A DNA stretch of 64,000 bases, taken from assembly GCF_030815955.1 (NCBI RefSeq), contig NZ_JAUSXK010000001.1:2914001-2978000 (forward strand), given 5' to 3'. The stretch comes from Microbacterium murale. GTDB taxonomy: Bacteria > Actinomycetota > Actinomycetes > Actinomycetales > Microbacteriaceae. The notes below the pieces were generated by a model. That model was not told where the DNA came from. It worked only from the letters and a program-made list of their open reading frames with translations, and did no database searches. The translations under genes and the position numbers were made by a program. Below, in pieces: positions 1-64,000 of the stretch (position 1 is the first letter of the stretch; every line of letters starts with the position of its first letter).

Positions 1-103
1 CAGCGCCGAGGAGTACGCGAACCTCCGCGCGGTCGTCGACGAGCACTGCCCGGTGCTGGACCTCTTCTCGAACGCCGTGCCGACCTCGAGCGCTCTCGTC
101 TGA
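1..103 (+). CDS. OsmC-family protein, C-terminal fragment
   Basis: The window opens inside a reading frame whose last 33 codons end with TGA at 101-103. The tail contains VVDEHCPVLDLF followed by a short Asn/Pro/Val stretch, which matches the conserved end of OsmC/Ohr-like hydroperoxide-reducing proteins, where this Cys is one of the paired redox cysteines. The start and the first Cys lie outside the window. The call rests on this one motif, so the subfamily (OsmC, Ohr or YhfA-like) cannot be fixed. Confidence 0.6.
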   Translation, partial: SAEEYANLRAVVDEHCPVLDLFSNAVPTSSALV

Positions 104-169
104 GGAATCCGTCCCACGGAACTGATAGCCTGATCGGCTCGGCATACGGGCGGAAGGACGGCTTCACCC

Positions 170-1858
170 GTGGGCTACATCGACATCTCGGCCATCTCGC
201 TGACTCTGCCGGACGGCAGACCCCTCCTCGACGAGGTGACGTTCCGGGTCGGATCCGGGTCGACGAGCGCGCTCATCGGTCCGAACGGCGCCGGCAAGAC
301 GACGCTGCTGCGAATCATCCGCGGCGACCAGGCACCGGATGCCGGTGTCATCACGATCGACGGCGGGCTCGGCGTCATGGACCAGTTCGTCGGACACGGC
401 GAGGCGGGCCGCACGGTGCAGGAGCTTCTGGTGCGTGTCGCGCCGCGACGTATCCGCACAGCAGCGCTCGCACTCGAAGCCGCCGAGAACGCGCTGATCG
501 AGCGCGACGAGCACGATACGCAGATGCGCTACGCCACGGCCCTCGCCGAGTACGCGGACGCCGGCGGTTACGAGCACGAGACCGTGTGGGACCAGTGCAC
601 AGTCGCCGCACTCGGGGTGCCGTACGAACGGGCGCGTTATCGCGAGCTAGTCACGCTGTCCGGTGGCGAGCAGAAGAGACTCGCGTTGGAAGCGCTGCTG
701 CGCGGTCCCGATGACGTGCTGCTTCTCGACGAGCCGGACAACTACCTCGACGTCCCGGCGAAGCGATGGCTCGAGCAACAACTGCGCGAGACGCCCAAGA
801 CGGTCCTGCTGGTCTCGCACGACCGCGAGCTGCTCGCCCGCGCTGCGGATCGCATCGTCACGCTCGAGCCGGGAGGAGCGGGCGCTTCTGCCTGGGTGCA
901 TGGTGGTGGCTTCGGCACGTACCACCAGGCCAGAACCGACCGGATGGACCGACTCGACGAACTGCGACGTCGGTGGGATGAGCAGCACGAGAAGCTGAAG
1001 ACCCTCGTGGCGAACCTCAAGGTGAAGGCCGAGGCGAACGACGGCTTCGCCTCGAGGTATCGCGCAGCCCAGACCCGACTGCGGAAGTTCGAGGAGGCCG
1101 GCCCGCCGGAGGAGCGTCCTCCCGCGCAGGAGTTCGACATGCGGCTGCGCGGTGCGCGAACCGGAAAGCGCGCAGTGGTCGCAGAGCGGCTCGAGCTGAC
1201 CGGTCTGATGCGTGCCTTCGACGCGGAGATCTGGTACGGCGACCGGATCGGAGTGCTCGGCTCGAACGGCTCCGGCAAGTCGCACTTCTTGAGACTGCTC
1301 GCTCGCGGTGGAACGGATCCGGATCCGACGCTCGGGCACGTGACGTCGACCGGCGAGCAGGTGGATGCTGTGGCACACACCGGAGCAGCGACCCTCGGTG
1401 CCCGTGTGGTGCCCGGCCTGTTCGCACAGACCCATGCGCACCCGGAGTTCATCGGACGCACGCTGCTGGAGGTGCTGCACCGCGGCGACGAGCGCAGAGC
1501 GGGGATGCCGCGTGAAGCCGCGAGCTCCGCCCTCGACCGCTACGGGCTCGTGCGACAGGCGCAGCAGACGTTCGATTCGCTCTCGGGAGGCCAGCAGGCG
1601 CGGTTCCAGGTGCTGCTGCTCGAGCTCTCCGGCGCGACGCTGCTGCTTCTCGACGAGCCGACGGACAACCTCGACCTCGAGTCGGCCGAGGCCTTGGAGG
1701 AGGCGCTGACGCAGTTCGAGGGCACGGTGCTCGCCGTCACGCACGACCGCTGGTTCGCGCGATCCTTCGACCGCTTCCTGGTGTTCGGCACCGAGGGCGA
1801 CGTCTACGAGGCCGATGCTCCGGTCTGGGACGAACGACGGGTCGTGCGCACGCGCTGA
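170..1858 (+). CDS. ABC-F family ATPase (two ATP-binding cassettes, no membrane domain)
   Basis: The 562-residue product carries two complete cassettes. The first has Walker A GPNGAGKTT (about residue 37), signature LSGGEQKR (about 163) and Walker B LLLDEPDNYLD (about 184). The second has Walker A GSNGSGKSH (about 364), signature LSGGQQAR (about 471) and LLLLDEPTDNLD (about 491). There are no membrane segments and the cassettes are joined by a charged linker (about 240-320), the arrangement of ABC-F proteins that act on the ribosomal exit site. The GTG start at 170 has GGAAGGA about 10 nt upstream. The usual DEPTNHLD is changed in both halves (DEPDNYLD, DEPTDNLD). It could be a housekeeping translation factor or an antibiotic-resistance type; sequence alone does not decide. 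Confidence 0.9.
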   Translation: MGYIDISAISLTLPDGRPLLDEVTFRVGSGSTSALIGPNGAGKTTLLRIIRGDQAPDAGVITIDGGLGVMDQFVGHGEAGRTVQELLVRVAPRRIRTAALALEAAENALIERDEHDTQMRYATALAEYADAGGYEHETVWDQCTVAALGVPYERARYRELVTLSGGEQKRLALEALLRGPDDVLLLDEPDNYLDVPAKRWLEQQLRETPKTVLLVSHDRELLARAADRIVTLEPGGAGASAWVHGGGFGTYHQARTDRMDRLDELRRRWDEQHEKLKTLVANLKVKAEANDGFASRYRAAQTRLRKFEEAGPPEERPPAQEFDMRLRGARTGKRAVVAERLELTGLMRAFDAEIWYGDRIGVLGSNGSGKSHFLRLLARGGTDPDPTLGHVTSTGEQVDAVAHTGAATLGARVVPGLFAQTHAHPEFIGRTLLEVLHRGDERRAGMPREAASSALDRYGLVRQAQQTFDSLSGGQQARFQVLLLELSGATLLLLDEPTDNLDLESAEALEEALTQFEGTVLAVTHDRWFARSFDRFLVFGTEGDVYEADAPVWDERRVVRTR

Positions 1859-1893
1859 GCGCTGAGAGTCACCGGGGCCGGTCGGCTCAGCGC
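1859..1893. terminator. Possible bidirectional terminator hairpin
   Basis: GCGCTGAG (1859-1866) pairs with CTCAGCGC (1886-1893), and ACCGG/CCGGT inside the arm can extend the stem. It sits between two convergent genes and overlaps both 3' ends. There is no clear T-run. Confidence 0.4.
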
Positions 1894-2969
1894 AGCCGGA
1901 ACGGCTCTGCGGCGCGCGCTCCCGCGTCGAGGGCGAGGTCCGCGAGGACGGCGCCGACTCCGGTGGCGAACTTGAAACCGTGCCCGGAGAAGCCGGCGCC
2001 GACCACGATCCGATCCTGACGATCAAGGATGAAAGTGCCGTCGTCGGTCGACGTGTAGGTGCAGCTGATCGGCGCAGCCGACGATGCATCGAGTCCTGGC
2101 ATCCATTCCCGTACGTACGCTGCGAGGGCATCTGCGTGCGTGGTGCGGTGCGGCCGAGCATCCGGATCGACTTCGTCGCCGACGCCGTGGAATCCGACCT
2201 TGACGCCTTCACCCGGTGTCGGCATCCCGTAGACGGTGGCGGGGAAGCGATCTGTGTCGACGTAGTGGTTGAACGACGGCCACGCGTCGTCGGAGAGCGG
2301 CGTGAAGTGCGCCGGCGTCTCCTCTGTCACCCTCAACCGGGGAAGCCGGATCCCGCCGAGAAGTCGACCGGTCCAGGCGCCGGCGGTGACCACGACGGTC
2401 TCCGCATGCAGCGGGGCACCCGGCAGCGCGAGCGCGACGCCGGAGGCGTCTTCGACGATGTCCCGCACCGGCGTCTCCCAGCGCACTTCGCCGCCTGCCG
2501 CGACGATCCGCCGCTCCAGTTCGACAAGAGCGGCGGATGCTCGCACCACGCCCGCATCGGATGACCAGAGCGCGGCATCGTCGAAGCGCATACCGGGCCA
2601 GCGCCGCCTCGCCTCCGCAGCATCCAGGATCTCGGCCGGGATGCCGCGCTCGACGAGCCGACTGCGAACCGAGGCGATGTCGACGTCGCCGTGACTGACC
2701 AGCCCGTGCATCCGCAGCAGCGGTTCGCCGCCGGGGGAGCCGAGGGCGTCCCAGCCCTCGCGGGCGCGCACGAGCAGATCGAGATAGTGCTCGTCCTGAT
2801 AGGCATTGTTGAAGTTGCGGGTCGCGCCATGCGACGCGCCTTGCACGTGACCGCGGGCGAACTGCTCTAGCAGCACCGGTCGATGGCCGCGACGGGCCAA
2901 TTCCCATGCCGTCGCCAGTCCCATCACACCACCGCCGATGACGGCGATGCCCACTGCATCCGATCTCAC
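1887..2969 (-). CDS. FAD-dependent oxidoreductase, monomeric sarcosine oxidase / N-methyl amino acid oxidase type
   Basis: The N-terminus has the dinucleotide-binding motif VIGGGVMGLATAWEL and then GASHGATRNF, as in the DAO/MSOX family. Near the C-terminus PISCTYT is followed about 20 residues later by GFSGHGFKF. In monomeric sarcosine oxidase the equivalent Cys holds FAD covalently and the Lys of GHGFKF binds the substrate carboxylate; both are present (about Cys303 and Lys333). The GTG at 2969 is preferred because GGGAGG lies 5 nt before it; an upstream ATG at 3005 would add 12 residues without a good ribosome site. It would oxidise an N-methyl or secondary amino acid, releasing H2O2. The exact substrate is not visible. 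Confidence 0.85.
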   Translation of the reverse strand: MRSDAVGIAVIGGGVMGLATAWELARRGHRPVLLEQFARGHVQGASHGATRNFNNAYQDEHYLDLLVRAREGWDALGSPGGEPLLRMHGLVSHGDVDIASVRSRLVERGIPAEILDAAEARRRWPGMRFDDAALWSSDAGVVRASAALVELERRIVAAGGEVRWETPVRDIVEDASGVALALPGAPLHAETVVVTAGAWTGRLLGGIRLPRLRVTEETPAHFTPLSDDAWPSFNHYVDTDRFPATVYGMPTPGEGVKVGFHGVGDEVDPDARPHRTTHADALAAYVREWMPGLDASSAAPISCTYTSTDDGTFILDRQDRIVVGAGFSGHGFKFATGVGAVLADLALDAGARAAEPFRLR

Positions 2970-3064
2970 GGCATCCTCCCGATAGTCACGAGCCCCGGTT
3001 CTCACGCGTCTCGATCTTCACCAGACCCGACGGTCACCAGTCTCGCAGTCGGATCGACCCCGGG

Positions 3065-3070
3065 TAGGCT
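3065..3070 (+). promoter_or_regulatory. -10 element of guaB3, leaderless type
   Basis: TAGGCT ends 6 nt before the GTG at 3077, so transcription should begin at or next to the start codon. No good Shine-Dalgarno sequence precedes the gene. A -35 box is not convincing. Confidence 0.5.
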
Positions 3071-3076
3071 GGACGG

Positions 3077-4198
3077 GTGAGCATGGACATCGAACTCGGC
3101 CGAGGCAAGCGCGCGCGTCGCGCGTACACGTTCGACGACATCGCGGTGGTGCCGTCGCGGCGAACCCGCAACCCAGAAGACGTCTCGACCGGCTGGTCGA
3201 TCGACGCCTACCAGTTCGACACCCCGATCATCGGTGCGCCGATGGATTCGGTCGTCAGCCCCAAGACGGCGATCATGCTGGGTCAGCTCGGCGGCCTCGG
3301 GGTTCTCGACCTCGAAGGCGTCTGGACGCGCTACGAAGATCCGGAGCCGCTGCTCGCCGAGATCGCCGGCCTCCCGGCCGCCAAAGCGACAGTGCGGATG
3401 CAGCAGCTCTACTCCGAGCCGATCAAACCCGAACTCATCAAGGCGCGCCTCGCCGAGATTCGCGAAGCGGGCGTCACGGTCGCTGGATCGCTCACCCCGC
3501 AGCGTACCCAGGAGCTCTACGAGACCGTCGTCGCCGCCGGCGTCGATCTGTTCGTGATCCGCGGCACGACCGTCTCGGCGGAGCACGTCTCCAGCGTCGC
3601 CGAGCCGCTGAACCTGAAGAAGTTCATCTACGACCTCGACGTACCCGTCATCGTCGGCGGTGCCGCCACCTACACCGCTGCTCTCCACCTCATGCGCACA
3701 GGCGCAGCCGGAGTCCTCGTCGGATTCGGCGGGGGAGCGGCCTCGACCACTCGAGCGACACTCGGCATCCACGCCCCGATGGCCACCGCGGTCTCCGACG
3801 TCGCGGCCGCACGTCGCGACTACCTCGACGAGTCGGGCGGACGCTATGTGCACGTGATCGCCGACGGCGGCGTCGGCACGTCCGGCGACATCGTCAAGGC
3901 GCTCGCCATGGGTGCGGATGCCGTCATGCTCGGTGTCGCACTCGCACGTGCCACGGATGCTCCAGGACACGGCTTCCACTGGGGACCAGAGGCGCATCAC
4001 CCGCAGCTTCCCCGCGGGCACCGCGTCGCGGTCGACGGCATCGCCACACTCGAGGAGATCCTCTACGGGCCTGCGCCAGTGGCCGACGGAACCGCCAACC
4101 TCATCGGTGCTCTGCGCAAATCGATGGCGACCACCGGATACTCCGACCTCAAGGAATTCCAGCGCGTCGAGGTCGTGCTCGCCCCGTACCACTCTTGA
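3077..4198 (+). CDS. guaB3: GuaB3-family IMP dehydrogenase-related protein
   Basis: The 373-residue TIM-barrel protein has the IMPDH/GMPR-type N-terminus (YTFDDIAVVPS, about 17-27), APMDSVVS (about 54-61), the phosphate-binding segment HVIADGGVGTSGDIVKALA (about 259-277) and ADAVMLG. It has no CBS pair. In the catalytic loop, where IMPDH reads GPGSICTTR, this protein reads GGGAASTTR with Ser223 at the Cys position. The whole translation contains no cysteine, so thioimidate chemistry of the classical type is not possible. The gene overlaps the next start by 4 nt. Known GuaB3 proteins belong to purine metabolism, but the reaction of the actinobacterial branch is uncertain. Confidence 0.9.
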   Translation: MSMDIELGRGKRARRAYTFDDIAVVPSRRTRNPEDVSTGWSIDAYQFDTPIIGAPMDSVVSPKTAIMLGQLGGLGVLDLEGVWTRYEDPEPLLAEIAGLPAAKATVRMQQLYSEPIKPELIKARLAEIREAGVTVAGSLTPQRTQELYETVVAAGVDLFVIRGTTVSAEHVSSVAEPLNLKKFIYDLDVPVIVGGAATYTAALHLMRTGAAGVLVGFGGGAASTTRATLGIHAPMATAVSDVAAARRDYLDESGGRYVHVIADGGVGTSGDIVKALAMGADAVMLGVALARATDAPGHGFHWGPEAHHPQLPRGHRVAVDGIATLEEILYGPAPVADGTANLIGALRKSMATTGYSDLKEFQRVEVVLAPYHS

Positions 4199-5013
4199 GC
4201 GGTACGCAGCAGACCGTGACGACTTCGCAGGCATTCCCGCCGACTCTTCGCGAGGTCATGCTGCGGCCCCGCTGGATCGGCGTTCTGGTGCTCGCGCTGG
4301 TCGTCGCCGGAGTCTTCGCGTTCCTCGGTCAGTGGCAGCTCGAGCGCGCCATCGACACCGAGCCGCCCCCTGCCGGGGTCACCGAAGAAGTGCGTCCCCT
4401 CAGCGACGTCGTCGAGCCCGGTCAGTACCTGCCAGAACCCTACGTCGGGCAGCGGGTCGAGACCGCCGGCACCTGGGTCGCCGGTGACTTCCTGATCGTG
4501 TCCTCCCGCTTCAATGACGGCGCAGAGGGCTACTGGGTCACCGGACAGCTCCGTGTCGATGAGCGCACCTCGATCGCCGTGGCTGTCGGGTGGGCTCCGG
4601 ACAGAGAGTCGGCGGATGCCGCGGCATCCGCTCTGGAAGATCGGGCCGCGGGTACCGAGGCGACGATCACCGGCCGCGTCATCTCCGACGAGGGCACGAG
4701 CCTCCCGAGGACCGACGACCCCTTCGGCATGGACCGCATGTCCCCGGCCATGCTGCTCAGCCAGTGGCACGACACCGAGCAGCTGTCGGTCTATCGTCCT
4801 TATCTCGCGTCGGTCGACGCGCCGGAGGGCCTTGTCGACATCGACTCGCCCGCGCCAGACGAGCTGTCAAACGTGAACTGGCTGAACATCTTCTACGCGA
4901 TCGAATGGGCCGTGTTCGCCGGCTTCGCGTTCTACATCTGGTATCGCCTGGCGAAGGATCGCTGGGAGCTCGAGGTCGAAGCGTTCGAGGACTCAGGCGA
5001 CCAGGCGTCCTGA
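4195..5013 (+). CDS. SURF1-family cytochrome oxidase assembly protein
   Basis: The 272-residue product has one membrane helix near residues 28-45 ending in GQWQLERA and a second near 227-250 in NWLNIFYAIEWAVFAGFAFY, with an extracytoplasmic domain between. This two-helix hairpin and the Gln-Trp-Gln-Leu-Glu-Arg motif are typical of SURF1, which helps mature haem a in cytochrome aa3 oxidase. The TTG at 4195 overlaps the guaB3 stop (TTGA), suggesting translational coupling; a GTG at 4216 is an alternative start. It lies far from any oxidase gene in this window. Confidence 0.85.
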   Translation: MSGTQQTVTTSQAFPPTLREVMLRPRWIGVLVLALVVAGVFAFLGQWQLERAIDTEPPPAGVTEEVRPLSDVVEPGQYLPEPYVGQRVETAGTWVAGDFLIVSSRFNDGAEGYWVTGQLRVDERTSIAVAVGWAPDRESADAAASALEDRAAGTEATITGRVISDEGTSLPRTDDPFGMDRMSPAMLLSQWHDTEQLSVYRPYLASVDAPEGLVDIDSPAPDELSNVNWLNIFYAIEWAVFAGFAFYIWYRLAKDRWELEVEAFEDSGDQAS

Positions 5014-5180
5014 ACGACCCTGACGCGGGCCGTCTCGTGACGCTCTGGTTACCGATCTGCAAACACCATTGAGGATGTCGGCGCCGCTCCGTAAGCTCAC
5101 CAACATGTGTGTGCGCTGTGAGCACCACGGCGGCAGTTTCACGAGAGCTGTCGTTCTAGTCGATCGAGGAGACAACACCG

Positions 5181-8100
5181 ATGATGTCAGCCCCTGACGA
5201 CAGGAACCTCGGGGTTTCTGTGTCGCACCGCACAGGCAGGGGCCGAATCGGCACCCTCGCCGCGACCTGTGTCTTCGCCCTCGGCGCCGGCGCTCTGGTC
5301 GCCTCGCCCGCCTTCGCAGACACCTCGGGCACGGGGGTGGTCATCAATGAGGCGTATCTCTCCGGCGGAAGTGCAGGGGCCGCGTTCACGAACAAGTTCG
5401 TCGAGCTCTACAACCCGACGGCCGCGCCGATCACCCTCGACGGCATGTCGCTGCAGTACCGTTCCGCGACGGGAACCGGCGCCTTCAACGGCGTGGCACC
5501 GCTCACCGGCGTGATTCCGGCAGGCGGCTACTTCCTCGTGCAGGGCAACAGCAACGGCACGGCCGGCGCTGCGCTGCCGACGCCGGATGCTGTCACCACT
5601 CTGACTCCGAGCGGCACCAACGGTACGCTCGCCCTCGTCGAGGGCACAACCGCCGTGAGCCTCACCCCCGGCTCGGTCGCGGGCGTCGATGGGGTCGTCG
5701 ACCTGCTCGGCTACGGCACGTCGAACACGTTCGAGACCGCAGCGGCCACCCCTCCGGCGGGCAACACCGACGTGAAGTCCCTGAACCGCACGGGCGGAGT
5801 CGACACCGACGTCAACAGTGCCGACTTCACTCTGTCGGCCTCCATCACCCCGCAGGGCTCGGGCGGCACGGGTCCGACGGACCCCACCGATCCGGTCGAC
5901 CCGACCGCGGTGTCGATCGCCGAGGTGCAGGGAACGACCGACGCCTCTCCGCTCGACGGACAGGCCGTCACGGTCGAGGGCATCGTCACCGGCGACTACC
6001 GCGTCGGCGGCTACAAGGGCATCTCGATCCAGACCGCAGGCAGCGGCGGCGAACCCGACGCCACACCCGGCGCATCCGACGGCGTCTTCGTCTACCTGAA
6101 CGCGCTCGCGCCCGCACTGGAGATCGGCGACCTCGTCTCGGTCACCGGCACCGTCTCGGAGTACTTCGGGCAGACCCAGATCGCTCCGGCATCCGTCGAA
6201 GCCGTCTCGGTCGTCACCGCCGGAGTCGGCGTTCCCGCGGCCACGCCGCTGCCGGAGACCGTGATCGGCGCGGACCGTGAGGCCTACGAGAACATGTTCG
6301 TGGCCCCCTCCGGCACCTATCGCCTGGCATCCAGCCACCAGCTGTACAACTACGGCACGCTCTGGCTGAACCCCGGCGATCTCAACGTCAAGAGCACCGA
6401 GACGACGCGCCCGGGCGCGGACGCGGGCGCCATCGCGGCGGCGAACCGAGCCGACCGCATCCTGCTCGACGACGGCTGGAACTCGCAGGTCACCAGCGGC
6501 GATCACACCGGCGAGCAGCCCTACTTCACGACCGACACCGTTGTGCGCAATGGAGACGTCGTCGACTTCGCCGACAACGGCTATGTGCTGCAGTACGGCT
6601 TCGAGGACTGGCGCCTGCAGCCGGTCGTCGCGATCGACGACGCGAGTGACGCGGCCGACAAGGCGACGTTCACCACCGAGAACCCGCGCACCGACACCGC
6701 CCCTGAAGTCGGCGGCGATGTGCAGGTCGGCGCGTTCAACGTCTTCAACTACTTCACGACCCTGCAGAGCGAGAACCCCGAGGCACGCGGCGCAAAGACG
6801 GCAGAGCTGTTCGCCACGCAGAAGTCGAAGATCGTCACAGCGATCAACGATCTGGACGCTGACGTCGTCGCGCTCATGGAGATCGAGAACTCGATTCACT
6901 TCGGTAAGCCCGTCGACACGGCTGTGGCCGACTTGGTCGACGGACTCAACGAGGCAGCAGGGACGGACGTCTGGGACTTCGTGCCCACGCCGGCTGCTCT
7001 GCTCGACACCGACACCGACGTGATCACGAACGCGATCATCTACAAGAAGGATGCCGTCACCCCCGTCGGCGACAGCGCCACCGTGGTCGACGAGGCCGTG
7101 TGGGGTAACGCCCGCGAGCCGATCGCGCAGACCTTCGACGCCGACGGCAAGATCGTCTCGGTGGTCGCGAACCACTTCAAGTCGAAGTCCGGCGACGGCG
7201 ACGAGCCCGCCGACGGTCAGGGCCACTTCAACGCCGACCGCGTCGCGCAGGCGCAGTCGTTGCTCGGATTCACCGAGACTCTGGCCGAGACCAGTGGGAG
7301 CGAGGACATCCTGCTGCTGGGTGACTTCAACGCCTACGGCCAGGAAGACCCGATCGACGTGTTCGCGCAGGCCGGCTGGACCGACCTCGTGCCCGCTGCG
7401 GATGCCGGATACACCTACACGTTCGACGGCGAACTCGGCTCGCTCGATCACGCGATCGCGTCGCCCTCGCTCGCCGAGTCGGTCACCGGCACCGGCGTGT
7501 GGGGCATCAACTCCCCGGAGTGGAGCGATCGCGGCTACGAGTTCGGCGCAGCCGAGGCCGGCACGCCGTTCCGCTCGAGCGACCACGACCCGGTGATCGT
7601 CGGCCTCTCCAGTGAGATCCCGCCGGTGAGCATCGACGTCGTCACGATCAACGACTTCCACGGTCGGATCGAGGCGGACGGCGTCGCGGCAGGTGCGGCG
7701 GTACTCGCAGGCGCCGTGCAGTCGGTGCGTGACGCGAACCCGAACACTGTGTTCGCAGCCGCCGGCGACCTCATCGGGGCATCCACGTTCACGTCTTTCA
7801 TCAACGACGACAACCCGACGATCGACGCGCTCAACGCCGCCGGGCTCGATGTGAGTGCGGCCGGAAACCACGAGTTCGATCAGGGCTGGGAAGACCTCCG
7901 CGACCGCGTGCAGGATCGCGCGGACTGGGAGTACATCTCGTCGAACGTGTTCCTCACCGAGACCGGTGAGACCGCGCTCGCCCCTGCATGGGTCACCGAG
8001 ATGGAGGGCGTCGACGTCGGCTTCATCGGCGCGGTCACGGAAGAGCTCGACTCGCTCGTGTCGCCCGAGGGCATCGCCGATCTCGAGGTGCGCGGCATCG

Positions 8101-9827
8101 TCGATTCGGTGAACGCCGTGGCAGACGACCTCACCGACGGCGACACCGCCAACGGCGAGGCGGATGTGCTCATCCTGCTCGTGCACGAGGGCGCCACCTC
8201 CACCGACGTTGCGACCATCACGCCGGACTCGGCACTCGGCGAGATCGTCGCCGGTGTCGATGACAGCGTGAGCGCGATCGTCTCGGCGCACACCCACCTC
8301 GCGTACAACCATGTCATCGACGGCCGTCCGGTCATCTCCGCCGGTCAGTACGGCGAGAACTTCGGTCTGATGAACCTGCAGGTCGACCCCGAGTCGAAGG
8401 AGCTGCTCTCGATCACCAACGAGATCAAGCCGCTCACGAAGACCGAGAAGGACCCGGTCACCGGCAAGGACGTCATCACGCCGCTGTACGACGCCGACGG
8501 CGAAGTCCAGGCGATCGTCGACGCGGCCAAGGCCGAGGCGGATGTGCTCGGTGCCGAGTCGGTCGGTGCGATCACCGGCGACTTCAACCGCGCTCGTCAG
8601 ACGAACGGCTCGGAGAACCGCGGCGGCGAGTCGACGATCGGCAACTTCGTCGCTGACGTGCACAAATGGGCGACGGGCGCGGACATCGCGATCATGAACC
8701 CGGGCGGCATCAGGGCGAACCTGGCGTACGCGGGCACCGGCGAGCAGGATGCCGACGGCAACGTCACGTTCCGCGAAGCCGCGACCGTTCAACCGTTCGC
8801 CAACACGCTCGTCACGCTGAACCTCACCGGCACGCAGCTGAAGGGCGTGCTGGAGGAGCAGTGGCAACCGGAAGGCGCGAGCCGTCCGTTCCTGAAGCTC
8901 GGCATCTCGGAGGGTCTGCAGTACACGTACGACCCGACGGCGGCAGCAGGGGAGCGGATCACATCGATCACCCTGAACGGCGAGCCCATCGATCCCGCGG
9001 CGTCGTACGTCGTCGCGGCGAACTCGTTCCTCGCGGCCGGTGGAGACAACTTCTTCACCTTCGCGGAGGGCACGGGCAAGGCCGACACAGGCAAGATCGA
9101 CCTGCAGTCGATGGTCGACTGGTTCGATGCCAACGGCACGGCGACGCCCGACCTCGCGCAGCGCGCGGTCGGCGTGACGCTGAGCGCAGCGGATGCAGAC
9201 GGCTACAGCGCCGGCGATCAGGTCACGATCGACCTGTCATCGCTGGCGTTCAGCGGGGGAGATGCCGCACCGGCTGAGGCCACCGTCTCGCTCGGAGAAA
9301 CGGTTCTCGCCACGGGCGCCGTCGACGCGACGATCGTCGACACGACGGATGAGGCAGGACGCGTGAGCCTGACGTTCACGGTTCCGGAGGGGGTGACCGG
9401 GGAGCAGCAGCTCACCGTCGCCACCGCAGACGGGACGAGCGTGCAGGTGCCGTTCACGATCACGGGTGAAGGTGGCGGCGGCGAGTTCACCGGCACCATC
9501 GAGGTCGGCGCGAAGACAGTCAGCGCGGGCAAGAGCCTCACCGTCACCGGTGCGGATTTCGTGCCCGGTGAGACCGTGGCGATCTCGCTCGAATCGAAGA
9601 AGGGCAAGGTGATCGAGCTCGGCACTGCCGTCGTGGACGAGAACGGCAGCTTCAGCAGCGCGGTCACGGTTCCCAAGAAGACGGATGCCGGCAAGTACAC
9701 GGTCATCGTCGCTCAGGAGGACGGTGACCAGGCCACCGGCACGGTCACCGTCAACCGCGGTGGCGGTGGCGGTGTGGTCCGCGACATCCTCGACTGGCTG
9801 TGGGATCTCGTCAGCGGCTGGTTCTGA
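5181..9827 (+). CDS. Secreted multidomain nuclease / 5'-nucleotidase (ExeM/NucH type fused to UshA type)
   Basis: A 1548-residue secreted protein. The signal peptide spans about 1-46 and ends PAFADT. Visible domains in order: lamin-tail domain (about 50-190); OB-like domain (about 240-345); endonuclease/exonuclease/phosphatase domain (about 510-805) with GAFNVFNYF, ALMEIEN, LLGDFNAYG (about 712) and SSDHDPV (about 798); calcineurin-like 5'-nucleotidase domain (about 815-1110) with NDFHGRI, GDLIG, GNHEFD (about 895) and SAHTHL (about 1035); 5'-nucleotidase C-terminal domain (about 1140-1320) with GGESTIGNFVADV; two Ig-like modules; and a Gly-rich linker before an aromatic tail rich in Trp. Both enzyme cores keep their metal ligands. 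It likely degrades extracellular DNA to nucleotides and dephosphorylates them. No sortase or membrane anchor is seen. The ATG has GAGGAG about 10 nt upstream. Confidence 0.92.
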   Translation: MMSAPDDRNLGVSVSHRTGRGRIGTLAATCVFALGAGALVASPAFADTSGTGVVINEAYLSGGSAGAAFTNKFVELYNPTAAPITLDGMSLQYRSATGTGAFNGVAPLTGVIPAGGYFLVQGNSNGTAGAALPTPDAVTTLTPSGTNGTLALVEGTTAVSLTPGSVAGVDGVVDLLGYGTSNTFETAAATPPAGNTDVKSLNRTGGVDTDVNSADFTLSASITPQGSGGTGPTDPTDPVDPTAVSIAEVQGTTDASPLDGQAVTVEGIVTGDYRVGGYKGISIQTAGSGGEPDATPGASDGVFVYLNALAPALEIGDLVSVTGTVSEYFGQTQIAPASVEAVSVVTAGVGVPAATPLPETVIGADREAYENMFVAPSGTYRLASSHQLYNYGTLWLNPGDLNVKSTETTRPGADAGAIAAANRADRILLDDGWNSQVTSGDHTGEQPYFTTDTVVRNGDVVDFADNGYVLQYGFEDWRLQPVVAIDDASDAADKATFTTENPRTDTAPEVGGDVQVGAFNVFNYFTTLQSENPEARGAKTAELFATQKSKIVTAINDLDADVVALMEIENSIHFGKPVDTAVADLVDGLNEAAGTDVWDFVPTPAALLDTDTDVITNAIIYKKDAVTPVGDSATVVDEAVWGNAREPIAQTFDADGKIVSVVANHFKSKSGDGDEPADGQGHFNADRVAQAQSLLGFTETLAETSGSEDILLLGDFNAYGQEDPIDVFAQAGWTDLVPAADAGYTYTFDGELGSLDHAIASPSLAESVTGTGVWGINSPEWSDRGYEFGAAEAGTPFRSSDHDPVIVGLSSEIPPVSIDVVTINDFHGRIEADGVAAGAAVLAGAVQSVRDANPNTVFAAAGDLIGASTFTSFINDDNPTIDALNAAGLDVSAAGNHEFDQGWEDLRDRVQDRADWEYISSNVFLTETGETALAPAWVTEMEGVDVGFIGAVTEELDSLVSPEGIADLEVRGIVDSVNAVADDLTDGDTANGEADVLILLVHEGATSTDVATITPDSALGEIVAGVDDSVSAIVSAHTHLAYNHVIDGRPVISAGQYGENFGLMNLQVDPESKELLSITNEIKPLTKTEKDPVTGKDVITPLYDADGEVQAIVDAAKAEADVLGAESVGAITGDFNRARQTNGSENRGGESTIGNFVADVHKWATGADIAIMNPGGIRANLAYAGTGEQDADGNVTFREAATVQPFANTLVTLNLTGTQLKGVLEEQWQPEGASRPFLKLGISEGLQYTYDPTAAAGERITSITLNGEPIDPAASYVVAANSFLAAGGDNFFTFAEGTGKADTGKIDLQSMVDWFDANGTATPDLAQRAVGVTLSAADADGYSAGDQVTIDLSSLAFSGGDAAPAEATVSLGETVLATGAVDATIVDTTDEAGRVSLTFTVPEGVTGEQQLTVATADGTSVQVPFTITGEGGGGEFTGTIEVGAKTVSAGKSLTVTGADFVPGETVAISLESKKGKVIELGTAVVDENGSFSSAVTVPKKTDAGKYTVIVAQEDGDQATGTVTVNRGGGGGVVRDILDWLWDLVSGWF

Positions 9828-9844
9828 CAATGAACCGCTGACAC

Positions 9845-9880
9845 ACGGAGGCCGCCGGGAGAGTTCCCGGCGGCCTCCGT
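9845..9880. terminator. Bidirectional terminator hairpin
   Basis: A perfect 16-bp stem (ACGGAGGCCGCCGGGA, loop GAGT, then its complement) lies between the convergent nuclease and VOC genes. It lacks a strong T-run. Confidence 0.75.
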
Positions 9881-9890
9881 CGTGTGCGGA

Positions 9891-10499
9891 TCAGACGGCC
9901 TGCTCCCAACGGAAGCCGTCAGGAGCTGTGACCTCACCCAGCGCGCCCTGGATCCGGATACGGTGCGATCCGGATCCCTCGCTCGGCACGTTGACGGACT
10001 TCGCCAGCGCTGCACGCTTGTACAGGCCCAGACCGATGGACCCTTCAGCGGTCTTGAAGTCGACGTAGCTGCCGAAGCTCTTACCGGCGGGAACGCCCCG
10101 CTCGACATAGAACGCCTTGCTCGCTTTGACGTCGTCGACGCCGAGCAGCAGTACGACGCTGTCGATCGTGCGACTCGGCGCGGCAGTGTCCTTCTTCGAA
10201 GAGGTGGCGATGTTCCACACCGCGCCGTCGGGAGCCTGGACCGCGCCACCGAAGCCCCACAGCGACTTCGCCGCCGGCTTGACCACTGCGGCGCCAGCGG
10301 CGATGGCGTCGTCGAGCAGCAGCTGCGCGTTCGCGGGCTGCGACACGATGAGCGAGAGCGTGTATCCGCGGAACCCGGAGGTCGCGTCATCCGATTGGCG
10401 AAGGCGAAGCCGATCTCCGAGAGAGAAGGCCTGCGCGTAGAACGCTTCAGCGGCTGACAGGTCGGAGACTTCGAGTGTGATGGTGTCGATGGTGTTCAT
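9891..10499 (-). CDS. VOC (glyoxalase/bleomycin-resistance fold) family protein, two half-domains
   Basis: The protein has two βαβββ halves, recognisable from ITLEVSDLSAAEAFYAQAF (about 5-22) and VVLLLGVDDVKASKAFYVER (about 115-135), each followed by APDGxxW-type ends (QAPDGAVWNIA and TAPDGFRWEQ). VOC proteins bind metal or small molecules and include dioxygenases and antibiotic-binding proteins; no metal-ligand set stands out enough to name a reaction. The ATG at 10499 follows GGAG at a short distance; a GTG at 10508 would add three residues. It converges on the nuclease gene and stands alone. Confidence 0.75.
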   Translation of the reverse strand: MNTIDTITLEVSDLSAAEAFYAQAFSLGDRLRLRQSDDATSGFRGYTLSLIVSQPANAQLLLDDAIAAGAAVVKPAAKSLWGFGGAVQAPDGAVWNIATSSKKDTAAPSRTIDSVVLLLGVDDVKASKAFYVERGVPAGKSFGSYVDFKTAEGSIGLGLYKRAALAKSVNVPSEGSGSHRIRIQGALGEVTAPDGFRWEQAV

Positions 10500-10575
10500 G
10501 TGCTCCACGCTATGAGCGCGCCGTGCGCTGCGCTTCTTGATTCCTGCTCGATCGAGGGTCCGTAGGCGAGGCAGC

Positions 10576-11382
10576 CTACGGTGTGATCACCTCGACGTCC
10601 GCTTGTGCGAGCGCGGCGAGGAGTCTCGGCGTCGGCGGAGTGTTCGTGACGAAGAAATCAGCGCGCTCCAGTCCGGTGACCTGTGCGAAGAGACGTCGAT
10701 CGAACTTGGATGAGTCGGCGAGAATCGCGGTCCGGTCGGCGCGCTGGATCATCTCGGACATCATCGCCGCATCGCCGAGATTGGACGTCGAATACCCCGA
10801 CTCGTCGACGGCGCCGACCGCGATGATGGCGAGGTCGCAGCGGATGTCCACGTCCGGGCCGCCTGGCGTCATCGTGAATGTCACAGGGCCGGTAGTCGCT
10901 TGCGTGATGGCGCGCACGGCACCGCCGAACACATAAAGGTCGCGGAACGCGGACGGCGCGATCTCCGCCGGGATCCGTAGGTTGTTCGTCGCGATCGTCA
11001 GGTCGCGGTGGTTGCGTAGTGCCCGCGCGACGGCGAGCGTCGTCGTGCCGGCATTGAGCATGATCACGGAGCCGTCCTCGACGAGGTTGCTGGCGAGGCG
11101 AGCGATCCGCTCCTTCTCCTCCGTCTGCATACGCAGGCGCACGTCGAGGGCGCGGTCCTTGAGCTGTCCGCTCGCTGCGCTGACAGCACCTCCGTGAGTG
11201 CGAATGAGTACGCCCTCGCGATCCAGCTGATCCAGATCTCGTCGGATCGTGTCGATCGACACCTCGAAGTGCGTGGCGAGATCACCGACCGTGACCTGCC
11301 CGGTCTGCTCGACGTAAGTGGCGAGATCGGCCTTTCTTCCGGCGGGAAGGCGGCGTCGATGCGTCGGTGCAGATGCTTCCAT
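10576..11382 (-). CDS. DeoR/GlpR-family sugar-responsive transcriptional repressor
   Basis: The 268-residue protein begins with a winged helix-turn-helix (about 17-70: DLATHFEVSIDTIRRDLDQL, then GVLIRTHGGA), the DeoR-family signature. The rest is the DeoRC sensor domain with an NAGTT phosphate-binding loop (about 106) and AIIAVGAVDESG. Family members respond to phosphorylated sugars. It is transcribed divergently from the sugar-transport and aldolase operon across 231 bp that contain phased repeats, so it is the probable local repressor and its effector is probably a sugar phosphate made by that operon. Confidence 0.9.
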   Translation of the reverse strand: MEASAPTHRRRLPAGRKADLATYVEQTGQVTVGDLATHFEVSIDTIRRDLDQLDREGVLIRTHGGAVSAASGQLKDRALDVRLRMQTEEKERIARLASNLVEDGSVIMLNAGTTTLAVARALRNHRDLTIATNNLRIPAEIAPSAFRDLYVFGGAVRAITQATTGPVTFTMTPGGPDVDIRCDLAIIAVGAVDESGYSTSNLGDAAMMSEMIQRADRTAILADSSKFDRRLFAQVTGLERADFFVTNTPPTPRLLAALAQADVEVITP

Positions 11383-11519
11383 GAAGACATCTTTAGCACA
11401 CCGGACTGGTCAACCCGGCACAGTCATGCAGAAAAATGCAAAGCCTGCCGGTGGCGACGTTCGTCGGCGCTCCCTTGGCTCTATCTCATCGTTAGGCCGA
11501 ACGACCACCATGATGCCAC

Positions 11520-11547
11520 TTGACGAAGTTGCATATCTCGGCATAAC
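11520..11547 (+). promoter_or_regulatory. Promoter of the sugar ABC/aldolase operon
   Basis: TTGACG (11520-11525) and CATAAC (11542-11547) are separated by 16 nt; TAACAT at 11544 with an 18-nt spacer is an alternative -10. The region is clearly more AT-rich than its surroundings. Confidence 0.5.
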
Positions 11548-11575
11548 ATCGCTTAAAACCGCATTAACAAGCATT
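11531..11575 (+). promoter_or_regulatory. Five phased 10-bp repeats, candidate DeoR-type operator
   Basis: Units beginning GCATATCTCG, GCATAACATC, GCTTAAAACC, GCATTAACAA and GCATT follow one another at exactly 10-bp steps (starts 11531, 11541, 11551, 11561, 11571). They overlap the -10 box and predicted transcription start. Direct repeats on one helix face suit oligomeric DeoR-family binding. Confidence 0.45.
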
Positions 11576-11613
11576 CAGCTGACGGTGCGGCACGATCTCG
11601 AAGAGGAGAAGTG

Positions 11614-12903
11614 ATGAGCACACAGCAACGGGGACACGCCCGACGAATCGTCAGCGCCACCACAGCGGCAGCAACGCTCATAGCGCTGGCCGGCTGCGCG
11701 CCCAGCGCCGGCAGCGACAACGCCGGTGACGGTGACGTGACGATCGAGTTCGCGCAGTGGTGGGAACCTGAGCTCCCCGACGGCGAGTTTCGCGCGTTGA
11801 TCGACGAGTTCGAGGATGCGAACCCTGGGATCACGGTCGATCTCGTGAGCGGGCCCTACGCCTCCACCAAGGAGCAGCTTTTCGCCGGGGCTGCATCCGG
11901 CACCATGCCCGACGTCGTGGGCCTTGACGGCGCCTGGGTGAACGATTTCGCCTCGCAGGGCGTCATCGCCGACCTGAGCGCGCTCATGGAGGAGTACGAC
12001 TACGACGACAGTGAACTGGCGAGCCAGATCCAGGTCGACGGCAGCACCTACATGATCCCCGTCGTGAACTTCGTCTACCCGATGTTCACGAACGACACCC
12101 TGCTGGCCGAGGCGGGCGTCACCGCGCCGCCGACCACCCGCACCGAGTTCGCGGATGCTGCCGCCAAGGTCTCCGCCCTCGGCGGCGATGCGTCCGGCTG
12201 GGTCCTCCCGCTTTCGCTCGAAGCGCCGAACGGCGTGCAGAACGATGTGATGTCGTGGGTCTGGGCCTCGGGAGGCTCGATGCTCAAGGACGGTCAGCCG
12301 GACCTGACGAACGACGAAGTCACCTCGGCTGTCGACTTCATCGGCGGCCTCTGGGACGACGGCTCGATCGCCTCCGGTTCCTTCACCATGAAGGAGCAGG
12401 ACAAGGTCGAGGAGTTCACCAACGGTCGTGTCGGCATGATGATCGACTCGCTCGCGCACATCAACCTGATCCGCGAGACGAACCCCGACCTGAAATTCTC
12501 GATCTCGGCGCTCCCCGCTGAAGACGGATACGACGGCGAACGCGGCATCCCGTACGCATCGTGGGGGATCGGCGTCGCAGAGAACTCCGAGAACAAGGAA
12601 GCCGCGTTCAAGCTCGTCGAGTTCCTGATGAGCGAGGACACCAACTCCGAGCTGTCGACCATGGCCAAGGCGTTCCCCGGCAACTCCAAGTCGGTGCCGG
12701 ACTTCGTGAACGACGATGAGCTGTTCAAGAAGGCCTTCGAGATCTACCAGGCGGGCTACCCGGCGAACGAGTTCACCGGACTTCCTGTCGCGGAAGAGCT
12801 GATGCGAGTGCTCGGCGAGCAGCTGCAGGCAGCTTTCGACGGACAGCAGTCGATCGACGATGCGCTGAAGAGGGCGCAGGACGCCTGGATGGCGGAGTTC
12901 TGA
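11614..12903 (+). CDS. Sugar ABC transporter substrate-binding lipoprotein
   Basis: The N-terminus has a charged start, a hydrophobic stretch and the lipobox LAGC (Cys about residue 28), so the protein should be lipid-anchored on the outer face of the membrane. The remainder has the extracellular solute-binding family 1 pattern: EFAQWWEPE early, AASGTMPDVVGLDG, and MPYASWGIGV-like spacing late in the chain. The ATG at 11614 is chosen because AGGAG lies 5 nt upstream; a GTG at 11611 is too close to that site. It is the first gene of an operon with two permeases, an aldolase, a kinase and an isomerase. The bound sugar is unknown. Confidence 0.9.
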   Translation: MSTQQRGHARRIVSATTAAATLIALAGCAPSAGSDNAGDGDVTIEFAQWWEPELPDGEFRALIDEFEDANPGITVDLVSGPYASTKEQLFAGAASGTMPDVVGLDGAWVNDFASQGVIADLSALMEEYDYDDSELASQIQVDGSTYMIPVVNFVYPMFTNDTLLAEAGVTAPPTTRTEFADAAAKVSALGGDASGWVLPLSLEAPNGVQNDVMSWVWASGGSMLKDGQPDLTNDEVTSAVDFIGGLWDDGSIASGSFTMKEQDKVEEFTNGRVGMMIDSLAHINLIRETNPDLKFSISALPAEDGYDGERGIPYASWGIGVAENSENKEAAFKLVEFLMSEDTNSELSTMAKAFPGNSKSVPDFVNDDELFKKAFEIYQAGYPANEFTGLPVAEELMRVLGEQLQAAFDGQQSIDDALKRAQDAWMAEF

Positions 12904-12926
12904 TCTCCTGCCTCCCCGCATGAACG

Positions 12927-12958
12927 GGGTGCCGCATCGCTGATGCGGTGCGGCACCC
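12927..12958 (+). other. Intercistronic mRNA hairpin after the binding-protein gene
   Basis: GGGTGCCGCATCGC pairs with GCGGTGCGGCACCC across the loop TGAT (14 positions, one mismatch). It lies 24 nt after the binding-protein stop and ends 25 nt before the permease start. Such hairpins often keep the binding-protein mRNA more abundant than downstream genes. Confidence 0.6.
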
Positions 12959-12983
12959 GACCAATCAAGGAGTACCGGTTCAC

Positions 12984-13907
12984 ATGAGCCTGAGAACGAC
13001 CGACGACACCGAGGTGATCGTCACCGGAGTCTCGTTGTCCCGTCGCCGACGGCAACTGCGCAAGACCACGGAGTCTTACGCCTTCCTCTCGCCGACGATG
13101 ATCCTGCTGTTCGTCCTGATGATCGTCCCGATCGTCATGGTGATCGGCTACTCGTTCCAGGACAATGTGATCCTGAACAAGTCGCCCGAGTTCGTCGGTA
13201 TCGCGAACTATGTCGAGATACTCTCGGACCCGGGCTTCTGGAAGGCCACGGGTAACACGATCCTGTTCACGGTCGCCAGCGTGGTCGCTCATCTCGTGCT
13301 CGGCCTCGGCTTCGCAATGATGCTGAACAGCCCCCTGCTCGGCGGCTTCGCGAGGTCGATCTTCCGAGCCCTCTACGTGCTGCCGTGGCTCTTCACCGTC
13401 GCGGTGATCGCCGTGCTGTGGCGCATGCTCCTCGCCCCCAACGGCGTCGTCAACTTCCTGCTCAACACCGACATCGAGTGGCTCGCCTCACCTCAGCTGG
13501 CGCTCGGCACGATCATCTTCATAAACATCTGGGCGGGGTACCCCTTCTTCATGGTCAGCCTGCTGGCCGGGCTCCAAGGCATCCCGAACGAACTCAACGA
13601 GGCAGCGACTGTCGACGGGGCCGGCGCTGTCCAGCGCTTCTGGAACGTCACCATCCCGCAGCTGCGGCCGATCATCGTCAGCCTCGTGCTGCTCGACCTG
13701 ATCTGGACTTCGCAGCAGTTCGCGCTCATCTGGATGACCACCGGCGGCGGTCCCATCGACGTCACTGAGGTGCTCAGTACCTTCACCTACAAGCTCGCCT
13801 TCGCCAAATACGACTTCTCACTCGCCGCGACGTCCGCAGTGCTGGTCCTTCTCATGTCGATGGTGCTCGCCGTGTTCTACGTGCGCCACCAGAAAGCGAG
13901 GGACTGA
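12984..13907 (+). CDS. Sugar ABC transporter permease, MalF type
   Basis: About 307 residues with six predicted membrane helices; the first (about 28-50) is rich in Ile, Val and Met. The EAA loop reads EAATVDGAGAVQRFWNVTIP, the contact site for the ATPase. The ATG at 12984 follows AAGGAG by 11 nt; an ATG at 12948 falls inside the intercistronic hairpin and is rejected. It forms the channel with the next gene. The importer has no ATPase gene here, so a shared MsiK-type ATPase is inferred. Confidence 0.9.
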   Translation: MSLRTTDDTEVIVTGVSLSRRRRQLRKTTESYAFLSPTMILLFVLMIVPIVMVIGYSFQDNVILNKSPEFVGIANYVEILSDPGFWKATGNTILFTVASVVAHLVLGLGFAMMLNSPLLGGFARSIFRALYVLPWLFTVAVIAVLWRMLLAPNGVVNFLLNTDIEWLASPQLALGTIIFINIWAGYPFFMVSLLAGLQGIPNELNEAATVDGAGAVQRFWNVTIPQLRPIIVSLVLLDLIWTSQQFALIWMTTGGGPIDVTEVLSTFTYKLAFAKYDFSLAATSAVLVLLMSMVLAVFYVRHQKARD

Positions 13908-13909
13908 TC

Positions 13910-14755
13910 ATGGCTCTCACCGTAAAGACCCAGCGCACGGTCGCGAAGACCGGTGTCACGATCGGCCTCATCATCGGAGCTGTGTTCGCCGCGGGGCCTG
14001 TGCTCTGGATGCTGTCGAGCTCTTTCAAGTCGAACACGCAGATCTTCGAGATGCCGCCGCGGTTGATCACCGACACGTTCTCATTCGACGCGTACGTCGC
14101 GATCTTCACCAGCCCCGAGACGATGCGGTTCTTCCTCAACAGTTACATCGTGGCCGGTGCTGTGACTGTCCTGACGCTCATCGTCGCGATCCAGGCGGCC
14201 TACGCGTTCAGCCGCTTCGAGTTCAGGGGCAAACGCATCCTGAATGTCGTGATCGTCAGCGTGCAGGCGGTACCACCGATCACGCTGCTGATCCCGTACT
14301 TCGGCCTCATGGTCGCGCTCGGCCTCTACAACTCGTACCTGGGCCTGATCCTCACCTACATGGTGTTCACGTTGCCCTACGCGATCATCATGATGACCGG
14401 CTACTTCAACACTCTCCCGAAGGAGCTCGACGAAGCCGTGCGGGTCGACGGTGCCGGGTCCATGACCGCCCTATGGCGCATACTCGTGCCGATCTCCGTG
14501 CCCGGCATCGTCTCGGTCGGCATCTACACCTTCATGATCGCGTGGAACGAGTATCTGTTCGCGCTGACACTCACCCGCACGGTAGACATGCGCACCGTGC
14601 CGATCGGCATCCAGCTGCTCATGGGCCAGCACTCCTACGAGTGGAACCAGATCATGGCGATGAGCGTGCTCGGGTCCATCCCCGTGCTGATCCTTTTCCT
14701 CTTCTTCCAGCGCTACTTCATCAGCGGGCTCACCGCTGGATCCGTCAAGAGCTGA
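13910..14755 (+). CDS. Carbohydrate ABC transporter permease, MalG type
   Basis: A 281-residue protein with six predicted helices and the EAA motif EAVRVDGAGSMTALWRILVP. It starts 2 nt after the previous stop. The segment GPVLWMLSSSFKSNTQIF after helix 1 is typical of the second permease of CUT1 sugar importers. It should pair with the preceding permease. Confidence 0.92.
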   Translation: MALTVKTQRTVAKTGVTIGLIIGAVFAAGPVLWMLSSSFKSNTQIFEMPPRLITDTFSFDAYVAIFTSPETMRFFLNSYIVAGAVTVLTLIVAIQAAYAFSRFEFRGKRILNVVIVSVQAVPPITLLIPYFGLMVALGLYNSYLGLILTYMVFTLPYAIIMMTGYFNTLPKELDEAVRVDGAGSMTALWRILVPISVPGIVSVGIYTFMIAWNEYLFALTLTRTVDMRTVPIGIQLLMGQHSYEWNQIMAMSVLGSIPVLILFLFFQRYFISGLTAGSVKS

Positions 14756-14800
14756 TCCGTCCGCCCATACTTCGACCACCACGAAAACAGGAGAATTCAC

Positions 14801-15664
14801 GTGCTCTACACCGGCAAATCCATCCTCGATGTCGCGAACGACCACAACTTCGCGATCCCAGCCTTCAACATCAGCGACTGGGCGATGTTCAACGGCATCA
14901 TCGACGTCAGCGAGGAGCTGGCCGCACCGGTCATCATCGCGATCCACCCGGACGAGGTCTCGCACATCAGCACCGACCTGATCGCAGCGATGCGCTCGCG
15001 GGCACATCGCGCCAGCGTTCCCGTGGCGATCCACTGGGATCACGGCGGAACCTATGAGCAGATGATCGTCGCGATCCAGGCCGGCTTCACCTCGGTCATG
15101 ATCGACGCGTCGCTGCTGCCGTTCGACGAGAACGTCGCGTTGACCCGCAAGGTCGTCGAGGCGGCCCACGCGGTGGGCGTGCAGGTCGAGGGGGAGCTCG
15201 GCACGATCGGCGCGAATGACAGCTACGGAGAGTCGGGTGCGGCCGAGATCATCTACACGAACCCGGCGGATGCCGTTCGTTTCGTCGAGGAGACGGGTGT
15301 CGACAGCCTGGCGATCGCCATCGGCACCTCGCACGGACTGTACCCGGCCGAGAAGAATCCAGAGTTGCGCCACGATCTGCTTGAGGAGATCAAATCGGCT
15401 GTCGGCATCCCGCTCGTGCTGCACGGTGGATCGTCGAACCCGGATGCGGAGCTGCGTCGTGCGGTGGAGCTGGGCGTCAACAAGATCAACATCTCAAGCG
15501 ACATCAAGGTCTCGTACCACAATCGCATGCGTGAGATTCTCGGCACGGATGAGCGGCTGCGCGAGCCGAACGCGATCCAGCCCGAGCCGATCGTTGCCAT
15601 GAAGGTGACAGCGGCTGAGAAGATCAAGCTGTTCGGTGCAGACGGCAAAGCCGAGCTGTACTGA
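14801..15664 (+). CDS. Class II ketose-bisphosphate aldolase (FbaA/GatY/KbaY family)
   Basis: The 287-residue enzyme keeps the zinc and catalytic set: Asp80-His81 in IHWDHGG, Glu132 in GELGTIG, His178 in GTSHGLY and His208 in VLHGGSS, followed by NKINISSDIK. It would cleave a ketose 1,6-bisphosphate (or ketose phosphate) to dihydroxyacetone phosphate and an aldehyde. The GTG start follows AGGAG by about 8 nt. Its position next to a kinase and an isomerase suggests it acts on the sugar imported by this operon, not general glycolysis. Fructose and tagatose bisphosphate cannot be told apart from sequence. Confidence 0.92.
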   Translation: MLYTGKSILDVANDHNFAIPAFNISDWAMFNGIIDVSEELAAPVIIAIHPDEVSHISTDLIAAMRSRAHRASVPVAIHWDHGGTYEQMIVAIQAGFTSVMIDASLLPFDENVALTRKVVEAAHAVGVQVEGELGTIGANDSYGESGAAEIIYTNPADAVRFVEETGVDSLAIAIGTSHGLYPAEKNPELRHDLLEEIKSAVGIPLVLHGGSSNPDAELRRAVELGVNKINISSDIKVSYHNRMREILGTDERLREPNAIQPEPIVAMKVTAAEKIKLFGADGKAELY

Positions 15665-15691
15665 CCCACGGACTGGAGGGGCGATCGACGC

Positions 15692-16882
15692 ATGATCGGC
15701 GACGTGGGCAGGCAGCTCGTGCTCGGACTCGGCGGCACCGTGGACTTCGAGTTGCGGTGGGATGCCCTGGTGTTCGAGAAGCTGGCGCGCGAGCACGGTG
15801 TGCGGCGGGACGAGTTGACCGCCACGGCGCCGATCGTTGATGAGCGGTCACTTCTGGTGACGATTCTCGCGTTCGTCGCTGTCGGGACGGGGGCGGAGCG
15901 CTTCGTCGCATCGTCTGAGGTGGTGGAGCAGTTCGCATCGCACTTCTCGTTCGACGTAACCCTGGGCGGCACCGGTGTCCGGGCCGGTCTCGTGCTCGAC
16001 AGCCTCGGTTTCCCGAGCGTGCAGCACCTTGTGAGCGTCGACGACAATGTGCGGCGGCTGTTGCCGGCGCGGATCACGATCCTCTCCTCGGCCGTGAACG
16101 ACACGCTCGACCCGCACCTGATCGTGCAGTACCCGGTCGGGGCGAAGGTGCGCCTCCTCGACGGCGACGTCGTCTCCCCGGCCGCGAATCGGCTGATCTT
16201 CGCGAACGATCCTCCGAACCGCGAGATGGCGATCGCCGCGTCGCTGCCGGATGCACTCGCCACGGCATCCGCGTTCCTGATCTCCGGCTTCAACACCATG
16301 CAGGATCATGACCTGCTCGAACGACGGCTCGACGACATCCTGCTCGCGATGCGGCGGATGCCGACGGATGCCCTGGTCTACTACGAGGATGCCGGCTTCT
16401 ACACGAGGGATTTCGCCGAGACTGTGCGAGCTCGTCTGCTGTCCTACTTCGATGTGTACGGCATGAATGAAGACGAGCTGCAGGAGTACCTCGGTCATGC
16501 CGTCGACCTGCTCGATGCCCCCGACGTGGTGCGAGCGCTCCGGAAGATACAGGAGATCATCCCGGTCCCCGCGCTCGTCGTGCACACCAGGTATTGGGCG
16601 ATCGCCGTCGGGGCGGATGCCGAGCGTCACCGCGATGCGCTAGAGAGTGCAGTGCGAGTGGCCGCCACTCGGTACCGCCTCGGCGATGGCTTCACCGCGG
16701 CACAGGCCGAGGCGACCGCGGACATGGACAGGCACCGAAGCGGCGCACGACTCGTGAGCGCGGTTGAGGCCAGCATGCCGGACGCCGCAGGGGTGCCGGC
16801 CTACGCGCTCGACATCGCGCAGCCCACGACAATAGGACTAGGAGACAGCTTCGTCGGTGGCTTCCTCTCCGCCTACGCATAG
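15692..16882 (+). CDS. ADP-dependent glucokinase / phosphofructokinase family sugar kinase
   Basis: A 396-residue protein with the landmarks of ADP-dependent sugar kinases of the ribokinase superfamily: GGTGVRAG (92-99), the GFNTMQD segment (Asn201-Asp205), YYEDAGF (about 230) and GLGDSF near the C-terminus with the likely catalytic base Asp385. An N-terminal lid segment precedes GGTG. Characterised members use ADP in place of ATP to phosphorylate glucose or fructose 6-phosphate and are best known from archaea. It lies between a class II aldolase and a ManA-like isomerase, so a ketose-phosphate kinase role (making the bisphosphate for the aldolase) is the natural inference. At about 400 residues it is somewhat shorter than archaeal enzymes. 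Confidence 0.82.
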   Translation: MIGDVGRQLVLGLGGTVDFELRWDALVFEKLAREHGVRRDELTATAPIVDERSLLVTILAFVAVGTGAERFVASSEVVEQFASHFSFDVTLGGTGVRAGLVLDSLGFPSVQHLVSVDDNVRRLLPARITILSSAVNDTLDPHLIVQYPVGAKVRLLDGDVVSPAANRLIFANDPPNREMAIAASLPDALATASAFLISGFNTMQDHDLLERRLDDILLAMRRMPTDALVYYEDAGFYTRDFAETVRARLLSYFDVYGMNEDELQEYLGHAVDLLDAPDVVRALRKIQEIIPVPALVVHTRYWAIAVGADAERHRDALESAVRVAATRYRLGDGFTAAQAEATADMDRHRSGARLVSAVEASMPDAAGVPAYALDIAQPTTIGLGDSFVGGFLSAYA

Positions 16883-16893
16883 AACGGAGCTCA

Positions 16894-17874
16894 ATGATGA
16901 ACCCGATACGGCTCTCGTCGAACCGCCCGCCGGAACGCTTCTACCGAGGGGGCGCGCGTATCGACGCCTTTCGCGGCGAGAGCGGCGCGGCTGAACGGGT
17001 GCCGGAGGACTGGGTAGGCTCCACCACGACGGTCCACGGTGAGGAGGCTCTCGGTCTGAGCACGCTCGCAGACGGGCGGGTATTGCGCGACGCAGTGGAG
17101 GCGGATCCGGTCGCCTGGCTGGGGGTCGATCACGTGGAGCGCTGGGGCGCTGACACGCGACTGCTGGTCAAGATACTCGACGCGGGGCAGCGGCTCCCGG
17201 TGCATGCGCATCCGCACGATGACTTCGCGGCGATCCACCTCGGTCGCGCACACGGCAAGGCGGAGGCCTGGTACATCCTGGAGGGCGGTACCGTGCACGT
17301 CGGGCTCCGTGAAGACATCGACGTCACGCATCTCGCGGCCCTGGTTGCCGAGCAGGATGTCGATGCGCTGCTCGGTCTGCTGCATGCGATCGACGTGTCG
17401 CCCGGAGACATCGTCTGGGTGCCGCCCGGGGAACTGCACGCGATCGGCGCGGGTGTGCTGCTGATCGAACTGCAGCAGCCCGAGGATCTGTCGATCCTCC
17501 TCGAATGGGACGGCTATGCGCTCGATGGCTCCGAGAACGGGCATCTGGGCCTCGGATTCGATCTCGCTCTGACGGCGGTGAACATGTCCGGACGCAGCGT
17601 CGAAGACATGCGCGGCTTGGTGCTGACGGCGCCGGCTTCGGGCTCCGCATTCCCGAGCGATGCGGACGAGTACTTCCGGCTCGAGCGGATACCGGTCGAC
17701 GGCATCGCGGTGATCGGGGCGGGCTTCTCGATCGCTGTGGTCACGAGTGGGACGCTCGAGATCGCAGGCGAGCAGTGCCGTACGGGGACCACGCTGCTGA
17801 CGCCGGCGGCCGCAGGATCAGTCGAGGTTCTGGGGCGCGGGGAGGTGCTCGTCGCCCGACCACCGGCTGTGTGA
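16894..17874 (+). CDS. Class I mannose-6-phosphate isomerase-like cupin
   Basis: The 326-residue protein has type I phosphomannose isomerase features: the metal-binding HAHPH (His104, His106, His108), KAEAWYILEGG with a candidate Glu ligand, and GELHAIGAG (His182). It begins 11 nt after the kinase stop and closes the sugar operon. It would interconvert an aldose 6-phosphate and a ketose 6-phosphate, feeding the kinase and aldolase. It is shorter than ManA of enteric bacteria and not similar enough to guarantee mannose as substrate. Another ATG lies 3 nt downstream. Confidence 0.85.
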   Translation: MMNPIRLSSNRPPERFYRGGARIDAFRGESGAAERVPEDWVGSTTTVHGEEALGLSTLADGRVLRDAVEADPVAWLGVDHVERWGADTRLLVKILDAGQRLPVHAHPHDDFAAIHLGRAHGKAEAWYILEGGTVHVGLREDIDVTHLAALVAEQDVDALLGLLHAIDVSPGDIVWVPPGELHAIGAGVLLIELQQPEDLSILLEWDGYALDGSENGHLGLGFDLALTAVNMSGRSVEDMRGLVLTAPASGSAFPSDADEYFRLERIPVDGIAVIGAGFSIAVVTSGTLEIAGEQCRTGTTLLTPAAAGSVEVLGRGEVLVARPPAV

Positions 17875-17905
17875 TCGCCGGGGATGGCACACCGGCCGCC
17901 CCGGG

Positions 17906-17911
17906 TAGACT
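17906..17911 (+). promoter_or_regulatory. -10 element of DUF3817-guaA
   Basis: TAGACT is followed by 7 nt and then the ATG at 17919. There is no Shine-Dalgarno sequence in that gap. Confidence 0.5.
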
Positions 17912-17918
17912 TGACTTC

Positions 17919-18437
17919 ATGCCAGAACCGAAAGCCGCCTCCTTTCCCAAGATCCGCGGGGCGCTGAAGTTCTATCAGATCGCATCGATCATTACCGGTG
18001 TCATGCTGCTTCTGCTGCTGGCCGAGATGATCCTGAAGTACAGCCCCATCCACGTCGAGCTGTTCGCCGGCGGCTCCGGCGGCCTCCTCTGGTTCGCGCC
18101 GGTCATCGTCGGTGACGGATGCCAGTGGTTTTCGCTGTTCGTGCCGGGGGGCATGGGCTGCGACCTCGTCTCCGCAGGCGACGGAGCGAACCTGTCGCTG
18201 TTCATCCTCGTGGCGCACGGCTGGTTCTACGTCGTGTACCTCTTCTCGGTCTTCCGTCTGTGGAGCCTGATGCGGTGGCCGTTCTCGCGCTTCATCACTC
18301 TTGCGCTCGGCGGCGTCATCCCCGCGCTCTCGTTCATCATGGAAGCCAAGGTCTCCCGCGAGGTCAAGGCGTATCTCGCATCACGTGAGGCGGCCATGGC
18401 CGCCGCAACTTCAGAAACCCAGGAGGCAGCGCGATGA
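17919..18437 (+). CDS. DUF3817 family membrane protein
   Basis: 172 residues with about four hydrophobic segments, starting [20 protein letters not shown], then [17 protein letters not shown]; later [21 protein letters not shown] matches the DUF3817 core. The reading frame extends upstream, but the leaderless promoter fixes the ATG at 17919. It overlaps guaA by 4 nt (ATGA), a pairing seen widely in actinobacteria. Function is unknown. Confidence 0.85.
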
Positions 18438-20011
18438 GCGCCGACACCGCACAGCGTCCCGTCCTCGTCGTCGACTTCGGCGCGCAGTACGCGCAGCTCA
18501 TCGCCCGCCGCGTCCGCGAGGCGGGCGTCTACAGCGAGATCGTGCCGCACACTGTCAGCGCCGCGGACATCGCAGAGAAGAACCCTGTCGCGCTGATCCT
18601 CTCCGGCGGCCCGTCATCGGTCTACGAAGAGGGCGCCCCTTCGCTCGACGGCGACATCTTCGACCTCGGCGTGCCGACTCTCGGCATCTGCTACGGCTTC
18701 CAGGTGATGGCTCGTGCACTCGGCGGCGAGGTCGCCAACACCGGGCTTCGCGAGTACGGTGCGACGGATGCTGCGCTCACCGGCGATGGCGGCGTGCTGC
18801 TCGGCGGACAGCCGGACACCCAGAACGTGTGGATGAGCCACGGCGACCAGGTCGCCAAGGCGCCAGAGGGATTCGAGGTCCTCGCATCCACCGCCGACAC
18901 CCCCGTCGCTGCCTTCGGCAGTGCGGAGAAGTGCTTCTACGGTGTGCAATGGCATCCTGAGGTCAAACACTCCGACCACGGCCAGGAGGTCATCGAGAAC
19001 TTCCTGCACAAGGCTGCAGGGCTCGCCGCCGACTGGAACAGCGGCAACGTCATCGAGGAGCAAGTCGCCCGCATCCGCGAGCAGGTCGGTTCCGCCCGCG
19101 TCATCTCCGCTCTCTCCGGCGGCGTCGACTCGGCGGTGTCCACGGCCCTTGTCCACAAGGCGATCGGCGACCAGCTCACCGCAGTGTTCGTCGACCACGG
19201 GCTTCTCCGCAAGGGAGAGCGCGAGCAGGTCGAACAAGACTACGTCGCCTCGACCGGCGTGCGCCTGATCACGGTGGATGCCGCTGACACGTTCCTCGGC
19301 CACCTCAAGGGCGTCAGCGACCCGGAGCAGAAGCGCAAGATCATCGGACGCGAGTTCATCCGCGCCTTCGAGAAGGTGCAGCTCGACCTGGTCGCCGAGG
19401 CCAAGGCAGAGGGCGAGCCGATCAAGTTCCTCGTGCAGGGCACTCTTTACCCCGACGTGGTGGAGTCCGGCGGCGGCACCGGAACGGCGAACATCAAGTC
19501 GCACCACAACGTCGGCGGCCTGCCCGAAGACCTCGACTTCGAACTGATCGAGCCGCTGCGCACCCTGTTCAAGGACGAGGTGCGCCAGATCGGGCGCGAC
19601 CTCGGTCTTCCGGAGGCGATCGTCGGGCGCCAGCCGTTTCCGGGGCCGGGCCTCGGAATTCGCATCGTGGGTGAGGTCACCGCTGACCGTCTCGAGATTC
19701 TGCGCGAGGCCGACGCCATCGCCCGCGAAGAGCTGACCAAGGCCGGCCTCGACAACGAGATCTGGCAGTGCCCCGTGGTTCTGCTCGCCGACGTGCGCTC
19801 GGTCGGTGTGCAGGGCGACGGCCGCACTTACGGACACCCGATCGTGCTGCGCCCGGTCTCCAGCGAAGACGCCATGACGGCCGACTGGACCCGCCTGCCG
19901 TACGACGTGCTCTCTAAGATCTCCAACCGCATCACCAACAGTGTGCGCGACGTGAACCGCGTGGTGCTCGACGTCACGTCGAAGCCGCCGGGAACCATCG
20001 AGTGGGAGTGA
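18434..20011 (+). CDS. guaA: GMP synthase (glutamine-hydrolysing)
   Basis: The 525-residue enzyme has an N-terminal class I glutamine amidotransferase domain (about 10-200) with nucleophile GICYGF (Cys near 86) and WHPEVKHS (His/Glu near 173-175). The ATP-pyrophosphatase domain starts with [12 protein letters not shown] (about 227), followed by [12 protein letters not shown]. The C-terminal dimerisation domain ends with the conserved PPGTIEWE. It converts XMP to GMP using glutamine and ATP in the cytoplasm. The start overlaps the DUF3817 stop. Confidence 0.98.
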
Positions 20012-20012
20012 C

Positions 20013-21404
20013 GTGGGCGGGACCAGCGTAGGTTCCGTGTTGCCGGATGCAGAGTACCTGGTGCTCTCCAGCCGGCTGATCCCCGATCTCGACGGCGGCT
20101 ACACGATCGCGACGTTGTCACGCGCCAGGCTGCTCGCCGCTGCGGGCGTCGCCGACGGCGCAGGTCCGCTGCTTCTCACGTTCGATCCTGCAGAGGCGGC
20201 GTCGCACGCCGCGCATCGTGCGACGTTCGCACGGCGTGGGGCGATCGCCGATTCGGCGCGCATGCGCAACTTGTTCGATGAGGCGGTGTCTGCTTCGGGC
20301 GGCGCGGCCGCATGGCTGCGCGACGCGGCGTCCACGGACAGGTCGAGGGTCGTGCCCGAGCGCGAGTACCGCGTACTGCGCGACACTGAGGATCGCCCGT
20401 TCGCCGCACTCCCCGTGATACCGGGCAACCCGGACTGGCATCTCACCGACGAACCTGTGCTCGTCTACGACGAGACGGCACAGGTGGTCGGCGGTGTGGT
20501 CGGCTTCCGCGGCCTGTACGCGGCGTGGCTGCGCCACGTCACGGCGGCGTCGGGAGAGAAGCCGATCGTGGTCATCTGCGAATCACGGCAACTGGGTGAG
20601 CTGATCGCCGATTGGGACGATCCGCGCGTGCGCATCATCCACACGATCCACACCATGCATCTCGAGGCGCCGTACACGCCGGATGCCGCCATGAACGCCC
20701 TGTGGACGCGCTGGTTCGCGCTCGCCGACCGATTCGATGCGGTGGCGTGGCCGACCAGGACGCAGCGGGATGACGTCGTCGCCAGGTTCGGAGCGGATGC
20801 GAATCATGTCGTGATCCCCAACGCAGCACCCGCTCCCGAGGCGACGGCGGCCGAGCGGGAGCCGGGGCTCGTCGTGGTGCTCGGACGTCTCGCGCCGGGT
20901 AAACGCGTCGATCACTCCATCCGGGCGTTCGTGCGGGCCGATGTCCCGGGATCCCGCATGGAGATCTGGGGCGGGGGAGCAGAGCACGATGCGTTGCAGG
21001 CATTGATCGACGAACTCGGCGCCGGCTCCCGCGTCATGCTCGCCGGTCATACGGATGCCCCGGGGCGGGTGCTGGATCGTGCCTCAGCCGTCGTCACCTC
21101 CACGGCGTTCGAGGGGCAGGGGCTGTCGATCCTCGAGGCGCTGCTCCACGACGTGCCGGTGATCTCCTATGACGTGCGTTACGGTCCGGGCGACCTGCTG
21201 GCGGCAGGAGGAGGGATCCTCGTTCCCGATGCCGACGAGGTTGCGCTCGCCGATGCCCTGCGCCTGGTGCTCACCGATTCCGAGCTGTATGCGCGTCTGG
21301 TCGCCGAGGCGCCGGTCGCGGCATCCGCATGGAGCGCCGAACACGCGACCGAGGCGTTCGCGGTTACTGTGCGGGATGTACTCGCCGCGCCGCCCCGACG
21401 CTGA
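20013..21404 (+). CDS. GT4-family glycosyltransferase, poly(glycerol-phosphate) glucosyltransferase-like
   Basis: 463 residues with a C-terminal GT-B domain: LGRLAPGKRVDHSIRAF (about 290-306), AGHTDAPGRVLDRASAVVTS, and FEGQGLSILEALLHDVPVIS with YDVRYGPGDLL, the E-x7-E region of family GT4. This tail resembles enzymes that add glucose to wall teichoic acid-type polymers, which would place its product in the cell envelope. The GTG start is 1 nt after the guaA stop. Both donor and acceptor are inferred only. Confidence 0.8.
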   Translation: MGGTSVGSVLPDAEYLVLSSRLIPDLDGGYTIATLSRARLLAAAGVADGAGPLLLTFDPAEAASHAAHRATFARRGAIADSARMRNLFDEAVSASGGAAAWLRDAASTDRSRVVPEREYRVLRDTEDRPFAALPVIPGNPDWHLTDEPVLVYDETAQVVGGVVGFRGLYAAWLRHVTAASGEKPIVVICESRQLGELIADWDDPRVRIIHTIHTMHLEAPYTPDAAMNALWTRWFALADRFDAVAWPTRTQRDDVVARFGADANHVVIPNAAPAPEATAAEREPGLVVVLGRLAPGKRVDHSIRAFVRADVPGSRMEIWGGGAEHDALQALIDELGAGSRVMLAGHTDAPGRVLDRASAVVTSTAFEGQGLSILEALLHDVPVISYDVRYGPGDLLAAGGGILVPDADEVALADALRLVLTDSELYARLVAEAPVAASAWSAEHATEAFAVTVRDVLAAPPRR

Positions 21405-21501
21405 TCTCAGAATTTTTTCCCGGAGATGTCGATCCGCCCCTTTCCCGTTCGACGTCTTAGTGAGAGGGTCGAAAACGATCCCCCGAACCAAGGAGAAAAT
21501 C

Positions 21502-21930
21502 ATGAAGTTCATGCTGATCATGCGCGCGGACGACTCGGGTGTCGATGCATACAAGGAGATGCCGTTCGAGCAGATCATCGAGGCGATGGGCAAGTACAAC
21601 GAGTCCATGATGAAGGCGGGCGTGCTGCTCGCTGGCGAAGGCCTCACCGACGCGGCCGAAGGATTCGTCGTCGACTACTCTGCAGAGGCCCCGCTCATCA
21701 CAGACGGCCCCTACGGGGAGACGAAGGAGCTGTTCAACGGCTTCTGGATCATCGAGGTCTCCACACGCGAAGAGGCAGCGGAGTGGGCCAAGCGTGCACC
21801 GCTCGGACCCGGTGCCTTCCTCGAGGTGCGTCGGGTCACCGAGATGGAGGACTTCCCAGCCGACAACGAGTGGATCCAGAAGGAAGAGGGCTGGCGCGAC
21901 GAGCAGGCACAGCGCGCGCAGCAGTCATGA
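21502..21930 (+). CDS. YciI-like (DGPF-domain) protein
   Basis: 142 residues: MKFMLIMRAD at the start, LTDGPYGETKELFNGFWIIE-like DGPF core (ITDGPYGETKE about 69-79), then STREEAAEWAKRAP. DGPF proteins are regularly encoded beside ECF42-type sigma factors. The ATG has AGGAG 6 nt upstream. The stop overlaps the sigma factor start (ATGA), so the two are co-translated. The ligand or reaction is unknown; a sensing or partner role for the sigma factor is inferred. Confidence 0.88.
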   Translation: MKFMLIMRADDSGVDAYKEMPFEQIIEAMGKYNESMMKAGVLLAGEGLTDAAEGFVVDYSAEAPLITDGPYGETKELFNGFWIIEVSTREEAAEWAKRAPLGPGAFLEVRRVTEMEDFPADNEWIQKEEGWRDEQAQRAQQS

Positions 21931-23207
21931 CCGATCAGCCGGGCGATGCGATGGAGCGTTCCACCACCAGCGTGGAGCGCTCCATCGCCGCGGTCTGGCG
22001 CATCGAGTCGGCGAAGATCGTCGCGACGCTCACGCGCATGGTCGGTGACTTCGGCCATGCCGAAGACCTCGCCCAGGAGGCGCTCATCGATGCGCTGCGG
22101 CAGTGGCCGGCCGAGGGCGTGCCGCGCAATCCTGCCGCCTGGCTCACGGCGGTCGCGAAGCGCAAGGCGATCGACGGATGGCGCCGCCAAGAGCGCCTCG
22201 ATGACAGGATCGCCGTGATCGCTCACGATCTCGAGCGCGAGCAGGCGGATGCCGCGGATGCGGATCCGTGGGATCCGGATGCGATTGACGACGATGTGCT
22301 GCGGCTCGTCTTCGTCTCGTGCCATCCGGTGCTGTCGCGCGAGGCTCGCGTCGCCCTGACTCTCCGAGTGGTCGCTGGTCTGTCCACCGAGCAGATCGCA
22401 CGGGCCTTCCTCGTGCCCGTCGCCACTGTGCAGCAGCGTATCGTGCGCGCGAAGAAGACGTTGTCGGCGGCGAACGTGCCCTTCGAGGTACCGCCGCGTG
22501 AGGAATACGCGGAGCGGTTGAGCGCGATCTTCGGCGTGCTCTACCTGATCTTCAACGAAGCCCACGCCGCAAGCAGCGGCGCGGACTGGATGCGACCCGA
22601 TCTCGGTGAAGAGGCCATCCGTCTCACCCGTGTACTCACGGCACTGGTCCCGAAGCAGCGCGATGCCCACAGTCTTCTCGCATTGATGGAGCTCACCGCC
22701 GCACGCTTCCCGGCACGAGTGGATGCGAAGGGGGAGCCGGTGCTGCTGGGCGATCAGGATCGTTCGCGCTGGGATCGCGGCCGCATCTCCCGCGGCCGCG
22801 CCGCTCTTGCCGCTGCCGATGCCCTCGGGGGTGGGCGCACGGCGTATGGACTCCAGGCGGCAATAGCCGAATGCCATGCTGTCGCGGCATCCGTCGATGA
22901 CACCGATTGGGACCGCATCGTGGTGCTCTACGAGGCACTGGGTCGTATTGCACCCTCGCCTGTCGTCGAGTTGAACAGAGCCGCTGCGGTAGCGATGGCC
23001 ACCGGACCGGCATCCGCCCTGCGCATCATCGACCGGCTCGCGGCATCCGACGCCCTCAGGGGCTATCACCTGCTGCCGGCGACGCGAGGCGAGATGCTGC
23101 TTCGTCTGGGGCGCAGAGAAGAGGCCCGTTCCGAGTTCGCTACGGCCGCGAGACTTGCGGGGAACGAAAGGGAACGGGCCCTTCTGGAGGCGAAAGCCTC
23201 CGAGTAG
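21927..23207 (+). CDS. ECF sigma factor with C-terminal extension (ECF42 type)
   Basis: 426 residues. Sigma region 2 lies at about 24-90 (FGHAEDLAQEALIDALRQW) and region 4 at about 135-185 (ALTLRVVAGLSTEQIARAFL, VATVQQRIVRAKKTL). A long helical, TPR-like C-terminal part (about 190-420) contains YLIFNEAHAASSG and ends with ATRGEMLLRLGRREEARSEF. This layout and the overlapping DGPF gene identify group ECF42, which has no classical anti-sigma factor. Target promoters cannot be seen. Confidence 0.9.
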   Translation: MTDQPGDAMERSTTSVERSIAAVWRIESAKIVATLTRMVGDFGHAEDLAQEALIDALRQWPAEGVPRNPAAWLTAVAKRKAIDGWRRQERLDDRIAVIAHDLEREQADAADADPWDPDAIDDDVLRLVFVSCHPVLSREARVALTLRVVAGLSTEQIARAFLVPVATVQQRIVRAKKTLSAANVPFEVPPREEYAERLSAIFGVLYLIFNEAHAASSGADWMRPDLGEEAIRLTRVLTALVPKQRDAHSLLALMELTAARFPARVDAKGEPVLLGDQDRSRWDRGRISRGRAALAAADALGGGRTAYGLQAAIAECHAVAASVDDTDWDRIVVLYEALGRIAPSPVVELNRAAAVAMATGPASALRIIDRLAASDALRGYHLLPATRGEMLLRLGRREEARSEFATAARLAGNERERALLEAKASE

Positions 23208-23213
23208 TCAGAT

Positions 23214-23486
23214 CTAGTCGGTTACTTTGTTGCCGCGGCCGACGATCAGACCGTAGATCAGCAGCACGATGATCGCGCCACCGATCGCGAGAGCCCAGGT
23301 GGACAGGCTCCAGAACTCGTTGAGACCGACTCCGAAGATCATTCCGCCGATCCAGCCGCCGAGCATTGCGCCGACGACGCCGAGGAGCAAGGTGACGATC
23401 CAACCGCCACCCTGCTTACCCGGCAGGATCAACTTCGCGATCGCCCCAGCGATCAACCCGAGGATAAGAAATGCGAGGAAACCCAT
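23214..23486 (-). CDS. GlsB/YeaQ/YmgE-family small membrane protein
   Basis: 90 residues, nearly all hydrophobic and glycine-rich (LILGLIAGAIAKLILPG, LLLGVVGAMLGGWIGG). This is the transglycosylase-associated, stress-induced membrane protein family. The ATG at 23486 follows AAGGGG by about 10 nt; the longer frame to 23519 adds a charged leader without support. It sits tail to tail with the sigma factor gene. Confidence 0.88.
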   Translation of the reverse strand: MGFLAFLILGLIAGAIAKLILPGKQGGGWIVTLLLGVVGAMLGGWIGGMIFGVGLNEFWSLSTWALAIGGAIIVLLIYGLIVGRGNKVTD

Positions 23487-23576
23487 GATATAAATCCCCT
23501 TTCTGTAGCGGTGAGCCAACTATGCTCCTTGAATTGCACAAAAACCACCCCCTTGTGCGCGAGTCCCGAATATGGA

Positions 23577-23608
23577 AAAGGCCCCAGCTCCGAAGAGCTG
23601 GGGCCTTT
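23577..23608 (-). terminator. Intrinsic terminator of the Bax-inhibitor-like gene
   Basis: A perfect 14-bp stem (AAAGGCCCCAGCTC / GAGCTGGGGCCTTT) with a 4-nt loop; on the minus strand it ends in a short T-run. It begins 18 nt after the stop of the gene at 23627. Confidence 0.8.
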
Positions 23609-23626
23609 CATCGAACTTTTTCGCGG

Positions 23627-24529
23627 TCAGTTACTCCCGCGGGCGATCGCGATGATGCGCAGGATCTCGATGTACAGCCAGACGACGGTGACCATGATGC
23701 CGAAGCCGCCGACCCACCCGTACACGCGGGGTGCGCCGTTGCGCACGCCCTGCTGGATCTGGTCGAAGTCGAGCACGAGCGAGTACGCGGCCATGAACAC
23801 GACGAGAACGCCGATGATCAGGCCGAGCGGGATGCCCATGATCTCCACGCTGCGCAGACCGAACGCGTTCTGGTTGATGCCGGTCCACATGAGAACGAGG
23901 TTCAGCAGAGAGAAGACGAGGTAGCCGACCATGGCGATCATGAAGATCTTGGTCATCTTCTTGGAGGCGCGGATCTTGCCGCTTGCGAAGAGTGCCAGGG
24001 TCACGCCGACGACGGCGACCGTGGCGAGCGTCGCCTGGACGACGATCCCCGGGTAGAGGAGCTCGAAGAACGCCGAGATACCACCGACGAACACGCCCTC
24101 AAAGGCGGCATACGCGAAGATCAGCGCGGGGCGCACCTTCTTGCGTGAGGTGAAGGTGATGATCATCGCGAGGACGAAGCCGCCCAGGGCGCCGACGATC
24201 ATCGGAAGCATCGATACGCCCGCGGTGGGGTCGACGCTGACACCGCCCAGTGTCCACACCCAGCCGACGACGGCAGTGACGAGAAGGATCGCGAACAGTC
24301 CGGCCGTCTTCCAGACGGTGTCCTCGACGCTCATACGGTCGGTTTCGATGGCACCGGCCGGAGGTGCGGCGTACATGCCCTCGAGCTGCGCGTTGGCGGC
24401 AGCATCCATGCCCGCATGCGCGAGCGATGCGGTCTGCGCGTTCTGGGCGCCGGCAGCACCGGGGTAGGTCGCTACGTTGCGCGGATCCTGCTTCTGGAAC
24501 GCTGGATTGTTGAATGCGAAATTGCTCAT
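23627..24529 (-). CDS. Bax inhibitor-1 / YccA-family membrane protein
   Basis: 300 residues with a soluble Asn/Ala-rich N-terminus (about 1-75) and seven predicted helices after it. Pairs such as AAFEGVFVGGISAFFE and the C-terminal helix before SLVLDFDQIQQGVRNGAP fit the BI-1-like YccA/YbhL family, in which the conserved Asp residues form a pH-sensitive pore. The ATG at 24529 has GAGG 6 nt upstream; a GTG 12 nt earlier is less likely. It is transcribed alone. Confidence 0.88.
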   Translation of the reverse strand: MSNFAFNNPAFQKQDPRNVATYPGAAGAQNAQTASLAHAGMDAAANAQLEGMYAAPPAGAIETDRMSVEDTVWKTAGLFAILLVTAVVGWVWTLGGVSVDPTAGVSMLPMIVGALGGFVLAMIITFTSRKKVRPALIFAYAAFEGVFVGGISAFFELLYPGIVVQATLATVAVVGVTLALFASGKIRASKKMTKIFMIAMVGYLVFSLLNLVLMWTGINQNAFGLRSVEIMGIPLGLIIGVLVVFMAAYSLVLDFDQIQQGVRNGAPRVYGWVGGFGIMVTVVWLYIEILRIIAIARGSN

Positions 24530-24604
24530 GGTGGGCCTCACTCCGAGTGGGTCTTAAGGTCGCTTTCCTCAACGATACCGGGCTTTTTGATGTATGGGGT
24601 GTTC

Positions 24605-24610
24605 TACGCT
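24605..24610 (+). promoter_or_regulatory. -10 element of the GDPD gene
   Basis: TACGCT is followed by GAGAGC and the ATG at 24617, which points to a leaderless message. Confidence 0.45.
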
Positions 24611-24616
24611 GAGAGC

Positions 24617-25603
24617 ATGCCCAGGAGGTCTCCACTCGTCATCGGCCATCGTGGTGCGCCGGGTTACCGCCCGGAGCACAGCCGGTCCTCGTACGAACTC
24701 GCCCTCGCGATGGGGGTGGACGCCGTCGAGCCCGACATCGTCGCCACGAAAGACGGTGTGCTGGTCGTGCGTCACGAGAACGAGATCTCAGGCACCACCG
24801 ATGTCGCGACTCGTCCCGAGTTCGCCGACCGGAAGACGACGAAGCGCGTCGACGGGCAGGCCCTGACGGGGTGGTTCACCGAGGATTTCACCTGGGACGA
24901 GATTGCGACGCTGCGCGTGACAGAGCGGATCCCGACGGTGCGCACGGCCAGCGCGACGTTCGACGGAGGCCAAGGAGTACTGCGGCTGACAGACCTCCTC
25001 GACATCGTGCGCGCCGGCTCCGTCGAGCACGGGCGTGAGATCGGCGTCGTGCTGGAGATCAAGCACGCCACTTACTTCGCGAGCATCGGCCTCGATCTGG
25101 TTCCGATGATCATTCGAGACCTCAGGGCAGCGGGATGGGCCGACGGCGAACTTCCCCTGATCATCGAGGCTTTCGAATCCACGGTCCTGGCGCAACTGCG
25201 AGCAGCATCCATTCCCGCGTCCTACATCTATCTGATCGAGGCATCCGGCCGTCCGTACGATCAGCTCGTCGCGCATGGCAAGGCCGCAGCGACGTACAAG
25301 GCGACGGTCACACCGCACGGCTTGGACGGACTCGTCGGAAAAGTCGACGGCATCAGCCTCAACAAGCGGATGCTGCTCGCCAAGGGGAACACGATCGTCT
25401 CCGACGCCCATGCCAGAGGCCTGAAGGTGTTCACCTGGACCGCTCGTCCGGAGAACTCGTTCCTCGCTGCCGAGTTCCGCAGCGACGGGGGCAAGGGGGC
25501 GTTCGGCGACTACGAATCGGAATGGGCGGTGCTGGCGGACGCCGGCATCGACGGGGTCTTCGTCGATCATCCCGACCTCGGCGTCGCGTTCTTCCGCGGC
25601 TGA
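24617..25603 (+). CDS. Glycerophosphodiester phosphodiesterase
   Basis: 328 residues with the GDPD core: HRGAPGYRPEHS (about 11-22), VDAVEPDIVATKDGVLVVRHE (Glu/Asp about 40-42, His about 55) and the EIKHATYF glutamate near 145. These residues hold the metal and cleave glycerophosphodiesters to glycerol 3-phosphate and an alcohol. No signal peptide is present, so it should be cytoplasmic. The open frame extends 67 codons upstream, but the ATG at 24617 fits both the family start and the promoter. Confidence 0.93.
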   Translation: MPRRSPLVIGHRGAPGYRPEHSRSSYELALAMGVDAVEPDIVATKDGVLVVRHENEISGTTDVATRPEFADRKTTKRVDGQALTGWFTEDFTWDEIATLRVTERIPTVRTASATFDGGQGVLRLTDLLDIVRAGSVEHGREIGVVLEIKHATYFASIGLDLVPMIIRDLRAAGWADGELPLIIEAFESTVLAQLRAASIPASYIYLIEASGRPYDQLVAHGKAAATYKATVTPHGLDGLVGKVDGISLNKRMLLAKGNTIVSDAHARGLKVFTWTARPENSFLAAEFRSDGGKGAFGDYESEWAVLADAGIDGVFVDHPDLGVAFFRG

Positions 25604-25760
25604 ATCCGCCTGCGCGCACGGCTGGGACTGCTCGCGCGTTCGGACCGGGCCGCCGGTCGGACATGGCTCGTTCACGTGGCGTACACGCTCTCGACTCCGA
25701 AATTTAAGCCCGACTCGATGGTCTGGACGCATCCCGTCCCCTTCCTGACCCTGGAGTCAC

Positions 25761-28565
25761 ATGTCCCGCATGCAACGCGGGCTCGCGACGACGGCAGTGT
25801 GCGCAATGAGCGCCACCCTGCTGCTCGCAGTCCCCACCTCTGCCATCGGTGCCGAGGCGCCACTCGGCGTCCGCATCAACGAAGTCGTCTCCAATGGAGG
25901 CAGCCCAGACGACTGGATCGAGTTCTACAACCACTCGGACAGTGACGTCGACCTGAGCGGCTACATCGTCCAGGACAACAGCGACAAGAACCCGTACACG
26001 TTCCCCGTCGGGACGATTGTGACGCCGGGGGCATACCTCGTCATCGATACGCTCTCCGATGCGGGCGAGGGTGACTTCGACTTCGGGCTCGGCAAGGGCG
26101 ACAGCGTGCGTCTGTTCGCGCCGGGCGACGCCAACGGCGCTGAGCCGCTGCTGCAGACGACCTGGCCCGTAGACACGCACGCCGTGCCGAGCTGGGGCGT
26201 GCAGGATGCGGGCGGCGAGCCGGTCTGGAGCATCACCACTGCATCGACCAAGGGCGCGGAGAACACCTTCGAAGTCGTTCCCGAAGAGCCGGAAGAGCCG
26301 GAAGAGCCCGAGACACCGGTCGCGGGTGCGGTCTTCATCAACGAGGTCGACTCGCAGCCCGCCGACTGGGTGGAGTTCTACAACCCGGGCGAGACGGCAC
26401 TCGACGTCTCGGGATACGAGATCCGCGACAACTCCGACGACCACCGCTGGCAGTTCGCGCCGGGCACGTCGATCCCCGCAGGCGGATTTCTGCTCGTGGA
26501 GGAGGGCACGATCGGCATTGTGAACGGTGTCGAGACGGCCTTCCGCGATCCGATCGGCATCGGCTCCGCCGACCGCATCCGGCTGTTCGACACCTCCGGT
26601 GCGATGATCGACGACACCCTTCCTTGGGAGGGACATGCTGCGATCGACGGCGACTTCGCCGCCGCGACGCTCGCCCGCTGCGTCGACGGTGTGGGAGCCT
26701 TCGCGCTCGCGACGCCTACACCCGGAGCATCCAACACGTGCGTCACCCCCGCCGTCGTGATCAATGAGATCGAGTCGAACGGCGATGCGACCGATTGGGT
26801 CGAGGTACACAACACCGGCACGTCCGCCGTCGACATCTCCGGTTGGAGCGTGATGGACGACAAGCCCGCCGACCACGCGAGCGAGACCACTCCACTGCCC
26901 GCCGGCACGGTGCTCGCCGCCGGTGGATACTTCGTGTTCGACCAGCCGGTGAACTTCGTGTTCGGCCTCGGCGGCGGCGACACCGTCACGGTGCGCGACG
27001 CGAACGGCAAGACCGTCGCCGAGCACGTATACGCCGATCACGCGAAGGGCGTCTGGGCGCGTTGCGGCGACGAGTTCATCGATGCCGCCGTCTCGACCAA
27101 GGGCGCGGTGAACGACTGCGAGGACGGCGGTGACGGCGGCGGCGAGATCGATCTCGCACCCTGGCCGGGATCCGCCGACGTGCGGGTGCTGGACAGTGCT
27201 CCGATGTTCCTCGAGGACAGCTCAGGACTCGACGTCCAGGAGACCGCCGACGGTGCCTTCCTCTGGGCGGTCGACAACGGCGAGGGGCGAATCTGGAAGC
27301 TGAAGGCCGCGGCCGACGGCTCGGTGTCGATGGTCGACGGCTGGGCCGACGGCAAGCGCGTGCGCTTCCAGAAGGATGCCGCCGATCCCGGTGCTGCCGG
27401 TCCAGACACCGAAGGCATCACCACCGACGCCGACGGCCTGGTGTACGTGGCATCCGAGCGCGACAACAGCGCCAAGGGCGTCAACCAGAACAAGATCCTG
27501 CAGGTCGATCCGGACGGTTCGTCTGAAGACCTCGTGGCACTGGCCGAGTGGGACCTCACCGCGCTGCTTCCGGCCGTCGGTGCGAACCTCGGCATCGAGG
27601 CGGTCGAGTGGGTGCCGGATGCTGCGCTCGCCGGAAAGCTGTTCGATGACAACGCGCAGGCGGCCTACGACCCGGCGACGTACTCCGGCAAGAACGACGG
27701 CCTCTTCTTCGTCGCAGTCGAGGACAACGGCGGGGTGTACGCGTTCGCACTGACCGCCGACGGCTCGGCGGAACTCGTCTCGACGATCGATCCGGGCCTC
27801 GCAGGCGTCATGGCGCTGGACTACGACACGGTGCTCGGTGTGATGTGGGCCGTGTGCGACGACGGATGCCACGGAGCCTCCGCGCAGATCACCCTCAACG
27901 GCACTGCCAAGCCGGGCATCGCGCACTTCGCACGTGCGGCGGGCCTGCCCGACATCAATAACGAGGGGTTCGCGACGGCTCCGGCCTCGCTCGCGTCGAA
28001 CGGGCAGCGTCCGGTGTGGTGGTTCGCCGACGGGTTCGCCTCCGAGGCGCTGCGCACCGGCACGTTGCCGGCTGGCGGCGGTGGCGAAGGCCCCGGTGAA
28101 GGTCCCGGCGAGGGTCCGGGCGAGGGTGGAAACCAGCCGGGTCCGTCGATCGAGCCGCTGCCCGGCGATGAGATCGTCGACGGCAACCGTGGGGGAGCGA
28201 CGGTCGACAAGACGTCCGTCGCGCCTGGCGAGCAGGTGACGATCACGGTTGCGCAGCACGCCGGCGCCGACGTCGAGGTGTGGATGTACTCCGATCCGAC
28301 GTTCCTCGCCGACGGCTCGCTGAATGCCGCGGGAGCGATCACGATCACGATCCCGAAGGATGCTTCACCAGGTGCTCACCGTCTCGCGGTCTACTCCGCG
28401 AACGGCGAGCTGCTGGGCTGGGTGAGCATCCAGGTCACGGCCGCAGGCGGCGGGCTCGCGGTCACGGGTTCCGAACTCCCGGCGGGCGCACTCGTGCTCG
28501 CACTGGGACTCCTGCTCGCCGGTGCGATCGCAGTGACCCTGCGTCGCCGGCGGCAGACGGCCTAG
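25761..28565 (+). CDS. Sortase-anchored surface protein with three lamin-tail domains and a propeller-like domain
   Basis: 934 residues. A signal peptide covers about 1-31. Three lamin-tail repeats follow (about 33-170, 188-325, 332-455), each opening with INEV/INEI and DWIEFYN, DWVEFYN or DWVEVHN. A repeat-rich domain (about 470-780) resembles esterase-like/phytase-like β-propellers (DTEGITTDADGLVYVASE). Then come a Gly-Glu-Gly-Pro linker, an Ig-like module, and LAVTG (899-903), a hydrophobic span and RRRRQTA. LAXTG followed by membrane span and basic tail is the class E sortase signal of actinobacteria, so the protein should be wall-linked. GGAG lies 4 nt before the ATG. The enzymatic role, if any, is unknown. 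Confidence 0.88.
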   Translation: MSRMQRGLATTAVCAMSATLLLAVPTSAIGAEAPLGVRINEVVSNGGSPDDWIEFYNHSDSDVDLSGYIVQDNSDKNPYTFPVGTIVTPGAYLVIDTLSDAGEGDFDFGLGKGDSVRLFAPGDANGAEPLLQTTWPVDTHAVPSWGVQDAGGEPVWSITTASTKGAENTFEVVPEEPEEPEEPETPVAGAVFINEVDSQPADWVEFYNPGETALDVSGYEIRDNSDDHRWQFAPGTSIPAGGFLLVEEGTIGIVNGVETAFRDPIGIGSADRIRLFDTSGAMIDDTLPWEGHAAIDGDFAAATLARCVDGVGAFALATPTPGASNTCVTPAVVINEIESNGDATDWVEVHNTGTSAVDISGWSVMDDKPADHASETTPLPAGTVLAAGGYFVFDQPVNFVFGLGGGDTVTVRDANGKTVAEHVYADHAKGVWARCGDEFIDAAVSTKGAVNDCEDGGDGGGEIDLAPWPGSADVRVLDSAPMFLEDSSGLDVQETADGAFLWAVDNGEGRIWKLKAAADGSVSMVDGWADGKRVRFQKDAADPGAAGPDTEGITTDADGLVYVASERDNSAKGVNQNKILQVDPDGSSEDLVALAEWDLTALLPAVGANLGIEAVEWVPDAALAGKLFDDNAQAAYDPATYSGKNDGLFFVAVEDNGGVYAFALTADGSAELVSTIDPGLAGVMALDYDTVLGVMWAVCDDGCHGASAQITLNGTAKPGIAHFARAAGLPDINNEGFATAPASLASNGQRPVWWFADGFASEALRTGTLPAGGGGEGPGEGPGEGPGEGGNQPGPSIEPLPGDEIVDGNRGGATVDKTSVAPGEQVTITVAQHAGADVEVWMYSDPTFLADGSLNAAGAITITIPKDASPGAHRLAVYSANGELLGWVSIQVTAAGGGLAVTGSELPAGALVLALGLLLAGAIAVTLRRRRQTA
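28083..28130 (+). repeat. Four 12-bp tandem repeats encoding Gly-Glu-Gly-Pro
   Basis: GGCGAAGGCCCC, GGTGAAGGTCCC, GGCGAGGGTCCG and GGCGAGGGTGGA follow directly within the anchored protein gene. They form the flexible spacer before its Ig-like module. A second short repeat (Pro-Glu-Glu, 9-bp units) lies at about 26281-26311. Confidence 0.85.
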
Positions 28566-28573
28566 CCGAACAC

Positions 28574-28616
28574 CGCTGAGGGCGCGTGGAGCCGATCGCT
28601 CCACGCGCCCTCAGCG
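28574..28616. terminator. Bidirectional terminator hairpin
   Basis: A perfect 19-bp stem (28574-28592 with 28598-28616) and a 5-nt loop lies between the convergent surface-protein and yccF genes. Confidence 0.8.
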
Positions 28617-28630
28617 TCTGCGCCGATCGA

Positions 28631-29029
28631 TCAGTGCTTCGAATCGAACGGGCCTCTGCGGGTCGAGACGATGTCCTTGCCGAGCGGCATGAGCGAGATC
28701 GGCACCATTTTGAAGTCGGCGATTCCCATCGGGATGCCGATGATCGTGATGCACAGGGCGATGCCGGAGACGATGTGCCCGATCGCGAGCCACCACCCGG
28801 CGAGGACGACCCACACCACATTGCCGAGGAAGGCTCCGACCCCGCCTCTGGGCTTCTCGATGATCTGCCGCCCGAACGGCCAGAGGGCGTAGCCGGCGAT
28901 GCGGAACGAGGCGATGCCCCAGGGGATCGTGACGATCAGGATGCACAGAATGATGCCTGCGAGCATGTAGCCCAGGAACAGCCAGAATCCGGACAGGACC
29001 AGCCAGATGACGTTGAGTATCGTGCGCAT
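28631..29029 (-). CDS. YccF-domain inner membrane protein
   Basis: 132 residues with two copies of the YccF motif: ILIVTIPWGIASFRIAGYALWP-type (about 31-52) and ITIIGIPMGIADFKMVPISLMP-type (about 93-114), each within paired helices. Family function is unknown. GGGAAG lies about 6 nt before the ATG. A damaged copy of its first motif lies about 500 bp upstream (29447-29563). Confidence 0.9.
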   Translation of the reverse strand: MRTILNVIWLVLSGFWLFLGYMLAGIILCILIVTIPWGIASFRIAGYALWPFGRQIIEKPRGGVGAFLGNVVWVVLAGWWLAIGHIVSGIALCITIIGIPMGIADFKMVPISLMPLGKDIVSTRRGPFDSKH

Positions 29030-29044
29030 TGTTCTTCCCTTCTC

Positions 29045-29437
29045 TCAGTGCAGGTCGCGTCGCACGCGCCGACCGGACATGCTCTCGATGCGGAACCGCA
29101 GCGGCAGCACGCGCTCGCTGCCGGCCCACGGTTCGCGGCCGGTGATCGAGGAAGCCTCCTCGTCGCTCATTGTCGATATCCGTCCGTGCATCAGCACACT
29201 CCATCCCGTGCCTGCGAGGTCGTCGTGAAAGTCGATCTCGAACGCGACGAGCGAACTCGCATCGCCCGCGCGTCGCAGGAGGCCGTCGGAAGACGTGCGT
29301 ATGAAGAGATCATTGCCTGACACGGCATAGTTGACCGGAAAGATCTGGACGCGCTCGTCCGCGACAAAGCCGATCCTTCCCACCGTCGTCGTGGTCAACA
29401 GCTCTCGGCACTGCTGCTCCTGCAGTTCGCTGATCAT
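29045..29437 (-). CDS. Pyridoxamine 5'-phosphate oxidase-like (split-β-barrel) protein
   Basis: 130 residues with the short FMN/F420-binding barrel pattern: CRELLTTTTVGRIGFVAD (about 10-27), IFPVNYAVSGNDLFIRT (about 32-48), VAFEIDFHDDLAGTGWSVLMHGR (about 64-86). Such small proteins bind a flavin-type cofactor; the reaction cannot be named. GGAGGA precedes the ATG by 4 nt. It ends 15 nt before yccF, so the two probably share a message. Confidence 0.85.
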   Translation of the reverse strand: MISELQEQQCRELLTTTTVGRIGFVADERVQIFPVNYAVSGNDLFIRTSSDGLLRRAGDASSLVAFEIDFHDDLAGTGWSVLMHGRISTMSDEEASSITGREPWAGSERVLPLRFRIESMSGRRVRRDLH

Positions 29438-29446
29438 GTCTTCCTC

Positions 29447-29563
29447 CTATGCGGATTGCTGACGGGCGTTTGCGGCCCAGCCTGGACTCGTAACGTCATG
29501 GAGGAACGAGCCGTCGATGCGGAGTGACGCGATGCCCCACGAGATCGTGACGATCAGGCGCAT
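29447..29563 (-). pseudogene. Remnant of a yccF copy
   Basis: A 38-codon frame begins MRLIVTISWGIASLRIDG. This matches LIVTIPWGIASFRIAG of the intact YccF protein encoded 500 bp downstream, and the DNA is also closely similar over about 45 nt. After this match the sequence is unrelated, and the second motif is missing. The stop codon lies directly before the ribosome site of the next gene, so the remnant may still be translated as a leader. I read it as a partial duplication or recombination scar. Confidence 0.6.
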
Positions 29564-29609
29564 GGCTCGATTCTGACACCCGCGGCCGAGAGCGCGCTGG
29601 GCATGCTGA

Positions 29610-30254
29610 TCATTCGGATTCGTCTGGCCAGTACCTTGCTGTGCCGTCCTCGTTGTAGCCGAATATCGGCGGCGCGGCGGGGTGTTCGGCCGGAGGGAGC
29701 TTCTGTAACTCGGGTCGGTCGCCCGCCGTACCGGGAAGCGTCAACTCCGAGAGCGTTTGGGCGTCGCCGGGTTCGCAGGTGCTGTCGGCGTAAACGGTGG
29801 CGGAGTCAAAGAGTTCTCCGGGGCTGAAGTCGATGGTGATGCGTTGCACGTGGGCGTCGGGTTTCGCGGCTTGGATGGCGACGTTGGGAACATCACCGGT
29901 GTAGGTGCGGGTCTTGATGTCGGTCCACCCGTTCTCATCCAGCCATGCCCCGATGCGATGCGCGGCCTCGGCCGGTGTGCCGTCGATCCGCCATCCTTCG
30001 GGAGTGCCACGGGTCAGATCGAACTGGTAGCTGCCGTCACCGCAGGCCGAGGGGGCATCTCCGTATCCCAGGATTCGCCAGTCCCCGTCAAGGATCTGCA
30101 GTTGCACCTCGGCGACAGCGGCCTTGTATTCGAGGTTCACCGTCCTGGCCTGCTCGAACAGATCCTCATCGCTCACAGATTCCCCACATCCACTCAACAC
30201 CAGCAACGCACTCACGGACACGGCGATCAGCCCCCACCGACGAGGTCGCATCAC
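29610..30254 (-). CDS. Putative lipoprotein of the WXG-like/hydrolase operon
   Basis: 214 residues with a basic start, hydrophobic stretch and lipobox VLSGC (Cys near 23), so it should be anchored on the outer face of the membrane. The mature part is acidic with a single pair of further cysteines (PSACGDG and STCEPGD) that could form a disulfide. No domain is recognised. It overlaps the upstream hydrolase gene by 4 nt and is the last gene of that operon. Confidence 0.7.
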   Translation of the reverse strand: MMRPRRWGLIAVSVSALLVLSGCGESVSDEDLFEQARTVNLEYKAAVAEVQLQILDGDWRILGYGDAPSACGDGSYQFDLTRGTPEGWRIDGTPAEAAHRIGAWLDENGWTDIKTRTYTGDVPNVAIQAAKPDAHVQRITIDFSPGELFDSATVYADSTCEPGDAQTLSELTLPGTAGDRPELQKLPPAEHPAAPPIFGYNEDGTARYWPDESE

Positions 30255-32203
30255 TGCACGGCCTCCTGGGCCGCAGCAGCGTCGACGAGGTCGATGATCG
30301 TCTGCTTGAAGGATTGTGACATCGGGTCAAGATACCCGACCGCCTCGTCATCCATGACGGGGACGGGGTCGCCGGTCAGTGATGGTTCGAACCCGTCGAA
30401 GCGGTAATACCACTCCGTACTGCGCTGAGAGTTGTGACCCTCGGTGCGCTCTCCGTGCTCCCCGGTCCCATCGCCGTAGCCGGGCACCCACCCTCCGTCG
30501 GCGCTGAACACTTCGACGCCATCGATCTCGCGAGGGTCGATCGAATGCTCGGATACCGGCCAGCGGCCGATCGGGGCGATGAAGTCGTCTTCCGCGTGAG
30601 TCGCATGCAGAGTCAGGAAGCCGTCGTCGATCTGGCTGCTCAACACTCTGGCGGTGTCGTCGGTGACGCCGGCGGACCCATAGAGCCAGACGTTGTCGAC
30701 CAGTCCTGGGTTATCGGCGACCATCTGGGTTCCCGATGTCGTGCCGAGGGAGTGCAGGCCGAGATTGAGCTGCGCGTTCGGATTGTTCGCCTCGAAGCCA
30801 CGGAGCAGCTGCGCCATCCGCTCTGCACCGGCGTCCGGGCGCTCGATGTTCCACACGTTGCCTGCGTCACCGGAATCCCACTCCATGAAGAGGACGGTCG
30901 CCGTCCCCGCTGAGGAACCGTGCTTGCTGAGCTCCCATTCGAGCTGCTGCTGCATTGCGATCGCGCTGCCTGACCATTCGCCGAGCTGACCCATGTCTGT
31001 CGCGATACCGTGTGTCAGCGTCGTGATCTGGTCGGCCCTGTCGACGTCGCCGAACCCGATACTCGCCCGCGGGCTGCCGTCGTCGGTCTCTAAGAAGAGG
31101 GACAGCAGCGACAGCGGCGGGTCGTTCGTCTGCATCGCCCGATCAAGCATGTCGCTCAGTTGCGACAGCTGCTCCCTTTGCGTGTCGCTCAGCTCCCCGG
31201 CGAGCAACTGCCTCAAGGTCTCGCGATTGAACTCGGTCTTGTCTGCCGCGCGCAGTCCGTTGAGGTTTCCGATGGCGAACGGGGCGAGGGCGAAGAGCTG
31301 GGCCAGCGGTCCGGTCGCCCACGCGCCCTCCCCGTCGGATCCACGAGAGGACTGAACTTCAAGGCCCTCCCACAACCGGATGGCCCGATCTGGGGCGACG
31401 AAGCCGACCGCGCTCGCGAAGTCGGGATGCGACGCGATCCACGCTTCGACCGTCGATCTGTCGGCAGTACTCAGCCATTCGAGTCGAGCCGCAGAGGCGT
31501 CGGACAGGGAGAGCTCAAGACGCTCCGCCAGACCTAGGTGCGTGATCGGTCCCATCGGATACGACGTCTCCACGACGCCCCAGTACGTCTGAGATACGCG
31601 CAGCGGCTCACCCCAAGCGCCGCGCACCTCGTCTCCGCCACTGATCCTCTTCAGCTCGCCGGCGATCGATTCCTCGGCATCATCGATGTCGCGGCGAAAT
31701 CGCTCGATGTCGGACTGCAGATCGCTGACCGCGCGGTCGGCGGAATCCGCCGCGTGCAGGGCGTCCATACGATCCGCACGTGCGCTCGTCGTCGTCGACG
31801 AGTCTGGATCCCTGTCGAACGCCGCCCAGTAGGCGGTCTCCGCCGTCTGAGCATCCGCCTGCGCGTCGGCATGTTCCTGGTTCACCGTGATGATCCGTGC
31901 GGCCAGCTCCTCACGGCGCGTCTTCAACGAGGGGAAGACGTATGTCGCGGCATCCGACAGCACGCGGCGGCCCTCGAACATGGCCGTGACGAAATCCTGC
32001 ATGGACGCGGTTGGCGGGTCCAGCATGATCGCCGCGCCTTCGGCACCGGTCACGTCGAACACCTCCGGAATGCGTTTCCAGCGCTCCTGGGCATCCAGCA
32101 TCGCCGACTGCAGTGTCGTCGCGGCAGAGGTGATCTGCTCCACGAGAGCCTCAACAGCCGCAGCATCGAGCACGTGCGGAAGCGACGCCGAGACCGCGCT
32201 CAC
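30251..32203 (-). CDS. Large α/β-hydrolase-domain (DUF1023-type) protein with helical N-terminus
   Basis: 650 residues. The first part (about 1-200) is helical with a coiled-coil-like stretch (about 90-190) and resembles WXG-type partner domains. The C-terminal part (about 385-600) looks like a DUF1023 α/β hydrolase: LFMEWDSGDAGN, NAQLNLGLHSLGTT with the likely nucleophile Ser in HSLG, and THAEDDFIAP with candidate acid residues. No signal peptide is present. It overlaps both neighbours by 4 nt. Similar proteins are commonly linked to type VII-like (ESX) export; that role here is inference. Confidence 0.75.
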   Translation of the reverse strand: MSAVSASLPHVLDAAAVEALVEQITSAATTLQSAMLDAQERWKRIPEVFDVTGAEGAAIMLDPPTASMQDFVTAMFEGRRVLSDAATYVFPSLKTRREELAARIITVNQEHADAQADAQTAETAYWAAFDRDPDSSTTTSARADRMDALHAADSADRAVSDLQSDIERFRRDIDDAEESIAGELKRISGGDEVRGAWGEPLRVSQTYWGVVETSYPMGPITHLGLAERLELSLSDASAARLEWLSTADRSTVEAWIASHPDFASAVGFVAPDRAIRLWEGLEVQSSRGSDGEGAWATGPLAQLFALAPFAIGNLNGLRAADKTEFNRETLRQLLAGELSDTQREQLSQLSDMLDRAMQTNDPPLSLLSLFLETDDGSPRASIGFGDVDRADQITTLTHGIATDMGQLGEWSGSAIAMQQQLEWELSKHGSSAGTATVLFMEWDSGDAGNVWNIERPDAGAERMAQLLRGFEANNPNAQLNLGLHSLGTTSGTQMVADNPGLVDNVWLYGSAGVTDDTARVLSSQIDDGFLTLHATHAEDDFIAPIGRWPVSEHSIDPREIDGVEVFSADGGWVPGYGDGTGEHGERTEGHNSQRSTEWYYRFDGFEPSLTGDPVPVMDDEAVGYLDPMSQSFKQTIIDLVDAAAAQEAVQ

Positions 32204-32574
32204 TGGTACGACCCCGCAGTGATATAGGCCGCGCGAGGCGCAATGCCCCAGGCATCCTCGGCGTGCTTCTCCGCCGCCGAGATGTTGTCCGCCATCTGCT
32301 CATCGCCCGCGACGATCGCGACAGTCGCCTCGCCCACTGCCGCCGCTGAACCGCTGACCGAATGCATGAGTTTGCCGGGAACGAGCCGGCGCTGCGACAT
32401 GAACGATTCCCAGGCGGAGGAGAGCACGGTGCGTCCGTCCGCGGTCAGAGCCGCCCCGCCGCTCGTTGCCGCATCGTCGATGCCGGTGTATGCGCTCTCG
32501 AACTGCGGACCCAGGTCGTCTATCCCGGCGAGAACGCCGAGCACGCCATCCGGATCGACCCGCCACTGTCCCAA
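32200..32574 (-). CDS. Small helical protein, DUF6507/WXG100-like
   Basis: 124 residues: WRVDPDGVLGVLAGIDDLGPQ at the start, AWESFMSQRRLVPGKLMHSV in the middle, then a helix rich in Ala. Size, helical content and the Trp-rich centre suggest an ESX-like partner. The TTG start has a GGGGG run about 5 nt upstream. It is the first gene of the three-gene operon and overlaps the hydrolase gene by 4 nt. Confidence 0.65.
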   Translation of the reverse strand: MGQWRVDPDGVLGVLAGIDDLGPQFESAYTGIDDAATSGGAALTADGRTVLSSAWESFMSQRRLVPGKLMHSVSGSAAAVGEATVAIVAGDEQMADNISAAEKHAEDAWGIAPRAAYITAGSYQ

Positions 32575-32674
32575 CGCGACCCCCCGATCGTGCGCGGATC
32601 GCGCAACTCCGGCCAGCTTATCGGCGATGCGGATGCCACGGCTAGAGGCGGCGACCGACGTCGGTGCCCCGGCC

Positions 32675-32680
32675 TAGACT
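32675..32680 (+). promoter_or_regulatory. -10 element of pcrA
   Basis: TAGACT lies 9 nt before the ATG at 32690, leaving a leader of only a few bases. Confidence 0.45.
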
Positions 32681-32689
32681 CATAAGGTC

Positions 32690-35131
32690 ATGACCGAAGC
32701 TCCTCTCATCGTTCCCGCCGTTCCGGGCCAGCAGGGCCAGGACGACCTTCTCGCCGGCCTCAACCCCCAGCAGCTCGAGGCGGTCACGTATCGCGGCCCT
32801 GCACTGCTCATCGTCGCCGGTGCTGGCTCGGGCAAGACCAGCGTGCTCACACGCCGCATCGCCTCGCTGCTGCGAAGCAGGGAGGCGTGGCCGAGTCAGA
32901 TCCTCGCGATCACCTTCACCAACAAGGCCGCGGGCGAGATGCGCGAGCGCGTCGTCGACCTCGTCGGCGATGCCGCGCGGGGAATGTGGATCTCGACGTT
33001 CCACTCCGCATGCGTGCGCATCCTGCGTCGCGAGGCCGACCAGTTCGGCTTCACCAAGTCGTTCACGATCTACGACTCCGGCGACTCGCGCGCGCTCATC
33101 AAACGACTGGTGAAGGAACACGAGGCCGACGCCTATGGTCTGACCCCGGCAGCGACGCAGTCGCGTATCTCGAAGCTCAAGAACGAGCTCGCCGACGCCG
33201 AGTCGTTCGCGCGACAGGCCAACATGTCCGATCCGGCGGAGCGCAAGTTCGTCGAGATCTTCGCCGACTACCAGCGGCAGCTGCGCAAGGCGAACGCGTT
33301 CGACTTCGACGACCTCATCGGCCAGACCGTGTTCCTGTTCCGGGCGTTTCCGAAGGTCGCCGACACCTACCGACGGCGTTTCCGGCACATCCTGGTCGAC
33401 GAGTATCAGGACACCAACCACGCCCAGTATTCGCTCATCCATGAGCTGACTCGCCCCGTGTCGAGCGACGCACCGGATCCATATGCGGCGAACGGCATGA
33501 TGATCTTCGAACCCGAAACGACTCCTGAACTCGAGGGAGCGTCGCTCACCGTGGTCGGCGACTCCGATCAGTCGATCTACGCCTTCCGCGGGGCCGACAT
33601 CCGCAACATCAGCGAGTTCGAACGCGACTTCCCCGGAGCGCGCGTGGTGCTGCTCGAGCAGAACTACCGCTCGACGCAGAACATCCTCTCGGCCGCGAAC
33701 GCCGTGATCGGCAACAACTTCGACCGCAAGGACAAGAAGCTCTGGAGCGACAGGGGAGCGGGCGACAAGATCGTCGGGTTCACCGGCTACTCGCAGCACG
33801 ATGAGGCGCAATTCGTCGCCGATGAGGTCGAGGCCCTGCGCCGCACCGGCATGCCGTACTCGGAGATGGCGGTGTTCTACCGCACGAACTCGCAGTCGCG
33901 TGCGCTGGAGGAGATCTTCATCCGCTCGGCCGTGCCGTACAAGATCATGGGCGGCACGAAGTTCTACGAGCGTGCCGAGATCAAAGACGCCATGGCCTAC
34001 CTCATCGCGGTGGCCAACCCCGCAGACGAGATGTCCGTGCGTCGCATCCTGAACAAGCCCCGCCGGGGCATCGGCGATGTCACCGAGACCGCGATCGCCC
34101 GCTTCGCCGAAGACCACGGCATCTCGTTCCGTGAGGCGTTGTCGGTTCCGGGTCAGCTCGGTGTTGGGCCGAAGATCCAGGCCGGAATCGGCCATCTGGA
34201 TGCCGTGCTGAAAGAGGCGACGGAGATCCTGCTGCCGTCCTCGGGCGAAGTGCCGCCGTCGACCTCCGTCGCCGAAGGGCTCACCCTGCTGATCGCGAAG
34301 AGCGGCTACCTCGACGCCCTGCGCGCCAGCCGCGATCCTCAGGACGAAGCCCGCGTCGAGAACCTCGATGAGTTGGTCGCCGTCACCCGTGATTTCGCCC
34401 GCAACAACCCCGACGGCACGATCGTCGACTTCCTGACCGAGGTGGCGCTGGTCGCCGATGCCGACGATCTGGACGACGAGTCGGGCTCGGTGTCGATGAT
34501 GACGATGCACACGGCCAAGGGACTGGAGTACGACGCGGTGTTCGTCACCGGCGTCGAGGAAGACCTCATACCGCACCGCATCTCGGCAGGGGAACCGGGC
34601 GGCCCGCAAGAGGAGCGCCGGCTGTTCTACGTCGGCATCACGCGTGCGCGCAAGCGTCTGCACCTTTCGCTCGCGATGACGCGCGCCCAGTTCGGCGAGG
34701 TGACGGTGGCGATGCCGAGCCGGTTCCTGCAGGAGATCCCGGGCGACCTGGTCGACTGGCGGCAGTCGCCCGGCGACGTGAACTCCCGCGGCGGCACGCA
34801 GTCGCGTGCGCTCAATGCGCGTCGCGGCGGCGGATCCGGCGGCTTCGGCTCGGGCGGCGACCGCTTCGGTGTGAAGCCCTTGGCACCCCGTGACGCGCTC
34901 AAGCCCCTGTCCACCTCGATGGACAAGTTCCCCAACAAGGTCACGGGCAAGGTGCGTGACAACGGTGACCTCGAACTCACCGCGGGGGACCGCATCCGTC
35001 ACTCCGATTTCGGCGAGGGACGCGTGGATGCCGTCACAGGCGAAGGCGCGAAGCGCATCGCCCACGTGCGGTTCGAGACGGCCGGGCTGAAGAAGCTCCT
35101 CATCAAGATCGCTCCGATCGAGAAGCTGTAG
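32690..35131 (+). CDS. pcrA: UvrD/PcrA-type superfamily 1 DNA helicase
   Basis: 813 residues with SF1A motifs in order: motif I GAGSGKTS (about 44), Ia ITFTNKAAGEM, II VDEYQDTN (about 237), III VVGDSDQSIYAFRGA (about 288), IV QNYRSTQNIL, V TMHTAKGLEYDAVF (about 604) and VI YVGITRARKRLHLS. The C-terminus has a Gly/Arg linker and a Tudor-like PcrA tail (GDRIRHSDFGEGRVDAV). It unwinds DNA 3' to 5' in repair and at stalled forks. Length matches the family. Confidence 0.97.
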   Translation: MTEAPLIVPAVPGQQGQDDLLAGLNPQQLEAVTYRGPALLIVAGAGSGKTSVLTRRIASLLRSREAWPSQILAITFTNKAAGEMRERVVDLVGDAARGMWISTFHSACVRILRREADQFGFTKSFTIYDSGDSRALIKRLVKEHEADAYGLTPAATQSRISKLKNELADAESFARQANMSDPAERKFVEIFADYQRQLRKANAFDFDDLIGQTVFLFRAFPKVADTYRRRFRHILVDEYQDTNHAQYSLIHELTRPVSSDAPDPYAANGMMIFEPETTPELEGASLTVVGDSDQSIYAFRGADIRNISEFERDFPGARVVLLEQNYRSTQNILSAANAVIGNNFDRKDKKLWSDRGAGDKIVGFTGYSQHDEAQFVADEVEALRRTGMPYSEMAVFYRTNSQSRALEEIFIRSAVPYKIMGGTKFYERAEIKDAMAYLIAVANPADEMSVRRILNKPRRGIGDVTETAIARFAEDHGISFREALSVPGQLGVGPKIQAGIGHLDAVLKEATEILLPSSGEVPPSTSVAEGLTLLIAKSGYLDALRASRDPQDEARVENLDELVAVTRDFARNNPDGTIVDFLTEVALVADADDLDDESGSVSMMTMHTAKGLEYDAVFVTGVEEDLIPHRISAGEPGGPQEERRLFYVGITRARKRLHLSLAMTRAQFGEVTVAMPSRFLQEIPGDLVDWRQSPGDVNSRGGTQSRALNARRGGGSGGFGSGGDRFGVKPLAPRDALKPLSTSMDKFPNKVTGKVRDNGDLELTAGDRIRHSDFGEGRVDAVTGEGAKRIAHVRFETAGLKKLLIKIAPIEKL

Positions 35132-35198
35132 TTCGGGTCGCCACAGCATCAACCGCTCGATGCCGTGGTGCCGTGCTCGTGCGCTCGCCGCGCCAGGT

Positions 35199-35204
35199 TA
35201 GGCT
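35199..35204 (+). promoter_or_regulatory. -10 element of the SseB gene
   Basis: TAGGCT is followed by GACAAGC and the ATG at 35212; this also argues against an upstream in-frame start at 35173. Confidence 0.5.
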
Positions 35205-35211
35205 GACAAGC

Positions 35212-36360
35212 ATGGCTCTGTTCTCCCGCCGCAAGAAGACCGACGACGCCGTCTCCGAGGCTCAGGCGATCACGGAGGAGGCGGGTGCCACGGCAGCCGA
35301 GGCCGGGGCTATTGACGCGGCAGCAGTCTCGCCCGTCGAGAGTGCCGCAGAGACACCCGCCGAGTCGGTGCCGCAGATCGGCATCTCGGTGCAGGCGTTC
35401 CGCGGTGTCGGCGCGGCCGCCGGCCCAGAGGTGAAGCTGCCCGATCCGGATGAGCCGAAACCGAGCAGTCCCGTCGCGGCTCCTCGGCCGACGGCGTCCG
35501 CTCCCACGGCACCCCAGAAACGCACGCTTCCTCTCGCGCCGGCACTGCCGCCGGAGCAGACCGAATCGGTTCCCGGCATGAAGGACAACGTGCTGCTGCG
35601 CACGGCACTCGCTGAGATCGAGGAAGGCGCAACCAACGAACAGTTGATCGGCGTACTGCGTCAGATGCTTCAGGGCCACCTCTTCCTGCGCGTGAACGGT
35701 GACGCCCGCGCACAGATCAGCGAGGGCAAGCCGCTGTCGGTCGCCGTCGTGCGTGACGGTGAGCGCGCGTTCATGCTCGCGTTCAGCTCGGCGATCGCAG
35801 TGCGCGATTCCGTTCAGCGTGAGACGGACCCGACCGCGACATCCGCAGTGGCGCAGCCGGTCACGGCCGTGTTGCAGCAGGTTGTGTCAGGCAAGTTCAG
35901 CGGACTCATCATCGACAACGCCTCTGGGGCGCACCGCGCGGTGTTCCCGATCGAGATCCTGACGAAGGCTCTCGAGCAGGCCGACCCGGATATGACGATC
36001 AAGTCACTGCTTGCGGCTCCACGCGAGCAGAACACGGCGCAGAAAGTCGGCGACGCCCTCGCCAAGACGAAGGTCTGGGTCGCGGTCAATGACGGCACCG
36101 GCGGCGGAAAGGTCGGGATCGCCGAGGCGCAGACCGCTGACGGTCGTCGCTTCCTGCAGGTGTTCTCGCATCCGCTGGAGGTCGTCGCGCTCGGACGTGG
36201 CGACAAGCCGCTGCCGTTCACGCCACAGCAGCTCGCCAAGGTGCTCACCAGCCACGCGACGATCGCCGGCGTGCTGGTCGACTCTGCCGGACCGTCGCTG
36301 ATCGTCGAGCGCGACGCGCTGGCCGCGGTGAGCGTGCTCGCGGTCGATATCGGCGACTGA
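35212..36360 (+). CDS. SseB-family protein
   Basis: 382 residues: an Ala/Glu/Pro-rich, disordered N-terminus (about 1-125), then two related domains. LFLRVNGDARAQ opens the first at about 155; KTKVWVAVNDGTGG and GRRFLQVFSHPLEVV mark the second at about 284, followed by VLVDSAGPSLIVERDALAAV. This is the SseB N-terminal domain pattern. The molecular role of such actinobacterial proteins is unknown. Confidence 0.75.
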   Translation: MALFSRRKKTDDAVSEAQAITEEAGATAAEAGAIDAAAVSPVESAAETPAESVPQIGISVQAFRGVGAAAGPEVKLPDPDEPKPSSPVAAPRPTASAPTAPQKRTLPLAPALPPEQTESVPGMKDNVLLRTALAEIEEGATNEQLIGVLRQMLQGHLFLRVNGDARAQISEGKPLSVAVVRDGERAFMLAFSSAIAVRDSVQRETDPTATSAVAQPVTAVLQQVVSGKFSGLIIDNASGAHRAVFPIEILTKALEQADPDMTIKSLLAAPREQNTAQKVGDALAKTKVWVAVNDGTGGGKVGIAEAQTADGRRFLQVFSHPLEVVALGRGDKPLPFTPQQLAKVLTSHATIAGVLVDSAGPSLIVERDALAAVSVLAVDIGD

Positions 36361-36386
36361 CACTTTCGCGCCCGGATCGCCCGCCC

Positions 36387-36392
36387 TAGTCT
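36387..36392 (+). promoter_or_regulatory. -10 element of the LigD-type polymerase gene
   Basis: TAGTCT lies 6 nt before the ATG at 36399. The GGAG in that gap is too close to serve a leader. Confidence 0.45.
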
Positions 36393-36398
36393 CGGAGC

Positions 36399-37451
36399 AT
36401 GGCTTCTGAGCGCAGGACGTTGACCGTCACCGATCCCGATGGGGAGAGGGAGATCGACCTATCGAGTCCGAACAAGGTGATCTGGCCGGAGCCCGGTGTC
36501 ACCAAGGCTGAACTCGCCGAGTACTTCCAGGTCGTGTCGGAGCCGTTCCTCAACGCGAACGGTGACCGGCCGGTCTCACTGGAGCGCTTCCGTGCCGGTA
36601 TCGGCGGCGAGAGCTTCTTCTCGAAGAACCCGCCCAAGGGCACCCCAGACTTCGTGGATGCCGTGATGGTGACGTACAACAGTGGGCGCCAGCATCCGCA
36701 GATCGTCCTCAACCGGCCCAGCGCGATCGTCTGGGCGGTGCAGATGAACACGATCGTCTTCCACCCGTGGGCGTCGCTCGCGTCGGAGACCGACAACCCC
36801 GTCGAACTGCGCATCGACCTCGATCCGCAACCCGGGACGGACTTCGCGGATGCTGTCACCGCCGCCCACGGTCTGCGTGAGGTGCTGCGCGAGGCAGAGC
36901 TGGAGCCCTTCATCAAGACCAGCGGCAATCGCGGCCTGCACGTGTTCTGCCCGATCGAGCCGACGCACGAGTTCCTCGAGGTGCGCCACGCCGTGATCGC
37001 CGCCGGGCGAGAGCTGGAGCGGAGGATGCCGGAGCAGGTCACCATGAACTGGTGGAAGGAAGAGCGCGGAGAGCGCATCTTCATCGACTTCAATCAGGCG
37101 AACCGCGACCGCACGATGGCGGGTGCTTACAGCCCCCGCGCGCTCCCGGCCGCGACGGTGTCGACGCCGGTGGAATGGGACGAGCTCGACGGCCTCGATC
37201 CCACAGCGTTCACGGTGCGCAGCATCCCGAAGCGACTCGCCGATGTCGGTGATCCGTGGGCCGACATGCAGAAGTCACCCGGACGGATCGACACGCTGCT
37301 CGGCTGGTGGGAACGCGATGTCGAGAACGGCCTCGGCGAGCTGTCGTTCCCTCCGGAGTTCCCGAAGATGCCGGGTGAGCCGCCGCGTGTGCAGCCCAGC
37401 AAGCGGGTTGCGGAGAACTGGGACGCAGAGGGCAATCGGGTGGAGGACTGA
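36399..37451 (+). CDS. Stand-alone LigD-type polymerase (archaeo-eukaryotic primase family)
   Basis: 350 residues with the LigD polymerase domain pattern: SSPNKVIWPEPGVTKAELAEYF near the start, FFSKNPPKGTPDFV, the catalytic LRIDLDPQPG (two Asp near 138-140), and KTSGNRGLHVFCPI. A late Asp lies in RIFIDFNQANRDRT. Such domains fill gaps and add ribonucleotides at broken ends during bacterial non-homologous end joining. The ligase and nuclease domains of full LigD are absent; a separate ligase gene faces it 28 bp away. Confidence 0.92.
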   Translation: MASERRTLTVTDPDGEREIDLSSPNKVIWPEPGVTKAELAEYFQVVSEPFLNANGDRPVSLERFRAGIGGESFFSKNPPKGTPDFVDAVMVTYNSGRQHPQIVLNRPSAIVWAVQMNTIVFHPWASLASETDNPVELRIDLDPQPGTDFADAVTAAHGLREVLREAELEPFIKTSGNRGLHVFCPIEPTHEFLEVRHAVIAAGRELERRMPEQVTMNWWKEERGERIFIDFNQANRDRTMAGAYSPRALPAATVSTPVEWDELDGLDPTAFTVRSIPKRLADVGDPWADMQKSPGRIDTLLGWWERDVENGLGELSFPPEFPKMPGEPPRVQPSKRVAENWDAEGNRVED

Positions 37452-37479
37452 CGTCGGCTGAACCGATCTCAGGTCGGGA

Positions 37480-38523
37480 TCACACCAGGACGTGTGCGAG
37501 GTCGTAGCCGGCAACGGTGTCGAGCTGGTCGTAGGTGCACGAGTGGGCATCGCGATCCGGACGCCAGCGCTCGAACTGCACGGTGTGCCGGAATCGTGCA
37601 CCCTCCAACTGGTCGTAGCGGACCTCCAACACGCGTTCAGGGCGGAGCCGGACGAACGAGACGTCTTTCGAACCGGAGAAGCGACTGCGCTCGCCCTCTC
37701 CCTTCACCGTTTCGCCTGCCTCGTCGCGCTGGACGAGGGGGGCCAGTTCTTGCACGAGCTCCTGGCGCATCTTGTCACTCCAGGCCGCGACTCCGCCGAC
37801 CTGGCGGAGCACGCCGTCGTCGTCGTGGAGCCCGACGAGCAGAGATCCGACACCTGACCCGGACTTGTGGATGCGGTAGCCGAGCGCCACGACGTCCGCC
37901 GTACGGGCGTGCTTGATCTTGATGAGCGTGCGCTTGCCAGGTGCATACGGCTGGTCGAGGGGCTTCGCGACGACGCCGTCGAGGCCCGCACCCTCGAACT
38001 CGTCGAGCCATTTCCTTGCCGTCGCAGGATCCTCGGTCGTGCGGGTGAGGTGCAGTGGATGCTGCGTCTCGGCGAGCAGCTGTTCAAGTCGCGCACGGCG
38101 CTCGCGGAACGGCGTCTGCTGCAGGTCGTCCTCTCCTTCCGCGAGCAGGTCGAACGCGATGAACATCGCCGGGGTCTCTGCGGCGAGGCGTTCGACCCGG
38201 GAAGCGGCTGGGTGGATGCGCTGGCTGAGCGCCTCCCAGTCGAGCCGCTGGGCACCCGGCTCGCCCGTGGCGACAACGATCTCGCCGTCGAGCAGGCACG
38301 GACCGGGAAGGATCTTCGACAGCGCCTCGACGAGTTCGGGGAAGTAGCGCGTGAGCGGCTTCGCCCCACGGGAACCGATCTCGAACGTCTCGCCGTCCCA
38401 GGCGATCAGGCCGCGAAACCCATCCCACTTCGGCTCGAACAGCAGCCCTCCGGGAGCCTTCGCCGGGTCGGGAATCGACGCTGCGGCTTTTGCGAGCATC
38501 GGTGCGGGGATCTCGTAGCGCAT
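37480..38523 (-). CDS. ATP-dependent DNA ligase, LigC type
   Basis: 347 residues. The nucleotidyltransferase motif I is EPKWDGFR with the AMP-accepting Lys near residue 31, followed by IGSRGAKPLTRYFPEL (motif Ia), LLDGEIV (motif III region), GVVAKPLD (motif IV) and LIKIKHARTADVVALGY (motif V). The OB domain ends with TVQFERWRPDRD. The order and length match actinobacterial LigC. The ATG at 38523 is chosen; the frame extends 23 codons further without family support. It is convergent with the polymerase gene. No Ku gene lies in the window. Confidence 0.92.
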   Translation of the reverse strand: MRYEIPAPMLAKAAASIPDPAKAPGGLLFEPKWDGFRGLIAWDGETFEIGSRGAKPLTRYFPELVEALSKILPGPCLLDGEIVVATGEPGAQRLDWEALSQRIHPAASRVERLAAETPAMFIAFDLLAEGEDDLQQTPFRERRARLEQLLAETQHPLHLTRTTEDPATARKWLDEFEGAGLDGVVAKPLDQPYAPGKRTLIKIKHARTADVVALGYRIHKSGSGVGSLLVGLHDDDGVLRQVGGVAAWSDKMRQELVQELAPLVQRDEAGETVKGEGERSRFSGSKDVSFVRLRPERVLEVRYDQLEGARFRHTVQFERWRPDRDAHSCTYDQLDTVAGYDLAHVLV

Positions 38524-38651
38524 GCGTCCATCTTGCTCGGTCACGACGAGGGTGAAAACCCCTGCATCGTCGCCGGGAACGCGCGACCGCACACGGGCAC
38601 CGGCTCATTCGGTAACTTTCGCCCCGCCAGACGTGCGATCCTGAGATAACG

Positions 38652-39140
38652 ATGAATGAAATTCAGGGGCCGACCCCCGCAGGCACCTCCCGTCCATACC
38701 GCAATCTCTCCGAGGCGCTGCGCGCGCACCGAATCGACACGCAGAATCACGAGTTCATCGTGTCGATCACGGATGCCGTCGGCATCTCCTCATTCATCGA
38801 TCGCGGTCGATACATCGAGGCGATCCGCCTCAGCGGCGGCACACCGCTGCACATCGGCAAGACGTACACCAACGGATTCGCCGAGGACGAGCAGGTCGTC
38901 GTGGGTGCGACCGCGCTGCGGCTGCGGCCGAGCGAAGGCCGTGAGCCGTACTTCTACGTCACGCATCCGAGCGAGTTGCGTCCCGTCGCCGAGAAGACCG
39001 CTACGGCACGCGCCCCGCGCAAGGTCGCATCGTCCGTCAGCGCGGCTCGGCCCACCAAGACGAACGAGCGTGACTACGGCACATGCGACGTGTGCTTCAT
39101 GGTGCGCACCGCGTCGGGTAAGTGCAGCTGCGACAGCTGA
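38652..39140 (+). CDS. Hypothetical protein with C-terminal Cys motif
   Basis: 162 residues, not recognised. A folded-looking N-terminal part (about 15-115) contains EFIVSITDAVGISSFIDRGR and TPLHIGKTYTNGF. A basic, Ala-rich linker (about 118-140) is followed by TCDVCF and KCSCDS, a possible four-Cys zinc site at the extreme C-terminus. It is preceded by the divergent ligase gene. Confidence 0.7.
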   Translation: MNEIQGPTPAGTSRPYRNLSEALRAHRIDTQNHEFIVSITDAVGISSFIDRGRYIEAIRLSGGTPLHIGKTYTNGFAEDEQVVVGATALRLRPSEGREPYFYVTHPSELRPVAEKTATARAPRKVASSVSAARPTKTNERDYGTCDVCFMVRTASGKCSCDS

Positions 39141-39193
39141 GCGGCCTGCGCGGGACGGATTGACTCAGGCGTCGATCCGCAGAGCGGTGCGTC

Positions 39194-39856
39194 TCAGCCG
39201 AGGTCGGACTGCAGGCGGCGGGTGACCTCGGCGATCGGCATGGCCCGGGGGAAGACCGCGACGACCATGTCGTCGTGGGCTTCATCTGCGGCATCCGGAA
39301 GCACACCGTATCTGCGCCGCACATCGTCCAGAGCGCTCTGCAGCACCGACGGAGCAACGCGCTTCGTGCCGCGGAGCAACTGGCGCAGCACGTGGTTGTG
39401 CACAGCAGTGACGAGGGCCGCGAAACCGACCGCATCCAGCGGGTCGATCCCCGGTAGGGCACCGCGGAGATACTCGTCGAAAAGCCGTTCGTAGCGGAAC
39501 ACTGTCACGATCTCGCGCTCGCGCAGCGCCGGAACCTGGCGCACGACCTGATAGCGCAGGCGCGCGATCTCGGGATCGTGAGCGAAGTGCGAGAAGACGT
39601 GCTGGGATGCTTGGCAGACGGCATCCCACGGATCGCGATGGCCCTCGGCGAGAAATGCTCTCACCTCTTCCAGCAGTACCTCGTGGTCGGTGAAGACGAC
39701 ATCCTCTTTACCGCCGAACTGGCGGAAGAAGGTGGATCGCGAAACGCCTGCCGCTTTCGCGATCTGCTCCACCGAGGTCTGGTCGAAACCCTGGAGGCGG
39801 AACAAGTCGAGCGCTGCGGCGACGACGCCGGTGCGCGGGTCTGCGGACTGATGCAT
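39194..39856 (-). CDS. TetR-family transcriptional regulator
   Basis: 220 residues with the TetR helix-turn-helix at about 10-55 (ALDLFRLQGFDQTSVEQIAK, AGVSRSTFFRQFGGKEDV). The remaining helical part would bind an unknown ligand. It is transcribed alone between the Cys-motif gene and the HNH gene, so its target is not obvious from context; self-regulation is likely. Confidence 0.92.
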   Translation of the reverse strand: MHQSADPRTGVVAAALDLFRLQGFDQTSVEQIAKAAGVSRSTFFRQFGGKEDVVFTDHEVLLEEVRAFLAEGHRDPWDAVCQASQHVFSHFAHDPEIARLRYQVVRQVPALREREIVTVFRYERLFDEYLRGALPGIDPLDAVGFAALVTAVHNHVLRQLLRGTKRVAPSVLQSALDDVRRRYGVLPDAADEAHDDMVVAVFPRAMPIAEVTRRLQSDLG

Positions 39857-39863
39857 AGCGAGA

Positions 39864-39869
39864 AGCCTA
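39864..39869 (-). promoter_or_regulatory. -10 element of the TetR gene
   Basis: On the minus strand TAGGCT is followed by TCTCGCT and the ATG at 39856. Confidence 0.45.
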
Positions 39870-39919
39870 GACCGATCTGTGAATGACGCGTGCGCGTGTG
39901 ACCCCGGGCAGGGGACGGT

Positions 39920-41200
39920 TCAGAACGGGGGTGCGGATGCCACGGTGCGTGGTGGGGGTTTGCTTTCGTGGCCGGTGGGTGTGATGACTTGGACCGAATT
40001 GTCCGGGCGGTTGCGGTAGATCGCGCGGGTGTGGTGTCGGTGCGTGTGGTCGCGGGGGCAGAGGGGTCTGAGTTCGTTGATGTCGGTGGTGCCGCCGTGG
40101 GCCCAGGGGGTGGTGTGGTCGATGTCGGCGTCTTGGGCGAGGCGGTTGCAGCCGTCTCTGGCGCAGGTGCCGTGTTGCAGGATGAGCCATTCGCGTTGTG
40201 CCGGGGTGGCGCGGCGGCTGCGGCGGTCCATGTCGATGACGATGCTGCGGATCGGGTCGATGATCACGCGGCGGAAGGCTGTCGTGTCGAGGAACAGTTG
40301 CTTCGCGGTGAGGGGGTCGATCGGACCATGCCCGACGAGCTCGGCCTCCTGGGCGGGCACGGTCTCCCCGTCCAAGAGTTGAACGGGGATGGTGACGAAG
40401 ATCTTCGTCTTGACCGCGGTGTCCGTGCCGATACCGCGCAACCAGTCGGAGCACAGATCGGCGCGGATCTGGTCACGGCTGCGGCACTCGTTCGGGTTCT
40501 TCTGCAGATTCTTCGCCGCCGACGTCAACCGGCGCTTCGCCGCGATCGCCTCGATGGTCGGGATGTATGCCATGAACCAGCTCATGCCGTCTTCGTCCTC
40601 GTGAACCACCACGCGGCGGCCACGAACCTTGCGAGCATGCCGCTCCGTGGCCCCGACCGGATCGAGGCGATCAACCAGGGTACGCAACCGACGCAGGAAC
40701 GCCGCCGGTGGACACGAGAACGCCCACTCCGACGTCGCGTCATCGATCAACCGCATCGCACGTCGCTCCAGATCACGCTCTTCATCCGACGCATCCACCG
40801 CAGCGCGCACTCTCGCCAGTTCACCGACGGTGCGACCGACCAGATACATCGATACGAAACCATCGCGGGCATGGCGCCACAGGTTGGGCAGGTGAGCCAT
40901 CGCCTCCTCTGCGACGAACAGTGCACCTCGCACGTACTCTTCCGAACACCTCAGTCGCAGCGCGATGTCGAAGATCGCGGCACGCTCGGCCTGCGCCACA
41001 GCATCCTTATCTGTTGTGCGGTGGACGTAGACCTCGGGATTGCGGCGAGCCAGAGCGACAGCATCCGCAATCCGCGCCGAACGGCTCGCGGCGTAGCGAT
41101 TCAGATCGATATCCGCACACTGCAGATCATCGATCGCTGACTCGACGATGGACGCGGCGTCAGATGGCCGGTCGTCTACATCGTCGAACCAGGGTTCCAT
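39920..41200 (-). CDS. DUF222 / HNH endonuclease-domain protein (13E12 type)
   Basis: 426 residues. The N-terminal DUF222 region (about 15-320) is helical and basic. The HNH site is at the C-terminus (about 345-395): CARDGCNRLAQDADIDHT with the first Cys pair, WAHGGTTDINELRPLC, then RDHTHRHH. HNH residues chelate a metal and cut DNA. Genes of this type occur in many copies in actinobacterial genomes and may be mobile; no inverted repeats were found at its ends. Its own activity is not known. Confidence 0.88.
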   Translation of the reverse strand: MEPWFDDVDDRPSDAASIVESAIDDLQCADIDLNRYAASRSARIADAVALARRNPEVYVHRTTDKDAVAQAERAAIFDIALRLRCSEEYVRGALFVAEEAMAHLPNLWRHARDGFVSMYLVGRTVGELARVRAAVDASDEERDLERRAMRLIDDATSEWAFSCPPAAFLRRLRTLVDRLDPVGATERHARKVRGRRVVVHEDEDGMSWFMAYIPTIEAIAAKRRLTSAAKNLQKNPNECRSRDQIRADLCSDWLRGIGTDTAVKTKIFVTIPVQLLDGETVPAQEAELVGHGPIDPLTAKQLFLDTTAFRRVIIDPIRSIVIDMDRRSRRATPAQREWLILQHGTCARDGCNRLAQDADIDHTTPWAHGGTTDINELRPLCPRDHTHRHHTRAIYRNRPDNSVQVITPTGHESKPPPRTVASAPPF

Positions 41201-41206
41201 GAACTC

Positions 41207-41235
41207 AGATTAGCGTAAAGTTTCGATGAAAACAA
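41207..41235 (-). promoter_or_regulatory. Promoter of the HNH gene
   Basis: On the minus strand TTGTTT (41235-41230), a 17-nt spacer and TAATCT (41212-41207) precede the ATG at 41200 by 6 nt. This is the best -35/-10 pair of the leaderless set. Confidence 0.5.
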
Positions 41236-41346
41236 CGGAGCAGTGCAGAAAACAAGTAGATATGTTCTATTGATCTCGAATCCGAGAGCGAGAATGACGG
41301 CAGCCAGGGCGCGCTCGCGTGACCCGGAGCGTTCAGTCGGAGGTAG

Positions 41347-41382
41347 TAGGCTTTAGGACTGGTCGATGTCTCGACATCGAGA
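41347..41382 (+). promoter_or_regulatory. sucCD promoter with overlapping palindromes in the leader
   Basis: TAGGCT at 41347-41352 is a probable -10 with a leader of about 60 nt. Just downstream, TCGATGTC-TC-GACATCGA (41363-41380) and TCTCGA-CA-TCGAGA (41369-41382) are two perfect, overlapping inverted repeats. They could be an operator or a switch hairpin. The rest of 41213-41346 is AT-rich, with no gene seen. Confidence 0.4.
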
Positions 41383-41417
41383 GACTTTCCGGACCGAGAC
41401 CCAGTGAAGGAAGCACA

Positions 41418-42584
41418 GTGGATCTGTACGAGTACCAGGCACGAGACGTTTTCGAGAAGTACGGAGTGCCGGTCCTCGCCGGCATCGTCGCGGACACCCC
41501 CGAGGAGGTGAAAGCGGCCGCAGAGAAGATCGGCGGTGTCGTCGTCGTCAAGGCGCAGGTCAAGACCGGCGGTCGAGGCAAGGCCGGTGGCGTCAAGGTC
41601 GCCAAGACCCCCGATGAGGCGTACGAGGCGGCCAAGGCGATCCTGGGTCTGGACATCAAAGGTCACATCGTCAAGCGCGTCATGGTCGCCCAGGGTGCGG
41701 CTATCGCCGAGGAGTTCTATTTCTCGGTGCTGCTCGACCGCGCCAACCGCTCCTACCTCTCGCTGTGCTCAGTCGAAGGCGGCATGGAGATCGAGATCCT
41801 CGCTGTTGAGAAGCCGGAGGCGCTCGCTCGCATCGAGGTCAACCCGCTGACCGGTATCGACAAGGACAAGGCCGTCGAGATCGCTCGTGCAGCGAAGTTC
41901 CCCGAAGACCTCGTCGAGAAGGTCTCCGACGTCTTCGTCAAGCTGTACGAGGTCTACAAGGGCGAGGATGCCACGCTCGTCGAGGTCAACCCGCTGGTGC
42001 TCACCGAAGCCGGCGACATCGTCGCCCTCGACGGCAAGGTCACGCTCGACGAGAACGCTTCAGAGATCCGCCACCCGGAGCACGAGGCGCTCGAGGACAA
42101 GGACGCCGCTGACCCGCTCGAGGCCAAGGCCAAGGAATCCGGCCTCAACTACGTCAAGCTCGACGGTCAGGTCGGCATCATCGGCAACGGTGCAGGACTC
42201 GTCATGTCGACGCTCGACGTCGTCGCCTACGCCGGTGAGAACCACAACGGCGTCAAGCCCGCGAACTTCCTCGACATCGGCGGCGGCGCCAATGCGCAGA
42301 TCATGGCTGCCGGCCTCGACGTCATCCTCGGAGACGCGCAGGTCAAGAGCGTGTTCGTGAACGTGTTCGGCGGGATCACCTCGTGCGTCGCCGTCGCGGA
42401 GGGCATCGTGAAGGCGCTGGAGATCCTGGGCGACGCCGCCACCAAGCCTCTGGTCGTCCGCCTGGACGGCAACCAGGTCGAGGAGGGTCGCGCCATCCTC
42501 GCAGAGGCGAACCACCCGCTTGTCACCCTCGCCGCCACCATGGACGAGGGCGCCGACAAGGCCGCCGAGCTCGCCAACGCCTGA
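41418..42584 (+). CDS. sucC: Succinyl-CoA synthetase (ADP-forming), β subunit
   Basis: 388 residues: [19 protein letters not shown] at the start, an ATP-grasp domain with [19 protein letters not shown] (about 42-60), and the CoA-ligase domain with [14 protein letters not shown] and [10 protein letters not shown]. It forms the nucleotide-binding subunit of the TCA-cycle enzyme that makes ATP from succinyl-CoA. The GTG at 41418 has GAAGGAAG upstream and fits the family start; the frame extends further back. Confidence 0.97.
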
Positions 42585-43514
<930 letters not shown>

Positions 43515-43528
43515 CACCTCACCTGCGA

Positions 43529-43560
43529 TGAAGGCCCCGGAGTCCGCTCCGGGGCCTTCA
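43529..43560 (+). terminator. Terminator of sucCD
   Basis: A perfect 14-bp stem (TGAAGGCCCCGGAG / CTCCGGGGCCTTCA) with loop TCCG starts 14 nt after sucD. Confidence 0.8.
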
Positions 43561-43629
43561 CGCGTTTCTACGTTCGTCTGTGGCGCCGTCCGCACCCGTG
43601 GCTCAGTGCCCACGCCGATGGAAGAAGGC

Positions 43630-43663
43630 TTTCCGGGCTTCCAAGGCGGGAAAAGCCCGGAAA
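43630..43663 (-). terminator. Possible terminator of the NCS2 permease gene
   Basis: TTTCCGGGCTT and AAGCCCGGAAA pair (11 bp) across 12 nt. It lies 37 nt after the minus-strand permease stop. Apart from this and the sucCD hairpin, 43515-43700 holds nothing recognisable. Confidence 0.45.
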
Positions 43664-43700
43664 CCGTCCTCCCGTGGGCGGCGAGTGAGGGTGGCCGACG

Positions 43701-45125
43701 TCAGATCCCGACGCCGAACAGCGCTTCGATCGGACCGCGAGCGAAGAACAGCACGAAACCGAAGGCGACGATCCACAGCAGCGGATGGATCGTCTTCGCC
43801 TTGCCGGAGAGAGCGTTGACGACGACCCAGCTGACGAAGCCTGCGCCGATGCCGTTGGCGATCGAGTAGGTCATGGGCATGACGGTCGCCGTGAGGAACA
43901 CCGGCAGCAGCACACGGAAGTCGCCGAAGTCGATGTGCCGGATCTGAGACAGCATCATCGCGCCGACCAGCACCAGAGCGGCCGCAGCGACGGCGCCGGG
44001 CACGAGCGAAGTGAGCGGTGTGAAGAACATCGCGAGCAGGAACAGCACACCGGTGACGGATGTCGCAAGACCAGTACGTGCGCCCTCGCCGATGCCGGAG
44101 CCAGACTCGACGAACACCGTCGCGGACGACGATGAGGTGGCGCCGCCCACGATCGCGCCGACGCCCTCGACGACCAGCGCCGACTTGATGCGTGGGAAGT
44201 CGCCCTTCGCATCAGCGAGATCGGCTTCCTTGGCGAGACCGGTCATGGTGCCCATGGCGTCGAAGAAGTTCGAGAACACGAGAGTGAACACGAACATGAC
44301 GAGTGCGACGAAACTGACCTTGGTGAAATCGAATCCGAAGTCGACGGCGCCGATCAGGCTGAGGTCGGGCAGGCTCATGATGCCGCCGGCGAAACCGAAG
44401 TCGAGACCGAACGGCCAGATCAGGTTGACGATCGCCGCGAGCACGGTTCCGCCGACGAGGGCGATGAGGATGGCGCCCTTGAGGCGCACGGCGATCAGCA
44501 CGCCGCCGAGCAGAAGCGTGATCACGAAGAGCAGCGTCGGCAGGCTCGCCACAGACCCGCCGACACCCAGATCGACCGGAGGAGAGTCATTGCCCGTCGC
44601 GGTGACGAAGCCGGCATTCACGAAGCCGATGAAAGCGATGAACAGGCCGATGCCGACAGTGATGGCGAGCTTGAGCTGCACGGGCACGGCGTCGAAGATC
44701 ATCTTGCGAAGGCCGGTGGCGGCCAGCAGCACGATCACGATGCCGTTGATCATGACGAGCGCCATGGCTTCGGGCCATGTCACCGATCCGACGACGGTGA
44801 ATGCGAGGAACGCGTTGATCCCGAGCCCTGCCGCGAACGCGAACGGCAGACGGGTGATGATGCCGAAGAGCAGAGTCATGATGCCGGCGGTCAGCGCCGT
44901 GGCCGCTGCGACCGCGCTGCCGTCGAGGACTGTGCCGTCGACATCGGGCGTCGAGAGGATGATCGGATTGAGGATCACGATGTACGCCATCGTGACGAAA
45001 GTCACAACGCCGCCGCGCACCTCGGTGCCGATCGTGGAGCCGCGTCGGCTGACTTCGAAGAAGCGATCGAGCGCGTTCTTCGGTTCAGCGGTGTGCTGCG
45101 GGGTGGGCGAGGGGACAGTTGTCAT
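43701..45125 (-). CDS. NCS2-family purine permease (AzgA/GhxP-like)
   Basis: 474 residues with 12-14 predicted membrane helices. The start ALDRFFEVSRRGSTIGTEVRGGVVTFVTMAYIVILNP and the segment FSNFFDAMGTMTGLAKEADLAD are typical of the hypoxanthine/guanine/adenine permease branch of NCS2. GVGAIVGGATSSSSATVFVES is the conserved re-entrant region. The ATG at 45125 has GGAGG 8 nt upstream; the frame runs far past it but only as a shadow of perM. The purN-purH genes nearby give a purine context. Confidence 0.92.
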   Translation of the reverse strand: MTTVPSPTPQHTAEPKNALDRFFEVSRRGSTIGTEVRGGVVTFVTMAYIVILNPIILSTPDVDGTVLDGSAVAAATALTAGIMTLLFGIITRLPFAFAAGLGINAFLAFTVVGSVTWPEAMALVMINGIVIVLLAATGLRKMIFDAVPVQLKLAITVGIGLFIAFIGFVNAGFVTATGNDSPPVDLGVGGSVASLPTLLFVITLLLGGVLIAVRLKGAILIALVGGTVLAAIVNLIWPFGLDFGFAGGIMSLPDLSLIGAVDFGFDFTKVSFVALVMFVFTLVFSNFFDAMGTMTGLAKEADLADAKGDFPRIKSALVVEGVGAIVGGATSSSSATVFVESGSGIGEGARTGLATSVTGVLFLLAMFFTPLTSLVPGAVAAAALVLVGAMMLSQIRHIDFGDFRVLLPVFLTATVMPMTYSIANGIGAGFVSWVVVNALSGKAKTIHPLLWIVAFGFVLFFARGPIEALFGVGI

Positions 45126-45200
45126 CGGGGAACCTCCGTGGAGACGATATCGTGTCCGCGGTGCAGCGCGCGCCCCCGCGGGGCAGTCAGGTTCTCGTCG

Positions 45201-45206
45201 TAGTCT
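45201..45206 (+). promoter_or_regulatory. -10 element of perM
   Basis: TAGTCT is 9 nt before the ATG at 45216, within the 90-bp gap shared with the divergent permease gene. Confidence 0.4.
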
Positions 45207-45215
45207 CGTTGAGTC

Positions 45216-46607
45216 ATGCAACGCCTCCTCGTCGCGATCCTCGCCGCTGTCGATGCCGCCATCGCGGCCGCCGTCGGCCTCGTCGTGCTGCTCGCGCCGC
45301 TCACCCTGCTGTGGACGCTCGCCTTCGGAGCATCGGCCGATTGGGGTGCTCTCTGGCCCGCAGCGGGGACCCTCTGGCAGCTGGGCCACGGTGTGCCCCT
45401 GGAGATCGTCATCCCCGACGAGATCGTGATCGCCGTCGGCATCTCGCCGGCCGCAGCGCACTTCACCCTCTCGCTCACTCCGCTGGCGTTCCTGATCTTC
45501 ACTCTGCTGTTCGCCGCACGATCCGGTACCAGAGCCGCCCGCTCCGGAGCCTGGCTGCTCGGTGCCTTCGCCGGGTCCGTGACCTTCGCGCTGATCGCCG
45601 TCGGCGTGGCGTACACCGCACGCACCGACGCTGCACGGGCTCCGTTCGCCCTCGCCATCCTGCTGCCGTCTGCCGTGTACCTCGTAGGCGCGCTCTGCGG
45701 TGCCGTCCGCTACGCCTGGCGCGAGGGTGACGGCGGCCTCATCGACCGACTGCACGATGTCGTGGACGGGTGGGGCGAGTGGGGAGTGCTCCCCGCAGAG
45801 ATCGTGCGCGGCACTGCCGTGGTCATCGTCAGCCTCACCGGCATCGCCGGCGTCGCTGTAGCCGTCGCCGTGCTGCTGCGCGGGGGAGAGGTGGTGGCGC
45901 TCTTCGAATCGGCGCGCGTCGATGCGACGGGCGTCACGATCCTCACCCTCGGCCACCTCGCCTACCTGCCGACACTGCTGGTGTGGGCTGTGGCCTGGCT
46001 GGCAGGACCTGGGATATCGGTCGGCGTCGGCACCGCGGTCTCGCCCGCGGGCACGCAGCTCGGCGTCGTGCCCGGCATCCCCATGCTCGGCCTGCTGCCG
46101 GAGAACGGTTCGATCTGGATGCTCATCGTCGTGCTGCTGCCGATCGGCGCCGGCGCTTTCGCCGGCTGGGTCGTCCGCTCCCGGCTCGTCTGGGAGGACG
46201 TGGCCCGCCCGTTCGCCCCCCGCGTCGCCATCACCGCTGGCATCGCACTGTGCAGCGCCGGGATCACCGCGATCGCTGCGGTGCTCGCATCCGGGTCCAT
46301 CGGGCCAGGGCGACTGGCAGAGACCGGCCCGCACGTCGGATGGCTGTCGCTCGCGATCGGGGCAGAGGTGCTGGTCGGTGCCGCCATCCTGCTGCTCGCC
46401 CCGCGGCACCGCGACGAACTCGCCGAAGAGCGCACCGATCGCTGGGTGGCGGAGATGGGCGCCTCGCCGACGGCGGATGCCGGTGCCGTCGTTGCGGGCT
46501 CGAGACCCGCAGTCGACTGGAACTCCGATGACCAGGATGCGAACGACACGGCGCCGCTGGACGACCACGGATTCTTCGGGGACAGCAGCACTCCTACGCA
46601 CCGCTAG
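45216..46607 (+). CDS. perM: DUF6350 / PerM-like polytopic membrane protein
   Basis: 463 residues with about nine to ten hydrophobic segments and a soluble acidic C-terminus (about 400-463). It lies directly before purN and purH, the order of Rv0955 (perM), purN and purH in Mycobacterium tuberculosis, where PerM supports cell division under stress. Sequence type and synteny support the same family. Function in this organism is inferred. Confidence 0.75.
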   Translation: MQRLLVAILAAVDAAIAAAVGLVVLLAPLTLLWTLAFGASADWGALWPAAGTLWQLGHGVPLEIVIPDEIVIAVGISPAAAHFTLSLTPLAFLIFTLLFAARSGTRAARSGAWLLGAFAGSVTFALIAVGVAYTARTDAARAPFALAILLPSAVYLVGALCGAVRYAWREGDGGLIDRLHDVVDGWGEWGVLPAEIVRGTAVVIVSLTGIAGVAVAVAVLLRGGEVVALFESARVDATGVTILTLGHLAYLPTLLVWAVAWLAGPGISVGVGTAVSPAGTQLGVVPGIPMLGLLPENGSIWMLIVVLLPIGAGAFAGWVVRSRLVWEDVARPFAPRVAITAGIALCSAGITAIAAVLASGSIGPGRLAETGPHVGWLSLAIGAEVLVGAAILLLAPRHRDELAEERTDRWVAEMGASPTADAGAVVAGSRPAVDWNSDDQDANDTAPLDDHGFFGDSSTPTHR

Positions 46608-46610
46608 ACT
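46605..46610 (+). promoter_or_regulatory. -10 element of purN, inside the perM end
   Basis: TAGACT overlaps the perM stop and lies 6 nt before the purN GTG at 46617, giving purN a likely promoter of its own. Confidence 0.5.
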
Positions 46611-46616
46611 GGCCGG

Positions 46617-47198
46617 GTGCTCACGGTCGCCGTTCTCATCTCGGGCACCGGCTCGAATCTCCGCGCTCTTCTCGAAGCCGCACGCCACCCCGACTTCCCC
46701 GCGCGGATCGTCGTCGTCGGTGCCGATCGCGACGCCGAAGGCCTCGCTCACGCTGAGGAATTCGGCATCCCGAGTTTCACCGTCCCGTTCCGCGCATTCG
46801 CCGATCGCGAGTCATGGGGTGCGGAGCTCGGACATCGGCTCGACGCCTGGAGCCCCGACCTCATCGTGCTCAGCGGCCTCATGCGGCTGCTGCCGGCGTC
46901 GCTGGTCGCGCGCTACACGCCGCAGATCATCAACACGCATCCGGCGTACCTTCCGGAGTTCCCAGGTGCCCACGGCGTCCGAGACGCGCTCGCAGCCGGC
47001 GTCACGCAGACCGGAGCCAGCGTCATCGTCGTCGATGACGGCATCGACAGCGGACCGATCCTCGCTCAAGAACGCGTTCCGGTGCTGCCCGATGACACCG
47101 AGAACACCCTGCATGAGCGCATCAAGCCCGTCGAACGCCGTCTGCTCATCGACGTCGTTCGGCGCATCGCCACCGGCGACCTCGCACTGACCCATTGA
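46617..47198 (+). CDS. purN: Phosphoribosylglycinamide formyltransferase
   Basis: 193 residues with the N-terminal [16 protein letters not shown] loop, [16 protein letters not shown] (Asn106 and His108, the catalytic pair at the same numbers as in E. coli) and [10 protein letters not shown] containing the catalytic Asp. It transfers a formyl group from 10-formyl-THF to GAR, the third step of purine synthesis. Confidence 0.96.
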
Positions 47199-47246
47199 CC
47201 TGTTGACATCCTGATCCGCCCCGAACCTCGCACGAAGGAGCCCTCC

Positions 47247-48854
47247 ATGGCCGGCCCGCGCCACGACTCGTCCCTGTACAGCGAACGCGACACCGTGCCG
47301 ATCCGGCGCGCCCTCGTCTCGGTGAGCGACAAGACCGATCTCCTGGTGCTCGCAGCGGCGCTCGCCGAGGCCGGCATCGAGATCGTCTCGACCGGATCGA
47401 CGGCCGCGACCATCCGCGAGGCAGGCCACGACGTGACCGATGTCGCCGCGGTCACCGGTGTCGACGAGATGCTCGACGGACGGGTCAAGACCCTGCATCC
47501 TCGGATCCACGGCGGTCTCCTGGCGGACCTGCGCCTCGAGGACCACGCCCGGCAGCTCGACGACCTCGACATCGACCCGTTCGAGCTCGTCGTCGTGAAC
47601 CTGTACCCGTTCGTCGAGGCTGTCGCATCCGGTGCATCCGGTGACGACGCCGTCGAGCAGATCGACATCGGCGGCCCCGCCATGGTGCGCGCGGCGGCGA
47701 AGAACCACGCCAATGTCGCGGTCGTCGTATCGCCGGAGTCGTACCCTGCGATCATCGAGGCGATAGAGGCCGGCGGCACCACGCTGTCGCAGCGTCGTGA
47801 ACTCGCGGCGCGCGCGTTCGCGCACACATCCACTTACGACACTGCAGTCGCTGCCTGGTTCGCCGAGGGCACGCTCAACAACGGCGGCGAGCTGCCGGAG
47901 CACCTCACGATCAAGGCCGAGCGCCTGTCCACGCTGCGTTATGGCGAGAACGCGCACCAGCGCGGCGCCATCTACACCAGAGTCGGCGGTCACGGCATCG
48001 CACAGGCAGTGCAGTTGCAGGGCAAGGAGATGTCGTACAACAACTACGTCGACGCGGATGCCGCGCTGCGCGCCGCCTTCGACATGGTGCTGCCCGCGGT
48101 CGCCATCGTGAAGCACGCGAACCCGTGCGGCATCGCGACGACCGCGCCGAACGCCCTCGACCCGATCGCCAGTGCGCACCTGCGCGCTCATGAGTGCGAC
48201 CCTGTTTCGGCATACGGCGGCGTCATCGCCACGAACGGAACCGTCACGCTGAAGATGGCGGAGAATCTCAAGGACATCTTCACCGAGGTCATCGTGGCAC
48301 CGTCGTTCGAGCCGGAGGCACTGGCGGTGTTCAAGGCGAAGAAGAACCTGCGCGTGCTCCAGTTGCCCGACGACTGGCAGCAGGAGCAGATGGACGTGCG
48401 TCTGGTCTCCGGCGGCCTGCTGCTGCAGGACGCCGACCGCTTCCCCGACGAGATCGGCGCAGTGGCGCAGAACTGGCAGCTCATCACCGGTGAGCGCCCG
48501 GCCGACGAGGAGATGTCGGACCTCATCTTCGCGTGGAAGGCGTGCCGCGCCGTGAAGTCGAATGCGATCGTGCTGGCGCAGGGCAAGGCCACGGTCGGCA
48601 TCGGCATGGGCCAGGTCAACCGCGTCGACTCGTGCCGGCTCGCGGTGGAGCGCGCCGGCGATCGCGTCAAGGGTTCGGTCGCAGCATCCGACGCCTTCTT
48701 CCCGTTCGCCGACGGACCTCAGATCCTCATCGACGCGGGCGTGAAGACGATCATCCAGCCGGGCGGGTCCGTGCGCGACGACGAGGTCATCGCAGCGGCC
48801 GAAGCCGCGGGCGTGACGATGTTCTTCACGGGCGAGCGCCACTTCTTCCACTGA
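47247..48854 (+). CDS. purH: Bifunctional AICAR formyltransferase / IMP cyclohydrolase
   Basis: 535 residues. The N-terminal MGS-like cyclohydrolase domain (about 15-215) has [31 protein letters not shown] and [14 protein letters not shown]. The transformylase domain (about 215-535) has [25 protein letters not shown] (Lys-His pair near 290) and FFPFADGP, ending in RHFFH. It completes IMP synthesis. AAGGAG lies about 6 nt before the ATG. Confidence 0.98.
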
Positions 48855-48888
48855 GTCCGGAACTCAGGGAAGCTCGTCGAGACCGCGC

Positions 48889-49422
48889 TCACGACAGGAT
48901 CACGGCGCTCATCGCGACGGTGGAAGTCGCCATAGCGACGTGATGCAGACGATGACGCCACGACCGATGAGAGTGGAAGGCGGTCGCGGCGAAGGCCACT
49001 GACCCCAGTCCTACAGCGACGCATACGAAGACGGACATCGAGCCTGCGCTGCCGTGCGAGTGCGTTGCCGCGACGAGCAGTTCGGCGGAAGTCGTCGTCG
49101 GCATCAGCAGGATCAGGGTCGCGGTGACGACCAGCCCGAGCGCGAGGTGCGCAGAGAGGGGCACCGGTCCTGACGTTGCCTGTGCAGCGGCGGTGAGTGG
49201 CATGCGGCGACGTGCGACGGCAAGCGCGATCCCGGCTGTGACCATCAGCGCGAACCAGGCCACTGGAGCAAGAAGCGACACCGTCATCGCGTCTGCCATC
49301 CCGACCAGCATCAGCAGCGCGGCGGCCTTCTCAAGCCTGCCTGTCGCACGACGTGTGGTGCACAGCGCGCCCGCACCGACCGCGGCTGCTCCGAGCGCGC
49401 CGATGTGCAGGAGTTCGTTCAC
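48889..49422 (-). CDS. Small polytopic membrane protein with His-rich loops, unknown
   Basis: 177 residues with five to six hydrophobic segments. Two His clusters, ATHSHGSAG and [16 protein letters not shown], flank the fifth segment and could hold a metal; MVGMADAM-like Met/Asp residues lie in the second segment. No family recognised. The GTG at 49422 overlaps the C45 gene stop (GTGA). It is the last gene of the amine-oxidase operon, so a role in substrate or metal transport there is possible but unproven. Confidence 0.7.
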
Positions 49423-50504
49423 ACCGCGGCCGAGTCGACACTGATCCGACGCCATTCCACAGATCCCACATCGGCAGGAGCAGCGGAGGCGAAGGCCAGC
49501 GCAGCGCCGACCACGTCCAATGCGACTGTGAGTTTGGTCTCCCAGCGCAGATGCTCGGGCTGCTCCGGCCGTGCTCGAACCGAGATGGGTGCGTCGGGGA
49601 TCGCCCCGAATGCCAGCGCCCGCTCGCGGTCGTCGATGATCCGTGCCTGGTCCACGGCGTCGACCAGGCACTGATAGCGCGGCACGCTGGTCGTCTCGTA
49701 GGGCGAGTACTCGCGAGCGGCCAGCGCTTCATCGAGGAAGTGATTGGTGTGCGCCAGCGTGTGACCAGGGGACGTCTCGATCACCGCGACGCCCGCAGGT
49801 GCGACCTCGATTGCGGCGGCCGCCGGCGTGCGACCGTCGAATGTCGCGACGGTCAGCACGCTGGATGCTCCAAGGGGCGTGCTCCTGGCGATGTCGGCGG
49901 CGTCCTCGATGCTCCGAGCCCGGTCGAGGATCATCCGAGCGAGCACATGCACGGGAACGCCGGCCCGCGAGCCGTCCGAACGGTGGTGCAGGATGTTGAA
50001 GTGCAGGCCGAGGCCCCGGTCGTTGACGCCGATCTTGGCCGGCTGTCCGAATTCGCTGAAGGTGACGATTCCGGTTCCCCTTCGCGAGCGGAACCGGCGC
50101 ACCACGGTTTCGTTCGAGAGCGTCTCGTGCCAGTCCCAGGTCTGCAGCGTGCGCGGCGCGGTGCCGTCCGAGGGCACGTGCACGACAGTCGAGCATTCCA
50201 TCGACGGTGTCATCCGGGCGAGGATCTCGGTCCGTGCAGTGAGGAGATAGACGTCCGAAAGCGAGAGCCCACTTCCCTCTGCCATGCCCTGGAACTCCGC
50301 CGCGACCTCGGGCGCATGCACCTCGGTCTGAGTGCGACAGGCATCCGCGACATCGCGGGCCATGCTGTCCGGCACACCCGACTGTGCGAACAAGCGCAGG
50401 TAGGAATCTCGCGCCGCTGCGAGCTGCGGCGCCCAATGCCGGCCGAATCGCCTTCCCTCCTCGTGCTCGTCGTCGGTCAGAGCTGTCCACTCGTGGACGA
50501 TCAT
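49419..50504 (-). CDS. C45-family acyltransferase/amidohydrolase (isopenicillin N acyltransferase-like)
   Basis: 361 residues of the NTN-hydrolase C45 family: EFQGMAEGSGLSLSDVYLLTARTEI, then MECSTVV with the likely autocatalytic nucleophile Cys104, and TWDWHETL. Later FGQPAKIGVNDRGLGLHFNIL is also conserved. Members cleave or transfer acyl groups on amines. No signal peptide is seen, so it would act in the cytoplasm after uptake. It overlaps the PaiB gene and the membrane-protein gene by 4 nt each. Confidence 0.88.
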   Translation of the reverse strand: MIVHEWTALTDDEHEEGRRFGRHWAPQLAAARDSYLRLFAQSGVPDSMARDVADACRTQTEVHAPEVAAEFQGMAEGSGLSLSDVYLLTARTEILARMTPSMECSTVVHVPSDGTAPRTLQTWDWHETLSNETVVRRFRSRRGTGIVTFSEFGQPAKIGVNDRGLGLHFNILHHRSDGSRAGVPVHVLARMILDRARSIEDAADIARSTPLGASSVLTVATFDGRTPAAAAIEVAPAGVAVIETSPGHTLAHTNHFLDEALAAREYSPYETTSVPRYQCLVDAVDQARIIDDRERALAFGAIPDAPISVRARPEQPEHLRWETKLTVALDVVGAALAFASAAPADVGSVEWRRISVDSAAV

Positions 50505-51145
50505 TCATCTCCTCCGATGCGCTCGACGAGGGAAGCGACATCGCCGTACGGGCATCCGCGCGCGCGGGAGGCTTCCGCAACCCTCTGGCGCACGTCGCGG
50601 GGCTTGTCCTGGCTGACCTTGAACACCGCTCGCTGTTCTATGACGTCGAACCTGAAGGCCACGATTCCACCGACGATCCGCTCGAACGTCGGCAGCGAAC
50701 TCGTCATGTCCCACGCCGTCGGTTCCAGACTCTCGAGCTCATGTACGGTGCGGGCGACCACGTGCAATCCGTCCTCCGCGCTCTTGAGCACGGTGACCCG
50801 AGCTGTGAGGTGCACAGCCGCGTAGTCCCAAGTCGGGACGTTCGGATCATCCGCGTAGGTGGTCGGCGAGACGTAGCCGTGCGGTCCCGAGAAGACGATC
50901 AGCACCGACTCCCCATCGACGAGCTGCTGCCATTGCGGATTCTTGCGGGCGACGTGCCCGAGCATCTCGCCACCGACGAATCCGCCGTCGTCCGCCAGCC
51001 GCTCGATGATCACGGGAGTGTGAGTGACGGTCGGGGCACCCTGGGCGCCTCCGCCGTTGGAGACGATGAGTGCGAAAGGATGCCGACGCACCAATTCGTT
51101 CACCTCCTCCTGCGAAGGAGCGAGATATTTCTCGAACTCGTACAC
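50501..51145 (-). CDS. PaiB-like FMN-binding protein
   Basis: 214 residues matching the PaiB family: HPFALIVSNGG, TPVIIE, GEMLGHVARKNPQW, VLIVFSGPHGYVSPTTYAD and VPTWDYAAVHLTA. The split β-barrel probably binds FMN. In Bacillus PaiB is encoded with the polyamine acetyltransferase PaiA, an interesting link to amine metabolism here. GTG start, 2 nt after the peptidase stop. Confidence 0.88.
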   Translation of the reverse strand: MYEFEKYLAPSQEEVNELVRRHPFALIVSNGGGAQGAPTVTHTPVIIERLADDGGFVGGEMLGHVARKNPQWQQLVDGESVLIVFSGPHGYVSPTTYADDPNVPTWDYAAVHLTARVTVLKSAEDGLHVVARTVHELESLEPTAWDMTSSLPTFERIVGGIVAFRFDVIEQRAVFKVSQDKPRDVRQRVAEASRARGCPYGDVASLVERIGGDE

Positions 51146-51147
51146 GA

Positions 51148-52167
51148 TCAGCCGGCCGCGCAGAGGATGGCATCCCAGGCGGTCTCGCCGGCGAGGGTGG
51201 CCACTGCGGTGGAGTTCAACGACAGCCGACCCCGTGAGGTGCCGGGGTCGATCGGGAGGGCGATCTCGTCGGTCGTGAGCGCGAAGAGGGTGTCTCCGTC
51301 GAGCGATGTGTGGAACGGCTGGATGCCGCGGTGCATCGAACTGTGCACCTGCAATCCGAACTGCTTCAGCTCGACGTCGCTCAGCTGGACGTTCGTCACG
51401 ACGGCCGTGATGGTCGTGTTGCCCGCCATCGACTCGACGAGGCGCGACTCCGCGATCGCTTCCTCATAGTCGAGGGCGGGATGCCGGCGCGCTCCGGTGG
51501 TCTCGTCGAAGTTGCCGCGCACGATCCGTCCCTCACGGTCGATGATGACGCCATAAGGGTTGAGGACCGTCACGACGAGCACTTTCACATCGCCCACCTG
51601 GCGGAAGGCGACGCCCTGACCGGTGAACTCGATCCGGGCGGGGTCGACCTTTCCCGATGACGCGGCGGCGCCGCCGCCGACACGCCCCACTTCGACGACG
51701 CCGTCTCTCGCCGCGTTCAGGGCCGCCTTTCCGAGTGCGGTGTCGGGGAACACCGAGTTGTCGCGCACGGAGTAGTCGTAGATGATCGCGCCGGACACCA
51801 GTTGCAACTGATCGAAGCCCGACCGATATTCACCCCGCTCGAAGAGGGCTTCCGAGACTCCGGCGACGGCCGAGAGCCCGTACACGGATCCGCCGGCGAG
51901 GCAGATCGCGTGGTTGTAGCCGTAGAGGCCGCTGGCGCCGACAGCACCGCCTCGCCGATCGGTGAACGTCCTGGCACCGCCAGGGATCGACAGCACAGTC
52001 GCTCCGGTGGGCCCTTCGGCGTACTCGGCGGTTCCGAGCAGCACTCCGGGGAAGTCGTACGAGACCTGGCCGCGGTCAGTGCCGTGCACAGGAGTGAGAG
52101 CGAAGTCGCCGTTGGAGCGCCGCGGACCGGCAGGCAGGACGGGGGCGAGGCGGTGGGGGTCGGTCAC
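51148..52167 (-). CDS. P1-family peptidase (DmpA/β-peptidyl aminopeptidase type)
   Basis: 339 residues with the DmpA-like fold: GGARTFTDRRGGAVGASGLYG, LAGGSVYGLSAVAGV and the autoprocessing point at Asn250-Thr251 in GNTTITAVV, equal in place to Gly249-Ser250 of DmpA. The enzyme splits itself into α and β chains and removes N-terminal residues or cleaves β-peptides and amides. It overlaps the ATPase gene by 4 nt. Substrate unknown, but uptake by the adjacent peptide transporter fits. Confidence 0.88.
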   Translation of the reverse strand: MTDPHRLAPVLPAGPRRSNGDFALTPVHGTDRGQVSYDFPGVLLGTAEYAEGPTGATVLSIPGGARTFTDRRGGAVGASGLYGYNHAICLAGGSVYGLSAVAGVSEALFERGEYRSGFDQLQLVSGAIIYDYSVRDNSVFPDTALGKAALNAARDGVVEVGRVGGGAAASSGKVDPARIEFTGQGVAFRQVGDVKVLVVTVLNPYGVIIDREGRIVRGNFDETTGARRHPALDYEEAIAESRLVESMAGNTTITAVVTNVQLSDVELKQFGLQVHSSMHRGIQPFHTSLDGDTLFALTTDEIALPIDPGTSRGRLSLNSTAVATLAGETAWDAILCAAG

Positions 52168-52934
52168 GATGAGAGCTCCTGGAAGAGTTGGCGGGAATAC
52201 GGATGCTGGGGAAGGTCGTAGAAGACCTCGGTCGGGGCATGCTCGACGATCTCACCGGCGCGCATGACAGCCACCTGATGGGAGATGTAGCGGACCGCGG
52301 CGAGGTCGTGCGAGATGAAGAGAGCGGCGAAGCGGTGCTCGGCCTGCAGGTCCTGGATGAGATTCAGGATCTGCGCCTGAACGGAGACATCGAGCGCGCT
52401 GACCGCTTCGTCGAAGACGATGAACGCCGGGTGCGTGACGAGGGCGCGGGCGATGCTGACGCGCTGCAGCTGGCCACCGGAGAGCTGGTGGGGTCTTCGT
52501 GCGGCGAAGGAAGCGGGGAGTCCGACCTGATCGAGCATCGAGAGCGCGCGGGCTTCGGTGTCGGGCGTTCGGCGTTCATGCACGAGGAGCGGCTCGAGCA
52601 CTGAGGAGAGGATGGTCGAGCGCGGATCCAGCGCCCAGCGCGGGTGCTGCAGCACCGCCTGCATCCGGCCGGCGCGAGAACGCAGGCTCCGCGACAACGG
52701 AGCATCCTGGAATCTCACTGTGCCGGTGTCCGGTCTCTGAAGGCCCAGCACGACGGAGCCTGTCGTCGTCTTCCCCGATCCGGATTCGCCGACCAGTCCG
52801 AGCGTCTCGCCCGCTGTGACGGAGAGGGAGACGTGTGACATCGCCGTGACCTCTCTTCTGCTCGCGCCGAGGCCGGAGGTGAACGTGACGCTGACATCAT
52901 CGAGATCGAGGACGGGCGAGGTCGACTCGGTCAT
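52164..52934 (-). CDS. Peptide ABC transporter ATPase, DppF/OppF type
   Basis: 256 residues with Walker A GESGSGKTT (about 50), LSGGQLQRVSIARAL signature, and FDEAVSALDV Walker B/D-loop, then HDLAAVRYI switch. The short C-terminus lacks the oligopeptide tail of the partner ATPase. It overlaps both neighbours by 4 nt. Confidence 0.94.
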   Translation of the reverse strand: MTESTSPVLDLDDVSVTFTSGLGASRREVTAMSHVSLSVTAGETLGLVGESGSGKTTTGSVVLGLQRPDTGTVRFQDAPLSRSLRSRAGRMQAVLQHPRWALDPRSTILSSVLEPLLVHERRTPDTEARALSMLDQVGLPASFAARRPHQLSGGQLQRVSIARALVTHPAFIVFDEAVSALDVSVQAQILNLIQDLQAEHRFAALFISHDLAAVRYISHQVAVMRAGEIVEHAPTEVFYDLPQHPYSRQLFQELSS

Positions 52935-53908
52935 GCGGACACCTCTTTCGCACTGGTCGGCGCAGCGAGTTCTTCAGCGCGCAGACACAGGCTGTGCCGT
53001 GCTGTCATCGGCTGTGGACGGGTGCTTTCGCAGGCGTCGATCCGGAACGCGCAGCGTGCGGCGAAGGCGCACCCCTCGGATTCGCCGTACAGCACCGGGG
53101 GAGAGCCTGGAATGCTGCTCAAGCGCTCACCACGTTTCGCCCTGGACGGATCGGTTGCCGCGAGCGCGCGAGCATAGGGATGGACGGGGCTGCCGAGCAC
53201 CGCTCCCGCGGGTCCGCGTTCCACGACCCGCCCGGCGTACATCACTGCGACTTCGTCGCACCAGCGGGCGACAGCCGGCAGGTCATGGCTGAGCCACAGG
53301 ATCGTGGTGCCCGCGGAGCGCGCCTGCTCGAACATGAGCCGGATGACCTCTTCGCGCACCTGACTGTCCAGTGCGGCTGTCGGCTCGTCCGCGATCAGCA
53401 CCTTGGGACGTCGGCACATGGCCAGAGCCACGGCGACGCGCTGCGCCATTCCTCCGGAGATCTGATGCGGGAAGAGGCGTGCGACACGCTCGGGGTTCGC
53501 GATGAGCATCGCATCGAGCATCTCGAGCTGTCTGGCTTGTGTGCTGTCGTCACCGACGGAACGCAGCACGAGCTGAAGTTGCCTGCCGATGCGCATCGTC
53601 GGATCGAGCGAGCCGATCGGATCCTGGGCGATGTAAGCCAGGGCGTCCCTCCGGTAGTGCCGGAGGGCGGTGTCGTCCAGGCTCAGGACGTCGGTGCCGT
53701 CGACCTCCAGCTCGCCGCGCACGATCCGTGCAGAACGAGGGTGGAGCCGACCGATGACCGACGCGAGCGTCGATTTGCCCGATCCTGATTCGCCGACGAC
53801 AGCCACTGAACTGCCGGCGGCGACCTCCAGGTCCACTCCATCGAGTGCGCGCACCGTCGTCGCACCGGTGAACTCCAGTGCGAGGTCTCTGATTCGGATG
53901 GCGGTCAT
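52931..53908 (-). CDS. Peptide ABC transporter ATPase, DppD/OppD type
   Basis: 325 residues from ATG 53908 (overlapping the permease stop): Walker A GESGSGKST, ISGGMAQRVAVALAM, ADEPTAALD and the C-terminal oligopeptide-transporter tail (VHPYARALAATDP, CAFAARCAF with Cys residues that may bind an Fe-S cluster in this family). Confidence 0.94.
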   Translation of the reverse strand: MTAIRIRDLALEFTGATTVRALDGVDLEVAAGSSVAVVGESGSGKSTLASVIGRLHPRSARIVRGELEVDGTDVLSLDDTALRHYRRDALAYIAQDPIGSLDPTMRIGRQLQLVLRSVGDDSTQARQLEMLDAMLIANPERVARLFPHQISGGMAQRVAVALAMCRRPKVLIADEPTAALDSQVREEVIRLMFEQARSAGTTILWLSHDLPAVARWCDEVAVMYAGRVVERGPAGAVLGSPVHPYARALAATDPSRAKRGERLSSIPGSPPVLYGESEGCAFAARCAFRIDACESTRPQPMTARHSLCLRAEELAAPTSAKEVSA

Positions 53909-54789
53909 TTCAGAGACCTCGTCTCTCGCGGTTCGAAGCGGTCGCGCAATCCGTCGCCGATGATGTTGATGCACAGGATCGAGACCACCAGGACGGCACC
54001 GGGAACGATGAGCAGCTGCGGCGCCTGGGTCATGTACAGCATCCCCTGCTGGATGAGCAGTCCGAGCGAGGCCTCCGGGACCTGTACGCCGAATCCGAGG
54101 AAGCTCAGACCGCCCTCGACGAGGATGGCGACAGAGAGCGCATAACTCGCCTGAACGGCGATCGTGCCGGCGATGTTGGGCAGCAGTCGCCGCACGAAGA
54201 TCACGGGGGTGCGCACGCCGCTGATCCGTGCCGACACGATGAAGTCGCGCTCGGCGACGGAGCGGGTGGCGAGTCTCACCACGCGCGTCATGAGAGGGAT
54301 GGTGATGACGACGATGCTGATGATCGCTGCTGGGCGTCCTGGGCCGAGCGGGGCGGAGACGAGGATCGCGAGGACGAGAGCAGGAAAGGCGTACAGCACA
54401 TCCGCCACCCGCATGACCACCTCGTTCACGCCGCCGCCGTAGTAGCCGGACAGCATGCCCAGCAGGGTGCTGACCGCAGCGGAGCAGACGACTGCCACGA
54501 TCGAGACGACCAATGTCGTCGCGATGCCCTCGAAGAGGCGGGGCAGGAGAGAGCGGCCGAGGTTGTCCGTGCCCAGCGGCGCGAGCGCTGAGGCGCCCTC
54601 CAACCGACCGCCGATCGTCGCGCTCGTGGACCCGGTCACTCCGGTGAGCACCGCGATGACGGTCAGGACGACGATCGCGCCGAGCACGATGATCGCTGTG
54701 CGCAGCAGAGCGTCACTGTGTCGCCAGGCGCTCGTCGCCGTCTGGCCGGCAGCGCGGACACCATGGACGGCAGTGGGTGCGACGGTCAT
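53905..54789 (-). CDS. Peptide ABC transporter permease, DppC type
   Basis: 294 residues with about six helices, a long N-terminal tail and LGTDNLGRSLLPRLFEG-like sequence before the core. The C-terminus has LGFGVQVPEASLGLLIQQ, usual for DppC. Overlaps DppB by 4 nt. Confidence 0.94.
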   Translation of the reverse strand: MTVAPTAVHGVRAAGQTATSAWRHSDALLRTAIIVLGAIVVLTVIAVLTGVTGSTSATIGGRLEGASALAPLGTDNLGRSLLPRLFEGIATTLVVSIVAVVCSAAVSTLLGMLSGYYGGGVNEVVMRVADVLYAFPALVLAILVSAPLGPGRPAAIISIVVITIPLMTRVVRLATRSVAERDFIVSARISGVRTPVIFVRRLLPNIAGTIAVQASYALSVAILVEGGLSFLGFGVQVPEASLGLLIQQGMLYMTQAPQLLIVPGAVLVVSILCINIIGDGLRDRFEPRETRSLK

Positions 54790-55751
54790 CGGCTGCTCCC
54801 TCCGGTCAGGCGCAAGCGCGGATCCAGCGCGTTGGCGACGAGATCGACGATGAGGCTGGCGACGATGAAGACCATCGCGGCCAGCAGTACGGCGCTCTGA
54901 ACGATCGAATAGTCCCGGCGGCCGAGCGCCGTCTGAAGGTACGACCCCATCCCGGGGATGTTGAACACGAACTCGACGATCACCGTTCCTCCGAGCAGCA
55001 CCGCGACGAGCGCACCGACGATCGTGAGGATCGGCGCTGCGGCGTTGCGCAGAACATGATGTCGCACGATGAATCCCGGCGTCTCGCCGCGGGCGACGGC
55101 CGCCTGCACGTGAGGTTCTACGAGCACGTTCATCACCGCATCCCTGGTATTGCGGGCGACTACGGCGACGCAGCCGATCGACAAGACGACGACGGGGAGG
55201 ACGAGCGACCCGAAGAATCGTCCTGGATCGGTGGAGAACGCAGCGAACTGCCCTACTGAGAGGCCGAGTCCCAGAGTGGAGACCACGAACACCACAAGTC
55301 CGGCGAGCAGGAACTCCGGCAGGCTGATGCCCAGGGCGCTGACCAGTCGTCCGGCGGCCCCCGCGGAGCCTTCGCTGCGCAGCGCCGCGAGGAAGCCGAG
55401 TGGAATGCCGATCAGCAACGTGACGATGATCGTCAACAGGGCGATGGTCGCTGTGACCGGCAGACGTGCGGCGAACTCCTCCGAGACGGAGACGTTCGAG
55501 ACGAACGAGTAGCCCAGATCGCCGGTGACCACGCCGAAGACCCAGCGGAAGTACTGCTCCATCACCGGCGCATCCAGACCCGAATCGGCCACGGCCTGGG
55601 CCCGCTGCGCCTCGGTGGCGAGCGGACCCAGGACGAGGTCGATGTAGTCACCCGGCATGAGCCGCACTGATGCGAAGATCAGCACGGAGACCGCGATGAG
55701 CGTCACCAGTGCGGCGGCGATGCGCCGGATCGACCACAGAACCACGGACAT
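54786..55751 (-). CDS. Peptide ABC transporter permease, DppB type
   Basis: 321 residues with six helices: IRRIAAALVTLIAVSVLIF at the start, MPGDYIDLVLG, and ARNTRDAVMNVLVEPHVQAA before the EAA region. The final EFVFNIPGMGSYL is typical. Begins 1 nt after the binding protein stop. Confidence 0.95.
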   Translation of the reverse strand: MSVVLWSIRRIAAALVTLIAVSVLIFASVRLMPGDYIDLVLGPLATEAQRAQAVADSGLDAPVMEQYFRWVFGVVTGDLGYSFVSNVSVSEEFAARLPVTATIALLTIIVTLLIGIPLGFLAALRSEGSAGAAGRLVSALGISLPEFLLAGLVVFVVSTLGLGLSVGQFAAFSTDPGRFFGSLVLPVVVLSIGCVAVVARNTRDAVMNVLVEPHVQAAVARGETPGFIVRHHVLRNAAAPILTIVGALVAVLLGGTVIVEFVFNIPGMGSYLQTALGRRDYSIVQSAVLLAAMVFIVASLIVDLVANALDPRLRLTGGSSR

Positions 55752-55752
55752 G

Positions 55753-57363
55753 TCAGTTGGCGCGGAACTCGGTGACGTAGCGCAGGAAGTCGCCGTATCC
55801 CTCAGCGCTGGTCAGCGTGGGGGAGAGCGACTGAGTGTTCCATCCGATCGTCGACGGACGCAGCACCAACGGCACCATCTCGCTCTGCTCGTCCGCGAGG
55901 GCGCACAGGTCCTCGAAGACCGCCGCCCTGTCCGCACCTGGCTCAGTCGTGTAGCCGTCGGCGATGAGTGCGTCGAGCTCGTCGGAACCCTTCATGAACA
56001 CGGCGGAGAATCCGGCGACTTCGGGGTTCCACCAGGTCGTGACCATGGCGGGGTCGGCATATCCGGCGAACCAACTGAGCGCGAGATCGAAGTCCGCCGG
56101 ACTTTCGTACACGCGGGCCGAGTAGGTGGCGTAGTCGACCTGCTCGATCGAGACCGTGACACCGATCTCCGCGAGATTCTGCTGCATCACCTGGGCGATC
56201 TGCGCCAGCACCGGCTCGTCCGTGTAGACCACGAGGTCGAGTTCGAGCCCGCCGATCTTGTCGATCACTGCTTTCGCCGCGGTGACATCGTGAGCCGCGG
56301 AGGGGAGGTCCGCCGCCACGCACGCGTCCGGGAGGCCGGCAGGGGTGACACCTGATGCTTCGGTGGAGCCGCCGAATGCGAGTTCGTTGATCGCCGCGCG
56401 GTCGATGGCGCTGTTGATCGCGAAGCGCACGTCCTCGTCCTGCAGCGCCTCGTCACCGGTGAGGGAGTTGATCATCAGATAGTGGAAGTCGGTGTTCTTC
56501 TGTCCGACGACCGTCACATCGGCGGCATTCGAGAGCAGCTCAGCGGAGTCGATCGAGTTGAGCACGGCGAAGTCCGCCGAGCCGTCGCGGAGGGCGGCAG
56601 CGCGAGTGGCCTCGTCGCCGACGATGTCGATGGTGAGCGTGGCGAAGCCCAACGCGTCCGCATCAGGGTGGTGCTGGTTCGGCTCGAACGTCCACTCCTC
56701 GTCCTGACGATGTGCTGTCGCGACGAGAGGGCCGGTCCCGAGCATCTCGGTCGTGATGTCGACCTCGCCGGCGTCGATCTCCGCGATCGGGAGGATCGCT
56801 GCGGGAGTGTTCGCGAGCGCTGAGAGGAACGGCGCGTACGGCTCGGAGAGCGTGACTGTGACTTCGAGGTCGCCGGTCGCTTCGATCGAGGACACCGGGC
56901 CGAGTTGGCCAGTCCATGTCGTCGGTGTGTCGAGAAGGCGCTGAAGGCTCCCCACCACGTCGTCAGCGGTCATCGCCCGGCCGTTCGAGAAGACCGCGTC
57001 ACTGGCGAGGGTGAAGACGTACTCGGTGTCGCTCGGTGACTCCCAGCTCGTCGCGAGCTTCGGGGCGACTTCGAGGTTCTCGTCGATCGTGGTGAGGGTC
57101 TCGTAAGAGAGACCTTCGAGCATCCACGATCGGGCAGTCGCGGCGCCCTGGGGATCCAGACCACTGGCTTCTGCGGTGTCGTAGTCGAGCTGGACGACGA
57201 GGTCGCCGCCGGCATCGAAGGCGTCGTCAGCGACCGAGAGAAAGCCGGGCGCGGCCTCCTCCTGAGTCGGCGTGGCATCCGGGGAGGCGCCGGCGGCGCA
57301 TCCGGTGAGAGTGAGGGTTGCGATGGCGGCGATCGCCATCCCCGCTCGAGCTGCTTTGTGCAT
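55753..57363 (-). CDS. Peptide-type ABC transporter substrate-binding lipoprotein
   Basis: 536 residues: lipobox LTLTGC (Cys about 22), then family 5 binding-protein features LDPQGAATARSWMLEGLSYETL, YVFTLASDAVFSNGRAMTADDVV, and WFAGYADPAMVTTWW. It would capture peptides or amine-linked compounds at the cell surface. The ATG at 57363 follows AAGGG by 11 nt; the longer frame is overlapped by the amine oxidase end. Confidence 0.93.
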   Translation of the reverse strand: MHKAARAGMAIAAIATLTLTGCAAGASPDATPTQEEAAPGFLSVADDAFDAGGDLVVQLDYDTAEASGLDPQGAATARSWMLEGLSYETLTTIDENLEVAPKLATSWESPSDTEYVFTLASDAVFSNGRAMTADDVVGSLQRLLDTPTTWTGQLGPVSSIEATGDLEVTVTLSEPYAPFLSALANTPAAILPIAEIDAGEVDITTEMLGTGPLVATAHRQDEEWTFEPNQHHPDADALGFATLTIDIVGDEATRAAALRDGSADFAVLNSIDSAELLSNAADVTVVGQKNTDFHYLMINSLTGDEALQDEDVRFAINSAIDRAAINELAFGGSTEASGVTPAGLPDACVAADLPSAAHDVTAAKAVIDKIGGLELDLVVYTDEPVLAQIAQVMQQNLAEIGVTVSIEQVDYATYSARVYESPADFDLALSWFAGYADPAMVTTWWNPEVAGFSAVFMKGSDELDALIADGYTTEPGADRAAVFEDLCALADEQSEMVPLVLRPSTIGWNTQSLSPTLTSAEGYGDFLRYVTEFRAN

Positions 57364-57384
57364 TTCGGTGTTTCCCTTCGGGAT

Positions 57385-57417
57385 GTCGGCCGACGCGTGG
57401 ATCATGCGTCGGCCGAC
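57385..57417 (-). other. Intercistronic hairpin between amine oxidase and binding protein genes
   Basis: GTCGGCCGACGC and GCGTCGGCCGAC pair perfectly (12 bp) across a 9-nt loop, overlapping the last codons of the amine oxidase gene. It may protect or attenuate the downstream message. Confidence 0.6.
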
Positions 57418-59429
57418 GGCGGGCGGACAGAGAGGTGATGCAGGTGGTGCTCGGATGACGCAGAGCCTTTGTCCTCGTGAGCGCAGGCGCAGGCACTCGT
57501 GGATGCCGGAACGTCGAGGGTCGGGTTCCGATCGAAGAAGTCGTGAGGCTTGAGGGCGAAGCCGCAGATGTCGACCGGCATGATCGGCCAGTCTTCCGTG
57601 CGGGGGAAGTGGGTCAGCCCGAACGTGTGCCACAGGACCAGATCCGTGTTCTCCAGTGAGGCGTCGTCGGCGATGAATGCAGGCAGGCCCTGCTCCGGCG
57701 CGCTCTGATTGACGACGTCGCCCGCGGGGTAGCGTTCGTTCACGTCATACTCCGTGACCCAGAGGTCTGCGGTGGCGAATCGCGCGCGGGATGCGATCAC
57801 CGACTCCGGCTGTGCGAGCAGCACAGGCTTGCCCTCGGTGGCCAGCACATACGAGACGGGGCGCCCGAGGCGGTTCTTGGCATTCGTGCTGCTCACCCGC
57901 CAGGTGCGATCGACGGAGCTGTTCGCCCGGCGTCGACCCTCGTGTTCGCTCCGCAGCCGCGTGGCGGTGAAGCCGATGGCGCTGCCGTGCAGATTGTCGT
58001 CGTCGATAGGGAGCGCTCCGACGTCGATCTCGTCGATCACTGCGGTACCTTCGTCGACCGCCATATCGAGCCGAGCGCAGAAGAGGTGCTGGTGGTAAGG
58101 GGCGGCGAGGCCGGGTGCCAGCTCACTGGCGAAGCGACTCGTGCGCTCGTCGTACGCCGCGGTGAACACGAGGCCGGTCGCCTTGGCCTCGAACTCGATC
58201 TTCCCGTCGAGGTACAGGTACCAGTAGAACCCGTAGTCGTAGTTGCCGACCGTGACGAAGAACGAGATCACCAGACGTCGTTGGCGACGCACATCGCTCG
58301 TTCCGGTGAACTGCTCGGTGTGCTTCCACAGCACGCCGGCATCCTCCTCATGGATGCAGATGGCGTTCGGCAGGATCTTCACGTTCCCGAGGGCGTCGGC
58401 GATCGGCACATCGAGGTATGTGATGTCGCCCACGCAGTCGCAGCCGAGTTCGAGCGAGTTGACGAGCCGGCCGAGCAGGTACTCGCCGGTGTCGAAATAG
58501 TTCTGCCAGAACCGCACGGGCCCTGGATCGCCGTAGGGCACGAGCATCTCCGCGATGGATGCGCGGTGCACGATCGGGCGGACGCGGCCATCGTCTTCGA
58601 AACCGATGCCGTGCAGGATCAGACCCTCACGCATGTCGTAGCCGACGCGCAGCGACCATTTCTCCCAGGAGATCACGTCGCCGTCGAAGGAGAAGCTCGG
58701 GCCCTCTGGCTGGCTGATCACGATCGGCTTCTGCGTCGTCCGTTCCGGGCCGAACGTACCGGGCACGTGGTAATCCGCGGTCTCCTGGGGGATCGGCATG
58801 GCACCCGTGTCGATGACATCCACCACGCTGCGGCTGGCGAGGTCGACGAACGCGACGAGGCCGTCGATCGGATGCGCCCACGGCATCGTCAGGGGCGTGG
58901 GCTGGTGATGGCCGAGCACACGCGCCATGCGACGACCGCGTTCCCCTTCGATCGGGTAGCGACCGGCAGAGAGCCCTGCGAGAGCGACCGTGCTCGGGTC
59001 GTCGATTCCGCGAGCGAGGAGCGCGTCGGCCCAGCGCGCATCCGCCCCGACGAGCTCACGGATGATCGCATGCTCCTCCTGGAGCAGCGGAACCTGTCCA
59101 TCGAATTCTGCGTCGATCTCGTCATCGCGAGCGATCGTCGAAGTGCCGAGATCGACGGAGATCGCTCGAGCGAGGCCGCTCTCGATATCGAGGAGTTGGA
59201 TTCTGGCTCGACGGGCGACGGCGCGTCCCGCCGTGACCTCTCGACGATCGGGCTCGTCCAGGCCGATGTAGGCGATCCGGTGCGTTGCGGTGAGCGCGCC
59301 GTGTTGACGGAGGATCTCGGCGGCCAGTTCCAGTTCCGTCCCAGACAGCGTCGCGTAGGGAGCACCGGATCCGTCGCCGAGCGAGCGAGAGCGTTGGACG
59401 TGCTGTGACGAGGAACAGCTGCAGTTCAT
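57402..59429 (-). CDS. Copper-containing primary amine oxidase (TPQ type)
   Basis: 675 residues. The topaquinone precursor is Tyr397 in VGNYDYGF. The catalytic base lies in YFDTGEYLLG. Copper ligands are HQH (HQHLFCARLDM) and the later His in HTFGLTHFPRTEDW. The enzyme oxidises primary amines to aldehydes with release of ammonia and H2O2. No signal peptide is seen. The ATG at 59429 has GGAG 5 nt upstream. Both ends carry unusual Cys/His stretches: NCSCSSSQH at the start and SACACAHED with EHHLHH at the end. First gene of the ten-gene operon. Confidence 0.93.
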   Translation of the reverse strand: MNCSCSSSQHVQRSRSLGDGSGAPYATLSGTELELAAEILRQHGALTATHRIAYIGLDEPDRREVTAGRAVARRARIQLLDIESGLARAISVDLGTSTIARDDEIDAEFDGQVPLLQEEHAIIRELVGADARWADALLARGIDDPSTVALAGLSAGRYPIEGERGRRMARVLGHHQPTPLTMPWAHPIDGLVAFVDLASRSVVDVIDTGAMPIPQETADYHVPGTFGPERTTQKPIVISQPEGPSFSFDGDVISWEKWSLRVGYDMREGLILHGIGFEDDGRVRPIVHRASIAEMLVPYGDPGPVRFWQNYFDTGEYLLGRLVNSLELGCDCVGDITYLDVPIADALGNVKILPNAICIHEEDAGVLWKHTEQFTGTSDVRRQRRLVISFFVTVGNYDYGFYWYLYLDGKIEFEAKATGLVFTAAYDERTSRFASELAPGLAAPYHQHLFCARLDMAVDEGTAVIDEIDVGALPIDDDNLHGSAIGFTATRLRSEHEGRRRANSSVDRTWRVSSTNAKNRLGRPVSYVLATEGKPVLLAQPESVIASRARFATADLWVTEYDVNERYPAGDVVNQSAPEQGLPAFIADDASLENTDLVLWHTFGLTHFPRTEDWPIMPVDICGFALKPHDFFDRNPTLDVPASTSACACAHEDKGSASSEHHLHHLSVRPPSADA

Positions 59430-59466
59430 GAATTCTCCGTTGGAAGTCTGATCGGAACGCCTACGT

Positions 59467-59482
59467 GCCGGAACGTTCCGGC
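59467..59482. promoter_or_regulatory. Perfect 16-bp palindrome, candidate LacI-family operator
   Basis: GCCGGAACGTTCCGGC is its own complement with a central CG in AACGTT, the core pattern of LacI/GalR operators. It spans the predicted start of the amine-oxidase operon and lies 88 bp before the LacI-type gene. Confidence 0.65.
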
Positions 59483-59485
59483 AAA

Positions 59486-59513
59486 AGTATGCGAAAACCA
59501 TGTTTCAGCGCAA
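59486..59513 (-). promoter_or_regulatory. Promoter of the amine-oxidase operon
   Basis: On the minus strand TTGCGC (59513-59508), 16 nt, then CATACT (59491-59486). The start would fall inside the palindrome, so binding there should block initiation. Confidence 0.5.
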
Positions 59514-59556
59514 GGGGCATTCTGTTTCCAGGTGATTACATCTCGCTGTGTGTGGT

Positions 59557-59562
59557 TAGAAT
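59557..59562 (+). promoter_or_regulatory. -10 element of the LacI-type gene
   Basis: TAGAAT followed by 7 nt and the ATG at 59570. Confidence 0.5.
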
Positions 59563-59569
59563 CGGCCGC

Positions 59570-60592
59570 ATGCATGAGACAAGGCGCGCCCGATTGATCG
59601 ATGTCGCTCGGCGAGCCGGTGTCGGAAAGACCACCGCTTCGGACGCGCTCAGCGGGAGCGGTCGAGTGTCATCCGAGACCCGCGACGCGGTGCTGGCGGC
59701 TGCGGCGGAGCTCGGCTATTCCGCGAACACAGCCGCGCGGCACCTGCGCGGCGGAACCGTCGGCACCATCGGGATCGTCCTCCCCGAGGTCGTCTCGCGG
59801 TCGTCGTATTACATGGCGTTCACATTCGGCATCGTCACCAGCGCCGCGGCCCACGATATCGACGTGACCATCGTCAGCCCGTCGACGTCATCCGGGCGGT
59901 CGCGGCCGATCCGCGCCGACGGCCTCATCATCGGGGATCCGCTCTCGGGTGATACCGGCCTTCCGGCGCTCCTCGCCTCTGGTATGCCGGTCGTCACGCA
60001 AGAGCACCTGCCTGACGACATCGCCGGCACCGCTGACGGCGTCGTCTGGTCATCCCACGAGACCGGAATGCTGCGCCTGTTCGACGAGATCGACATCACC
60101 GGCGCACAGCATCCGGCGCTGTTGGTCGCACCAGACGTCACCGACTGGTCTCGACAGCTGGTCAGCGGGTACAGGGCGGGTTGCGCCGCACGAGGCCTGA
60201 CGCCGCTGCTCGCTCCCGTCAGCTTCGAGGCGCCGTGGCTCGCAGTCCGTGAGGCGATCGAGCGGCTGCTCTCCGAACACCCTGAGACCGATGCGATCAT
60301 CTGCGCACCGGACTCGAGCGCCATCGAGGTCGTCGCCGTGCTCGGCAGGCTCGGCCGGACCATCGGCGAGGACATCACCGTCGTCTCCTGCGTCGATCAT
60401 CCATCTCTGCCGTTCCTGGCGCCGGCGATCACCTCGATCGATCTCCGCCCGAGGGAATCCGGCGTCGCATGCGCCGAACTGCTCATCGACCTGCTCGAGG
60501 GGCGCGCCGAACCAGGAACGGACGTCGAGTTCCCGATCACCGTCGTCGCACGCGAGTCCACTGCGCACCCGTTGACGGCTCGTGCCGCGTGA
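59570..60592 (+). CDS. LacI-family transcriptional regulator
   Basis: 340 residues with the LacI helix-turn-helix and hinge at about 7-60 (RLIDVARRAGVGKTTASDALSGSGRV, ELGYSANTAARHLRG) and a periplasmic-binding-like effector domain (TIGIVLPEV, DGLIIGDPL, DITVVSCVDHP). It probably controls the divergent amine-oxidase operon through the palindrome and its own operon with the CoA-transferase gene. The effector is unknown. Confidence 0.92.
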   Translation: MHETRRARLIDVARRAGVGKTTASDALSGSGRVSSETRDAVLAAAAELGYSANTAARHLRGGTVGTIGIVLPEVVSRSSYYMAFTFGIVTSAAAHDIDVTIVSPSTSSGRSRPIRADGLIIGDPLSGDTGLPALLASGMPVVTQEHLPDDIAGTADGVVWSSHETGMLRLFDEIDITGAQHPALLVAPDVTDWSRQLVSGYRAGCAARGLTPLLAPVSFEAPWLAVREAIERLLSEHPETDAIICAPDSSAIEVVAVLGRLGRTIGEDITVVSCVDHPSLPFLAPAITSIDLRPRESGVACAELLIDLLEGRAEPGTDVEFPITVVARESTAHPLTARAA

Positions 60593-61740
60593 GCGCTCCG
60601 CTGGACGGCGTCGTCGTCGCAGACTTCTCTCGCGTTCTGGCGGGCCCGCTGGCCACGATGACGCTCGCCGATCTCGGTGCGCGGGTCATCAAGATCGAGC
60701 GTCCTGGTTCCGGCGACGACACCCGTGCCTGGGGGCCGCCGTACGCCGAATCGGGGATGACGACGTATTTCGAGTCCGCGAACCGCGGGAAGGAGTCCAT
60801 CGCGCTGGATCTCACAGCGGACGCCGACCGGGAGCGCGCGCACGCGATCATCGCTCGCAGCGACATCGTGATCGAGAACTTCCGTCCAGGACTCTTCGAG
60901 CGTCTGGGGTTCGGATGGGACAGCCTCAGCGACCTTCATCCTCGGCTCGTGTACGTCTCGGTCAGCGGATTCGGCCTCGACGAGGGCGCCTCGCTGCCCG
61001 GCTACGACTTCGTCGCGCAAGCCGTCGGCGGCCTGATGCACATCACTGGCGAGGCGGACGGAGAGGCCATGAAAGCGGGGGTGGCACTCGTCGACGTACT
61101 CACCGGCAAGGATGCTGTGATCGGCATCCTCGCGGCACTCCGTCGTCGCGAGGCGACGGGAAGAGGATCTCGCATCGACGTGAACCTGCTCTCGAGCCTG
61201 CAGGCTGCGCTGGTCAATCAGGTCTCCGCGCATCTCGGTGCAGGGGCGGAACCGGTACGGCTCGGAAACCGCCACCCCTCGATCGCACCGTACGAGGTTC
61301 TGCGCTGCGCTGATGGGCCGGTGGCAGTCGCATGCGGCAACGACGCGCAGTTCGCCAGGCTCGCCGACGAGCTCGGCCGGCCAGAGCTCGCCGCGGACCC
61401 GCGGTTCCTGCACAACCCTGATCGTGTCGCACGCCGTGAGGATCTTGTCGCCGAGTTGGAGAGAGCGCTCGCCACGGGCACGGCGGCTGCATGGGCAGAT
61501 CGTCTGAACCTGGTCGGCGTCGCCGCAGGCGAGGTCAACTCCATCGGTGACGGCATCGCGCTGGCCGAGCGTCTCGGGCTCGATCCCTTGCTGGAGACGC
61601 TGGGAGCAGACGGGCGACGATCGCGTCAGATCCGCTCACCACTGTCATGGACGCCGCGACTGCCCGTGAGCGTGGCCGCTCCGCCTCGCCTTGGCGAACA
61701 CGACTCGCGGGTGCGCGACTGGCTGGACGGCACCGACTAA
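60589..61740 (+). CDS. CaiB/BaiF-family CoA-transferase
   Basis: 383 residues (GTG overlapping the LacI stop): VVVADFSRVLAGPLATMTLADLGARVIKIE at the start, ENFRPGLFERLGFGWDSL, YVSVSGFG and the catalytic Asp169 in ALVDVLTGKD, the same number as in formyl-CoA transferase. It moves CoA between carboxylic acids. Its coupling to the regulator suggests it activates or recycles an acid from the same pathway. Confidence 0.92.
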   Translation: MSAPLDGVVVADFSRVLAGPLATMTLADLGARVIKIERPGSGDDTRAWGPPYAESGMTTYFESANRGKESIALDLTADADRERAHAIIARSDIVIENFRPGLFERLGFGWDSLSDLHPRLVYVSVSGFGLDEGASLPGYDFVAQAVGGLMHITGEADGEAMKAGVALVDVLTGKDAVIGILAALRRREATGRGSRIDVNLLSSLQAALVNQVSAHLGAGAEPVRLGNRHPSIAPYEVLRCADGPVAVACGNDAQFARLADELGRPELAADPRFLHNPDRVARREDLVAELERALATGTAAAWADRLNLVGVAAGEVNSIGDGIALAERLGLDPLLETLGADGRRSRQIRSPLSWTPRLPVSVAAPPRLGEHDSRVRDWLDGTD

Positions 61741-63089
61741 CGCTGACGCAGGGCGAGCCACAGCTCAGCGGCGACGTCCGGATCGGACAACGAGACGCCG
61801 AGGAGCCGCTCCGCGCCGGTGATCCGTGGACGCACCGTATTGCGGTGCACACCCAGTTCCCGCGCGGTGTGCTCGGCATGCTGGTGATGGCGAAGATAGG
61901 CGCGAACAGTCTCCAGCACATCCGCGCCCGCATCGGCGAGGGCATCGGCCCACGCCGCACTGCGCTCCGCGCTCTCGATCACGAATCCTTGGTCCTGCCG
62001 CGTGCGCCACCGCATGAGCACATGAGCGGCCGCGGCCGGGGCGTCCTGCAGCGCGACGGTCGGGCCGAGAAAGCCCCGATGGATCGCCACTTTCTTGTCA
62101 CTCGCAAGCAATCGCAGCGGTACACCGTCGCGCACCACTCTGAGGGCGGGTTCCTCACGCGCGGCGTCATCCGGGTCTGCAAGCACTCTGACCACGTCGG
62201 GGAGGGGGATGCCCGCCAGACGTGCAAGTGCACTGGAGGCCGCAGCATCCCCAGCGAAGGCGAGTTCGGCGACCCAGCGTGCCGTGTCGTCGCCGTGCGT
62301 GTCCTGCGCCCTGGTCGTGAGCAGCCGAAGGAGGGCGACGGCAGTCAGCGCCAGCTGCCGATCCGATCGCGCCAGTGGGCGGCCCGCTCCAATCGCCACC
62401 GCGCCGAGCGTACGCTCGCCCTCAGAGACGGAGTGCGCGACGACGGCCGAACCATGAGACAGGAATGACGCCGCGGCGACGCCCGGCCTCAGCAGGGATC
62501 GCTCCACGTCTGTCTGGACAGCCGGAAGCAGACCCTCGAGCGCCGGTGGATGAAACAACGCCTTCGGCGCCCGCGGGTCGAGAGGTATCCACGCCACCCA
62601 GCCGCCGATCGCCTGGGCCATCAGTCGCACGACGGCGCGCAGGGGATCAGCGCCTGTCGCCGCCTGAGCCAGACGTGTGTGCGCATGCGCAGACCGCAGA
62701 GCCTCGTCCTGCTGGTCGCGGCCGTTGATGCCCCAGAACGCGCGGGAGATATCGAGGAACGGGGCACCGTCGGGGACGATGAACAGCGGAACTGCCGCGT
62801 TCCGACAGTGTTCGAGCAGCCCCGGTGGCGCTGCGTCCCACCCTTCTCCGAGGCCGACGCCCAGAGCGCCGACGCCCTGGTCTGCGATGCGCGCCACGTA
62901 ATCGGCATCCTCGGCACGTCCGGTGAGAGGGATCCCCGTCGTCAGGAGCAGCTCACCGCCGTCGAGATATCTGCCGGGGTCGCCCAGTTCGGAGACATGC
63001 ACCCCGCTGATCTCGCGCGCGGCGTCGAACGGCATGAGCGGATGCAGCGAGGAACCGGCTGTCCGTACGAGATCCCCTAACGATGTCAT
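61737..63089 (-). CDS. PucR-family transcriptional regulator
   Basis: About 450 residues. The N-terminus has the PucR-like ligand domain (GVHVSELGDPGRYLDGGELLLTTGIPL), and the C-terminus a helix-turn-helix (YLRHHQHAEHTARELGVHRNTVRPRI). PucR regulators often control nitrogen and amino acid catabolism. ATG 63089 is preferred; 63107 adds six residues. It diverges from gabT, so it probably controls it, and overlaps the CoA-transferase stop by 4 nt. Confidence 0.88.
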   Translation of the reverse strand: MTSLGDLVRTAGSSLHPLMPFDAAREISGVHVSELGDPGRYLDGGELLLTTGIPLTGRAEDADYVARIADQGVGALGVGLGEGWDAAPPGLLEHCRNAAVPLFIVPDGAPFLDISRAFWGINGRDQQDEALRSAHAHTRLAQAATGADPLRAVVRLMAQAIGGWVAWIPLDPRAPKALFHPPALEGLLPAVQTDVERSLLRPGVAAASFLSHGSAVVAHSVSEGERTLGAVAIGAGRPLARSDRQLALTAVALLRLLTTRAQDTHGDDTARWVAELAFAGDAAASSALARLAGIPLPDVVRVLADPDDAAREEPALRVVRDGVPLRLLASDKKVAIHRGFLGPTVALQDAPAAAAHVLMRWRTRQDQGFVIESAERSAAWADALADAGADVLETVRAYLRHHQHAEHTARELGVHRNTVRPRITGAERLLGVSLSDPDVAAELWLALRQR

Positions 63090-63094
63090 GTCTA

Positions 63095-63139
63095 CAGCAT
63101 GCAACATGCACAGTCAGGATCAAACACTCATGCATGCTG
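63095..63139. promoter_or_regulatory. Inverted repeat in the PucR/gabT divergent region
   Basis: CAGCATGCA (63095-63103) and TGCATGCTG (63131-63139) form a perfect 9-bp inverted repeat with centres 36 bp apart. Further CATGCA copies lie between. Candidate PucR site. Confidence 0.4.
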
Positions 63140-63164
63140 CCCGAGGCGGCAGATGCGAGGGATC

Positions 63165-63170
63165 TAGTCT
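63165..63170 (+). promoter_or_regulatory. -10 element of the gabT-type gene
   Basis: TAGTCT with 7 nt to the ATG at 63178. Confidence 0.45.
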
Positions 63171-63177
63171 CGTGCCC

Positions 63178-64000
63178 ATGACTTCAGTACCGCACCTCGT
63201 CACCGAGATACCCGGCCCCCGATCCCGAGAGCTGCACGCCCAGCGCGCCCGAGCTGTCGCTTCCGGCTTCGGCGTCGCCCTGCCGGTCTTCGTCGCCGGC
63301 GCAGATGACTCGACGCTCCGGGATGTCGATGGGAACACGCTGATCGACTTCGCTTCCGGGATCGCCGTGACGAGCTTCGGAGCGGCCAATCCGCGTATCC
63401 GCGAGAATGTCGGCGAGCAGCTCGAGAAGTTCACGCACACGTGCTTCATGGTCACCGAGTACGAGGGCTTCGTACGCGTTGCGGAATGGTTGAACGCACA
63501 CACCCCCGGCGACTTCGAGAAGCGCACCGGCCTGTTCAGCACCGGAGCCGAAGCCGTCGAGAACGCCGTCAAGATCTCTCGCGCGCACACCGGTCGCCCC
63601 GGAGTGCTCGTCATCGACGAGGCGTATCACGGTCGCTCGATGCTCACGATGGCCATGACGGCGAAGGAGCACCCGTACAAGACCTCGTTCGGGCCGTTCT
63701 CCTCCGATGTCGTCCGCGGTCCGAACGCCAACCCGTTGCGCGGTGCAGGGGCCGACGAGGCTCTCGGCGAGATCGACCGGCTCATCGCCGAGCACGGCGG
63801 CGAATTCTTCGCTGCCATCGTGGTCGAACCCATCCAGGGTGAGGGCGGATTCATCGTCCCCGCTCCCGGTTTCCTCGCCGGGCTCCGTCGCATCGCCGAC
63901 GAGCACGGCATCGTCCTCGTGATCGACGAGATCCAGGCCGGTCTCGGCCGTACCGGCCGCCTCTTCGCGAGTGAGTACGACGGCGTCGCAGGAGACATCA
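63178..64000 (+). CDS. gabT: 4-aminobutyrate aminotransferase (class III, PLP), cut by window end
   Basis: The first 274 codons are open to the window end. Landmarks: DVDGNTLIDFASGIAVT, STGAEAVENAVKISR (PLP phosphate loop), EAYHGRSMLTMAMT, VEPIQGEGGF and VIDEIQAGLGRTG with the PLP-binding Asp. The Lys lies beyond the window. This is the GabT subgroup of class III aminotransferases: GABA plus 2-oxoglutarate to succinate semialdehyde. The long start MTSVPHLVTEIPGPRSREL is usual for actinobacterial GabT. Confidence 0.9.
   Translation, partial: MTSVPHLVTEIPGPRSRELHAQRARAVASGFGVALPVFVAGADDSTLRDVDGNTLIDFASGIAVTSFGAANPRIRENVGEQLEKFTHTCFMVTEYEGFVRVAEWLNAHTPGDFEKRTGLFSTGAEAVENAVKISRAHTGRPGVLVIDEAYHGRSMLTMAMTAKEHPYKTSFGPFSSDVVRGPNANPLRGAGADEALGEIDRLIAEHGGEFFAAIVVEPIQGEGGFIVPAPGFLAGLRRIADEHGIVLVIDEIQAGLGRTGRLFASEYDGVAGDI

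Follow-up and report, generated by a model that had tools for sequence, protein, structure and literature searches.

The 64-kb window, meaning the whole 64,000-nucleotide stretch of Microbacterium murale DNA analysed here, contains a compact gene cluster that combines a copper amine oxidase with an importer, two amide-type hydrolases and its own regulators. Together with the two genes that follow outside the window, its features are:

57402..59429, minus strand: copper amine oxidase (CuAO), AGAO type (PF01179, 482 bits; NF008559, 807 bits, cut-off 651)
55753..57363, minus strand: solute-binding protein (SBP) of the importer, SBP_bac_5 (PF00496, 211 bits; lipobox by eye)
54786..55751, minus strand: DppB-type permease (PF00528, PF19300)
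53905..54789, minus strand: DppC-type permease (PF00528)
52931..53908, minus strand: DppD-type ATPase (PF00005, PF08352)
52164..52934, minus strand: DppF-type ATPase (PF00005)
51148..52167, minus strand: amide hydrolase of the NylC family (430 bits against the NylC structure 5xyt), a candidate siderophore endo-amidase
50501..51145, minus strand: NohD-type protein with PaiB fold, proposed heme N-hydroxylamine dehydratase (PF04299, 136 bits)
49419..50504, minus strand: C45-family autoproteolytic hydrolase, proposed second amidase (NF040521, 208 bits, cut-off 85)
48889..49422, minus strand: 177-aa His-containing membrane protein (no Pfam or NCBIfam model match)
59466..59483, no strand: proposed LacI operator, an 18-bp palindrome, TGCCGGAACGTTCCGGCA, with a conserved 16-bp core
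59570..60592, plus strand: LacI-family regulator, divergent from the operon (PF00356, PF13377; start chosen by eye)
60589..61740, plus strand: CaiB-type CoA-transferase, proposed succinyl-CoA:glutarate CoA-transferase (PF02515, 372 bits; the query used, 60586-61740, was one codon longer)
61737..63107, minus strand: PucR-type regulator (PF07905, PF13556)
63163..64000, plus strand: GabT-like aminotransferase, cut by the window end (PF00202; start assumed)
L083 4464-5684, outside the window, after the GabT-like gene: glutaryl-CoA dehydrogenase-like (GCDH) gene
L083 5681-7129, outside the window, after the GCDH-like gene: aldehyde dehydrogenase (ALDH) gene

The ten-gene coupled operon that an earlier note had placed at 48889..59429 is borne out by the sequence, with ten co-directional open reading frames running on the minus strand from 59429 down to 48889. 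The nine junctions, described there as 4-nt overlaps or gaps under 40 nt, are indeed gaps of 38 nt (CuAO/SBP, where an alternative ATG at 57405 would give an overlap), 1 nt (SBP/DppB) and 2 nt (NylC-like/PaiB-like) and six 4-nt overlaps (DppB/DppC, DppC/DppD, DppD/DppF, DppF/NylC-like, PaiB-like/C45 and C45/membrane protein). Pfam matches within the operon comprise Cu_amine_oxid, SBP_bac_5, two BPD_transp_1, two ABC_tran, Peptidase_S58, FMN_bind_2 and AAT. The functional unit is larger than these ten genes and also includes the divergent LacI-CaiB pair, PucR and the GabT-GCDH-ALDH group, which extends beyond the end of the window.

NylC homologues are present in 18 of the 295 genomes of the genus, the host genome included. 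Of the 15 genomes of the genus from which the NylC locus was retrieved (two further NylC-positive genomes, G221 and G406, were left out of this comparison), 14 carry the block from CuAO to C45 and one, G447, has a different version; the coupling of the operon thus goes beyond chance. The LacI, CaiB, PucR, GabT-like, GCDH-like and ALDH genes beside it are kept in all 15 extended relatives, PucR in the same position each time. A restriction of the neighbourhood to this strain, which the earlier note had held against its own proposal, does not apply, as the arrangement is present in several families. A LacI homologue accompanies 14 of 15 diverse loci (none was seen in L066). A search of plasmids returned three records, one from Nonomuraea (L069) and two from Variovorax (43-44%). 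Among these records, the context differs at L070, and the unannotated L071 shows importer and NylC matches only. As a base rate, the host genome contains 26 SBP_bac_5 genes above cut-off and three PF04299 genes, and the pair described here is the only one within 5 kb. The 177-aa membrane protein is considered an accessory member of the operon because a comparable transmembrane ORF follows C45 in eight of nine Microbacterium loci, with the sequence of the remaining one (L008) stopping at that point, and in none of seven loci outside the genus. This count overturned its provisional dismissal as a non-member, which had been based on tblastn missing it in several loci. Its structure model is helical, with a mean pLDDT of 64, a confidence too low to support a comparison of folds.

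The gene described as a P1 peptidase encodes a protein with about 62% identity (204 of 330 residues) to the nylon hydrolase NylC (5xyt), a 6-aminohexanoate-oligomer endohydrolase of peptidase family S58/P1. The residues Asn266/Thr267, Lys189 and Asn219 of NylC, named in the sections available of PMC6021441, have counterparts in all 26 operon NylC-like proteins, including the Asn/Thr autocleavage pair, and a phylogenetic tree places NylC itself among the operon proteins with a support of 0.83. Unlike NylC, the window homologue belongs to a regulated operon that also encodes enzymes for N-O bonds and C5 diamines, and its natural substrate is proposed to be a siderophore rather than nylon. The high identity to NylC could also be read as a sign of recently acquired catabolism of xenobiotic nylon-6 oligomers, but this is very unlikely: breakdown of the C6 monomer would have to pass through adipate instead of glutaryl-CoA, and the operon NylC-like proteins have diverged over several families. 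Moreover, a NylC from Microbacterium, not necessarily a close relative of the window copy, was the poorest NylC-type enzyme on the test substrate N4NB, according to the part of PMC10858056 available. The C45 hydrolase, whose relatives retain the nucleophile Cys of the ECST motif in 21 of 21 cases, would be a second amidase, perhaps for a hydroxamate bond.

The neighbouring protein had been linked to polyamines through its resemblance to Bacillus PaiB. Its sequence sides instead with the N-hydroxylamine dehydratase NohD, a heme enzyme (PDB 9oqs; 171 bits), ahead of piperazate synthase (9ebk; 145 bits), PDB chains named FMN-binding protein or regulator (114-137 bits) and PaiB (62 bits). In blastp comparisons with NohD, it scores 166 bits, while the genome's two remaining PF04299 proteins reach 88 and 96 bits. 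We therefore reject both its identity as a PaiB regulator and the polyamine regulation derived from it. NohD is 50% identical to the window protein, 85% to the copy in L065 and 77% to the Nonomuraea copy in L069, and the latter two genes also sit between NylC and C45. A His residue conserved in 15 of 15 NohD-type proteins may be the heme ligand, as judged by eye from His-61 of SbPZS in the accessible part of PMC13274692. The next relatives of the NohD-type protein are piperazate synthases, so that a biosynthetic or tailoring cluster for a natural product might be envisaged; this is hardly credible, however, given that the annotated neighbouring genes include no synthetase and instead comprise an importer and degradation-type genes.

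Among the 15 diverse loci, seven contain a NohD-type gene, three (L034, L038 and L064) a MOSC fusion and five neither; in L066-L068, no N-O enzyme was seen within 20 kb, which we count against a siderophore as substrate. The three MOSC loci carry the MOSC-type reductase in place of NohD and behind the same operator, with the MOSC genes facing the SBP gene across operator copies. The presence of NohD or, in its stead, a MOSC-type reductase implies that the substrate contains an N-O bond. The L034 and L064 proteins combine MOSC and Fer2 domains, in likeness to mARC/YcbX, and the L038 copy is 45% identical to that of L034. MOSC reductases of the mARC/YcbX type act on N-hydroxylated compounds, as stated in the portions of the literature available; the genes resembling them occur in the relatives' loci and are absent from the window, and their role is a predicted one.

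The CuAO shows 725 bits to the Arthrobacter phenylethylamine oxidase 1rjo, and the motifs NYDY, FDTGEY and HQH are found in 16 of 16 homologues and THFPR in 15 of 16, corresponding to the TPQ, copper His and Asp base of the AGAO type; no signal peptide was evident by eye. The nearest CuAO prefers aromatic amines, which counts against a siderophore built on a C5 diamine. All 21 CuAO loci seen on that flank (window included) also carry CaiB and the GCDH-like gene, which makes a C5 diamine the most likely product of hydrolysis to be oxidised; within the stretches searched, a GCDH-like gene accompanies none of the seven loci lacking CuAO. The nearest solved relatives of the GCDH-like protein are glutaryl-CoA dehydrogenases (508 bits to 3swo, 372 to 1sir), although it scores 193 bits against NF045552 (cut-off 470), lower than against FadE-type (239 bits) and acryloyl-CoA reductase (214 bits) models, which themselves remain below their own cut-offs. 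CaiB has succinate--glutarate CoA-transferase (NF052585) as its best NCBIfam model, at 321 bits and below the cut-off of 750, and the GabT-like protein reaches 585 bits against NF004714, below the cut-off of 639. The conserved GabT-, ALDH-, CaiB- and GCDH-like genes resemble cadaverine degradation to glutaryl-CoA, but differ from its plain form in being tied to NylC, NohD-type and importer genes. The roles of CuAO and GabT seem to overlap in part, which, like the scores below cut-off, counts against the siderophore reading.

The 16-bp core of the palindrome shows no variation across the 13 intergenic regions that were aligned, and the 4.1-Mb host genome contains no second exact copy of it. At up to two mismatches, the host genome contains six sites, compared with five for a backward control, so that only the exact palindrome is informative there. 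Across 14 genomes, the operator pattern yields 21 sites, 16 inside the cluster and five outside, with none for the backward control; in G1352 (7193495) and G1411 (C28), the sole site lies outside the cluster, and G694 has no site. The matches at G028:2300090 and G1002:6949113, both within predicted ORFs, are regarded as chance. In G028, a PepSY_TM gene carries an operator of its own; we make no claim that its product is a siderophore reductase, as no credible PDB relative was found. In L039 and L062, which come from two other families, LacI and NylC occur together with ferric-siderophore uptake genes, including a FepB-type SBP and a SIP-type protein, with palindromes (four mismatches in L039) and adjacent iron boxes preceding FepB; the operator site is missing from the LacI-NylC gap of both loci, and their NylC proteins are among the more distant ones (56 and 51%). 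No iron box matching at 14/19 or better is present in the 64-kb window. The host genome lacks a PF04183 (IucA/IucC) synthetase, which counts in favour of the siderophore reading. The Peripla_BP_2/FecE/FecCD genes beyond ALDH, at L083 10469-13418, were discarded as siderophore evidence, since F420-0/B12 models are closest by profile score and since tblastn against the 15 extended relatives detected no comparable group of genes in the corresponding position, giving one or two weak ATPase matches at most. The direct link to siderophore uptake thus rests on L039 and L062.

The general outline proposed previously, from uptake through hydrolysis by the P1 and C45 enzymes to amine oxidation, fits the gene set, whereas its polyamine link fails. 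Amide- or peptide-linked amines without an N-O bond, such as N-acyl polyamines, γ-glutamyl or β-alanyl amines and histamine conjugates, would suit an importer, two Ntn-type hydrolases and an amine oxidase, but they are improbable substrates, as they leave the NohD/MOSC alternation, the GCDH-like C5 route and the FepB-SIP neighbours unexplained. Desferrioxamine consists of alternating succinate and N-hydroxycadaverine and thus resembles a nylon-like polyamide bearing N-OH groups. We propose, with a probability of about 0.72, that the cluster serves to import hydroxamate siderophores built on N-hydroxycadaverine and made by other microbes, and to break them down completely as food; desferrioxamine is the likeliest substrate. 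Arthrobactin, in which citrate forms amides with N-acetyl-N-hydroxycadaverine, or bisucaberin could be the actual substrate by the same logic, given that any N-hydroxycadaverine siderophore fits the C5 route and the N-O enzymes; we consider this possible but rather unlikely, because a nylon-like endo-amidase would best suit the internal succinyl-cadaverine amides of desferrioxamines.

For desferrioxamine catabolism, the SBP_bac_5/DppBCDF importer would take up the iron-free siderophore, the NylC-family Ntn hydrolase would cut its internal amides, and NylC and C45 would jointly free succinate or acetate and N-hydroxycadaverine. The NohD-type heme enzyme would dehydrate the hydroxylamine to an imine that is then hydrolysed to the aldehyde, whereas in other lineages a MOSC-type reductase would reduce it to the amine. 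CuAO and GabT would remove the remaining amine, ALDH would produce glutarate, CaiB glutaryl-CoA and GCDH crotonyl-CoA, with LacI repressing the system from the conserved palindrome. Bacteria degrade iron-free desferrioxamine B through amide hydrolysis, using it as a carbon source, as reported for Azospirillum and Mesorhizobium loti (PMC10866069, PMC11800396). The available portions of these reports differ from our proposal in that they describe the enzyme of M. loti as a serine protease, find the hydroxamates left intact and name no genes. Our literature search found no paper giving the genes for bacterial desferrioxamine hydrolysis and none connecting NylC with siderophores. We think it reasonably probable that the 'nylonases' of the NylC family are by origin hydroxamate-siderophore amidases, and that this cluster encodes an entire pathway for feeding on siderophores. 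The N-O bond would be removed by NohD acting as a heme dehydratase, or by a molybdenum MOSC-type reductase in other lineages, within the same LacI regulon.

If true, this would assign genes to bacterial growth on desferrioxamine, an activity described decades ago, and provide a natural role for a nylon-hydrolase family studied for plastic recycling. It would also give NohD-type enzymes a physiological role and bacterial MOSC reductases a new one, and offer a marker to trace organisms that consume siderophores as food in soil communities.

Complete use of desferrioxamine, a polyamide, linear or cyclic, built from succinate and N-hydroxycadaverine, would require the activities that we infer for the gene cluster from its protein sequences. 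The core of this cluster is the ten-gene minus-strand operon that the earlier note had proposed, which indeed represents a single tightly coupled unit:

59466-59483, between the CuAO and LacI genes: perfect palindrome, TGCCGGAACGTTCCGGCA
59429-48889, minus strand: ten genes, for a copper amine oxidase (CuAO), an SBP_bac_5 protein (SBP), two permeases, two ATPases, an S58/P1 hydrolase, an FMN_bind_2 protein (PaiB fold), a C45 hydrolase and an unclassified membrane protein

In the host genome, a single contig of 4.1 Mb (window at 2914001-2978000), SBP_bac_5 genes (26 over the cut-off) and PF04299 genes (3) lie within 5 kb of each other only in this operon. The membrane protein (48889-49422) is helical and fast-evolving, with invariant His residues and 43-54% identity to six Microbacterium relatives.

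The desferrioxamine polyamide would be cut by a nylon-type endo-amidase together with a second amidase. The P1 hydrolase matches the nylon-oligomer hydrolase NylC (5xyt) at 430 bits, with 204 of 330 residues identical as counted on the alignment match line. Counterparts of the Asn/Thr autocleavage pair and of the presumed catalytic Lys and Asn described for NylC in the cited account (PMC6021441) are present in all 26 sequences compared (22 loci plus the window), and all 21 C45 sequences retain the nucleophile Cys. Because the crystallised nylonase is placed among the operon proteins in a tree, the cleavage of nylon may represent a side activity. Loci L034, L038 and L064 carry tandem NylC paralogues that fall into two separate clades, perhaps one enzyme per bond type. 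A Variovorax plasmid (L070, 4680-12933) combines a NylC-like gene (43%) with a second P1 peptidase, an importer of the same class and an RpiR regulator in a different context, and in L035 (14790-16860) C45 is directly followed by genes that by eye resemble FAD monooxygenase, EthD and flavin reductase genes.

NylC homologues (threshold E 1e-80; own genome included each time, samples overlapping) were found in 18 of the 295 genomes searched in the genus and in 3/199, 3/396, 8/394 and 2/396 genomes of the family, order, class and phylum samples, respectively. All ten named loci that encode a close relative of NylC belong to Microbacterium, several apparently representing the same genomes as the fetched loci, which came from 15 of 17 other genomes in the genus, 11 further genomes and one Nonomuraea record. 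The block CuAO-SBP-BCDF-NylC-PaiB-C45 with divergent LacI is found in 14 of the 15 fetched genus genomes.

An N-hydroxylamine enzyme would then act on the N-O group of the desferrioxamine-derived units. The PaiB-like protein matches the N-hydroxylamine dehydratase NohD (171 bits) ahead of piperazate synthase (145), FMN-binding protein/regulator chains (114-137) and PaiB (62); in a separate comparison with NohD, it reaches 166 bits, against 88 and 96 for its two PF04299 paralogues in the host genome. The cited text describes piperazate synthases as heme enzymes in which a His is the axial ligand (PMC13274692), and all 15 sequences retain a His at the matching place, which was located by eye. 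NohD itself is 85% and 77% identical to the copies of L065 and L069 (Nonomuraea), both situated between NylC and C45. Among 15 diverse loci compared for N-O enzymes (L034-L039, L061-L069), seven contain a NohD-type gene (L035, L036, L037, L061, L063, L065, L069), three a MOSC fusion (L034, L038, L064) and five neither of the two (L039, L062, L066, L067, L068). The presence of MOSC at loci lacking NohD makes sense because proteins of the mARC/YcbX kind are reported to reduce N-hydroxylated compounds (PMC10637980, PMC3831636).

Amine oxidation, followed by a route from cadaverine to glutaryl-CoA, would complete desferrioxamine use. The CuAO motifs are kept in 16 of 16 sequences (THFPR in 15). 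The protein starts with a Met-x-Cys-x-Cys motif (59400-59429), recurring in relatives at the upstream ends of the aligned intergenic regions, and ends in a Cys/His-rich tail (57402-57504; CACAHED..EHHLHH), both possibly serving copper. Beyond the window end, the host cluster continues with genes for PucR, a GabT-like protein, a glutaryl-CoA dehydrogenase-like (GCDH-like) protein and an aldehyde dehydrogenase, a set that all 15 extended loci (14 from Microbacterium plus that of genome G1352) share at the same position. The best solved relatives of the GCDH-like protein are glutaryl-CoA dehydrogenases (508 bits to 3swo; 584 bits to 3sf6 for the L067 copy). CaiB and GCDH-like genes also flank the operon in L065-L069, and both are present in all 21 CuAO loci viewed on that side (window, 15 extended loci, L065-L069), a count that leaves out the other named, unextended CuAO loci; seven CuAO-less loci (L034, L035, L038, L039, L061, L062, L064) gave no GCDH-like match in the 14-60 kb searched. 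The host CaiB, GabT and GCDH all score under their NCBIfam cut-offs, so we infer their exact substrates; the L067 GabT exceeds its own. A glutaryl-CoA route would be needed for a C5 diamine, not for the C6 nylon monomer. Further along (L083, 7095-13418) are genes for two ABC half-transporters and, with F420-0/B12 models as its nearest matches, a Peripla_BP_2/FecE/FecCD set; neither was found at this position in the 15 relatives.

All 13 aligned regions have an identical 16-bp palindrome core, which recurs in L065, L067, L068 and L069. In the host genome, it occurs once exactly; with up to two mismatches there are 6 palindrome sites, versus 5 for the backward control. Across 14 relatives' genomes, an 18-bp degenerate pattern (at most one mismatch) has 21 sites, 16 of them inside the clusters of 11 genomes, versus 0 for the backward control; G1352 and G1411 have sites only elsewhere, and G694 has none at this stringency. 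In L034 and L064, two palindrome copies each lie in the gap that separates the MOSC gene from the divergently oriented SBP gene, where L038 has two plus a weak one. In genome G028, an unmismatched site lies away from the main cluster (L126, 6093), 100 bp upstream of a PepSY_TM ORF.

The link to siderophore uptake rests on the sequences of two distant loci, L039 and L062. In L062, the pattern has its sole unmismatched match in a genome of 8.1 Mb; this site begins 56 bp upstream of a FepB ORF, and after it comes a sequence that agrees at 16/19 with what we take to be the DtxR-type iron-box consensus. The FepB-type (PF01497) and SIP (PF08021, PF04954) domains of this locus were confirmed. L039 has a weaker palindrome (4 mismatches; equally weak ones arise 0.85 times per 64 kb in mononucleotide shuffles) and a 15/19 iron box between FecCD and FepB, with the FecCD domain (PF01032) confirmed and FepB and SIP assigned by similarity (56 and 39%). 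Elsewhere, iron boxes of at least 14/19 occur 0.22 times per 20 kb. The window contains none at 14/19 or better, fitting a nutrient-induced rather than an iron-regulated system.

Iron-free desferrioxamine serves as a bacterial carbon source via amide hydrolysis according to the cited passages, which name no genes (PMC10866069, PMC11800396), and our search of open-licence PMC found, among the matches listed, no paper joining nylonase or the operon genes to siderophore catabolism. Arthrobactin-type siderophores may be the substrates instead of desferrioxamine. The host genome has no match to PF04183 (IucA/IucC), and the organism would therefore feed on the siderophores of others.
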